Numbered from the stretch's first letter, positions 1-35,496 are shown. The stretch: 35,496 nucleotides of DNA from Parcubacteria group bacterium GW2011_GWC2_42_12 (GCA_000997945.1 LCCP01000006.1:1-35496), one strand, 5' to 3'. Made by a program: numbers and translations. The notes: generated by a model from the sequence alone, not told the origin.

Positions 1-1
1 C

Positions 2-610
2 AGCACGATCTTTACGAATTATACGGGGAATGATTTTAGGTTGACATCAAACACCACGGCTGGATTAAATTTAACTGCACAGCCGTGGTGGAATGGTGGG
101 ACAGATTCGTTTTTTGGCACAATTGACTCAGTGGTAGATATGTACGGTGTCACTCGCACGACTTGGAGTAGAGGCGCGTATGAATATTATTCCGGCCAGC
201 CAACAGCACCTCTATCTTGCACCTCTTTCACATATTCAACATGGGGAACATGCACCAACGGCACGCAAACCCGCGCGGTATTGACCAGCTCTCCCTCCGG
301 CTGTACCGGCGGCTCTCCCATTACCACCCAAAGTTGTATGGTTACCCCGACCCCCACCACCGGTATCTGTTCCGCCTCATTAAACCAATGTTCCGCCGGT
401 ATATTTTCCGATCAGGCCGATACGACTACTAATTATCTCTGGCAGTGTCTGGGCTCAAACGGCGGCGCTAACGCTAATTGCTCGCTAACCATCCCGCTCT
501 CTCCCGACACCACCCCGCCTACTATCTCCATTACCGCTCCGCTAATTAACGCCACGGTCTCGGGCGCGGCCGTGCCGCTCTCGGTTACCGCCACCGACCC
601 GGCCTTCTAA
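2..610 (+). CDS. Beta-helix surface protein, fragment 1 (cut by window edge, ends at frameshift)
   Basis: The frame is open from the window edge, so the N-terminus lies outside. The first ~60 residues resemble the last turn of a right-handed parallel beta-helix (choice-of-anchor Q type): 'NDFRL' early, then 'DMYGVTRTTWSRGAYEY', the usual 'D.xG..R...W.iGAYEY' ending. A Cys-rich thrombospondin-1-like stretch follows (WGTCTNGTQTR ... GCTGG ... TTQSC), then the start of an Ig-like domain beginning DTTPPTISITAP. The frame stops at 608-610, in the middle of that domain, and the homologous reading continues one frame over from about 601. One missing C in the CCC at 598-600 explains the break. It is probably an exported surface protein. 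Its C-rich codon use differs from the AT-rich genes downstream. Family is an inference from motif shape. Confidence 0.7.
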   Translation, partial: STIFTNYTGNDFRLTSNTTAGLNLTAQPWWNGGTDSFFGTIDSVVDMYGVTRTTWSRGAYEYYSGQPTAPLSCTSFTYSTWGTCTNGTQTRAVLTSSPSGCTGGSPITTQSCMVTPTPTTGICSASLNQCSAGIFSDQADTTTNYLWQCLGSNGGANANCSLTIPLSPDTTPPTISITAPLINATVSGAAVPLSVTATDPAF

Positions 611-1584
611 CCGTCCAATTTAAGCTCAATAACGCCAACATTGGCGCTGAACTTACCACCGCTCCATACTCCGGTAGTTGGAACACTAGCGGTATCCCTA
701 ACGGCAATCATGTTCTTTCCGCCGTGGCGCGCGATCTGGCCGGAAACAGGGCTACTTCAACCATAGCCCTAACTATCAATAATGTCGCGGTTTCCACGCC
801 AGACATTACTCCGCCCTCTATTCCCGCTAATTTCTCCGCTACCGCCATCTCCGCCTCGCAAATTAACCTCTCCTGGAGCCCTTCAACCGATCCCGCGGTT
901 GCAGGCGCGGTCACTTCGGGCGTCACCAGCTACAGAATCTACCGGGGAGGCGCGCTCTTAATCACCGTCACCGGCACCGCATACTCCAACACTGGCCTCT
1001 CGCCCTCCACTCTCTACGCCTACACCGTTAGCGCTTTTGACGGCGCGGGCAACAGTTCTCCGGAATCTCCGTCTGCTTCCGCTACCACTCAAACTCCGCC
1101 GTCTCTGACTAATAATCCTCCGGCTCCGTCTAACGGTTCGCCTTCGTCGGCTCTGGCCGCGGGTACCACCCAAACCGCCATCTCTCTCATTACCGACCAG
1201 CCAGCTACCTGTAAGTATGGAACTACCGCTAACCTAACCTATAATCTCCAGCCCTCAATTTTTACCACCACCGGCGGCACTACTCATTCCACGGCCATCG
1301 CTAATCTCGCTAATGGCTCTACCTATGTTTACTATGTCCGTTGTGATTCAGCCGGTTCGGCCACTACTGGCGACTATATTATTTCTTTCTCGGTGTCTGC
1401 CCCCGCTCTTCCTCTATCCGGCGGCGGAGGAGGAGGATCATCCGGAGGCGGCGGAGGCACGCTGACCCCCGCTGTCCCGCCTACCAGCGGAACCAGCACG
1501 CCCCCAGTTATCAGCACTTCCACATCCCCAACCGTTCCCTCGCTTACCGGCTCGTTCACCCCCAAGCCCAGAAAGCTCTATTAA
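601..1584 (+). CDS. Same surface protein, fragment 2 (Ig-like, FN3 and Gly/Pro-Thr linker)
   Basis: This frame continues fragment 1. Residues read from 601 complete the Ig-like domain (TVQFKLNNANIGAELT ... GNHVLSAVARDLAGN). An FN3 domain follows (SATAISASQINLSWSPSTD ... YRIYRGG ... YAYTVSAFDGAGN). A second FN3-like module then ends near nt 1400, followed by a Gly-rich hinge (GGGGGGSSGGGGG) and a Pro/Thr/Ser linker typical of a wall-spanning segment. The frame ends at 1582-1584. The natural continuation (QAQKALLKKLDPALTKRLQG) lies in another frame from about 1560. Restoring a sixth C to the C5 run at 1559-1563 joins the two exactly. There is no start codon or ribosome site of its own at 724, so it is a piece of a gene, not an independent one. 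Confidence 0.7.
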   Translation, partial: GLLTVQFKLNNANIGAELTTAPYSGSWNTSGIPNGNHVLSAVARDLAGNRATSTIALTINNVAVSTPDITPPSIPANFSATAISASQINLSWSPSTDPAVAGAVTSGVTSYRIYRGGALLITVTGTAYSNTGLSPSTLYAYTVSAFDGAGNSSPESPSASATTQTPPSLTNNPPAPSNGSPSSALAAGTTQTAISLITDQPATCKYGTTANLTYNLQPSIFTTTGGTTHSTAIANLANGSTYVYYVRCDSAGSATTGDYIISFSVSAPALPLSGGGGGGSSGGGGGTLTPAVPPTSGTSTPPVISTSTSPTVPSLTGSFTPKPRKLY

Positions 1585-2147
1585 AAAAGCTAGACCCGGC
1601 TCTGACTAAGCGACTCCAAGGCCGCATTCTCCTCCAGGTTCAGGAACGGGGCCAGGCCTGGTATCTTGACCCGCTATCGCAAAAGAGGTTCTATTTGGCT
1701 GACGGAGCAACGGCCTATGGCGCTCTGCGTAAGTTCGGTCTAGGCATCACGGATAAAGATTTGGCTAAGATTCCCCTTGGCCTGGAAACCAGGTTCAGAG
1801 ACACGGATACTGATGCTGACGGCCTGGCCGACAAGCTGGAAGAAGGTTTAGGCACAGACGCAAACAACCCGGATACGGATAATGACGGTTTTAAGGATGG
1901 GGATGAAATTAGCCAGGGGCATAATCCGCTGGGTCAGGGCAAGCTAACAGTTGACCAGAAATTAGTTAACCGCCTCAATGGCCGGATTGTCCTGCAAGTG
2001 CAACAGCGCGGCCAGGCCTGGTATCTGAACCCAGCCGACGGTAAGAGATACTACATGAAGGACGGTTCCGCGGCTTATGAAATCATGCGCTACCTGTCGC
2101 TGGGGATTACCAATGAGAATATTTACCAGATTGGGATGGGGGAGTAG
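1560..2147 (+). CDS. Same surface protein, fragment 3 (GRIxLQV module, TSP3 repeats, GRIxLQV module)
   Basis: The C-terminal part of the frameshifted surface protein. It holds two copies of a ~55-residue module, GRI(L/V)LQVQ(E/Q)RGQAWYL(D/N)P followed by 'YY(M/L)KDG..AY' and 'LGIT', at about nt 1617-1790 and 1980-2130. Between them lie thrombospondin-type-3 calcium-binding repeats (DTDTDADGLADKLEEG, then NPDTDNDGFKDGDE). The protein ends IYQIGMGE and a TAG stop. The only in-frame initiator nearby is a TTG at 1695 inside the first module, so no independent start is convincing. A close relative of the module is at 31551-31723. The module's function is unknown to me; its position at the C-terminus of exported proteins suggests a surface-anchoring or polymer-binding role (inference). 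Confidence 0.75.
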   Translation, partial: PQAQKALLKKLDPALTKRLQGRILLQVQERGQAWYLDPLSQKRFYLADGATAYGALRKFGLGITDKDLAKIPLGLETRFRDTDTDADGLADKLEEGLGTDANNPDTDNDGFKDGDEISQGHNPLGQGKLTVDQKLVNRLNGRIVLQVQQRGQAWYLNPADGKRYYMKDGSAAYEIMRYLSLGITNENIYQIGMGE

Positions 2148-2181
2148 GTTAAATCAATTTTTAATTTTAGTATTTATATCT

Positions 2182-3471
2182 ATGTTAATCGGCATTGACG
2201 CCAGCCGAGCCGGCCGAGAATTTAAAAGCGGCACCGAATGGTATTCGTATTATTTAATCAGAGAATTAGCCAAAATTGATTCAACCAATCAATATGTTTT
2301 ATATAGCGACAAACCCCTGACTGGCGGATTAACTGACTTGACGGACAAAAGTGGTGAAGCTGGCGGCAAGATTGAAATGGAAAATGGCTGTCAAAAAATC
2401 AAGAGTCCGCATAATAATTTTAAGGCCAAGATTTTAAATTGGCCACTAACTTATTTCTGGACGCAGATTCGTTTGTCTTGGGAAATGCTTTTTCATTCTC
2501 CGGGCATTCTTTTCATTCCAGCCCATACTTTACCGGTTATTCATCCACGGAGATCCGTAGTTACTATTCATGATATTGGTTTTGAACGGCTTAAAGAAGT
2601 TTACAGTTCGGATAAAATCGGGTCCAGCCACAGTCTGGCTGGTAAGTTTTTTGATTGGTTAGCCAAACTATTAACCGGCGGTAAATTCAGTTCCAACATA
2701 CTTGATTACCACGGCTGGTCGACAAAATTTTCGCTAAAGCACGCTAAAAAGATTATCGCTGTTTCTAAATTTACCAAGCAAGAGCTCATAGATGTTTACC
2801 CTGCCTACCGGCAGGCAGGTGCCGCGTCCGAATCTAAGATAGCCGTAGTCTATAATGGTTTTAACAACGATCTTTATCGGCCAATTCTTGACAGGCGGGA
2901 AGTCAGGCGGGTTTTAGACAGATACGGCATCAAACCTCCTTATATTTTTTATGTCGGCCGTTTGGAAAAGAAAAAGAATATCACCGGGCTAGTTGACGCT
3001 TTTGTTGAACTAAGAGAGAAATATAAAAAGCTTAATCATAAATTAGTTCTGGTCGGCAACGCCGGTTTGGGTTTTGACGAGGTGAAATATATTATAGAAG
3101 AATTCGACTTGGATAACGAGGTTATTATTACTGGCTGGGTGCCGGAGCAAGACATTCCCTATATCTATAGCGGGGCCGCGCTGTTTGTTTTTCCTTCGCT
3201 TTACGAAGGTTTTGGCATTCCTCTTTTACAAGCCATGGCTTTAGCCATACCCATTGCCGCCTCTAATATCCCCGCGATTTCAGAAATAACGGCTGGAGCG
3301 GCCTGGCTTTTTAATCCGAATGATAAAAATGATATGGCGGAAAAAATCGCCCAAGTTTTACTGGATAATAAATTAGCCGAGGATTTAGTTGGTCGCGGCC
3401 AGATCAGAATAAAGAACTTTAGTTTAGATAAGTGCGCCAAAGAAACTTTAGCGGTAATAGAGGGGATATAA
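2182..3471 (+). CDS. GT4-family glycosyltransferase
   Basis: 429 residues from ATG 2182 (MLIGIDASRAG). An upstream in-frame ATG at 2077 would overlap the preceding gene and adds no family-like sequence. GT-B fold: the N-terminal half has 'GTEWYSYYLIREL', and the C-terminal half has 'PPYIFYVGRLEKKKNITGLVDAF' features and 'GWVPEQDIPYIYSGA'. The donor-site signature 'FPSLYEGFGIPLLQAMA' is present. The second glutamate of the GT4 EX7E motif is Gln here. It probably transfers a nucleotide-activated sugar to a surface glycan on the cytoplasmic membrane face. A repeat-derived insert (PAYRQAGAAS) lies mid-protein. No Shine-Dalgarno sequence is present. The acceptor cannot be told from sequence. Confidence 0.88.
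   Translation: MLIGIDASRAGREFKSGTEWYSYYLIRELAKIDSTNQYVLYSDKPLTGGLTDLTDKSGEAGGKIEMENGCQKIKSPHNNFKAKILNWPLTYFWTQIRLSWEMLFHSPGILFIPAHTLPVIHPRRSVVTIHDIGFERLKEVYSSDKIGSSHSLAGKFFDWLAKLLTGGKFSSNILDYHGWSTKFSLKHAKKIIAVSKFTKQELIDVYPAYRQAGAASESKIAVVYNGFNNDLYRPILDRREVRRVLDRYGIKPPYIFYVGRLEKKKNITGLVDAFVELREKYKKLNHKLVLVGNAGLGFDEVKYIIEEFDLDNEVIITGWVPEQDIPYIYSGAALFVFPSLYEGFGIPLLQAMALAIPIAASNIPAISEITAGAAWLFNPNDKNDMAEKIAQVLLDNKLAEDLVGRGQIRIKNFSLDKCAKETLAVIEGI
2800..2819. repeat. 20-bp palindrome inside a GT4 gene
   Basis: CCTGCCTACCGGCAGGCAGG, a near-perfect palindrome translated in frame as PAYRQAG. Related copies are at 9384-9403, 24015-24034 and 34561-34580. It falls between 'QELIDVYP' and 'SKIAVVYNG', a loop region of GT4 proteins, so the fold probably tolerates it. 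Confidence 0.85.
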
Positions 3472-3480
3472 GGCAGTTCT

Positions 3481-3706
3481 TGTCATTGCGAGCGACCGAA
3501 GGGAGCGCGGCAATCTCTGGTAAGAAAGGAAGGTCAAAAAAAGAAAATGCTTCGTTTAATAAGTTGAATTAGGATTGGAGAAATTTACTTTTAGGATTGT
3601 AAAGCGTTTCCAACCAGAGATTGCCCGCCCGAACGACGCCCGCCCGAACGACTTTGTCGGGCTGGCAGTCGGGCAGGCTTCGTCGCTGGCGCTTCTCGCA
3701 ATGACA
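3481..3706. repeat. Family-1 interspersed element (TGTCATTGCGAG terminal inverted repeats), copy A
   Basis: It starts TGTCATTGCGAGCG and ends CTCGCAATGACA (complementary ends). A nested inner inverted repeat is also visible: GCAATCTCTGGT near 3510 and ACCAGAGATTGC near 3625. The core differs from copies B and C. The right part carries GCCCGAACGAC repeats. It fills the gap between the GT4 gene and the protease gene, and ends 13 bp before the protease promoter. Confidence 0.8.
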
Positions 3707-3710
3707 GAGA

Positions 3711-3724
3711 TTTTGTGTTATAAT
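3711..3724 (+). promoter_or_regulatory. Extended -10 promoter of the S8 protease
   Basis: TTTTGTGTTATAAT: TATAAT at 3719-3724 with an extended TGT just upstream. There is no good -35 box. The ATG is only 9 nt after the -10 box, so the mRNA would start at or within a few bases of the start codon (leaderless). The same 16-nt string, TTTTGTGTTATAATAA, occurs before the DUF4012 gene. Confidence 0.65.
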
Positions 3725-3733
3725 AAAGATGTT

Positions 3734-5977
3734 ATGAGAAAAAAATCGACATCTTTTTTTAATATTTTTTTCATCGGGGCAATTATGTCCCTGGTTTTTT
3801 TGTTTTTTGCCGGATCAAACGGCCTAAGCGATAATAAAAATAATTTTACAGCTGACGAAATATTAGTGAAATTTAGAGCTTTAGAGCGGCCGGTAACCGT
3901 TAAAATCAATTCAGCTGATTTTTATGGACAATTAAATTATTATCGCGATTTATCCGGCGTAGATTATGCCGAGCCGGATTATACTTATCAAGCGTCTATC
4001 ATACCTTCCGATACTTATTTTAGCAATCAATGGTATTTGCAAAAAATCAAAGCCACTTCGGCCTGGGATGAAATCAGGGAGAGTCCGAATATAGTTATTG
4101 CTATTTTAGACTCGGGCGTGCAGATAAGTCACCCGGATTTAAAAAGCAATATTTGGGTTAACAAAAGGGAAATCGCGGCTAATGGCATCGACGACGACAA
4201 AAATGGTTTTATTGATGATATTAATGGCTGGGATTTTGTTAATAATACGGCTGATCCGGCGCCTAAATTTAAAGAGGGTTTTAGCGAAGACGGCATTTTG
4301 CATGGCACGATTATAGCCGGCATTGCCGCGGCTTCAGGCAATAATGCCGCCGGCGTTGCCGGCGTAACTTGGAGCGCCCAATTAATGCCGCTTAAAGTTT
4401 TAGATGACAAAGGCGAAGGCAACTCGTCCAAAGTTATAAAAGCCATTGATTACGCCGCGGCCAATGGCGCCAACATAATTAATTTGAGTTTTGTCGGTTT
4501 CGGCTATAGTAGAAGTTTAGATGAAGCGATTAAGCGCGCCTATGATGCCGGAGTGATCGTCGTGGCGGCTGGCGGCAATGAGGTTGGGCAGGGTGAAGGC
4601 TATAATTTGGATGAAACTCCGATGTATCCGGCCTGTCTGGACGGATCTAACGGCGCCAACCGGGTGGTCGGCGTAGCCGCCACCGATACGATTGATCAGA
4701 AAGCGCCCTTTTCGAGTTTCAGCAATAAATGCATTGATATAGCGGCGCCGGGCATCAGCGTTTTTAGCACTGTCGTCTATTCGCCGACCAATTATATTAA
4801 AGATCGGCCCTTTAATAAATATTATGATGGCTATTGGTCAGGCACTTCGGTGGCGGTCCCCATGGTTAGCGCCGGAATTGCGCTTGTTTTAACTGCCAAT
4901 GCCGGTTTAAATCGAGGCGAAGTTTTAGCCATACTATTTAAGACTGCCGATGATATCAGTCGCTTGAACCCAAATTATTTAAATAAATTGGGCAGCGGCC
5001 GGCTTAATCTCTTAAGCGCCATTACCGAGGCGCGAAGCGCTTTAAAAAATAAATCGGAAAAACTTTTAGTCGCGCCGCAAAGCGGGTTTATGAGCTTAAT
5101 AAAAGTAACTGATCAAGATGGCAAGGTGGAAAAAGAATTTTTGGGCTTTGACAAGAAATTTAAAGGCGGCGTGAATTTGGCCGCCGGCGATATTGACGGC
5201 GACGGCGAAGAAGAGATTATCGCCGCGGCCGGCCCGGGCGGCGGCCCGCATGTAAGAATTTTTAATTTAAACGGCGAATTGAAAGGTCAATGGTTTGCTT
5301 TTAAAAATGATTTTCGCGGCGGAGTTAGGGTGGCTGCCGCCGATGTTAATCATGACGGCATGGATGAAGTAATAGCGGTAGCGGGACCGGGCGGGGATTC
5401 GGAGATAAAAATTTTTAACGGCCGCGGCCAGTTATTAGGCTCATTTTACGCCTATGACAATAAATTTAGAGGCGAATTGAATCTCGCTACCGGCGATATT
5501 GACGGCGATGGCGAAGAAGAAATTGTCATCGGCTTAGGCGCGGGCAAAATTCCCGAAGTAAGGGTTTTTAAAGCCATCGGCGTCATGATAAGCCAGTTTT
5601 TGGCTTATCCGAAAACTTTTCGCGGCGGAGTCAGGGTGGCGATAGCGAGCGTTAGGGGTGGCGTGCAGAAAAACAGCGCCCAAATTATAACCGCTCCGGA
5701 GAGCGGCGGCGGACCGCATGTTAAATTTTTTGATAAACGAGGAAATTTATTATCCCATTTTTTCGCTTTTAACAGTAATTTTCGCGGCGGAGTAAACCTA
5801 GCTAAGGCCGACGTGAATAATGACGGTTTGGCTGAAATAATAACCGCGGCCGGCCCGGGCGGCGCGCCGCATGTCCGGGTTTTTGAGCCAGGAGGCAAAA
5901 TTGTCGGTTCATTTTACGCCTATGAAGAAAATTTTAGCGGCGGAGCCAACGCGGGCAGCATAAAAATAGCGAAGTAA
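3734..5977 (+). CDS. Exported S8 (subtilisin-like) serine protease with five FG-GAP-like repeats
   Basis: 748 residues from ATG 3734. The longer frame from 3575 only translates the upstream repeat. Residues ~10-30 form an N-terminal hydrophobic signal/anchor. A fervidolysin-like prodomain (DEILVKFRALE ... GVDYAEPDY) follows. The S8 triad is visible: Asp in AILDSGVQISHPDL (~126), His in HGTIIAGIA (~190) and Ser in GTSVAVPM (~372), with the oxyanion Asn in AAGGNE. From ~residue 470 on there are five ~53-residue repeats of the type 'FRGGVxLAxxDIDGDGEEEIIxAxGPGGxPHVRIF', whose DxDxDG loops should bind calcium. It probably acts outside the cell on protein, anchored or released. It has its own promoter and likely a leaderless transcript. 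Confidence 0.93.
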   Translation: MRKKSTSFFNIFFIGAIMSLVFLFFAGSNGLSDNKNNFTADEILVKFRALERPVTVKINSADFYGQLNYYRDLSGVDYAEPDYTYQASIIPSDTYFSNQWYLQKIKATSAWDEIRESPNIVIAILDSGVQISHPDLKSNIWVNKREIAANGIDDDKNGFIDDINGWDFVNNTADPAPKFKEGFSEDGILHGTIIAGIAAASGNNAAGVAGVTWSAQLMPLKVLDDKGEGNSSKVIKAIDYAAANGANIINLSFVGFGYSRSLDEAIKRAYDAGVIVVAAGGNEVGQGEGYNLDETPMYPACLDGSNGANRVVGVAATDTIDQKAPFSSFSNKCIDIAAPGISVFSTVVYSPTNYIKDRPFNKYYDGYWSGTSVAVPMVSAGIALVLTANAGLNRGEVLAILFKTADDISRLNPNYLNKLGSGRLNLLSAITEARSALKNKSEKLLVAPQSGFMSLIKVTDQDGKVEKEFLGFDKKFKGGVNLAAGDIDGDGEEEIIAAAGPGGGPHVRIFNLNGELKGQWFAFKNDFRGGVRVAAADVNHDGMDEVIAVAGPGGDSEIKIFNGRGQLLGSFYAYDNKFRGELNLATGDIDGDGEEEIVIGLGAGKIPEVRVFKAIGVMISQFLAYPKTFRGGVRVAIASVRGGVQKNSAQIITAPESGGGPHVKFFDKRGNLLSHFFAFNSNFRGGVNLAKADVNNDGLAEIITAAGPGGAPHVRVFEPGGKIVGSFYAYEENFSGGANAGSIKIAK

Positions 5978-6022
5978 GAATTAAGAAATTAGAATAATTA
6001 AAAATTTTTAACTAAAAATTAT

Positions 6023-7045
6023 ATGTTTAAACGAGCAATTTTTGACCGGCCAAACATTTTAGTAACTGGCGGCGCTGGTTTTATCGGCTCGCATTTATGC
6101 GATCGGTTAATTTCCACCAGCAAAGTAATTTGCTTGGATAATTTTTCTACCGGCGCTGAAATAAATATCGACCACTTGCTGGCTGATCCTAATTTCGAGT
6201 TTATTAAACACGATATAACCGAGCCCCTAGATTTGGAGAAGCTGCCCGAACTGCAGAAATTTAAAATTGAATTTCAGGGCATTCAAGAAATTTATAATCT
6301 GGCTTGTCCGACTTCGCCTAAAGATTTTGTCAAAAATAAGATTCCTACGATTTTGGCTTCGTCTTACGGCGTAAAAAATATGCTTGATTTGGCAGTGCGG
6401 TTTAAAGCTAAGTTTATGCATTTTTCCTCCTCGGTCGTTTATGGGCCGAGGCAGAACGATTCTCTAAGGGTTAAAGAAGATGATTTGGGCAAAGTTGATT
6501 TTCTCTCAGAGAGAAGCTCATACGATGAGGGCAAGAGATTTTCCGAAACTATAGTGGAGAATTATCGCCAGGCTTACGATCTGGATGCGAAAGTAGCCCG
6601 TTTATTCCGTATTTACGGTCCGCGCCTGAAATTGAATGAAGGCAATTTGATTCCGGATTTTATTAATAGCGCCTTGGATAATACTGACTTGTCTATTCCC
6701 GGCGACGCGAATTTTTCCACTTCGCTTTGTTATATTAACGATTGCGTGGATGCTTGTTTAAAGATGATGGCCGCCGATATTAATGGTCCGGTCAACATCG
6801 GTTCGGATATTAATATCAGTTTTACTAAAATTTGTGAAATTATTATTAAGCTGCTAAAATCAAAATCCAAGATTAAATATTCAGATAAACATTTATTTAT
6901 TACCGAGCTTTGCTTGCCCGATATAACTAAGGTGCGGGAAGAATTGGGTTGGCTGCCGGTAGTTACCTTAGAAAAAGGTTTGGAAAAAACCATTGATGAT
7001 CTCCGGGCTAGTAAGGGCTTAAAAACCGTTAGGGAGTCGATTTAA
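6023..7045 (+). CDS. UDP-glucuronate decarboxylase-like NAD-dependent sugar epimerase/dehydratase
   Basis: 340 residues, extended short-chain dehydrogenase fold. The Rossmann motif TGGAGFIGSHL lies at the N-terminus (NAD binding). 'YNLACPTSP', 'SSSVVYG' and the catalytic SSYDEGKR (YxxxK) match UDP-xylose synthase (UXS) enzymes, as do 'RLFRIYGPR' and 'GPVNIGSD'. Known members convert UDP-glucuronate to UDP-xylose and CO2 in the cytoplasm. It opens the glycan cluster and would supply a pentose donor for the glycosyltransferases downstream. It has no Shine-Dalgarno sequence. Related NDP-sugar 4-epimerases or 4,6-dehydratases are alternatives, but the YDEGKR motif favours UXS. Confidence 0.85.
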   Translation: MFKRAIFDRPNILVTGGAGFIGSHLCDRLISTSKVICLDNFSTGAEINIDHLLADPNFEFIKHDITEPLDLEKLPELQKFKIEFQGIQEIYNLACPTSPKDFVKNKIPTILASSYGVKNMLDLAVRFKAKFMHFSSSVVYGPRQNDSLRVKEDDLGKVDFLSERSSYDEGKRFSETIVENYRQAYDLDAKVARLFRIYGPRLKLNEGNLIPDFINSALDNTDLSIPGDANFSTSLCYINDCVDACLKMMAADINGPVNIGSDINISFTKICEIIIKLLKSKSKIKYSDKHLFITELCLPDITKVREELGWLPVVTLEKGLEKTIDDLRASKGLKTVRESI

Positions 7046-7126
7046 ATAATTTTAAGAAAAAATACACAGATTTTGTTTAAGCGAAAAATAAATACTTCTG
7101 TTCCGGATAAGTAAATTTTTTACTTT

Positions 7127-7795
7127 ATGAAAGTTTTTTGCGTAATTCCGGCGTTTAATGAGCATAAAAATATAACCGCGGTGGTTAAGGAAATTAAATC
7201 ACTGGTAGATAGGGTGGTGGTAGTGGACGATGGGTCAACTGACCAGACTTATAATTTAGCTAAAGCCGGCGGCGCTATGGCGTTAAAACATATAATTAAC
7301 CGCGGTCAAGGCGCGGCTCTCCGTACCGGCACGGAATATAGTTTAGCCAATGGCGCTGACATTATTATTCATTTTGACGCCGATGGCCAGTTTTCCGGCC
7401 AAGACATCGCCAAAATTACCGCGCCGATAAAACAGGGCGCGGCTCAAGTAGTTTATGGTTCGCGTTTTTTAGACAGCCGCGGCAACACAGCCATGCCCTT
7501 TTTTAAAAAATATTTTATAATGCCTTTGGCTAAAGCCGTTAATCGGATATTTTTTCAGATTAATTTAACCGATCCGCAAAGCGGTTTTAGAGCCATGTCG
7601 GCCGAGGCCGCTCGCCAGATAAGTTGGCAGCAGGATGGGATGGCGCATTGCTCGGAAATTATGTTTGAGGTTAAGAAAAATAAACTCCAGGTCGCGGAAG
7701 TTCCGATTGCCGTGGTTTATCATAATTTTGGCCAAAGTTTTTTTGGCGGTTTAAAGATCATAAAAGATTTACTTATCGCTATAATAGTTAATTAG
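7127..7795 (+). CDS. GT2 polyprenyl-phosphate glycosyltransferase (dolichol-P-mannose synthase-like)
   Basis: 222 residues, GT-A fold. 'VIPAFNE' at the N-terminus, 'VVVDDGSTDQT', 'INRGQGAALRTG' and 'HFDADGQF' (the metal-binding DxD equivalent) are the DPM1-like GT2 signature. 'SGFRAMSAEAA' and 'AEVPIAVVYH' follow in the usual order. There are no C-terminal transmembrane helices, as in soluble DPM1-type enzymes. It should load a sugar onto a polyprenyl phosphate carrier at the inner membrane face. The next gene, 12 bp downstream, is a DUF2304 membrane protein that commonly accompanies such enzymes. The lipid-linked sugar could feed the GT39-type enzyme at 13380-15137 (inference). Confidence 0.9.
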   Translation: MKVFCVIPAFNEHKNITAVVKEIKSLVDRVVVVDDGSTDQTYNLAKAGGAMALKHIINRGQGAALRTGTEYSLANGADIIIHFDADGQFSGQDIAKITAPIKQGAAQVVYGSRFLDSRGNTAMPFFKKYFIMPLAKAVNRIFFQINLTDPQSGFRAMSAEAARQISWQQDGMAHCSEIMFEVKKNKLQVAEVPIAVVYHNFGQSFFGGLKIIKDLLIAIIVN

Positions 7796-7807
7796 TTATT
7801 AAAATAT

Positions 7808-8131
7808 ATGCCGCAACAAGCTATCGCGCTCATAATTATTGCCTTTTTTATCGCCCGCCTTTATTGGCAAAAGAAAAAAAACCATATTGGCGCCAATGAA
7901 TTTTTGTTTTGGCTGATTTTTTGGCTTTTAGCCGCGGGTTTAATAATTTTTTTGAAATCGATTGATAAATTAGTATCGGAACTGGGGTTCTCCGGTAGCG
8001 GCATCGAGGTCCTCTTATATTTAAGCGTGGCTATATTATTTTATTTTGTTTTCCGCTTAAGATTGAAATTTGAGAAAATTGAAAAAGATCTAACTAAGAT
8101 TGTTAAGAACATCGCTTTAAAAGATAAGTAA
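7808..8131 (+). CDS. DUF2304 family membrane protein
   Basis: 107 residues with three hydrophobic segments (about residues 4-18, 33-50 and 67-84) and a basic C-terminal tail (RLRLKFEKIEKDLTKIV). Size, helix spacing and the position directly after a DPM-like GT2 match the DUF2304 family, thought to help anchor or assist the GT2. It lies 12 bp after the GT2 and 2 bp before the next GT4, so the three genes are probably co-transcribed and translationally linked. No catalytic residues are recognisable. Confidence 0.8.
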   Translation: MPQQAIALIIIAFFIARLYWQKKKNHIGANEFLFWLIFWLLAAGLIIFLKSIDKLVSELGFSGSGIEVLLYLSVAILFYFVFRLRLKFEKIEKDLTKIVKNIALKDK

Positions 8132-8133
8132 TT

Positions 8134-9315
8134 ATGAGAATCGCGCAAATCGTTTGTACTTTTCCGCCTTATCGAGGCGGAATTGGCAATAGCGTTTATA
8201 ATATTTCGGACAGGCTGGCCGATTTAGGGCATGAGGTGACGGTGTTCACGCCGGCTTACAATTATTCGGATGGGGCTAGCCAGTTTGCCGATCAGCCAGT
8301 CGACACGGAAGGTAAATTTACCGTTGAGCGCCTTAGGTCGATCGTTAAGTTTGGCAACGGGGCTCTCATACCGCAACTTTTTTTTAAATTGAATAATTTT
8401 GATATTGTGCATTTACATTATCCCTGTTACGGGGCGCTCAAAGCGGTGTTATTAAGAAAGTTATGGTCGGGCAAAAGAATGAAGCTGGTCTTGCATTATC
8501 ATATGGATAATCAGGCGACCGGTTTTAAAGGTTTTATTTTCTACCTATATAAAATTTTTATTTTGCCTATTTTCGTTCGAGCCGCGAAAATTATTACTTG
8601 CGCCTCGCTTGATTATATTAAACACTCTAATTTGGGAAAATATTACCGCCGCCGGCCGGATAAATTCAGGCAAATTTCTTTCGGCGTTAATCCCGATCAA
8701 TTCGTCATTTATCATGATAATTTAAATAAGGATCGGCAACACGGCGTTTTGTTGTTCGTGGGCGGGCTGGATCGAGCCCATTATTTTAAAGGCTTGGAGA
8801 ATTTGATCAAAGCGTTAGCCGAAGTTATTAAAAATCCCAAATTTAGCTCAACTATTTTAAATGTCGTCGGTAGCGGAGATTTATTGGGATATTACAGAAA
8901 GATTGCTCATGATTTAGGCGTGGCCAAATCAGTTTTTTTTAATGAAATGGTTAATAATAGCAAATTGGTTGATTTTTATAATTATTGCGATTGTCTGATT
9001 TTACCTTCCATCAATCAAGCCGAAGCTTTTGGTCTAGTCACGCTTGAGGCCATGGCTTGCTCCAGGCCGGTAATTACTTCCAATTTGCCCGGAGTTAGAA
9101 GCGTTTTTAAAAACGGCAAGCAGGGCTTTCTGGTAAAGCCCAACGATATTAAAGATTTGGTAAGGAAAATAACCATTATTTTAGGCGATAAAAAGCGGGC
9201 CCAGGCCATGGGGAGAGCGGGCAGGGAATTAGTGGAAAAGAAATATACCTGGGTAAGGGTTGGTAAAAAGCTTGACGCAATTTATTATCAGATAAGATTT
9301 AATCCTTTGTTGTAA
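8134..9315 (+). CDS. GT4-family glycosyltransferase
   Basis: 393 residues. The N-terminus 'IAQIVCTFPPYRGGIGNSVYN' is the glycine-rich acceptor-side loop of GT4 enzymes. The C-terminal domain has 'FVGGLDRAHYFKGLENLIKA', 'VGSGDLLGYY', and the EX7E donor motif in 'AEAFGLVTLEAMA' with 'RPVITSNLPGV'. The 'HFKGL' style and the 'RRRPDKFRQISFGVNPDQF' segment resemble mannosyl- and glucosyl-transferases of exopolysaccharide clusters. It starts 2 bp after the DUF2304 stop, with no Shine-Dalgarno sequence. A family-3 hairpin repeat follows its stop codon. Donor and acceptor specificity are unknown. Confidence 0.9.
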   Translation: MRIAQIVCTFPPYRGGIGNSVYNISDRLADLGHEVTVFTPAYNYSDGASQFADQPVDTEGKFTVERLRSIVKFGNGALIPQLFFKLNNFDIVHLHYPCYGALKAVLLRKLWSGKRMKLVLHYHMDNQATGFKGFIFYLYKIFILPIFVRAAKIITCASLDYIKHSNLGKYYRRRPDKFRQISFGVNPDQFVIYHDNLNKDRQHGVLLFVGGLDRAHYFKGLENLIKALAEVIKNPKFSSTILNVVGSGDLLGYYRKIAHDLGVAKSVFFNEMVNNSKLVDFYNYCDCLILPSINQAEAFGLVTLEAMACSRPVITSNLPGVRSVFKNGKQGFLVKPNDIKDLVRKITIILGDKKRAQAMGRAGRELVEKKYTWVRVGKKLDAIYYQIRFNPLL

Positions 9316-9316
9316 T

Positions 9317-9469
9317 CAGGACTTACGCACTTAAAAAATATTTTTCAGGGCAGTTGGCTGAAGTTAGTAATTTTCTCGTTGCGCCTACCTGCCGGCAGGC
9401 AGGGAACTCCCCCGCAAATGCGGGGTCAAACAGTCCTCACTTCAAAAATTACTAACTTCAGCCAACTGC
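9317..9469. repeat. Family-3 hairpin element, full copy
   Basis: Begins CAGGACTTACGCACTTAAAA. A perfect 25-bp inverted repeat pairs 9350-9374 (GCAGTTGGCTGAAG...) with 9445-9469. The loop carries a 20-bp palindrome (9384-9403) and a CCCCGCAAATGCGGGG mini-hairpin. A second, truncated copy is at 27435-27532. It lies between two GT4 genes and would form a large hairpin in the transcript. Confidence 0.88.
9384..9403. repeat. 20-bp palindrome nested in the family-3 element
   Basis: CCTACCTGCCGGCAGGCAGG. It is exactly the stretch missing from the other family-3 copy, which reads TTGCG|GAACTC without it (see findings). Confidence 0.85.
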
Positions 9470-9489
9470 TAATCAACCGCGTAAAGTTT

Positions 9490-10713
9490 ATGAAAATTTG
9501 TTTAATTAATAATTTATATGAGCCGTACGCCAGAGGTGGCGCGGAGAAAATCACCAAAATCATAGCTAATGGCTTGGTTAAAGCCGGCCATGAAGTTTTT
9601 ATTATAACCACCAGCCCGTATTTTAAACAATTAAAAATTACCTTCGCCAAGGATTGGCGAGGACAAGCAAATTGCCCCCCTTCGCTAGCGCTTCGGAGGA
9701 CAAGCGAATTACGAATTTATTATTTAAATAGCTTGTATCATAATCTAAATAAATATCCTAAAGTTTTGCGGTTGGTTTGGCATATTTGGAACATGTTTAA
9801 TTTTATAAATTATTTTAGAATAAAAAAAATTTTAAAAAAAGCCAAATGCGTTGCCGTGGTAACCAATAATTTAATGGGTTTGGGATTTTTAACGCCATTG
9901 GCGATCAGGAGGTTAAAAATTAAGCATATTCATCTTGTCCATGATCTTCAATTAATCCATCCTGCCGGACTCTTACTCTTTGGCCAAGAAAATATGATTA
10001 ACGGCCAGTGGGCCAGAAATTATGCCGGCTTATGCAGTCGATTGTTTGCTTCGCCTAAGGCGGTAATTTTTCCTTCTCGCTGGCTTCGCGATCGACATTT
10101 GGATAAGATATTTTTTATTAAATCAAAAAGAATAGTTTTGCCCAATCCGGTCGCGCCAGCGCTCGCGGTGGCGGCGTTAAAAGACAATGAAATTTTTAAA
10201 TTTTTATATTTAGGCCAAATAGAAAAACATAAAGGCCTGAATTTATTGATTCAGGCCTATAAGAGAATAAGAGAAAAATTTCCGCGAACCGAGTTAATTA
10301 TAGCCGGTGTCGGTTCAGGGCTGGAACAGGTTAAGATTGAAGCCGGACGAGATAATAGTATTAAATTTTTAGGCCGCCAAGATGAAGCGCAAGTTAATAA
10401 GCTTTTGTCTGTCTGCCAGAGCTTGGTTGTGCCGACTCTCTGCTATGAAAATTGTCCGACCGTTATATTGGAAGCTTTTAGCGCCGGCTTGCCGGTTTTA
10501 GCTGCCGATTTGGGCGGGATTAGCGAGCTCTTGGGTGAAAATACTGCCGGCTTGTTATTCAGGCCAGGTAATGTGGCGGATTTGGCTGACAAAATGTCTT
10601 GGGCCATAGAATGTCCAAGTGATTTGACCGAGTTAGCCAGGGTGGGCAAGGAGAAGGTTAAGCAATATAGTGTGGAAAATTATATTAAAGAGTTGGAGGG
10701 GTTGATTAATTAA
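9490..10713 (+). CDS. GT4-family glycosyltransferase
   Basis: 407 residues from ATG 9490 (MKICLINNLYEPYARGGAEK). The longer frame from 9379 translates the upstream repeat (RLPAGRQG...) and is rejected as the start. The N-domain has the Gly-rich loop 'ARGGAEKITKI'. The C-domain has 'FLYLGQIEKHKGLNLLIQAY', 'IIAGVGSG' and the EX7E motif in 'CYENCPTVILEAFSAG'. An odd stretch at nt ~9648-9716 (RGQANCPPSLALRRTSEL) looks like a translated repeat rather than family sequence. It ends convergently 34 bp before the next, minus-strand gene; no terminator is visible between them. Confidence 0.88.
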   Translation: MKICLINNLYEPYARGGAEKITKIIANGLVKAGHEVFIITTSPYFKQLKITFAKDWRGQANCPPSLALRRTSELRIYYLNSLYHNLNKYPKVLRLVWHIWNMFNFINYFRIKKILKKAKCVAVVTNNLMGLGFLTPLAIRRLKIKHIHLVHDLQLIHPAGLLLFGQENMINGQWARNYAGLCSRLFASPKAVIFPSRWLRDRHLDKIFFIKSKRIVLPNPVAPALAVAALKDNEIFKFLYLGQIEKHKGLNLLIQAYKRIREKFPRTELIIAGVGSGLEQVKIEAGRDNSIKFLGRQDEAQVNKLLSVCQSLVVPTLCYENCPTVILEAFSAGLPVLAADLGGISELLGENTAGLLFRPGNVADLADKMSWAIECPSDLTELARVGKEKVKQYSVENYIKELEGLIN

Positions 10714-10747
10714 CCTTCGTCCGGCTTCTTGATAAGTTCTGTTAAGT

Positions 10748-12673
10748 TTATTTTCTTTCATATTTAAACACATACACCTCGCCATTATCAATTTCCTCAA
10801 AGCTCGAGGCCGAGAGCTTGGCTTGGTCCAGAATTTTTTTAAACGCCCACCAGTATTTATTTAAAACGAAGTAGCCCTGGCTAACGCCGGCTAAATCCAT
10901 GGCCGCTAGCATAGTTTCGCGGTCAGGTTTTTTATAAACCATATTCAGATAAGATTGATAGAGCGGGGAGCTGGTCGGAATCGGGTAGTAAAATAATTGG
11001 CCGCCGCCGTAGTATTTTTTAAAGCCGAATTGGCTTAAAGCGGCGGCGCTTACTTGCTGATTGGCTAAAACTATAAAATCAGTTTTGGCATTGGTATTTA
11101 TCCAGTTGACAGCTTTAATGTCAGCCCGGGAAACCGAATAGCCATGCGAGTTAAAATAATTATCATAGCGCGGGTAAGTTATATATAGAGAGGCGCTGAT
11201 AAAAATCGTTAAGAACGTCGCCCAGCTTAATTTAATTATAATATTTTGCGCCAATATTTTTTCTAACAGCGCGTAGATCGAGATGATTATGAACGGCAAG
11301 AGAAACAGGCAGGCGATCAGTAAAACTCTGGCCGGATAATCGCTTCTCTCATAGTTTATTAAGAAAGCGAATGGTATTTTAGCGGTAATTAAATATGATA
11401 TGAATAAAGAAATAGAGAGCGTAAAATAGAGCCAGAAAATCTTGCATTGCTCTTGATGTTTAAGCGCGATAAAAATTCCGCTTAAAGCCAGCAGGGTGAA
11501 AATAAATTTTAAATTAAAGCCATAGAGATAGACGAAATTTAAAATAAAATTTTCTTGGCCAGGAATTTTTAAGACCCATTGGCTGACGTTTTGAGCTAAA
11601 GCGCCGCTCATAGCGGCCGCTGACAACTGCCGGTTTAAAAAATAAAAGGCCGCCGGCAAGATAAAAATGGCAATTAAAATTAACGGGGGATATAAATATT
11701 TTTTTATTTTAGTTTTATCGCTATGGTAAACGGCCAAGAATAAGCAAAAGAGCAGGGCCGGCAAGCCGGCGATGGGCTGAATGATAAGCGCGGTTAGGGA
11801 TAAAAGTAAAATTATAAAAAAATCATAAAAACTTTGGCAAATCAAACCGAGCAAGATGATTATGATCAATAGAAAATAAGCTAAATTTTGCGGCGTAGTG
11901 ATAATTAAAAAAGGAAAAGTTAAAGCCAGTAAGGATAAGATTACCGTTAAATTAAGCCGCTCTTCGTTAAACCAGGCCGTCAGTACGCGCCAGAGAGTAA
12001 GCGGCAGGAAAACCGCGGCCGCTACCGGCAGAAGCAATCTGTCCAGCCAAGCCAAGGGCAGGGCGGTAATTTTATGGAGAATTACCACTAAAGCATACTG
12101 CCCGAGATAATAAAACGGCTTGGGCTCGACCGCGCCGATTTTATCAATTAAGTTTTCCGTGGCCAGATGGATGAAAGAATCATAACCATAACCCAGCCGA
12201 TAGACGATTAAAGCGACGGCTAGAGATAAAAAGTAATGGCCGATTAAGAGCGGCAAAGCCAAGCGGCCGTTAGAGATGATATTAGCGATTAAACAGAGAG
12301 TTGCTAAACTATAAATTGTAAAAAAATATTTTGGCACGATTTGCCAAGGCGAAATTATGGCATTGGCCGCCTGGTGGCCGAGCAGAATATAAAAAGCGGT
12401 GCAGAGGAGCAAGAGATAAGCGGCGCCGAGCAGGAGATTAATTGCTTGAAGCTTAGGATCAGGATTTTTTGCTTCAGACTGGCATTCGATTTTTTTATTT
12501 GCTTGAAAGCTAAAATACTGTATAATGATAAAGGAAATAATCGCTAAGGTTAAACTAATTGCCACGCCTAGATTATTAAGAGAATAAAAATGATAAACCA
12601 GGCCGCCAAATAGGGCAATCAGGCAGATAAATATTAGCAGTGAATTCGCGATATGTAGCAATCTATCGTACAT
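10748..12673 (-). CDS. Polytopic membrane protein, probable GT-C-type glycosyltransferase
   Basis: 641 residues with about 13-14 predicted transmembrane helices up to ~residue 510, then a ~130-residue soluble C-terminal domain (WINTNAKTDFIVLANQQVSA ... SFEEIDNGEVYVFKYERK). An early extracytoplasmic loop has 'GYGYDSFIHLATENL', where an acidic residue sits as in GT-C enzymes, and 'YLGQYALVVILHKIT' follows. The layout resembles PMT/ArnT-like or DUF6541-like proteins, but no signature is decisive. It is on the opposite strand to its neighbours and divergent from the methyltransferase at 12854, with a family-2 repeat between them. It is probably part of the glycan cluster. Function is inferred only from topology and location. 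Confidence 0.72.
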   Translation of the reverse strand: MYDRLLHIANSLLIFICLIALFGGLVYHFYSLNNLGVAISLTLAIISFIIIQYFSFQANKKIECQSEAKNPDPKLQAINLLLGAAYLLLLCTAFYILLGHQAANAIISPWQIVPKYFFTIYSLATLCLIANIISNGRLALPLLIGHYFLSLAVALIVYRLGYGYDSFIHLATENLIDKIGAVEPKPFYYLGQYALVVILHKITALPLAWLDRLLLPVAAAVFLPLTLWRVLTAWFNEERLNLTVILSLLALTFPFLIITTPQNLAYFLLIIIILLGLICQSFYDFFIILLLSLTALIIQPIAGLPALLFCLFLAVYHSDKTKIKKYLYPPLILIAIFILPAAFYFLNRQLSAAAMSGALAQNVSQWVLKIPGQENFILNFVYLYGFNLKFIFTLLALSGIFIALKHQEQCKIFWLYFTLSISLFISYLITAKIPFAFLINYERSDYPARVLLIACLFLLPFIIISIYALLEKILAQNIIIKLSWATFLTIFISASLYITYPRYDNYFNSHGYSVSRADIKAVNWINTNAKTDFIVLANQQVSAAALSQFGFKKYYGGGQLFYYPIPTSSPLYQSYLNMVYKKPDRETMLAAMDLAGVSQGYFVLNKYWWAFKKILDQAKLSASSFEEIDNGEVYVFKYERK

Positions 12674-12685
12674 TGTTGTCTGATC

Positions 12686-12826
12686 TTTGGGTAAAGGCGT
12701 TGGTTTTTCGCTTAAGATGAAATTTGGGCGATTTTTGAAGAAATCGCTACAATTTCATTCCGATCGGTTGTTTCGGCTCCGAGGAAAGCACCGAGGCGCC
12801 GCTCAAAACCAACGCCTTTACCCAAA
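12686..12826. repeat. Family-2 GTAG-hairpin element, copy E
   Basis: The outer arms are a perfect 22-bp inverted repeat (12686-12707 starting TTTGGGTAAAGGCG; 12805-12826). Inside is GAAATTTGGG, a hairpin CGATTT...AAATCG, then CTACAATTTC. On the minus strand this reads GTAG, hairpin, CCCAAATTTC. It fills the gap between two divergent genes (10748-12673 minus; 12854 plus). Confidence 0.85.
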
Positions 12827-12853
12827 CTTAACATTACTATTTTACCACATCTT

Positions 12854-13390
12854 ATGATAATTTTCATTATAGTTTACAGTTTAAGTTTAATTTTTATATT
12901 ATCCGTTATTGTCTGCTGTATTAATATAGTTTTTTCAGTTTTGTCGTTTGCCCCCTGGGTACCGAGCCGCAGCCGCGATTTAAGCAGAATTTTTAAATTA
13001 GCCGACTTGCAAGATGGCCAAATTTTTTATGATTTGGGCTGCGGCGACGGTAAAATTGTTATCTACGCGAGCGATCATTATAAGGCCCTAGCCATCGGCC
13101 TAGAGATATTTTGGCCATTATATTTAATTTGCCGGCTTAGGCAGGTTTTTAAACCGAACGCCAAATTTAAATTTAAGAATTTATTTAAAGAAGATTTGTC
13201 GTCGGCGGATGTGGTTTATTTTTTTGGCATACCCAAGACGGTCAATGGAAAATTAGCCGTTAAATTAAAACAAGAATTAAAACCCGGGGCTAAAGCAATC
13301 TCTTATTCCTTTAAACTTAATGATTGGACGCCGAAGATTATTGATAAGCCGACTAAGAATGATTTACCGATCTATTTGTATGAAGTTTAA
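12854..13390 (+). CDS. Membrane-anchored class I SAM-dependent methyltransferase
   Basis: 178 residues. Residues ~1-32 are a hydrophobic N-terminal helix. A Rossmann-type methyltransferase domain follows: motif I 'YDLGCGDGKIVIYA' (~residues 60-73), an acidic motif II 'AIGLEIFW', and 'DVVYFFGIPKTV' in the motif IV region. It is short for the family and keeps only the SAM-binding core. The substrate is unknown; a glycan or lipid is possible given the neighbours. It overlaps the start of the GT39-type gene by 11 bp, so the two are probably translationally coupled. No Shine-Dalgarno sequence. Confidence 0.8.
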   Translation: MIIFIIVYSLSLIFILSVIVCCINIVFSVLSFAPWVPSRSRDLSRIFKLADLQDGQIFYDLGCGDGKIVIYASDHYKALAIGLEIFWPLYLICRLRQVFKPNAKFKFKNLFKEDLSSADVVYFFGIPKTVNGKLAVKLKQELKPGAKAISYSFKLNDWTPKIIDKPTKNDLPIYLYEV

Positions 13391-15137
13391 TTTGCCCGCC
13401 GAAGTTAAAAATTGGTTTAAAAAATACTGGCAGTGGATTATTTTAATAATCGTGGCAGCGAGTTTTTTTATCGGTACCGCGAGTTATAATTATTACGCGC
13501 AGCCGGATGGCTTTATAAAATGGGGGTCGCCGGATGAATCGTCAAATTATAATTTTACTAAACTTTACGCCCAGGAGGGGCGGCTTGAGTTTTTTGAAAA
13601 GTATAATCTTCTGTCGGCCGATATCATGCATCCCAGGAGCTACCGGAGCGATCAAGGCACGATTAAGCCGGTAAGTTTTCTCGGCCTGATTTTGATTTAC
13701 GGTACCATCGCCGGTTTAACTGGCTATAAAATTATTCCATTTCTCACGCCGTTTTTCGCGGCCATCGGCCTGATTTTTTATTTTCTTTTAATTAAGGAAG
13801 TTTTTGGCAGACGCAATGCCTTGATTTCCGCGATTTTCGCGGCCTGTTTGCCGCCGCTGATTTATTATAGCGCCCGCAGCATGTTTCATAATGTGCTGTT
13901 TGTGGTTTTACTTATGATTAGCTGGTATTTCGCCGTCATTATGGCGAGAAATAAAAAATCGTCGCTGGATATTGCTACGGTCAAGTTTAAAATTTTAAAA
14001 TTCTGGCCCGACGTTTACGCCGCTTTAGCCGGAATATTCTTGGGTTTGGCGGTGATCGTCCGATCGGCCGAGCTGATTTGGCTTATGCCAGGCTGGCTGG
14101 CTCTCTGGCTATTTAATATTAAAAAAGTTGGTTTGATAAAATTATTGATTTTTTTGGCTTTTTTGTCCGTTTCTATTTTACCGGCCTTATTCTGGAATCA
14201 GATACTTTACGGGTCTTATTGGCGCGGCGGTTACGATGAAATGAACCAATCAATTTTAAATATCGCCGGCGCCGGCCAAGCCATTGTGACATCCGGTCTG
14301 ATAAAGACCGGCATCGTTAAAGATAATTTAATCCAAATAAAAAATAATCTTTTTCATTTCGGTTTTTCGCCGAGCCAGAGTTTTAGAATGCTTTATTTTT
14401 ATTTCGCGGCCATGTTTTATTGGTTATTTTGGCCGGCTTTGTTCGGCTTTCTCTGGCTCTTAAGAAGAATTAAAAAATGGCAGAGACGCCATTTTTGCTA
14501 TTTTACGGTTTACGCGATTATTTTTTTTATTTTATTATTTTATTATGGCAGTTGGGATTTTCATGATAATCCGGACCCGCGGAGCCACACCATCGGCAAT
14601 TCCTATACTCGCTATTGGCTGCCGATTTATTTGGGCGCCATACCTCTGGCGAGTTTTTTTCTAATAAAATTAGCCAATCTTTTCCGCCAGAAAGTTTTAA
14701 TTAACGGTTGCCGTGTTTTAATGATAGCCATAGTTTTGGTTATTTCCCTGCAGTTCGTTTTATTCGGCAGCGCCGAAGGCTTAGTTCAATCGGTGAAGAA
14801 GCAATTGGCTTCGCGCCAGGATTATAACCGAATACTTAGCTTAACTGAACCGCGATCAGTTGTTATAACTCAATATCATGACAAGCTGCTATTCCCGGAA
14901 AGAAAGGTAATTGTCGGCTTGTTTAATGACGAGGAGATGATCAGACAGTATGCCATTCTAATTAAGTATTTGTCGGTCTATTATTATAATTTTACTTTTC
15001 CGGAAAAAGATTATAATTATTTAAATGAAAAAAGATTGGCTAAGTTTAATTTAAAAATAGAGATTGTGGAAAAAGTGGCCAAAGATTTTACATTGTATAG
15101 ATTAGCGCCAGTTATTCCTGCGCAGTCGGAGAATTAA
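13380..15137 (+). CDS. GT39/PMT-family membrane glycosyltransferase
   Basis: 585 residues from ATG 13380 (MKFNLPAEVKNWFKKY). The earlier in-frame ATG at 13320 lies deep in the methyltransferase gene. About 10-12 transmembrane helices follow. The first external loop contains 'WGSPDESSNYNFTKLYAQEG', where the D-E pair matches the catalytic acid of GT-C/ArnT-like enzymes. 'GTIKPVSFLGLILIYG', 'RRNALISAIFAACLPPLIYYSAR' and 'RYWLPIYLGAIPLASFF' follow the PMT_2 layout. Such enzymes use a polyprenyl-phosphate sugar outside the membrane to glycosylate protein or lipid. The GT2 at 7127 could make the donor (inference). It is flanked by family-2 repeats on the far side of the methyltransferase and just after its stop. 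Confidence 0.85.
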   Translation: MKFNLPAEVKNWFKKYWQWIILIIVAASFFIGTASYNYYAQPDGFIKWGSPDESSNYNFTKLYAQEGRLEFFEKYNLLSADIMHPRSYRSDQGTIKPVSFLGLILIYGTIAGLTGYKIIPFLTPFFAAIGLIFYFLLIKEVFGRRNALISAIFAACLPPLIYYSARSMFHNVLFVVLLMISWYFAVIMARNKKSSLDIATVKFKILKFWPDVYAALAGIFLGLAVIVRSAELIWLMPGWLALWLFNIKKVGLIKLLIFLAFLSVSILPALFWNQILYGSYWRGGYDEMNQSILNIAGAGQAIVTSGLIKTGIVKDNLIQIKNNLFHFGFSPSQSFRMLYFYFAAMFYWLFWPALFGFLWLLRRIKKWQRRHFCYFTVYAIIFFILLFYYGSWDFHDNPDPRSHTIGNSYTRYWLPIYLGAIPLASFFLIKLANLFRQKVLINGCRVLMIAIVLVISLQFVLFGSAEGLVQSVKKQLASRQDYNRILSLTEPRSVVITQYHDKLLFPERKVIVGLFNDEEMIRQYAILIKYLSVYYYNFTFPEKDYNYLNEKRLAKFNLKIEIVEKVAKDFTLYRLAPVIPAQSEN

Positions 15138-15138
15138 A

Positions 15139-15298
15139 GTCGAACAAAGATGTTGGTTTCTCGCTTAGACGAAATTTGGGTATTTTTCTTAAAATTATTC
15201 AATCGGTAAAGACCGAAATAGAAATTAGTGAAATTGAATAATTTTAAGAAAAATTACTACAATTTCGTATGCGCTTAAAACCAACATCTTCGTTCGAC
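15139..15298. repeat. Family-2 GTAG-hairpin element, copy F
   Basis: Outer arms 15139-15159 and 15278-15298 are 21 bp with one mismatch. The inner part pairs ATTTTTCTTAAAATTATTC with its complement near 15235-15255. The GAAATTTGGG ... CTACAATTTC frame of copy E is conserved around a different stem. The element starts 1 bp after the GT39 stop and ends 10 bp before the next start. Confidence 0.85.
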
Positions 15299-15308
15299 CA
15301 AACTAAAT

Positions 15309-16463
15309 ATGAAAAATAATAAAAAAATTAACCGCATCGGCATTGATGCCCGTTTTTACGGCCCAATCGGCAAGGGTTTGGGCAGGTATATCCAGGAGAT
15401 TGTTGATAATATAGTAAAATTAGATCAGGTCAGCGAGTATGTGGTATTTTTGCGGCGGGAAAATTTTTCTAGTTTTAAAAGCGATAATCTTAAGGTGAAA
15501 AAAATTTTAGCGGACATAAAATGGTATGGCCTCGCCGAGCAAATTTTATTGCCGTTCCTCATCTCTCGCCAGCGCTTGAATTTAATGCATTTTCCTCATT
15601 TTAACGTGCCGATTTTCTGTCCGGTGAAATTCGTCGTAACGATCCATGATTTAATATTAATAAAATTTCCCACCCAGCGCGCCACGACTTTAGCGCCGGT
15701 AATCTATAAAATAAAAAACTTTTTTTATAAAATTGTCATCGCCCTCGCGATTAAGCGGGCGCGCCAGGTTTTAGCCGTGTCCGAATATACTAAGCAAGAA
15801 ATCGTTAGGCAATTCAAAATAAAGCCGGAGAAAGTTATGGTTACTTACGAGGGCGTGGCCGATCTGGCTCGCGACAAAATCAACGATCATCAGCCGGAGG
15901 ATATTTTAAAAAAATATCATATCGCCGAGCCATATCTGCTCTATGTCGGCAACGCCTATCCCCATAAAAACCTAGGAGGTTTGATTAAAGTTTTTTCGCT
16001 GATTAACGGGCAGCAGAGAAATTTGCAATTGGTTTTAGTGGGCAAAGAAGATTACTTTTATCGCCGCTTAAAACCGCCGGTCGCGAATTTTAACGGAGCG
16101 ATAATTTTCCCCGGCTATGTTCCCGACGGCGATTTAAAAATTTTGTACGCTCGCGCTCGCGCCTATATTTTCCCCTCGCTTTACGAGGGTTTTGGCTTGC
16201 CGGCGCTGGAGGCTATGGCTTATGGCTTGCCCGTAGTCAGCTCCAATAAAACCAGCTTGCCGGAAATTCTGGGTTCGGCCGCGGTTTATTTTAATCCGGA
16301 AAATAAAGCGGAGATGAAAGCCAAAATAGAATTGATAATCAGCGATGAAAATCTGCGCCGCGAGATGATAAATAGGGGATATCTACAAATAAAAAAGTAC
16401 AGCTGGAGCGAATGCGCGCGCCAAACCCTAGAAGTTTATAATAAAATTTTGAAAAAATTATAA
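15309..16463 (+). CDS. GT4-family glycosyltransferase
   Basis: 384 residues. The N-terminus 'IGIDARFYGPIGKGLGRYIQE' is typical of the mannosyltransferase-like GT4 branch. 'VTIHDLILIKFP', 'AVSEYTKQEIVRQF', 'LLYVGNAYPHKNLGGLIKVF' and the EX7E motif in 'YEGFGLPALEAMAYG' follow in the usual order. It resembles the GT4 at 2182 in layout. It should extend the surface glycan on the inner membrane face. The start has no Shine-Dalgarno sequence and lies 10 bp after a family-2 repeat. The tRNA synthetase gene begins 17 bp downstream, so the two may be co-transcribed. Confidence 0.92.
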   Translation: MKNNKKINRIGIDARFYGPIGKGLGRYIQEIVDNIVKLDQVSEYVVFLRRENFSSFKSDNLKVKKILADIKWYGLAEQILLPFLISRQRLNLMHFPHFNVPIFCPVKFVVTIHDLILIKFPTQRATTLAPVIYKIKNFFYKIVIALAIKRARQVLAVSEYTKQEIVRQFKIKPEKVMVTYEGVADLARDKINDHQPEDILKKYHIAEPYLLYVGNAYPHKNLGGLIKVFSLINGQQRNLQLVLVGKEDYFYRRLKPPVANFNGAIIFPGYVPDGDLKILYARARAYIFPSLYEGFGLPALEAMAYGLPVVSSNKTSLPEILGSAAVYFNPENKAEMKAKIELIISDENLRREMINRGYLQIKKYSWSECARQTLEVYNKILKKL

Positions 16464-16480
16464 TTTATTAGCAACATATC

Positions 16481-18718
16481 ATGGAAAAATATTATAATCA
16501 CAAAGAAGCCGAGCGGCGAATAAGTCTCATGTGGGAGAGGGATAATTATTTTACCCCTAAAATTGAACTTACAAAAAAACCGTTTTCTATTTTTCTTGTG
16601 CCACCAAATGCCAGCGGCGCCATGCATATTGGCAACGCGCTGATGATTGCTATTCAGGATATTTTGGCAAGATTTCATAGAGCCAAGGGCGATCCTACGC
16701 TGTGGATTCCTTCTACCGATCATGGCGGTTACGAAACGCAAGTTACTTTTGAGAGAGAGTTAGAGAAAGCCGGCAAAGATAAATGGAAGTTTGGCAGTAA
16801 AAAACTTTTCGAAGCGATCAAGCATTTTGTTGAAGGCAATAATGAGACAATAAAAGGCCAGATAAAAGACCTGGGGGCAAGCGTGGACTGGTCCCGGTTT
16901 CGCTATACCATGGATAGCGAATCTCTTCGGTCAATCAATAAAACATTTAATAAGCTGGTTGCTGACAATCTAATTTATCGCCGATCTTATATGGCCAGCT
17001 ATTGTCCTTCGTGCGCCACGATTTTAGCGGATATTGAACTTGAAGAATCAAAAGAGACGATCCCCCTTTATTTTATTAAATTCACATTTCAGAATAGCCA
17101 CAATTATTTAACCCTAGCGACTACGCGGCCGGAATTCCTTTTCGCCGCTACCCATGTATTAATTCATCCTGACGATAAGCGATATGCCCATTATATTGGC
17201 CAAGTGCTTATAAATCCCATAACAAACAAACCAGTTGAAATTATCGCCAGCAAAAGAAAGTTTGATCCAGAAAATAATAATCAATTTCTTTTCCCATTTT
17301 CTCCTTCCTATAAAAAATACGATTATGAATATACGCTGCGCAACTCAATACCTTCGCAAAATCTTTTGGATTGGGAAGGAAAGATGCTAGAGAGATACCC
17401 GGGATTAAAACCTAAAGAGGCACGGTTTAAAGAAGTTTCATTTTTAAAACAACAGGGGTATTTAGAAAAAATTGACGACTCGTATTTAGATTTTGTTTTT
17501 TTATGTAAACGAGGCCACGAAGTAGAAAGCGTAATAATGCTTACTTGGTTTTTAAAGATAGATGACGAAACAGTTCCTTTAAGAAAAAATGCTTTAACCG
17601 CCATTAAAAAAGAAGGTTTAGAAATTTTTCCCAGATGGCGAGAGAAAGGTTTAATGGAGTGGCTTAAAAAGATGACTGATTGGCCAATCGCTCGTCAGAA
17701 TGTCTGGGGCATAAAAATTCCGATTTGGTATGATATTTCCGATCCGTCAAAGTTCACGGTTTGGTTTATTGACAAAAAAGGAGACAAGCAGTGTGGAAAT
17801 TTAAAATTATTTTTAGATCAAGGCGTTACTACAGAAGAAGTGTCGACTGGCCTGGAACGGATTTATGCAGGCGAAAATGCGGTTTGGACATTAGAGCCAG
17901 AGGCGGGTAAATTATATTTACCTGAAACCGATACTTTTGATACTTGGTTTTCTTCCGGGCAATGGGGCACGATTGTTTTCGGCGACGAGCTGGCCGCTGA
18001 TTTCTCTTATTTTTACCCCAGCGATTCAATCGTTATAGGGTATGATTTGCTTCGTTTGTCCGTTTCCAGGAAGATATTTTTAAGCCAATATTTAACCGGC
18101 AAGCTGCCGTTTAGAATGGTTTATCTCCATCGTTTAATACAAGGCCAAGACGGACAAAAAATGTCAAAGAGTATCGGCAATGCTGTCTCGCTTGAATATT
18201 ATCTGGAAAAGTTTGGCGCTGATGCCACGCGGATGGCTTTAATATCATATACAACGCTTCGGGAAGACTTCACCCTGGCGGAAGAGCAACTGTTTTATTT
18301 CCAGGAATTTTCCCGCCGATTATGGAAGATTGGCTGCCTAATTGAAGCTTACCAGCTGAATTCACATGAATTATTTAAACCCCAAGATCTAGGTCATGAA
18401 GATAAATATTTGTTATCGGAGATTGATCATCTCGCGGTTTCCGTCAGCTCATCTTTGGAAAAATATTCATTCGCCTTCGCGCAAGAAAAATTATGCCATT
18501 TTCTTTTAAATCTGGAGAAATATGTAAAAATTACGCAAGCAAAGAAAAATACGGAAGTTTCTTCTTCGGTCTTGAGGTTTGTTTATAAAAAATATTTAAT
18601 TATCTCTCATCCTTTTATGCCTTTTATAACCGAGGAGCTATACGCGAATCTTTATAATTCAGTCCTGCCGCTAGCCGCTAACCCCTGGCCGGATAAAATG
18701 AATTATTTTGGAGAATAA
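16481..18718 (+). CDS. valS: Class I aminoacyl-tRNA synthetase, valyl type, short and divergent
   Basis: 745 residues. The HIGH motif is 'NASGAMHIGNALM' (~residues 43-54) and the KMSKS motif 'QKMSKSIGN' (~560). 'RFHRAKGDPTLWIPSTDHGG' and 'DTWFSSGQW' point to ValRS rather than IleRS. The CP1 editing domain starts with TTRPE (~214) and 'IHPDDKRY', but the usual 'GTG.VK.TPAHD' site is replaced by 'FLFPFSPSYKKYDYE', losing the HD pair. A zinc-like CPSC is present. The anticodon-binding domain is present, and the C-terminal coiled coil seen in many ~850-950-residue ValRS is absent. It should charge tRNA-Val in the cytoplasm. It lies at the end of the glycan cluster, so a specialised paralogue cannot be excluded. 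Confidence 0.82.
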   Translation: MEKYYNHKEAERRISLMWERDNYFTPKIELTKKPFSIFLVPPNASGAMHIGNALMIAIQDILARFHRAKGDPTLWIPSTDHGGYETQVTFERELEKAGKDKWKFGSKKLFEAIKHFVEGNNETIKGQIKDLGASVDWSRFRYTMDSESLRSINKTFNKLVADNLIYRRSYMASYCPSCATILADIELEESKETIPLYFIKFTFQNSHNYLTLATTRPEFLFAATHVLIHPDDKRYAHYIGQVLINPITNKPVEIIASKRKFDPENNNQFLFPFSPSYKKYDYEYTLRNSIPSQNLLDWEGKMLERYPGLKPKEARFKEVSFLKQQGYLEKIDDSYLDFVFLCKRGHEVESVIMLTWFLKIDDETVPLRKNALTAIKKEGLEIFPRWREKGLMEWLKKMTDWPIARQNVWGIKIPIWYDISDPSKFTVWFIDKKGDKQCGNLKLFLDQGVTTEEVSTGLERIYAGENAVWTLEPEAGKLYLPETDTFDTWFSSGQWGTIVFGDELAADFSYFYPSDSIVIGYDLLRLSVSRKIFLSQYLTGKLPFRMVYLHRLIQGQDGQKMSKSIGNAVSLEYYLEKFGADATRMALISYTTLREDFTLAEEQLFYFQEFSRRLWKIGCLIEAYQLNSHELFKPQDLGHEDKYLLSEIDHLAVSVSSSLEKYSFAFAQEKLCHFLLNLEKYVKITQAKKNTEVSSSVLRFVYKKYLIISHPFMPFITEELYANLYNSVLPLAANPWPDKMNYFGE

Positions 18719-18738
18719 GTAAACTATTATTTATTAAG

Positions 18739-18782
18739 CAAAAAGAAAAGAGCGGTTGATCATCATTCATCATGATGACCGC
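18739..18782 (-). terminator. Terminator of the cold-shock-domain gene
   Basis: Read on the minus strand: GCGGTCATCATG ... GATCAACCGC, then CTCTTTTCTTTTTG. Stem ends pair at 18752-18756 and 18778-18782, and the T-rich run is 18739-18750. A second compact hairpin (CCAACTCC/GGAGTTGG, 18799-18818) sits just after the stop codon. Confidence 0.7.
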
Positions 18783-18820
18783 CGCCCTGTTTGATTTGCC
18801 AACTCCCGAGGGAGTTGGGC

Positions 18821-19966
18821 TTAGAAAGGCCTAACTGCCGTAGCCTTGAGGTTCGTGCCGGATTCTTGCACGACCCGCACTGCCACCCTGGTCATGGGCG
18901 TGAGCATCGGAAAGACGCCCGGTTGCTTCCATAAGGGAGCCCCGTCCGCGCCTTCGATCTGCTTGAAATGAACGAAGGCAGATCTGCCGTCGTCCAGATA
19001 AACAACGCCGCAACCGATCGTGGCGTTGAACCAACAGATGTTGGCGCCAAACCATCCCTCTCGATGGCTTAATTCGGCCGGCAGTTCCTTAGCACTAGGT
19101 TGCCACCGAGCCACCACGCAACTGGATAGAGGAACCGAAGCCTCCAGGTTAATGGCAGCGGTCACAATTCCGACTGCCAGGTGACTGAAGTTCCCGAAGA
19201 AGCTACTCTTTGGGTAGGCGTTCTCCGGCATGAGAGGGACTACTGCCACTCTGTGGTGATCCGCCTCGACGGTCGCGAAACCCATACTTTGGGCCTTTTC
19301 CGCCGTCGTGCGAACCACTTGTCCCGCATACACCCGCTGGAAACCTAGCCAGAGCTGACCATGCCTGGTAGTTATGCTCACTTCCAGCACGACCATGGCG
19401 CCCTTCCGGCCATCACCCACGCCAGTGGTATCAAGGAATATCAGGTCCATATCCCGTCTTCCCTTGACCGTGGACGGCATTTGCCCGCCCTGACTATCGG
19501 CAATCCAGTTGATCGGGAAGGTGGCCGAAGCCATGTCGCCTTCGGTGCAGTCAGCAGGCGCGTTCATCTGCGAGCGGAACATCCTGATTCCCGGCGTCAG
19601 CCCCCGTTCGATAAAAAAGGTGATCGCGTCCGGTTGGCCAGTAAGTTCGATCGGTACCACCATGGTGAACTGGTCGAGGTGGATCTCACGGCCGAAACAG
19701 TGAGTGTCAATGCCGATAGTCACCCAACCGAACAGTGTGCTCTGCCATCGCACATTATGGGTGGCGGTATCCTTGCCGAACCTTTCCCGTTCAACTGGCG
19801 GCTCGGCGCTGGGCTGGCCTGGCTGTTCTTGAGCGGTATTGAGTACTCGCTCGAGCGCTCTCATCCCGTCCTCGACGAGTCCGGGGTGCGGATACCCTTG
19901 CTCCTGTCGAGTTTTGAGTTCCGCGAGAGAAAAGGGCCTGATAGGTGTTTGATTTTCTGTTTTCAT
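18821..19966 (-). CDS. Unknown ~300-residue domain with C-terminal degenerate cold-shock domain
   Basis: 381 residues. The last ~75 residues align by eye with cold-shock (OB-fold) proteins: 'WFNATIGCGVVYLDDG', 'AFVHFKQIEG', then a Lys/Pro-rich insertion, 'MTRVAVRV', and 'GTNLKATAVRPF' for the usual 'G.qA.nV'. The RNP2 motif (FVHF) is kept. RNP1 (KGFGFI) is altered to IGCGVV. The rest (~1-305) has no family I recognise: a charged N-terminal linker rich in Gln/Pro/Glu, then a beta-rich region (GFATVEADHHRVAVVPL). Codons are GC-richer than in flanking genes. A strong promoter lies 387-415 bp upstream with a structured leader, and a terminator follows. Nucleic-acid binding is an inference from the C-terminus only. 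Confidence 0.78.
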   Translation of the reverse strand: MKTENQTPIRPFSLAELKTRQEQGYPHPGLVEDGMRALERVLNTAQEQPGQPSAEPPVERERFGKDTATHNVRWQSTLFGWVTIGIDTHCFGREIHLDQFTMVVPIELTGQPDAITFFIERGLTPGIRMFRSQMNAPADCTEGDMASATFPINWIADSQGGQMPSTVKGRRDMDLIFLDTTGVGDGRKGAMVVLEVSITTRHGQLWLGFQRVYAGQVVRTTAEKAQSMGFATVEADHHRVAVVPLMPENAYPKSSFFGNFSHLAVGIVTAAINLEASVPLSSCVVARWQPSAKELPAELSHREGWFGANICWFNATIGCGVVYLDDGRSAFVHFKQIEGADGAPLWKQPGVFPMLTPMTRVAVRVVQESGTNLKATAVRPF

Positions 19967-19996
19967 GTTTGTTGTTTTTTCTTTCGTTTGTAGTAG

Positions 19997-20176
19997 TTAT
20001 TGGTCGACACCTGGCTTGCCATCACTCCGCCTCACCTTCACTGTGAAGGATATTGGTGTGAACTTCACTGTCAAGATTTGCGACACTGGGCATTCCCTGA
20101 ATTCTCCAATCCTCCACCCCTCCCCAAAACGGGCAAGAGTGGGCGTGAAGTCGTCAGGGATGACTGGCAGGGCCAT
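19997..20176 (-). CDS. Possible small protein, 59 residues
   Basis: Starts MALPVIPDDFTPTLARFGEG and ends DGKPGVDQ. It lies between the promoter at 20353-20381 and the cold-shock-domain gene, 30 bp upstream of the latter, and has the same GC-rich codon style. No Shine-Dalgarno sequence precedes it; its start overlaps the end of the 24-residue frame at 20154-20228. A TTG at 20200 could extend it. No family recognised; it may be chance. Confidence 0.35.
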   Translation of the reverse strand: MALPVIPDDFTPTLARFGEGWRIGEFRECPVSQILTVKFTPISFTVKVRRSDGKPGVDQ

Positions 20177-20228
20177 CAACTGACTGGACAAATCGTGCAA
20201 ATGACATTACATGATGACGGTTGTTCAT
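20154..20228 (-). CDS. Possible 24-residue leader peptide with strong Shine-Dalgarno
   Basis: MNNRHHVMSFARFVQSVDGP then ASHP and a TGA stop. AGGAGG lies 8 nt before its ATG, the best ribosome site in the window. The 3' half of that site is in a hairpin stem (20233-20253). It is the first frame of the transcript from the 20353-20381 promoter, so it may be a leader peptide that gates the downstream genes, or the start of a frameshifted gene. Confidence 0.4.
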   Translation of the reverse strand: MNNRHHVMSFARFVQSVDGPASHP

Positions 20229-20232
20229 TAGA

Positions 20233-20322
20233 AGCTCCTCCTTTCGTGGAGCTGGGTTTTGTTTCTGCTAAACGCTGAATTAAAAGTTACAAATTTTTAT
20301 AACCCTTAATTCAGCATTTAGC
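20233..20322 (-). promoter_or_regulatory. Structured 5' leader of the island operon
   Basis: Between the promoter and the first ATG there is a ~118-nt leader with two hairpins. One is a 17-bp stem with one mismatch (20306-20322 with 20267-20283; GCTAAATGCTGAATTAA on the minus strand). The other is a short AGCTCC/GGAGCT hairpin (20233-20253) that contains part of the AGGAGG ribosome site. Such a layout can gate translation. No known riboswitch signature was recognised. Confidence 0.5.
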
Positions 20323-20352
20323 GCTAAGTTTTAAAGAACAAATTGACTTATT

Positions 20353-20381
20353 ATAATAGCATATACTAGTAAAAATGTCAA
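20353..20381 (-). promoter_or_regulatory. Consensus sigma-70-type promoter, minus strand
   Basis: On the minus strand: TTGACA (20381-20376), 17-nt spacer, TATTAT (20358-20353) preceded by TGC, an extended -10. It would start transcription near 20346 toward the cold-shock-domain gene. Confidence 0.7.
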
Positions 20382-20449
20382 AGTAAAAAAGTCCATAATC
20401 ATTAATTTTGTTTAATATTAGCTATAATATAATAGAAATATATAATATT

Positions 20450-20504
20450 AAAAAAACCCCTGAAAAGAAGTTCACGAGATTTTATCGTTTACCTTTTTCA
20501 GGGG
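20450..20504 (-). terminator. Rho-independent terminator of the 76/54-residue gene pair
   Basis: On the minus strand: CCCCTGAAAA (20504-20495), loop, TTTTCAGGGG (20466-20457), then TTTTTT. It closes the short operon ending at 20530 and insulates it from the next minus-strand promoter. Confidence 0.9.
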
Positions 20505-20529
20505 TGATGCGACGCGGTTAGGCGCCGAC

Positions 20530-20694
20530 TTAGTTTGAAGGGAAAAATTCGGCGACCAGCCGGTAGAATTCGCGGACGGCCAGGGTCTCTGACAAGTTCC
20601 TTTCAGATACCATGTCTTCAGCAGAATCAGGGCTCTCGGGTTCGTTAGAGGGGAAAGCTTCAGCGACTAGTTCCTGGAGTGTTAATCGGTTCAT
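20530..20694 (-). CDS. Small protein, 54 residues, unknown
   Basis: Starts MNRLTLQELVAEAFPSNE and ends FYRLVAEFFPSN. An internal repeat is visible: LVAEAFPSN near the start and LVAEFFPSN at the very end, separated by an acidic stretch (ESPDSAEDMVSERN). The ATG overlaps the upstream gene's TGA as ATGA (20694-20691), the arrangement of translational coupling; this decides the start over the longer frame beginning at 20721. A terminator follows. No family recognised. The acidic, amphipathic look with a paired partner is compatible with many small two-gene systems but proves none. Confidence 0.6.
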   Translation of the reverse strand: MNRLTLQELVAEAFPSNEPESPDSAEDMVSERNLSETLAVREFYRLVAEFFPSN

Positions 20695-20921
20695 GTTTTC
20701 TGTTTGAACATGAATTGCCATGCTCTGGTTTTCCGCGGACCAGACATTGGTTTTCCGACTTTTTGAACTCGCACCGGAAAAGAAGTATGAACGAAATCCT
20801 CTGGGCTTAAGTTCTCCTTAAACTCCGGGTAAAACATCATAGCCAGCTCCTCTGGTTGCAAGAACTGCTCGACCGTTGATCGGTGTCCGTTCGTAACCAT
20901 TATCCTAGGTACTCTTGCCAT
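20691..20921 (-). CDS. Small basic protein, 76 residues, unknown
   Basis: Starts MARVPRIMVTNGHRSTVEQF; its C-terminal third is basic (RVQKVGKPMSGPRKTRAW). The ATG at 20921 is chosen over an earlier in-frame start (20981) because AAGGAG lies 8-9 nt before it (GGAAAGGAGAAACTTAAT). The following 54-residue gene overlaps its stop by ATGA, so the two form one operon. GC content and ribosome site differ from the native genes around it. No family recognised. Confidence 0.65.
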   Translation of the reverse strand: MARVPRIMVTNGHRSTVEQFLQPEELAMMFYPEFKENLSPEDFVHTSFPVRVQKVGKPMSGPRKTRAWQFMFKQKT

Positions 20922-20982
20922 ATTAAGTTTCTCCTTTCCGGAAACATTTTTTTGGTTTGATTGACAAATCAATAATATCATT

Positions 20983-20988
20983 ATTATA
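20983..20988 (-). promoter_or_regulatory. Tentative -10 box of the 76/54-residue operon
   Basis: TATAAT on the minus strand, ~60 nt before the ATG at 20921. No convincing -35 box at the right spacing. Confidence 0.35.
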
Positions 20989-21076
20989 CAGAAAATGCCA
21001 TAACAAAAATTTACTTTTATAATTAAATAGTTAAGGCGGTTTTAAGTATTAGTCTGTAAGTTTTCATATTTTCTAG

Positions 21077-21137
21077 TTTTTGTGTTATAATAATGTTGAC
21101 CCTGTTAAATGTTTATCACTAAATAAATTTAACAGGG
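21077..21137 (+). promoter_or_regulatory. Extended -10 promoter and leader hairpin of the DUF4012 gene
   Basis: TTTTTGTGTTATAATAA: TATAAT at 21086-21091 with an extended TGT. It shares a 16-nt string with the protease promoter. Just downstream is a perfect 11-bp inverted repeat, CCCTGTTAAAT (21100-21110) and ATTTAACAGGG (21127-21137), at the 5' end of the mRNA; it could be an RNA hairpin or a repressor operator. Confidence 0.6.
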
Positions 21138-21173
21138 TAAATAAGTTTGGAAAAATTTTGTGTTAGAAAACAA

Positions 21174-23891
21174 ATGGGCTTAAATAAATTTAACAATTTA
21201 AAAATTAAACCGGGCGCTGAATCGTCCCGTTTTGTGATTGATTTAAAACAAGAACTGGCGGCTGCGGAGACAAAAGGAATAACCAGCCAGCAGAATTTAT
21301 CGCTTGAATTAAAATTGGAAAAATTAGCCGAGCTTGATTATGGCCAGATTTTAAAGCAAGGCAGGGAAAATACCAAGAAGAATTTTACGGCTTTTATTGA
21401 TTACGCGAAAGAATTGGGCGCGGGCATGACAAAAAATAAGCGACCTAAAAATAACCAACCCGGGGCCTGGTTAATGCCAAATTCCCCGGTCGGAAAAATC
21501 TGGCTTAAGCTAGATCGGCTAGCTTTTGTTGTATTAATTAAATTGGTCTATATAATTTTAAAGCAAGCTGTAATTTTAATCTGTCAAGCTTGCTATTGGG
21601 TGGGCTGGGTGATAATTTTTAGTTTGCGTTTGGTTTATTTTTTACTACTCGAGACAATGAGACCGCTAGCCAGAGCCATGAATTTTTTAGTTAGCCGATT
21701 CAGGCCGATCATAATTAAGGGTTTAAAGATTTTTTCGGGCGTTTTTCAGATGATGAGATCAGTGATTGCGGGAATATTACTAAAGAGGATTATCGTTAGG
21801 GACAGAGATTGCTTCGTCCCCCGGGTCAAGCCCGGGGCTAAAGGCGCTCCTCGCAATGACAAACGGGTGGTTGGCTATTTAAGGCCGGTTCTGGTCTTCG
21901 CCGGAGTTCTTTTAATCATGATTTTACCGGTTAAGGCCTGGACATTCTATAAAACGCTGGATAGCGCTCGAGGCAAAGTTTTAGGCGCGAGCGAAAGCGC
22001 CATGAATAATTTAATTTCCGGCGGCCTTAACGCGGCTAATCTGGACTTTAACGGAGCCGGCAAAAGTTTTGCAGAGGCCAGCAGTAATTTTTTAATTGCC
22101 GAGAATCAGCTTAAGGAAATTAACGGTTTGCTCTTTACCTTAGCCGCCGCCGTGCCGGATAAGAATCTGCGACTGGCCGCGGCCAGTAAGCATTTAGTTA
22201 GAGCCGGCGAGTTAAGCGCGGCCGCGGGTAAAGATTTAAGCTTGGCCATTGCCGCCTTATTTAATTATCAGGCCAGTAGCAGTAAGGGGATTTTATTAAA
22301 TTTAACCGTTTACGGCCATCGCGCCATCGTAGATTTAACCGCTCTGGGTCAGGAACTGGATCAGATCAATAGCGAGGTATTGCCCGAGGATTATCAAACA
22401 AAGTTTATTTTATTAAAGCAAAAGATCGGCCAACTCAGCCGCTGGCTAAGCGAATTCATCGGTTTGGCCGATCAACTGGAGAGTTTTCTGGGCGGCGGCG
22501 CGGCCAAACGCTATCTATTGGTTTTTCAAAATAATTCCGAGCTTCGAGCCTCGGGCGGCTTTATCGGCAGTTTCGCCTTAATAGATGTTTTAAACGGCCG
22601 GATAAAGAAAATTGAAGCGCCCGGCGGCGGCAGCTATGATACTGATGCCGGCCTGTTAAAGAAAATAAAATCGCCGGAGCCGCTCCGCTTAATTAGGCCG
22701 GACTGGCATTTTTGGGACGCTAACTGGTGGCCTGATTGGCCAACTTCGGCGCGCAAATTAGCCTGGTTTTATGCCAATAGCGACGGTTCAACCGTGGACG
22801 GGGTAATCGGCTTGACGCCGACCGTCATGGAAGAAATTTTAAGGATCATCGGTCCGATAGATATGAAAGATAAATATGGCGTGATTATTGACGCGGATAA
22901 TTTCTGGCGCGTGACTCAGGAATTCGCCGAGCAGAAGCCCAATGTCACTAAGGAGCCGAAGAAAATCATCGGCGATTTAATGAATAAAATTATTGCCGAA
23001 TTGCCTGAGCGCTTAAATAAAGATAATTTACTGCCCCTGCTTAAAGCGATTGAAGGTTTGCTCACGGATAAAAATATTTTATTTTATTTTACCGATAATA
23101 AATTGCAGGCCGAGGTAAGACGGCTGGGCTGGATCGGAGAAATTAAAACCACGGCCGGTGATTACTTAAGCGTGATCAATACTAATATCGCCGGCGGGAA
23201 AAGCGACCGCCGCATCAGGCAGGAAATTATTCATCGGGCCGAAGTCCAGCCGGATGGCACAATTATTGATAATTTAACCATTAGGCGAACCCATGAAGGA
23301 ATAAAGCGCGAGCCATTCTCCGGCGTCAGGAATGTTGATTGGCTAAGAATTTATGTGCCCTTGGGCTCGGAATTGATTGAAGCTAGCGGCTTTAAACCGG
23401 TGGATAAAATATTTTTTAAAGAGGCCGAAGCGGATTGGCAAAACGACCCTGATCTGGCGCGCGGCGAGGCCTTAGCGCTAACTGACGACTTAAGCGGCAC
23501 GAAAATTTATAATGAACTAGATAAGACCGTTTTCGCTAATTGGTCGCAAGTGGATCCGGGTCAAACCATTGCCATAAATATTAAATATCAATTACCTTTT
23601 AAGCTAATTGATAAAAAACCCAGTTTAGCTCAAAGCTCCTTGGATAATTTGCTAGCTAAAGCTAACGCCATGATTAATCCCGATCAGAAAGAACTTTATT
23701 CTTATTCCTTGCTCGCGCAAAAACAACCGGGCATGAATTCATCTACCTTCCAGAGCGAATTAAAATTAAGCGATAATTTTAAAATAATTTGGCAATATCC
23801 GACCGGTTTAACCGTTAATTTAGACGGCTGGTTCAGAAAAGAAATTTTTGATCAGGATAAACTGATGGCCGTAATGGTGGAGGAGAAGTAA
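21174..23891 (+). CDS. DUF4012 domain membrane protein
   Basis: 905 residues from ATG 21174; a TTG at 21147 in the same frame is possible. A ~100-residue N-terminal cytoplasmic part is followed by two close hydrophobic helices (~residues 115-170) and a third (~240-262, VLVFAGVLLIMILP). The DUF4012 core is in the middle: 'YLLVFQNNSELRASGGFIGSFAL', 'GLTPTVMEEILRIIGPI', 'DADNFWRV'. This family is frequent in Patescibacteria and Actinobacteria near glycan genes; its function is not established. At ~residues 210-230 a translated repeat (DCFVPRVKPGAKGAPRND) is inserted between helices. Likely an envelope protein acting with the glycan machinery (inference). Confidence 0.88.
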   Translation: MGLNKFNNLKIKPGAESSRFVIDLKQELAAAETKGITSQQNLSLELKLEKLAELDYGQILKQGRENTKKNFTAFIDYAKELGAGMTKNKRPKNNQPGAWLMPNSPVGKIWLKLDRLAFVVLIKLVYIILKQAVILICQACYWVGWVIIFSLRLVYFLLLETMRPLARAMNFLVSRFRPIIIKGLKIFSGVFQMMRSVIAGILLKRIIVRDRDCFVPRVKPGAKGAPRNDKRVVGYLRPVLVFAGVLLIMILPVKAWTFYKTLDSARGKVLGASESAMNNLISGGLNAANLDFNGAGKSFAEASSNFLIAENQLKEINGLLFTLAAAVPDKNLRLAAASKHLVRAGELSAAAGKDLSLAIAALFNYQASSSKGILLNLTVYGHRAIVDLTALGQELDQINSEVLPEDYQTKFILLKQKIGQLSRWLSEFIGLADQLESFLGGGAAKRYLLVFQNNSELRASGGFIGSFALIDVLNGRIKKIEAPGGGSYDTDAGLLKKIKSPEPLRLIRPDWHFWDANWWPDWPTSARKLAWFYANSDGSTVDGVIGLTPTVMEEILRIIGPIDMKDKYGVIIDADNFWRVTQEFAEQKPNVTKEPKKIIGDLMNKIIAELPERLNKDNLLPLLKAIEGLLTDKNILFYFTDNKLQAEVRRLGWIGEIKTTAGDYLSVINTNIAGGKSDRRIRQEIIHRAEVQPDGTIIDNLTIRRTHEGIKREPFSGVRNVDWLRIYVPLGSELIEASGFKPVDKIFFKEAEADWQNDPDLARGEALALTDDLSGTKIYNELDKTVFANWSQVDPGQTIAINIKYQLPFKLIDKKPSLAQSSLDNLLAKANAMINPDQKELYSYSLLAQKQPGMNSSTFQSELKLSDNFKIIWQYPTGLTVNLDGWFRKEIFDQDKLMAVMVEEK
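21805..21861. repeat. Family-1 half element translated inside the DUF4012 gene
   Basis: GAGATTGCTTCGTC at the left, a CCCCGGGTCAAGCCCGGGG hairpin in the middle and CTCCTCGCAATGACA at the right. It corresponds to the right half of copies A-C and stays in frame with the host gene. Confidence 0.8.
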
Positions 23892-23897
23892 GTCATC

Positions 23898-24056
23898 TGT
23901 CATTGCGAGGAGCCCAGTATCTGCGGGGCGACGAAGCAATCTCATAAATAGTAAAAAATAATCATAATAAAATTATGGCGAGATTTAGTGAAGCAAACTG
24001 CATGCGTGAGATTGTCTGCCTACCGGTAGGCAGGCTTCGCTTCGCTCGCAATGACA
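23898..24056. repeat. Family-1 interspersed element, copy B
   Basis: Starts TGTCATTGCGAGGAG and ends CTCGCAATGACA. Inner arms GCAATCTCA and TGAGATTG. Its core (AATCATAATAAAATTATGGCG ...) aligns with copy C. It carries the palindrome CTGCCTACCGGTAGGCAG at 24016-24033 in its right arm. The element ends immediately before the next gene's likely ATG. Confidence 0.88.
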
Positions 24057-26051
24057 ATGGATATGAAAAACCATGAAATAAAAATAAAACACGATTCTTC
24101 CAGCTTGTCCGAATTCGTGAAAAGGCCGCTGCCTAACGACGAAGAGGTCGAGGCCTTTGATAAATATGTCGTTAACGAGGCCAAGGAAGAAGAAATAAAA
24201 AACAGCTTGGCCAGAATCTACCAGGACGATCAAGGCAAAAAGCTTGACATTAAAACTTTAACCGTGAAGCGGGCGCGGGGCTTTTTCTTTAATCTGGTTA
24301 CTTTTATTATTGTCATGTTTGTTTTAAGCGGAGCGGTTTACGCGGCTTATAATTATATTTATTTAAATATTAACGCCGATAAACAGACGATTGTTCTTAG
24401 CTTTGCAGCCGATCGGGAAGTTATGGCCGGCGAGGAATTTTATTATATTTTAAATTATAAAAATGAAGATAAAGTGGCGATCAATAATATTGAGATTAAA
24501 GTTCAGTATCCGGATAATTTTATTTTTTTAGAGAGCGATCCTCGGGCGACTAGAAATAATAACACTTGGGCCATGGCCAGTTTAGCTCCTCATCGCAGCG
24601 ACTTGATAAGAATTAAGGGCAAGTTAGTGGGCCCGGTCGGTGAAAGCGACATAATTTTGGCCGATATGACCTATAAACCAGCCAATTTTTCCAGCGAATT
24701 TAAAAAATCAGCCACTTTTGAAACCAAAATCAACGACCTAGGACTAAATTTTTCTTTCAGTAATTCTAATAGCGCCTTAGTTAATGAAGACAATGAAATT
24801 ATTGTCAAATTTAAAGTCAAAGATCAGAATTATCTTAATAATTTCCGCTTGACGCTGGAACATCCGGCTGAAGTGGAAATTATCAATCAAGCGGCGGGCG
24901 CGGCGACTAGCGCGCCAGCTGCGCCGGCGCTGCAGCGAGGCGAGTCGGCTATTCCCTTAATTAAGCCGGAAGGCGGCGCCTGGTTTATTAGCAACCTGGA
25001 GAAGAATGAAAATGAATTTAAGATTAAATTTAAAGTCAGGGAAAAGAAGCAGCCTAGCGTTAATTTAAAAATAAAATTTGAACTGCCCGTCGAAGTTAAA
25101 GATCAGCCGACGAAATATTATCTGTTCCATGAAAAAGATTTGGTTTATGAAATTATCAAGAGCGATCTGAATATAAATATTATTATTAACGGCTCGCCGA
25201 TTGATCAGGGAGTAAATTTCGGGCAAACTTTGAATTACGCGATTAATTACGCCAACAAAGGAGAAACTTTAATGAAAGATGTTATTATTATGGCGGTTTT
25301 AGAAAGTGATTTTTTGGATTGGCCGTCTTTAATTGACGGGGCGAGCGGCAAGGTGAGCGACAATACAATTAGCTGGAGCAAGCAAGAGATCGCTGAATTA
25401 GCCGAAGTAAATAGCGGCGCCGAAGGAGTAATTGACTTTTCCCTAAAACTAAAAGCGGCGGCGGCGGTTGATTTAAGCAAAAGCTATCAGGTAAAAAGTT
25501 ATGTTAGATACAGCGTCTTGGGCAAGAGCGCTAGCGGCGAAAACCAAAGCAACTCCATCGTTAATAAAATTAACAGTGATTTAAATTTGGTTGAACAGCT
25601 AAGATATTTTAGCGATGATAATTTGGCGGTCGGCTTCGGACCGTTGCCGCCTCGAGTCGCGCAAACTACCAGCTTGAAAGTTTATTGGACGATTAATAAT
25701 AATTTGCATGAATTGAATGATTTGAAAATCAGCGTTACTTTGCCTGTTAATATTAGGTGGGGCGGCAAAAACCGGTCATCCATCGGCGAAGTTAGCTACT
25801 TGAGCGCCGCTAATCAAGTTGTTTGGCAAATCGGCCGCCTGCCGGTTACGGTTTATAAAGCCGACGCTGAATTTAATCTTGACTTAACGCCCGCGGAAGC
25901 AGATCGGAATACGATTATGATAATTTTGCCGGGCACTAAGATCGCGGCTCAAGACAGCGAAACCGACATGCCAATAAATAAAACCCTAAAAGCTAAGACT
26001 TCCAAGCTGGAAGATGATAATATGGCGAGCGGCGACGGAGTGGTGCAATAA
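24057..26051 (+). CDS. Single-pass membrane protein with DUF11/COG1361-like repeats
   Basis: About 664 residues. Starts at 24057 or 24063 (MKNHEIKIKHDSS) are both possible, and an ATG at 24051 lies inside the repeat. Residues ~1-70 are charged and probably cytoplasmic. One transmembrane helix lies at ~76-98 (LVTFIIVMFVLSGAVYAAY). Several beta-sandwich repeats follow outside, with phrases such as 'EEFYYILNYKNED', 'INNIEIKVQYPDNF', 'NYAINYANKGETLMKDV' and 'LNDLKISVTLPVNIRWGG', typical of DUF11/S-layer-like COG1361 domains. It probably serves as an envelope structural protein, paired with the DUF4012 gene upstream. No Shine-Dalgarno sequence. Family assignment is moderate. Confidence 0.75.
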   Translation: MDMKNHEIKIKHDSSSLSEFVKRPLPNDEEVEAFDKYVVNEAKEEEIKNSLARIYQDDQGKKLDIKTLTVKRARGFFFNLVTFIIVMFVLSGAVYAAYNYIYLNINADKQTIVLSFAADREVMAGEEFYYILNYKNEDKVAINNIEIKVQYPDNFIFLESDPRATRNNNTWAMASLAPHRSDLIRIKGKLVGPVGESDIILADMTYKPANFSSEFKKSATFETKINDLGLNFSFSNSNSALVNEDNEIIVKFKVKDQNYLNNFRLTLEHPAEVEIINQAAGAATSAPAAPALQRGESAIPLIKPEGGAWFISNLEKNENEFKIKFKVREKKQPSVNLKIKFELPVEVKDQPTKYYLFHEKDLVYEIIKSDLNINIIINGSPIDQGVNFGQTLNYAINYANKGETLMKDVIIMAVLESDFLDWPSLIDGASGKVSDNTISWSKQEIAELAEVNSGAEGVIDFSLKLKAAAAVDLSKSYQVKSYVRYSVLGKSASGENQSNSIVNKINSDLNLVEQLRYFSDDNLAVGFGPLPPRVAQTTSLKVYWTINNNLHELNDLKISVTLPVNIRWGGKNRSSIGEVSYLSAANQVVWQIGRLPVTVYKADAEFNLDLTPAEADRNTIMIILPGTKIAAQDSETDMPINKTLKAKTSKLEDDNMASGDGVVQ

Positions 26052-26057
26052 AAACAT

Positions 26058-26232
26058 TGTCATTGCGAGCGACTGCAAGGAGCGAAGCAATCTCACAAAC
26101 TCAAAGAATAACCATAATTAAATTGTAGCGAAGTTTAATGTAATATAGACATACGTGAGATTGTCATGGCTACGCCAGATCTCGCGTAGCGATGACCGCG
26201 TCGCCCTGATTACAGGGCTCCTCGCAATGACA
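26058..26232. repeat. Family-1 interspersed element, copy C
   Basis: Starts TGTCATTGCGAGCGACTG and ends CTCGCAATGACA. The core (AATAACCATAATTAAATTG ... CGTGAGATTGTC) aligns with copy B. It ends 6 bp before the ATG of tgt. Confidence 0.88.
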
Positions 26233-26238
26233 GATATT

Positions 26239-27378
26239 ATGTTCAAAATTATAAAAAAATCTAAAATTTCCCAGGCTCGTCTCGGCCTAATTGAGACTAA
26301 ACACGGGAGGATAGCCACTCCCGTTTTTATGCCGGACGCCACCAGGGGAGTGATAAAGCATTTAAGCAGCAGCGAGCTTGCCGAATTAAAATTAGAATGC
26401 TTTGTCGCTAATGCTTTGCATTTATTTTTGCGCCCCGGCATAAAATTAATTAAACTAGCCGGCGGTTTGCACGATTTCATGAATTGGCAGCAGCCGATTT
26501 TGTCCGACAGCGGCGGCTATCAAATTTTTTCCTTGATTCATAAAAATAAAAGCGGCGCTAGCGGCCAGATTACGGATCAGGGCGCTGTTTTTAGGTCGCC
26601 TTTGGACGGCGCTAAACTTAAGCTCACGCCGGAGCAATCAATAAGAATCCAGTTTGATTTAGGTGTTGATCTGATGGTTTGTTTTGACGATTGCCCGCCC
26701 AATAATTATGATGATGCTGATTTAGCCCGGGCGGTGGAGCTGACGATTAAATGGGCTAAGAGATGCTTCCGAGAATTTCATAAGCAAATTAAATCGCGCG
26801 CGCTTAAAGGCAGGCGGCCGCTTCTGATAGCCGTTATTCAGGGCGGCAATAATTTACCCTTAAGAGAATATTGCGCTAAAGAACTTATTAAAATCGGTTT
26901 TGACGGTTTTGGTTTTGGCGCCAGGCATGTTGATGAGACCGGAACTTTTTTAGCCGAAACGCTTAAACTGACGGCCGATCAAATCCCCGAGAGTAAACTG
27001 CGTTTTGGCTTGGGTATTGGCTTGCCTCTAGATATAATTAGATCAATTAAGATGGGCTGGGACATGTTTGATTGCGTTATCCCGACCCGGGATGGCCGGC
27101 ATGGAAAACTTTTTCTGCAGAACCGACCGCTGACTAGTAAGCCGAACAATTTTTATGAAACTGTTAATATCACTAACGCTAAATTCGCTAAAGATTTTTC
27201 GCCGATCAACGGGCAAAGCAAGCTGCCGGAATTACGAACATACTCCAAGGCCTATTTGCATTATTTATTTAAAATTAATGAGCCCTTGGCCGCGAGATTA
27301 GCCAGCTTGAATAATCTTGAGTTTTATATTAAGATGTTAAGTGAGATCAGGGAGTTGATTAAAAAGAATAGATTTTAG
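26239..27378 (+). CDS. tgt: tRNA-guanine transglycosylase family protein lacking zinc ligands
   Basis: 379 residues from ATG 26239; the longer frame from 26155 reads through the repeat. Bacterial Tgt exchanges guanine-34 for preQ1 in tRNAs with GUN anticodons. Kept: SDSGGYQ (~residue 89), FRSPLDG, the substrate Asp in VCFDDCPP (~150), IQGG, and the nucleophile region MFDCVIPTR (~276). Changed: the usual GGLAVGE base-recognition loop reads GFGARHVDE. The CxCxxC zinc site before 'YSRAYLHHL' is S-K-L-P-E-L before 'RTYSKAYLHYL', and the fourth ligand His (IHNL) is Asn (LNNL). Length is normal, so this is substitution, not truncation. It may act on a different base or be structurally zinc-free. 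No queuosine-pathway genes are in the window. Confidence 0.85.
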   Translation: MFKIIKKSKISQARLGLIETKHGRIATPVFMPDATRGVIKHLSSSELAELKLECFVANALHLFLRPGIKLIKLAGGLHDFMNWQQPILSDSGGYQIFSLIHKNKSGASGQITDQGAVFRSPLDGAKLKLTPEQSIRIQFDLGVDLMVCFDDCPPNNYDDADLARAVELTIKWAKRCFREFHKQIKSRALKGRRPLLIAVIQGGNNLPLREYCAKELIKIGFDGFGFGARHVDETGTFLAETLKLTADQIPESKLRFGLGIGLPLDIIRSIKMGWDMFDCVIPTRDGRHGKLFLQNRPLTSKPNNFYETVNITNAKFAKDFSPINGQSKLPELRTYSKAYLHYLFKINEPLAARLASLNNLEFYIKMLSEIRELIKKNRF

Positions 27379-27434
27379 CCAATAATGCGCCAGGGCAATG
27401 ATAGCAGCCAATTTAGACGAAATAAAATTATTAT

Positions 27435-27532
27435 CAGGACTTACGCGCTTAAAAAATATTTTTCAGGGCAGTTGGCTGAAGTTAGTAATTTTTTCGTTGC
27501 GGAACTCGCTTCGCTCAAACAGTCCTCACTTC
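27435..27532. repeat. Family-3 hairpin element, truncated copy
   Basis: Starts CAGGACTTACGCGCTTAAAA and is nearly identical to 9317-9383. The left arm is at 27468-27492. It ends after CAGTCCTCACTTC, so the right arm is missing. The loop lacks the 20-bp palindrome found in the other copy. The rest of the 27379-27599 gap shows only a short CCCC...GGGG hairpin near 27575-27588. Confidence 0.85.
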
Positions 27533-27599
27533 TATGTTAAAATTAAAATAATCATTAAACCCTAATAATTTATTTTCCCCACTTTCGGGGCAAACATCT

Positions 27600-30014
27600 A
27601 TGGACGAGAAAAAAATAATTGTCTCTAAACATCAAGCCACCACCACGCGTGGTTTAGATTTCGTTATTATCGGCGCGATCTTCTTAGTCTTCTTCCTTTG
27701 CCCGTTGTTTTTTACCGGCTTAATCGCGCAGAACATGGGTTTTGAAAAAATGACCTTGTTTTACTTTCTCGCGCTCTTGGGCGCGGTTTGCTGGGTAACT
27801 AAAGCCGTTATCGTCGGCGAACTGAATATTAAAAGAACGCCGCTGGATTGGCCGATTATCGGACTCTTAGCGGTCTTTATTGTCTCGACGGTTTTATCCA
27901 TCAGCCAAAAAGACAGCTTAATCGGCCTTTACGGCAACTCGGCCAAGAGCTTGGCCGCCGTTATAATATTTATTATCTTTTATTATTTGGTAATAAATAA
28001 TATTAATCAAAAGAGAATAAAATTATTATTTTGGGGAGTTATCGGCTCAACCGCTTTGGTGGCGGTTTATTCAGTTTTACAATTATTGGGTAAATTTGTC
28101 TTACCTTTGGAGTCGAGCCGGGCGATTAGCTTTAACCCCTTAGGTTCTTTATCCGCGCTGACCATGTATTTAGTCATCGCTCTGCCTCTGCTAGTCATCG
28201 GCTTGGCCCAGATCAGCGAAATCCACCCTAACTTTAAAAGCAAGATTCTCCAAGTTATCGTCAAGATATGCTTGAGCGCGATAATTTTGTTGTCGCTTTT
28301 TGTTCTTACGCTCTTAAACGGTTTCACTTTTTGGCCGGCCGCCGTGGTCGGGATGGTTATAATTTTGATGTTTCTACTGTCAAAAATCATTAAAATTTCC
28401 AGTTCCAATCTAGTTATTCCGATTGCCACCTTCTTATTGTTAATTATTCTCTTAGTTTTAGGTAATTTTAATATCATGGCCTTAAATTTGCCGACCGAAG
28501 TAAGTTTATCGCGCCGGGCCTCCTGGGACATTGCTAAAATCAGCTTAAAACAAGATCCTTTCTTTGGCTCCGGGCCGTCAACTTTCGTTTATGATTTTGT
28601 GAAATATAAAGGCGCCGATTTTAACGCTTCGCCTTTATGGAATGTCCGCTTTGACAATCCGTCAGGGCTTATGTTCGAGCTGGCGGCTACGGTCGGCGGC
28701 TTAGGCGTTTTGACCGCGCTAGTCATTGTTTTGATCGCTCTGTCTATTTGCTTTTTAACTTTGATTAAAGCGCAAAGGAATGAATCGCAGTCAATTTTAT
28801 TGGCTCTATTTGCCAGTTTTATCACCGTCATAATTTTCAGTTTATTATTCTCATTAAGCAGCTCCATAATTTTAGTTTCTGTTTTAGTGGCGATTTTGGC
28901 GGTCGCCATGGCGATTATCAATTATCCGGAAAAATTTAAAACTTTGAATTTGTCTTTTAGAACTTCGCCGAAATACGCCCTGGCTTTGGCCGCGATCTTC
29001 TTGACCTTAAGCGCCGCCGTGGTTATTTTATTTACTTTAGGCGTTAAGATGTATTTGGCCGATTTTTATGTCAGGCAATCTTTAGAGACCGCCGATGTTA
29101 ACCAAAAAATCAATAAGATTAATCAGGCCATTGTTTTAGCGCCTTATCAAGATGTTTATTATATCGGCTTGGCTAATAATTACATGACTTTGGCTAATCA
29201 GGAAGCCCAAGGCGGGAAAAATCAGACTATTATTGAGAACTCTTTATCCTTAGCCATAGAAAAAGGCAAAGTTGCTTTGGAGATTGCGCCCAATAATGTC
29301 GCCAACAGCGAAGCCATGGCTTTAATTTATGAAAATGCCTCTTTCTATGTCCGGGGCGCTTTGGAATGGGCGGAAGCGTTATACAATAAAAATATCGTCC
29401 TGGAACCGGACAGCCCCACGCCCTATATCCGCTTAGCTTTAATTAACATGGCTAGGGCTAATGCCGAAACGGTCGCGACCGAGCAAGCAGTTTACATTAA
29501 TGAAGCTCTTAAACAATATGATTTGGCCATAGCTAAGAAGCCGGATTTTGGCGCCGCTTATTACGGCCAAGCCATCGCTTATGAAAGATTAAATAAGATT
29601 GACGACGCCATCGATCAATTAAAGAAAGCGGTTTTATTAACCAGAGAGAGCGTTGATTACCGCTTTGAATTGGGCCGGCTTTATTTCAACCGAGGCGTAA
29701 CGCCAAGCAAACTCTCGCAAACCGCCACCAGCGACTTAACCACCGGCGCTGAACCCAGCCAGGATTTAAGCGTAACCGGCGGCGCTGGCGGCGCGACGGC
29801 TAAAAATGACGACGTCAAAACCGCTGAACAGCTTTTCTTAAGCATCGTCCAGGCCAATCCCAATCACGCTAACGCGCTTTACAGTTTAGCCCTTTTATAT
29901 CAAAAAACCGGCGAAACCGACAACGCTAAAATCGTGATCAAGCAATTATTGACCGTGGTTACTGATCAGCCGTCGGTTGAAATTATCCAAAAACAATTTC
30001 CGGGATTGTACTAA
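27600..30014 (+). CDS. O-antigen ligase/polymerase (Wzy/WaaL-like) with C-terminal TPR repeats
   Basis: 804 residues. About 12 transmembrane helices fill residues ~15-490. The Wzy_C-type region is recognised by 'RRASWDIAKISLKQDPFFGSG', then 'FNASPLWNVRFDNPSG' in the large external loop. Beyond ~residue 500 are TPR-like helical repeats (IALAPYQDVYYIGLANNYM; GAAYYGQAIAYERLNKIDDA; NANALYSLALLYQKTG-type, seen as NPNHANALYSLALLYQKTG), with a low-complexity Thr/Ala/Gly insert near 690-720. Such proteins join undecaprenyl-linked glycan to an acceptor outside the membrane. It fits as the last step of the glycan pathway in this window. A strong terminator follows 10 bp after the stop. Confidence 0.87.
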   Translation: MDEKKIIVSKHQATTTRGLDFVIIGAIFLVFFLCPLFFTGLIAQNMGFEKMTLFYFLALLGAVCWVTKAVIVGELNIKRTPLDWPIIGLLAVFIVSTVLSISQKDSLIGLYGNSAKSLAAVIIFIIFYYLVINNINQKRIKLLFWGVIGSTALVAVYSVLQLLGKFVLPLESSRAISFNPLGSLSALTMYLVIALPLLVIGLAQISEIHPNFKSKILQVIVKICLSAIILLSLFVLTLLNGFTFWPAAVVGMVIILMFLLSKIIKISSSNLVIPIATFLLLIILLVLGNFNIMALNLPTEVSLSRRASWDIAKISLKQDPFFGSGPSTFVYDFVKYKGADFNASPLWNVRFDNPSGLMFELAATVGGLGVLTALVIVLIALSICFLTLIKAQRNESQSILLALFASFITVIIFSLLFSLSSSIILVSVLVAILAVAMAIINYPEKFKTLNLSFRTSPKYALALAAIFLTLSAAVVILFTLGVKMYLADFYVRQSLETADVNQKINKINQAIVLAPYQDVYYIGLANNYMTLANQEAQGGKNQTIIENSLSLAIEKGKVALEIAPNNVANSEAMALIYENASFYVRGALEWAEALYNKNIVLEPDSPTPYIRLALINMARANAETVATEQAVYINEALKQYDLAIAKKPDFGAAYYGQAIAYERLNKIDDAIDQLKKAVLLTRESVDYRFELGRLYFNRGVTPSKLSQTATSDLTTGAEPSQDLSVTGGAGGATAKNDDVKTAEQLFLSIVQANPNHANALYSLALLYQKTGETDNAKIVIKQLLTVVTDQPSVEIIQKQFPGLY

Positions 30015-30024
30015 ATAAAGTTTT

Positions 30025-30062
30025 ATACAAAAACACCTCTTTAGTCAGAGGTGTTTTTGTAT
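30025..30062. terminator. Bidirectional terminator after the O-antigen ligase gene
   Basis: A perfect 16-bp stem, ATACAAAAACACCTCT / AGAGGTGTTTTTGTAT, loop TTAGTC. A T-run lies on the right for the plus strand and an A-run on the left for the minus strand. Confidence 0.92.
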
Positions 30063-30117
30063 TTGAAATTTTTAGTGATGATATTAAATTAAGAGAGATG
30101 GAAATATTATTTAAGCA

Positions 30118-30156
30118 TAAAAAGAGGCCACCGATGTTTGTTGTCCGTCAGTGGCC
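30118..30156 (-). terminator. Terminator of the FN3/dockerin-like gene
   Basis: On the minus strand: GGCCAC (30156-30151), loop, GTGGCC (30131-30126), then TCTTTTT. It lies ~15 bp after the gene's stop. Confidence 0.8.
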
Positions 30157-30171
30157 GTGAGATTCTTGTGA

Positions 30172-31461
30172 TCATCGCATCCGCCGGCTATTTAGGTATT
30201 GGCTGCGGATGAACGAGTAATCGCTTACGCGTCCGGCGTAACCGTTGCTGTCGATATCCGTCCGCTCTTCGCGCCCGGCCGGCCAGCCCGGTGTTAGAGC
30301 CGGTACGCGCCTTAACGAGGTGTACCCCGTATAAGCGTAGTTGACATCGTTGGCGTCGACCATGCCTTGATAGCAGAGAGGAGGAATGGCCTCGTCCGCC
30401 GTGTTAAAAATGTCGCCTGGCAGGTACCAGGTGATCCAAGGTACGCTTTCATAGCCGCCGCTGTTCAGACTGGAAACCGCGAGATAAACGCCGCCGTATA
30501 GGGTTGACGGGATGTCAAGTCGGTAAGTGAATTGATTGGCCGGTAATGACTCTTGCTTAAACAGGATGCCAGCCGCGCCTTTCTCAATCTCTTCGCGGAT
30601 GGTTGCCGTTCTGACTATGTACCCTTGCGAGCCGGCCGCCGGGCTCCATGTCCATTCGGCCGAATTAAGTCCGGCTACCTGGCGGGGCAAGAGCTGCTTC
30701 AAGTATAGGCTGGAAACCGACGCGATTGAGGGCGTTGTTACCGTGGTGGAAAGGCAACTAAACTCATACGACCCCGGCAGTATGCCACAGCAAACATAGA
30801 GCCGAGCGCTATCGCTAGAGCTGCGGACTATCAGGTCCGTTTGATAGTAAACTGCATTTGTGGCAATGCTTCGGACTCTCTCCGGCGCAAGCCAGATTCC
30901 GGTGGCCTCATCCACGAGGTAGATAGAAACGAGTCCATCGCCTCCGTCGCCACCCTGGTAACGCATATCCGCCCAGAGAGTGATTACCTGGCCGGCAGTG
31001 ACGCTTAGTCCTCCCTTAGACCAGTAAACCGATTCGGGATCAACGCGCAAAGTTGGCACTTCCGCGGTGATTATACCCGAAGCGGAGTTTATCACTACTT
31101 CGCCTCCGTCCGAACCGTCAAAACTCCCATCCAGAGAGGCATAAGGAACCGTATAAGCAACTTCGTTGGATGGTAGGCTTTCCAGACCATCGGCGGTATA
31201 GGCCGTAGCTACGAAATAGTAGGTCGTGGCCGGAGTCAAATTCGTGATCGTACAGGTAGTGACATTACCCACATCCACGCGAACCGTGTAGACGCCACTT
31301 GCCGTACCGTAGTGGATGGCGTAACCGGATACCCAAGAATCTGGACTCGGATCCCATTCCAGCGTTACGGCCGGAGCTGGCAGTAAAGCGGCAAACAATA
31401 TGCCGATCATTATGCCGATCATTGCTATCATTTTCAGTGCTGATACTTTCAATTTTTTCAT
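30172..31461 (-). CDS. Secreted FN3 protein with dockerin-like C-terminus
   Basis: 429 residues from ATG 31461, preceded by AGGAAAACC (an AGGA ribosome site 5-6 nt away); the earlier ATG at 31518 is rejected. A signal peptide covers ~residues 1-30 (MIGIMIGILFAALLPAPA). An FN3 domain follows (VTLEWDPSPDSWVSGYAIHY ... TYYFVATAYTADGLESLPSN). A ~230-residue beta-rich middle is unassigned. The last ~75 residues carry two dockerin-type calcium loops (VDANDVNYAY; DIDSNGYAGRVSDY). GC-rich codons and a Shine-Dalgarno sequence set it apart from its neighbours and link it in style to the 18.8-20.9 kb island. Its start shares CATG with an oppositely oriented frame, and no promoter is visible in the short upstream stretch. 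Probably acquired (inference). Confidence 0.82.
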   Translation of the reverse strand: MKKLKVSALKMIAMIGIMIGILFAALLPAPAVTLEWDPSPDSWVSGYAIHYGTASGVYTVRVDVGNVTTCTITNLTPATTYYFVATAYTADGLESLPSNEVAYTVPYASLDGSFDGSDGGEVVINSASGIITAEVPTLRVDPESVYWSKGGLSVTAGQVITLWADMRYQGGDGGDGLVSIYLVDEATGIWLAPERVRSIATNAVYYQTDLIVRSSSDSARLYVCCGILPGSYEFSCLSTTVTTPSIASVSSLYLKQLLPRQVAGLNSAEWTWSPAAGSQGYIVRTATIREEIEKGAAGILFKQESLPANQFTYRLDIPSTLYGGVYLAVSSLNSGGYESVPWITWYLPGDIFNTADEAIPPLCYQGMVDANDVNYAYTGYTSLRRVPALTPGWPAGREERTDIDSNGYAGRVSDYSFIRSQYLNSRRMR

Positions 31462-31723
31462 GGTTTTCCTGTTGGTTGATGCCCTAAAACAAAAGCACGC
31501 GCTCTTGGGCGCGGGCAAACTAGCCTATGACAGCAAGCTTATCAGCCGCTTAAAGGGCCGGATCGTCTTGCAGGTAGAAAACCGCGGCCAGGCCTGGTAT
31601 ATAAATCCGGCCGACGGCCAGAGATACTACATGAAGGACGGCGCCGCGGCTTATCAGATTATGCGCTTTTTATCGCTCGGCATCACTAACGAAAACATCG
31701 GAAAAATAGATATTGGGGATTAA
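31460..31723 (+). pseudogene. C-terminal remnant of a GRIVLQV-module surface protein
   Basis: The recognisable part starts near 31478 (KQKHALLGAGKL...) and matches the end of the surface protein at 1935-2147: 'GRIVLQVENRGQAWYINPAD', 'RYYMKDGAAAY', 'LSLGITNENIGKIDIGD'. In that protein TSP3 repeats precede this point; here the sequence upstream is the start of the minus-strand FN3 gene. A start at ATG 31460 (MVFLLVDALKQ) is possible but gives a protein without a signal peptide. It is most likely a gene tail cut off by a rearrangement. Confidence 0.65.
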
Positions 31724-31755
31724 GCTAAGCTGGTTGTTGGCAAGTCCATTAAATT

Positions 31756-31785
31756 TTAGACTTGTATTGACTTTTGTGCTATTAT
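31756..31785 (+). promoter_or_regulatory. Promoter of the CAP-domain gene
   Basis: CTTTTGTGCTATTAT: TATTAT (31780-31785) with extended TGC, and a weak -35 (TTAGAC, 31756-31761) 18 nt upstream. The ATG is 10 nt after the -10 box, suggesting a leaderless mRNA. Similar to the promoters at 3711-3724 and 21077-21091. Confidence 0.55.
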
Positions 31786-31795
31786 TAAATTAAAT

Positions 31796-33313
31796 ATGCT
31801 TAAAGCCGGACAAAAAAATAGTTATCAGGAGTTTATGAAAAAAAAGCGCGAATTTTTCAAAAAGGTCAGACAGGGCCTGAAATTTAAAGATACCGATCGC
31901 GACGGCTTGTGCGACTATGAAGAAAAAAACATTTACGGCACTGACCCGAGAAATCCCGATACTGACGGCGACGGCATGAAGGATGGCAATGAGGTTAAGC
32001 GGGGCAGAAATCCGCTCGGGCCGGGCAAGCTTAAAGATTTATTCATTCCCCACGCCGGCAATAATTATTCGCCTCACGCCTTAAAGCCGAAACGGCTACT
32101 CTTCCATGCCATAGGCATTATCATCATGAAAGCCGTGGTGGTGGTTTTTGTTTTATTTTATCCTTTGTCCGCCTGGCTTAGCCCGGATTTGGCTCTGGCT
32201 GAAGTAAGAAAAATAATAGAGTTGACTAATAATTTGCGCCAAAAAATTTCTTTGCCCGCGCTTTTGGAAAGTCGGCAGCTTAAACAAGCCGCTTGGCAGA
32301 AAGTTGAAGATATGGCGCTTAAACAGTATTTTGCCCATGTCAGTCCGGCCGGGTTTGGCTTGAGAAATTGGCTGGAAAAAATCGGTTATAAATACGCTGT
32401 GGCCGGAGAAAATTTGGCCGTGGGTTTTTCTCGGGCCGAAGACGTGGTCCAGGCCTGGCAAAACAGTCCGACTCACTACGCTAATATGATTGACAGCGAT
32501 TTTAAAGAGATTGGCGTGGCCATGGCCGACGGCAAATTAAACCAAATTGACACGATTTTTATGGCCCAATATTTTGCCGCGCCAACAACGCCCAGCTTGC
32601 CAGGCGGGCGGGCCGCGCCGACTCAAATAAAACAGCCGGAAAAAGAAACGGCTAAAAAATCAATTATCGCGCCGGCGCCGCCAGAGGTTGAACCGGTCAA
32701 CAGCCAGCCGACGCCCGAGTCTGAAGTAAGAGGCATTAACCTTACCAAAGCATCGTTAACGGCGGCGGAAGAAGCGGCCGAAAATGAAATTATCATTGAT
32801 CAGCTGGCCGCTGACCTATCCATCAAGAGCGATCCATTTAATAAAGAAAAAGTTATTCAAATTAAAACGGCTTTACCGGCGGAGACGGTTTCGGCCGAAG
32901 TCATAATTAATAATAAAAAAATTAGCTTGACTAAGTCGCCGGCCGATTCGCTTTGGAGCGGCGTAGCGATCGTTAGCCCAGAAGAAGAGAAAAGCGTCTT
33001 AAATCCTCTGATACCGGCCACTATCGCCGTCAGCGACCTAAGCGGAGCGATTAAATACGGTGAATTGGATTGGGATATGGTGGCCATGATAAAAACTCCG
33101 CCGCTTGAGCATTACCAGCTTTTTAAAGCCAGCCCGGCCACGGGCATGAGGCCGATTTTGACTTTAAGCAGCGGCTATTTTAAATTTATTTTATTAATAG
33201 CCGTTATCGCCATACTTTTGAATATTTTCATTGAAATTAAAAAACAGCATCCGCGCCTAATTTTTTACAGTTTTGCCTTCTTGGGGCTGCTCGTAACCGC
33301 AATTATTTTTTAA
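31796..33313 (+). CDS. CAP/SCP-domain envelope protein with N-terminal TSP3 repeats
   Basis: 505 residues. TSP3 calcium loops lie at ~31-75 (DTDRDGLCDYEEKN; NPDTDGDGMKDGNE). A hydrophobic segment follows at ~102-127, then a CAP domain at ~136-262 with 'QYFAHVSPAGFG' (His181), 'AGENLAVGF' (Glu206) and 'SPTHYANMIDSDFKEIGV' (His227), the residues of the CAP cavity. A Pro/Glu/Ala linker and a small beta domain (~335-420) follow, and two C-terminal helices (~457-503). CAP proteins bind lipids, glycans or proteins; no single activity can be assigned. An alternative start at ATG 32126 would turn the hydrophobic segment into a signal peptide and leave out the TSP3 part. Confidence 0.87.
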   Translation: MLKAGQKNSYQEFMKKKREFFKKVRQGLKFKDTDRDGLCDYEEKNIYGTDPRNPDTDGDGMKDGNEVKRGRNPLGPGKLKDLFIPHAGNNYSPHALKPKRLLFHAIGIIIMKAVVVVFVLFYPLSAWLSPDLALAEVRKIIELTNNLRQKISLPALLESRQLKQAAWQKVEDMALKQYFAHVSPAGFGLRNWLEKIGYKYAVAGENLAVGFSRAEDVVQAWQNSPTHYANMIDSDFKEIGVAMADGKLNQIDTIFMAQYFAAPTTPSLPGGRAAPTQIKQPEKETAKKSIIAPAPPEVEPVNSQPTPESEVRGINLTKASLTAAEEAAENEIIIDQLAADLSIKSDPFNKEKVIQIKTALPAETVSAEVIINNKKISLTKSPADSLWSGVAIVSPEEEKSVLNPLIPATIAVSDLSGAIKYGELDWDMVAMIKTPPLEHYQLFKASPATGMRPILTLSSGYFKFILLIAVIAILLNIFIEIKKQHPRLIFYSFAFLGLLVTAIIF

Positions 33314-33330
33314 GCGCGCCAACATCGCCG

Positions 33331-34497
33331 ATGAAGAAAGCTGAAAAAAAATTAAAAATCGCCGTGGCCATGTCAGGCGGAGTGGATTCGTCGGTGGCGG
33401 CTAAATTGTTAAAAGACCAAGGCCATGTTGTCGTTGGTATTTTTTTGCATTTTTGGCAAGAAGAATCTAACTCCCCATGCCCCCCTTTGCCAGGAGGGCT
33501 TAAGGGTGTTTTTGAAAATAAGTGCTGTTCCAGAGAAGCCTTGCTGGATGCTCGCCGGGTGGCGATTAAAATCGGCATTCCTCTTTATACTTTAAATTTC
33601 GCCAAGATTTTTAAAAAGCAAGTGGCGGATAACTTTTTAAGCGAATATGGCCGGGGCCGAACGCCTAATCCCTGCGTCAGATGCAATAAATTAGTTAAGC
33701 TTGGATTTTTAATCAAGCAGGCCAAAAAATTGGGCTTTGCTTATGTGGCCAGCGGACACTACGCCCGCCTGCGGCGGGAATTTCCAATTTCCAATTTCCA
33801 ATTTCTAAAGAATGCAAAAAATACAAATAATAAATATATTTATAAGCTTCATAAAGCTAAAGACAAGAATAAGGACCAATCGTATTTTTTGTATACCCTT
33901 AGTCAAGATGAATTAAAACATTTACTTTTTCCATTGGGGAATTACGCTAAGACGCAAGTTAGAGCCATGGCTAAGCGCTGGAAATTGCCGGTGGCGGAAA
34001 AAGCCGACAGCCAGGAGATTTGTTTTATAGAGGGTAAGGATCATAATGAATTTTTGCGTCGGCATTTGAAATTAAAGCCCGGTCTGATAAAGACTCTGGA
34101 CGGTAAGACCGTGGGTGCGCATCAGGGCTTGCCGCTTTATACTATCGGCCAGAGAAAAGGCCTAAAGATCGGCGGCAGCGGGCCGTTTTACGCGGCTAAA
34201 ATGGATTATCAAAAAAACATCTTATATGTAGTTGATAAGAGTAATCATCCGCTGATCTGTAAAAATTGGCTGGCCGCTAAAAATATTAATTGGCTCTCCG
34301 GTTTGAAGCCGAAATTACCGCTAAAGTGCCGAGCGGTTATCCGTTATCATCATCAGGCGGCCGACTGCGTTATCAGCAAAATAAATAACCATAATTTAAA
34401 AGTCAAATTTTCTCGGCCGCAAAGAGCGATTACGCCCGGCCAAAGCGCAGTGTTTTATCGGGGCGGAGAAGCTCTGGGCGGGGGAGTGATAGTCTAA
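33331..34497 (+). CDS. mnmA: tRNA-specific 2-thiouridylase MnmA
   Basis: 388 residues. The PP-loop 'AVAMSGGVDSSVAAKLL' binds ATP near the N-terminus. The two catalytic cysteines are in 'GRTPNPCVRCNK' and 'ADSQEICFI'. 'YVASGHYAR', 'DKNKDQSYFLYTL' and 'LPLYTIGQRKGL' are in family order. MnmA makes 2-thiouridine at position 34 of Lys, Glu and Gln tRNAs, with sulfur passed from a cysteine desulfurase. Two stretches look like translated repeats: SPCPPLPGGLKG (~47-60, nt 33470-33505) and FPISNFQFLKNAKNTNNK (~150-167), both in surface loops. The start has no Shine-Dalgarno sequence and lies 17 bp after the CAP gene, suggesting co-transcription. Confidence 0.95.
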   Translation: MKKAEKKLKIAVAMSGGVDSSVAAKLLKDQGHVVVGIFLHFWQEESNSPCPPLPGGLKGVFENKCCSREALLDARRVAIKIGIPLYTLNFAKIFKKQVADNFLSEYGRGRTPNPCVRCNKLVKLGFLIKQAKKLGFAYVASGHYARLRREFPISNFQFLKNAKNTNNKYIYKLHKAKDKNKDQSYFLYTLSQDELKHLLFPLGNYAKTQVRAMAKRWKLPVAEKADSQEICFIEGKDHNEFLRRHLKLKPGLIKTLDGKTVGAHQGLPLYTIGQRKGLKIGGSGPFYAAKMDYQKNILYVVDKSNHPLICKNWLAAKNINWLSGLKPKLPLKCRAVIRYHHQAADCVISKINNHNLKVKFSRPQRAITPGQSAVFYRGGEALGGGVIV

Positions 34498-34510
34498 TTT
34501 CAATTGGTTA

Positions 34511-34549
34511 TTGACAACTTATTGGTTAGTAGTATGATAGTAATATAAT
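34511..34549 (+). promoter_or_regulatory. Strong promoter ahead of the candidate ncRNA
   Basis: TTGACA (34511-34516), 16-nt spacer, TATGAT (34533-34538). A second -10-like TATAAT is at 34544-34549. No frame of note follows for over 300 bp. Confidence 0.65.
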
Positions 34550-34552
34550 AGC

Positions 34553-34820
34553 GAATTTCGCCTGCCTACCGGTAGGCAGGTTCTTTCAAAAGGAGAGGTT
34601 AAAATAATTAGCCGCGGACTTGGGGTTAAAAGATTTTTTTAGTTCCAGGCCCGCGGTTAATCACTTGAGCTTGCCCGCGGGGTCTTCAAAGGTTAACAAA
34701 TCGTTGAAGGCGGGCCGCGTTTCTCTGGCGGCCCATCAGACAAGCTGGCGCAATGCCAGCGCAGCCAGCGCAATGCTAGCTGTTGAGCCGTAATGCTTCC
34801 CCGAGGCGTGCGGCTCTCTT
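34553..34820 (+). ncRNA. Candidate structured non-coding RNA upstream of alaS
   Basis: GC-rich in an AT-rich setting, with no good reading frame. Hairpins seen: 34607-34623 with 34645-34661 (17 bp, one mismatch plus G-U pairs); 34673-34715 (GCCCG/CTTCAA arms); 34744-34760 (GCTGGC/GCCAGC) followed by a similar GCAATGC hairpin; and 34785-34816 (GAGCCG/CGGCTC). It has its own promoter. tmRNA, RNase P, SRP RNA and T-box signatures were not found. The identity is unknown; 6S-like RNA cannot be excluded. Confidence 0.5.
34561..34580. repeat. Perfect 20-bp palindrome
   Basis: CCTGCCTACCGGTAGGCAGG, the perfect form of the palindrome also found at 2800, 9384 and 24015. Here it lies near the 5' end of the predicted ncRNA transcript. 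Confidence 0.88.
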
Positions 34821-34851
34821 CATTTATAATTATCGTTTGCCATTTTCTTAT

Positions 34852-34880
34852 TTGCCAAAGTGAAACATTTTTTATATACT
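34852..34880 (+). promoter_or_regulatory. alaS promoter, leaderless arrangement
   Basis: TTGCCA (34852-34857), 17-nt spacer, TATACT (34875-34880). The alaS ATG starts 8 nt after the -10 box, so transcription would begin at or next to the start codon. Confidence 0.7.
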
Positions 34881-34888
34881 AATTGAAT

Positions 34889-35496
34889 ATGACGGCCAAA
34901 GAATTAAGACAAAAATACTTGGATTTCTTTAAATCCAAGGGACACGCGATTATTTCCAGTGGCTCTTTAATGCCGGAAAACGACCCGACCGTGCTTTTCA
35001 CCACGGCCGGCATGCATCCGCTGGTACCGTATCTGATGGGTGAAAATCATCCAGGCGGGCGGCGCGTAGTTAGCGCGCAAAAATGCGTCCGCACCGGCGA
35101 TATTGACGAAGTCGGCGATGCCACACACCACACTTTTTTTGAGATGCTGGGCAACTGGTCGTTCGGCGATTATTTTAAGCAAGAAGCCATTAGCTGGAGC
35201 TGGGAATTTTTAACTTCGCCAGACTGGCTTAATTTAGATAAGAGCCGGCTGGCGGTTTCGGTCTTCGCCGGAGATAAGGACGCGCCGTTTGATCAGGAAG
35301 CGCATGATATCTGGCTGTCCTTGGGCGTAGCGGAAGAGAGAATCGCGCGCCTGCCGAAAAAAAATAATGGGTGGGGGCCGGCCGGTCTGACCGGACCGTG
35401 CGGTCCGGATACGGAGATGTTTTATTGGTCAGGCGAGCCGGATAAAACGCCTGCCGGCTTTAATGATGATAACCCCTTATGGGTAGAAATTTGGAA
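34889..35496 (+). CDS. alaS: Alanyl-tRNA synthetase, N-terminal part (cut by window end)
   Basis: The first ~202 residues of a class II synthetase that charges tRNA-Ala. '[19 protein letters not shown]' is the family N-terminus. '[16 protein letters not shown]', '[13 protein letters not shown]' and '[20 protein letters not shown]' carry motif 1 and motif 2 of the AlaRS active site. '[19 protein letters not shown]' follows as expected. The gene runs off the window. No Shine-Dalgarno sequence; a -35/-10 pair ends 8 nt before the ATG. Confidence 0.97.

Follow-up and report, generated by a model that had tools for sequence, protein, structure and literature searches.

What are the minus-strand genes that lie between a ValRS-type gene and a DUF4012 gene in Parcubacteria group bacterium GW2011_GWC2_42_12, and did they arrive there as one compact foreign module, as the original prediction proposed? 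We addressed this question in a window of 35,496 nucleotides (the whole stretch of DNA under analysis, contig C6 of a 1.03-Mb genome in 48 contigs, hereafter G000). Together with 20 further stretches of the same genome (365,994 bases), 401,490 bases were analysed, and the sampled genome has a G+C content of 41.7%. Among named genomes, Candidatus Falkowbacteria MAGs are its closest relatives. As predicted, minus-strand ORFs were found between the two genes. They form two units, unit 1 at 18739-20381 and unit 2 at 20450-20921, with the following features:

16481-18718, plus strand: ValRS-type gene, one flank of the island
18739-18788, minus strand: intrinsic terminator of unit 1 (fold -27.9 kcal/mol, z -5.1)
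18821-19966, minus strand: ORF A, 381 aa, an orphan with 57.5% G+C and a cold-shock-like stretch at residues 309-341
18944-19042, minus strand: cold-shock-like segment of ORF A (WFNATIGCGVVYLDDGRSAFVHFKQIE), with sub-threshold Pfam CSD and PDB matches
19963-20022, minus strand: putative coding ORF of 19 aa, its stop overlapping the start of ORF A (ATGA)
19997-20176, minus strand: ORF B, 59 aa, overlapping the 24-aa leader ORF; no relatives found
20154-20228, minus strand: putative coding leader ORF of 24 aa, the first start after the Shine-Dalgarno (SD) site
20237-20242, minus strand: SD site AGGAGG of unit 1 (duplex -10.9 kcal/mol)
20257-20455, minus strand: block homologous (77%) to the sister genome G003, with promoter, boxA-like motif, hairpin and an upstream AT-rich element
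20267-20322, minus strand: leader hairpin of 26 bp with a 4-nt loop (leader z -8.5; covariation in six window-type leaders)
20329-20339, minus strand: GTTCTTTAAAA, a boxA-like motif close to where the transcript is predicted to start
20353-20381, minus strand: sigma70-type promoter TTGACA-17-TATTAT with an extended -10 (TATGCTATTATAAT), 11 of 12 consensus bases
20450-20505, minus strand: intrinsic terminator of unit 2 (-23.1 kcal/mol, z -5.1)
20530-20694, minus strand: ORF C, 54 aa, with an ATGA overlap with ORF D
20691-20921, minus strand: ORF D, 76 aa, an orphan with the SD site AAAGGAG at 20931-20937; no relatives found
about 21147/21177 to 23891, plus strand: DUF4012 gene, the other flank

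Much of this anatomy had been foreseen. The terminators claimed for the two units both fold well, and the consensus promoter was located at 20381-20353. Where four proteins had been proposed, more frames are present (the 24-aa ORF, B, the 19-aa ORF, A, D and C), the shortest of them putative. The description of the island as G+C-rich holds for unit 1, with a GC3s of 0.64 in ORF A against a host mean of 0.43 (sd 0.07), but not for unit 2, which at 46-48% G+C is only slightly enriched over the sampled genome; positions 20001-21000, taken whole, have 42%. In codon adaptation, ORFs A to D rank no higher than the 0.7th percentile of host genes (ORF A at the 0.7th), and the codon use of unit 1 is not that of the host. 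None of 3000 Markov sequences contained a stop-free run as long as that of ORF A, which is therefore not a chance ORF.

Regarding the proteins, no family was recognizable, as expected, and of the degenerate cold-shock domain that had been proposed a sub-threshold, cold-shock-like stretch was seen. No relatives of ORF A were found in 60 related genomes, nor in GTDB genome, phage, plasmid and viral collections, and searches of the island ORFs against protein family, defence and PDB collections gave nothing above cut-off. The match of ORF A to Pfam CSD (PF00313) reached 16.9 bits, under the cut-off of 27, that to PDB cold-shock proteins had an E value of 0.013, and a single-sequence structure model was uninformative (pLDDT 33). 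ORF A may bind nucleic acids through this cold-shock-like segment. We also considered ORF A as a member of an OB-like family found at the same junction in six relatives, and an HMM search did not recover it.

The island differs from the host in its SD sites. Of 269 host genes (150 aa or longer), 6% had an SD site of -6 kcal/mol or better at the first start, in agreement with the claim that native genes mostly lack one. The companion claim, that the island genes start with clear SD sites, is true of the first cistron of each unit (-8.0 kcal/mol for AAAGGAG ahead of ORF D) but not of ORFs A and C, which start in ATGA overlaps without one; these couple the 19-aa ORF to ORF A and ORF D to ORF C. 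The 16S gene is absent from the G000 assembly. In the 16S genes of five relatives the anti-SD is intact (GGATCACCTCCTTT; 3' end with CCTCC), so the SD sites should be usable.

Whether the island is an insertion can be judged from the same place in other genomes. A glycosyltransferase gene and the DUF4012 gene adjoin across most Falkowbacteria, with about 55 loci spanning the junction, and only 7 of these have gaps above 0.8 kb. The junction is empty in two genomes of the same genus (G001 and G002). Five others (G003, G006, G007, G008 and G011) carry other, mostly G+C-rich, SD-led orphan genes there, and such genes also occupy the junction outside the window's family, at L136, L140, L141 (where the gene is not G+C-rich) and L151. 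Judged from these gene orders, the junction is an insertion hotspot. By the same kind of comparison, the ValRS-type gene is an insert as well: G012 has it after the glycosyltransferase (79% identity), and G001 to G003 lack it at this place. Neither direct repeats nor target duplications could be made out convincingly at either end of the island.

The comparison with G003 divides unit 1 in two. The leaders of the window and of G003 are 77% identical over 206 bp, through the hairpin, close to the 75% of the DUF4012 upstream region (the DUF4012 proteins being 71% identical). The homology runs from the hairpin foot (20257) to the unit 2 terminator, and past the hairpin foot the genes are unrelated, tblastn of the window against the G003 island ORFs giving no similarity. 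Because a homologous leader occupies the same junction in the genome of another species, an assembly artefact was rejected. Since the leader is shared with G003 and, as described below, belongs to a dispersed family, we conclude from these comparisons that it is not foreign, and therefore that the island is not simply a self-contained foreign unit: the cargo changed and the leader stayed. The idea of a compact acquired module thus survives for the coding cargo, for which relatives have the junction empty or otherwise filled, but not for the leader. As close relatives do not all carry the island, and its codons are not host-like, acquisition of the cargo stands; the coding part of unit 1 is at least lineage-specific and was probably acquired horizontally. 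Unit 2 lacks a leader of the unit 1 type, is missing from G003 and may be a separate two-gene insertion. Its terminator layout resembles that of the G003 island terminator.

One could argue that nothing was replaced, and that the islands of the window and G003 are one ancestral operon that diverged fast in place. The shared position, orientation and leader would fit, and fast divergence is indeed seen in the OB-like family at this junction. Yet operon layouts and ORF lengths are unlike, no residual DNA or protein similarity is left while the adjoining leader is so well kept, unit 2 has no counterpart in G003, and other close relatives are empty. We regard divergence in place as unlikely.

The original prediction had overlooked the 26-bp hairpin and the boxA-like motif of the unit 1 leader. 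The promoter is conserved in G003 and in the window-type leaders. GTTCTTTAAAA matches exactly the boxA consensus GYTCTTTAANA, which is a gamma-proteobacterial one (PMC5725501), and the motif varies among other leaders. At similar spacing a boxA-like motif also precedes rnpB in this genome and two others, which would suit a leader of stable-RNA type; a clear boxA of such form was not evident in the 16S leaders of five relatives. The leader RNA folds with a z of -8.5 and leaves the SD site outside the long hairpin. Comparison of the window hairpin with Rfam gave only chance-level, miRNA-like matches far under gathering scores, and a description of the leader was not found in the open-access literature. 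The motif TTTTGYTTAATNTTAGC was tried as an insertion mark and rejected, as several of its five exact copies precede ordinary host genes; the motif resembles an upstream promoter element. Antitermination at boxA and stabilisation of the mRNA would be plausible functions of the leader.

Compensatory changes are strong in both types of hairpin. Among the six window-type leaders 93.5% of cells are paired and 16 of 26 pairs show compensatory changes; among the 12 leaders of the second hairpin type, described below as type I, the figures are 92% paired and 14 of 23 pairs changed on both sides, with at most 49% paired in slid controls. For both types the slid controls were far lower and none of 500 shuffles was as high, values to be read knowing that a search with a structure model favours members that pair and that the sequences are related. 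Non-Watson-Crick oppositions on the sense strand comprise 30 G-U against 4 A-C, on a fold that favours pairing, and the sense strand outscores the antisense wherever both strands matched; together, these point to a hairpin acting as RNA rather than DNA. This bears on the possibility that the hairpin is folded DNA, like attI or attC, at which a recombinase swaps cargo. The end of the window/G003 homology at the hairpin foot with differing cargo behind, and the dispersal of palindromic leaders with varied cargo, would be expected of such a site. Besides the RNA-like bias of the transcribed strand, however, no integrase was found on reading the window ORFs, the locus has no end repeats, and the leader homology takes in the promoter. 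Cassette exchange through folded DNA is quite unlikely.

The leader is not confined to this locus. Island-type genes in several genomes turned out to share one order of elements in their 5' regions: the promoter is followed by boxA-like G(C/T)TCTTTAA or GTACCTTTAAA, then come a long hairpin, an A/C-rich linker, the SD site and the start. G000 itself has four further leaders, one of window type and three of a second hairpin type. Model R2, derived from the leaders of the window and of G003, matched ahead of G+C-rich genes at G003 C17 (111 bits; 179 aa), G003 C9 (77 bits; 190 aa), G002 C12 (64 bits; genes of 81 and 81 aa) and G000 C1:38591 (45 bits; 357 aa), matches at or below 45 bits resting on context, with weaker ones occurring elsewhere. 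The model of the second type (R1), built from the three other G000 leaders, found matches in G003, G012, G011, G002 and G001, most of them preceding differing G+C-rich orphan ORFs. In all, this type (R1/R3) comprises 12 leaders in five genomes, including the three used for R1, plus one in G057; across 111 genomes of the order, R3 matched mainly in genera g1 and g5, and in G057, which belongs to another family. Behind the leaders, homologous genes occur in two cases (contig C1 of G000 with G011 C29, and C9 of G000 with G001 C61). A type I leader in G012 precedes an AT-rich regulator gene instead of a G+C-rich orphan, and no clear orphan ORF follows the leader at G003 C41. Seven of the eight cargo proteins scanned had no Pfam match, the remaining one being ParB-like. 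We also considered any long hairpin as a mark of high-GC3 genes. Such hairpins precede 3 of 10 high-GC3 genes and 13 of 228 ordinary ones (p 0.02 in a simple whole-sample test), a weak association. As long hairpins are common, the hairpin by itself is not diagnostic, and only promoter, boxA and hairpin jointly are specific.

Compact units with their own promoter, SD site and terminator and an odd composition might also be moron-like genes brought by a virus. Against this, no relatives turned up in phages, plasmids, IMG/VR or PHROGs, the leader pattern was absent from the viral contigs searched, and the leader is common to the sister genome at the same locus, so that a phage origin is very unlikely. 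The main rival is of another kind: the leader would be a cis-regulatory RNA through which one trans-acting protein, or the sensing of temperature or a ligand, switches all the accessory genes together, instead of boosting them constitutively. Homologous leaders before differing cargo, with conserved stem positions and covariation, are what such a regulon would leave; the hairpin is placed where control of translation is possible, and the minimum-energy fold allows pairing of the boxA-like motif with the linker immediately 3' of the hairpin. But the SD site stays free of the hairpin, neither an alternative terminator nor a fold that strongly sequesters the SD site turned up, the loop differs from that of most riboswitches in being short and variable, and Rfam has no match. 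A regulon is possible, though we think it doubtful.

A diversity-generating retroelement has as its target one leader-bearing gene of G000 (contig C1, 605-1237, minus strand). G011 and G057 have homologous retroelements with template repeats, and that of G057 also carries a reverse transcriptase (RVT_1, E 6.8e-27). Of the VR/TR differences, 21 of 21 in G057 and 17 of 20 in G000 are located at template adenines. The Tgt core proteins of G000 and G057 are 59% identical, and no Tgt match was obtained for G011. Since the G011 and G057 elements share 86% DNA identity over 1.7 kb and 88% protein identity while their hosts belong to different families, leader and gene apparently moved together between families in this single case. 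The window appears to follow the other pattern, with the leader kept and the cargo replaced.

With moderate confidence, then, we read unit 1 as probably acquired cargo (the 24-aa leader ORF, B, the 19-aa ORF and A) behind a conserved leader of the host lineage, whose family is dispersed before varied orphans. Anatomy, insertion, leader homology, hairpin covariation and differing cargo are observed; the course of events proposed here is a model. The extended -10 promoter would give strong transcription, and the boxA-like element with Nus factors would keep RNA polymerase processive through G+C-rich, codon-poor cargo. A hairpin of 23-26 bp would shield the 5' end of the RNA, the SD site staying outside beyond the A/C-rich linker; ribosomes would reach ORF A through the stop-start overlaps. 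At the junction the leader would persist while the genes behind it are replaced. A broader version, in which promoter, boxA and hairpin are the standard place where foreign genes dock and are expressed in Falkowbacteria, a cassette-like economy with no classical integron, is tentative and seems to us rather unlikely. The leader family, dispersed and covarying, appears to be a new, previously undescribed element. Its shared RNA marks a class of accessory genes, hypervariable retroelement targets among them, that can be found by sequence alone in small Patescibacteria genomes full of unrecognised genes. It also suggests how an AT-rich host in which SD sites are seldom used could express foreign G+C-rich genes, and boxA plus hairpin offer a testable handle on gene expression in a bacterial branch that is almost uncultured.

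Several known systems resemble parts of this arrangement. The 5'-UTR of the ompA mRNA has a stabilising stem-loop near its 5' end with the SD site outside, as does the window leader; the difference is that many genes unrelated to each other share one homologous leader, in which boxA-like motif and promoter are co-conserved. Integron gene cassettes have a conserved promoter region, variable orphan cargo behind it and a palindromic border element. The window locus likewise pairs a conserved promoter region with variable orphan cargo and a palindrome at the border, but no integrase is evident among the window ORFs, nothing was positive for an attC-like consensus, its hairpin is RNA-like, and its copies are dispersed instead of arrayed. 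Phage morons are compact, foreign-looking units with their own promoter and terminator between host genes. The island units share these traits, whereas they sit in a bacterial chromosome and have no viral relatives, and the leader of unit 1 was passed down in the host lineage. Diversity-generating retroelements are met directly in the leader-bearing gene on contig C1, a genuine target, while the window island has neither reverse transcriptase nor template repeat. Finally, boxA leaders, bound by NusB/NusE, occur in rRNA operons and in mRNAs such as suhB, with the consensus given above (PMC5725501). Unit 1 has that exact motif near its predicted transcript 5' end, and a similar one lies before rnpB in this and related genomes. 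What differs is that the rrn leaders of relatives hold no clear copy, that a long covarying hairpin comes after the motif, and that many copies are dispersed before unrelated orphans.

In the minimum-energy fold of the unit 1 leader (promoter, boxA-like motif, hairpin and Shine-Dalgarno site), the boxA-like motif pairs with a segment directly 3' of the hairpin, and the promoter and the neighboring DUF4012 gene are accompanied by further sequence motifs:

Window 20335-20342 and 20259-20266 (approximate), minus strand: boxA-like UUUGUUCU and its partner AGAAACAAA, predicted fold
Window 20406-20422: motif TTTTGYTTAATNTTAGC, also on contigs C1, C2, C7 and C10 of the same genome
Window 21096-21141: palindrome ACCCTGTTAAAT...ATTTAACAGGGT, 5' of the DUF4012 gene

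This pairing might gate boxA. Comparable complementarity is seemingly present in some other leaders. The genome has five exact copies of motif TTTTGYTTAATNTTAGC, which often lies upstream of promoters, and rnpB has a similar element upstream; the motif is possibly an upstream promoter element. In the 401 kb analyzed from this genome, the palindrome 12-mer (A/G at one position) occurs seven times; more distant relatives rarely have it.

The glycosyltransferase/DUF4012 junction holds other genes as well:

Window 16481-18718: ValRS-type paralogue of 745 aa, itself an insert at this junction
Loci L132/L067, L075, L140, L141, L142 and L136: fast-evolving protein family

The paralogue is 79% identical to the copy adjoining the glycosyltransferase in the relative G012, and is missing from that place in same-genus genomes. 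A second ValRS-like gene of the genome, on contig C47, shows 34% identity. The fast-evolving family, OB-like by eye only, occupies the junction in six relatives, some members having an N-terminal zinc-ribbon-like segment.

Two other genes are likewise G+C-rich (53-57%):

L109 6275-7243 and L112 1848-2474: pyrB-like (aspartate carbamoyltransferase) and purH-like genes, named by eye

A Shine-Dalgarno site is present at the former, and both are possible acquired metabolic genes.

The second hairpin type of leader, type I, precedes the variable target gene of a diversity-generating retroelement:

Contig C1, 1-1404 (L106): this genome
L278: contig C29 of G011, same family
L277: contig C30 of G057, another family

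The element contains a template repeat, at whose adenines nearly all differences from the variable repeat fall, with a reverse transcriptase in G057. A 5S rRNA gene lies close upstream in G011, and in G057 the element adjoins an IS30-like transposase (named by eye). Two families carry a closely similar retroelement.
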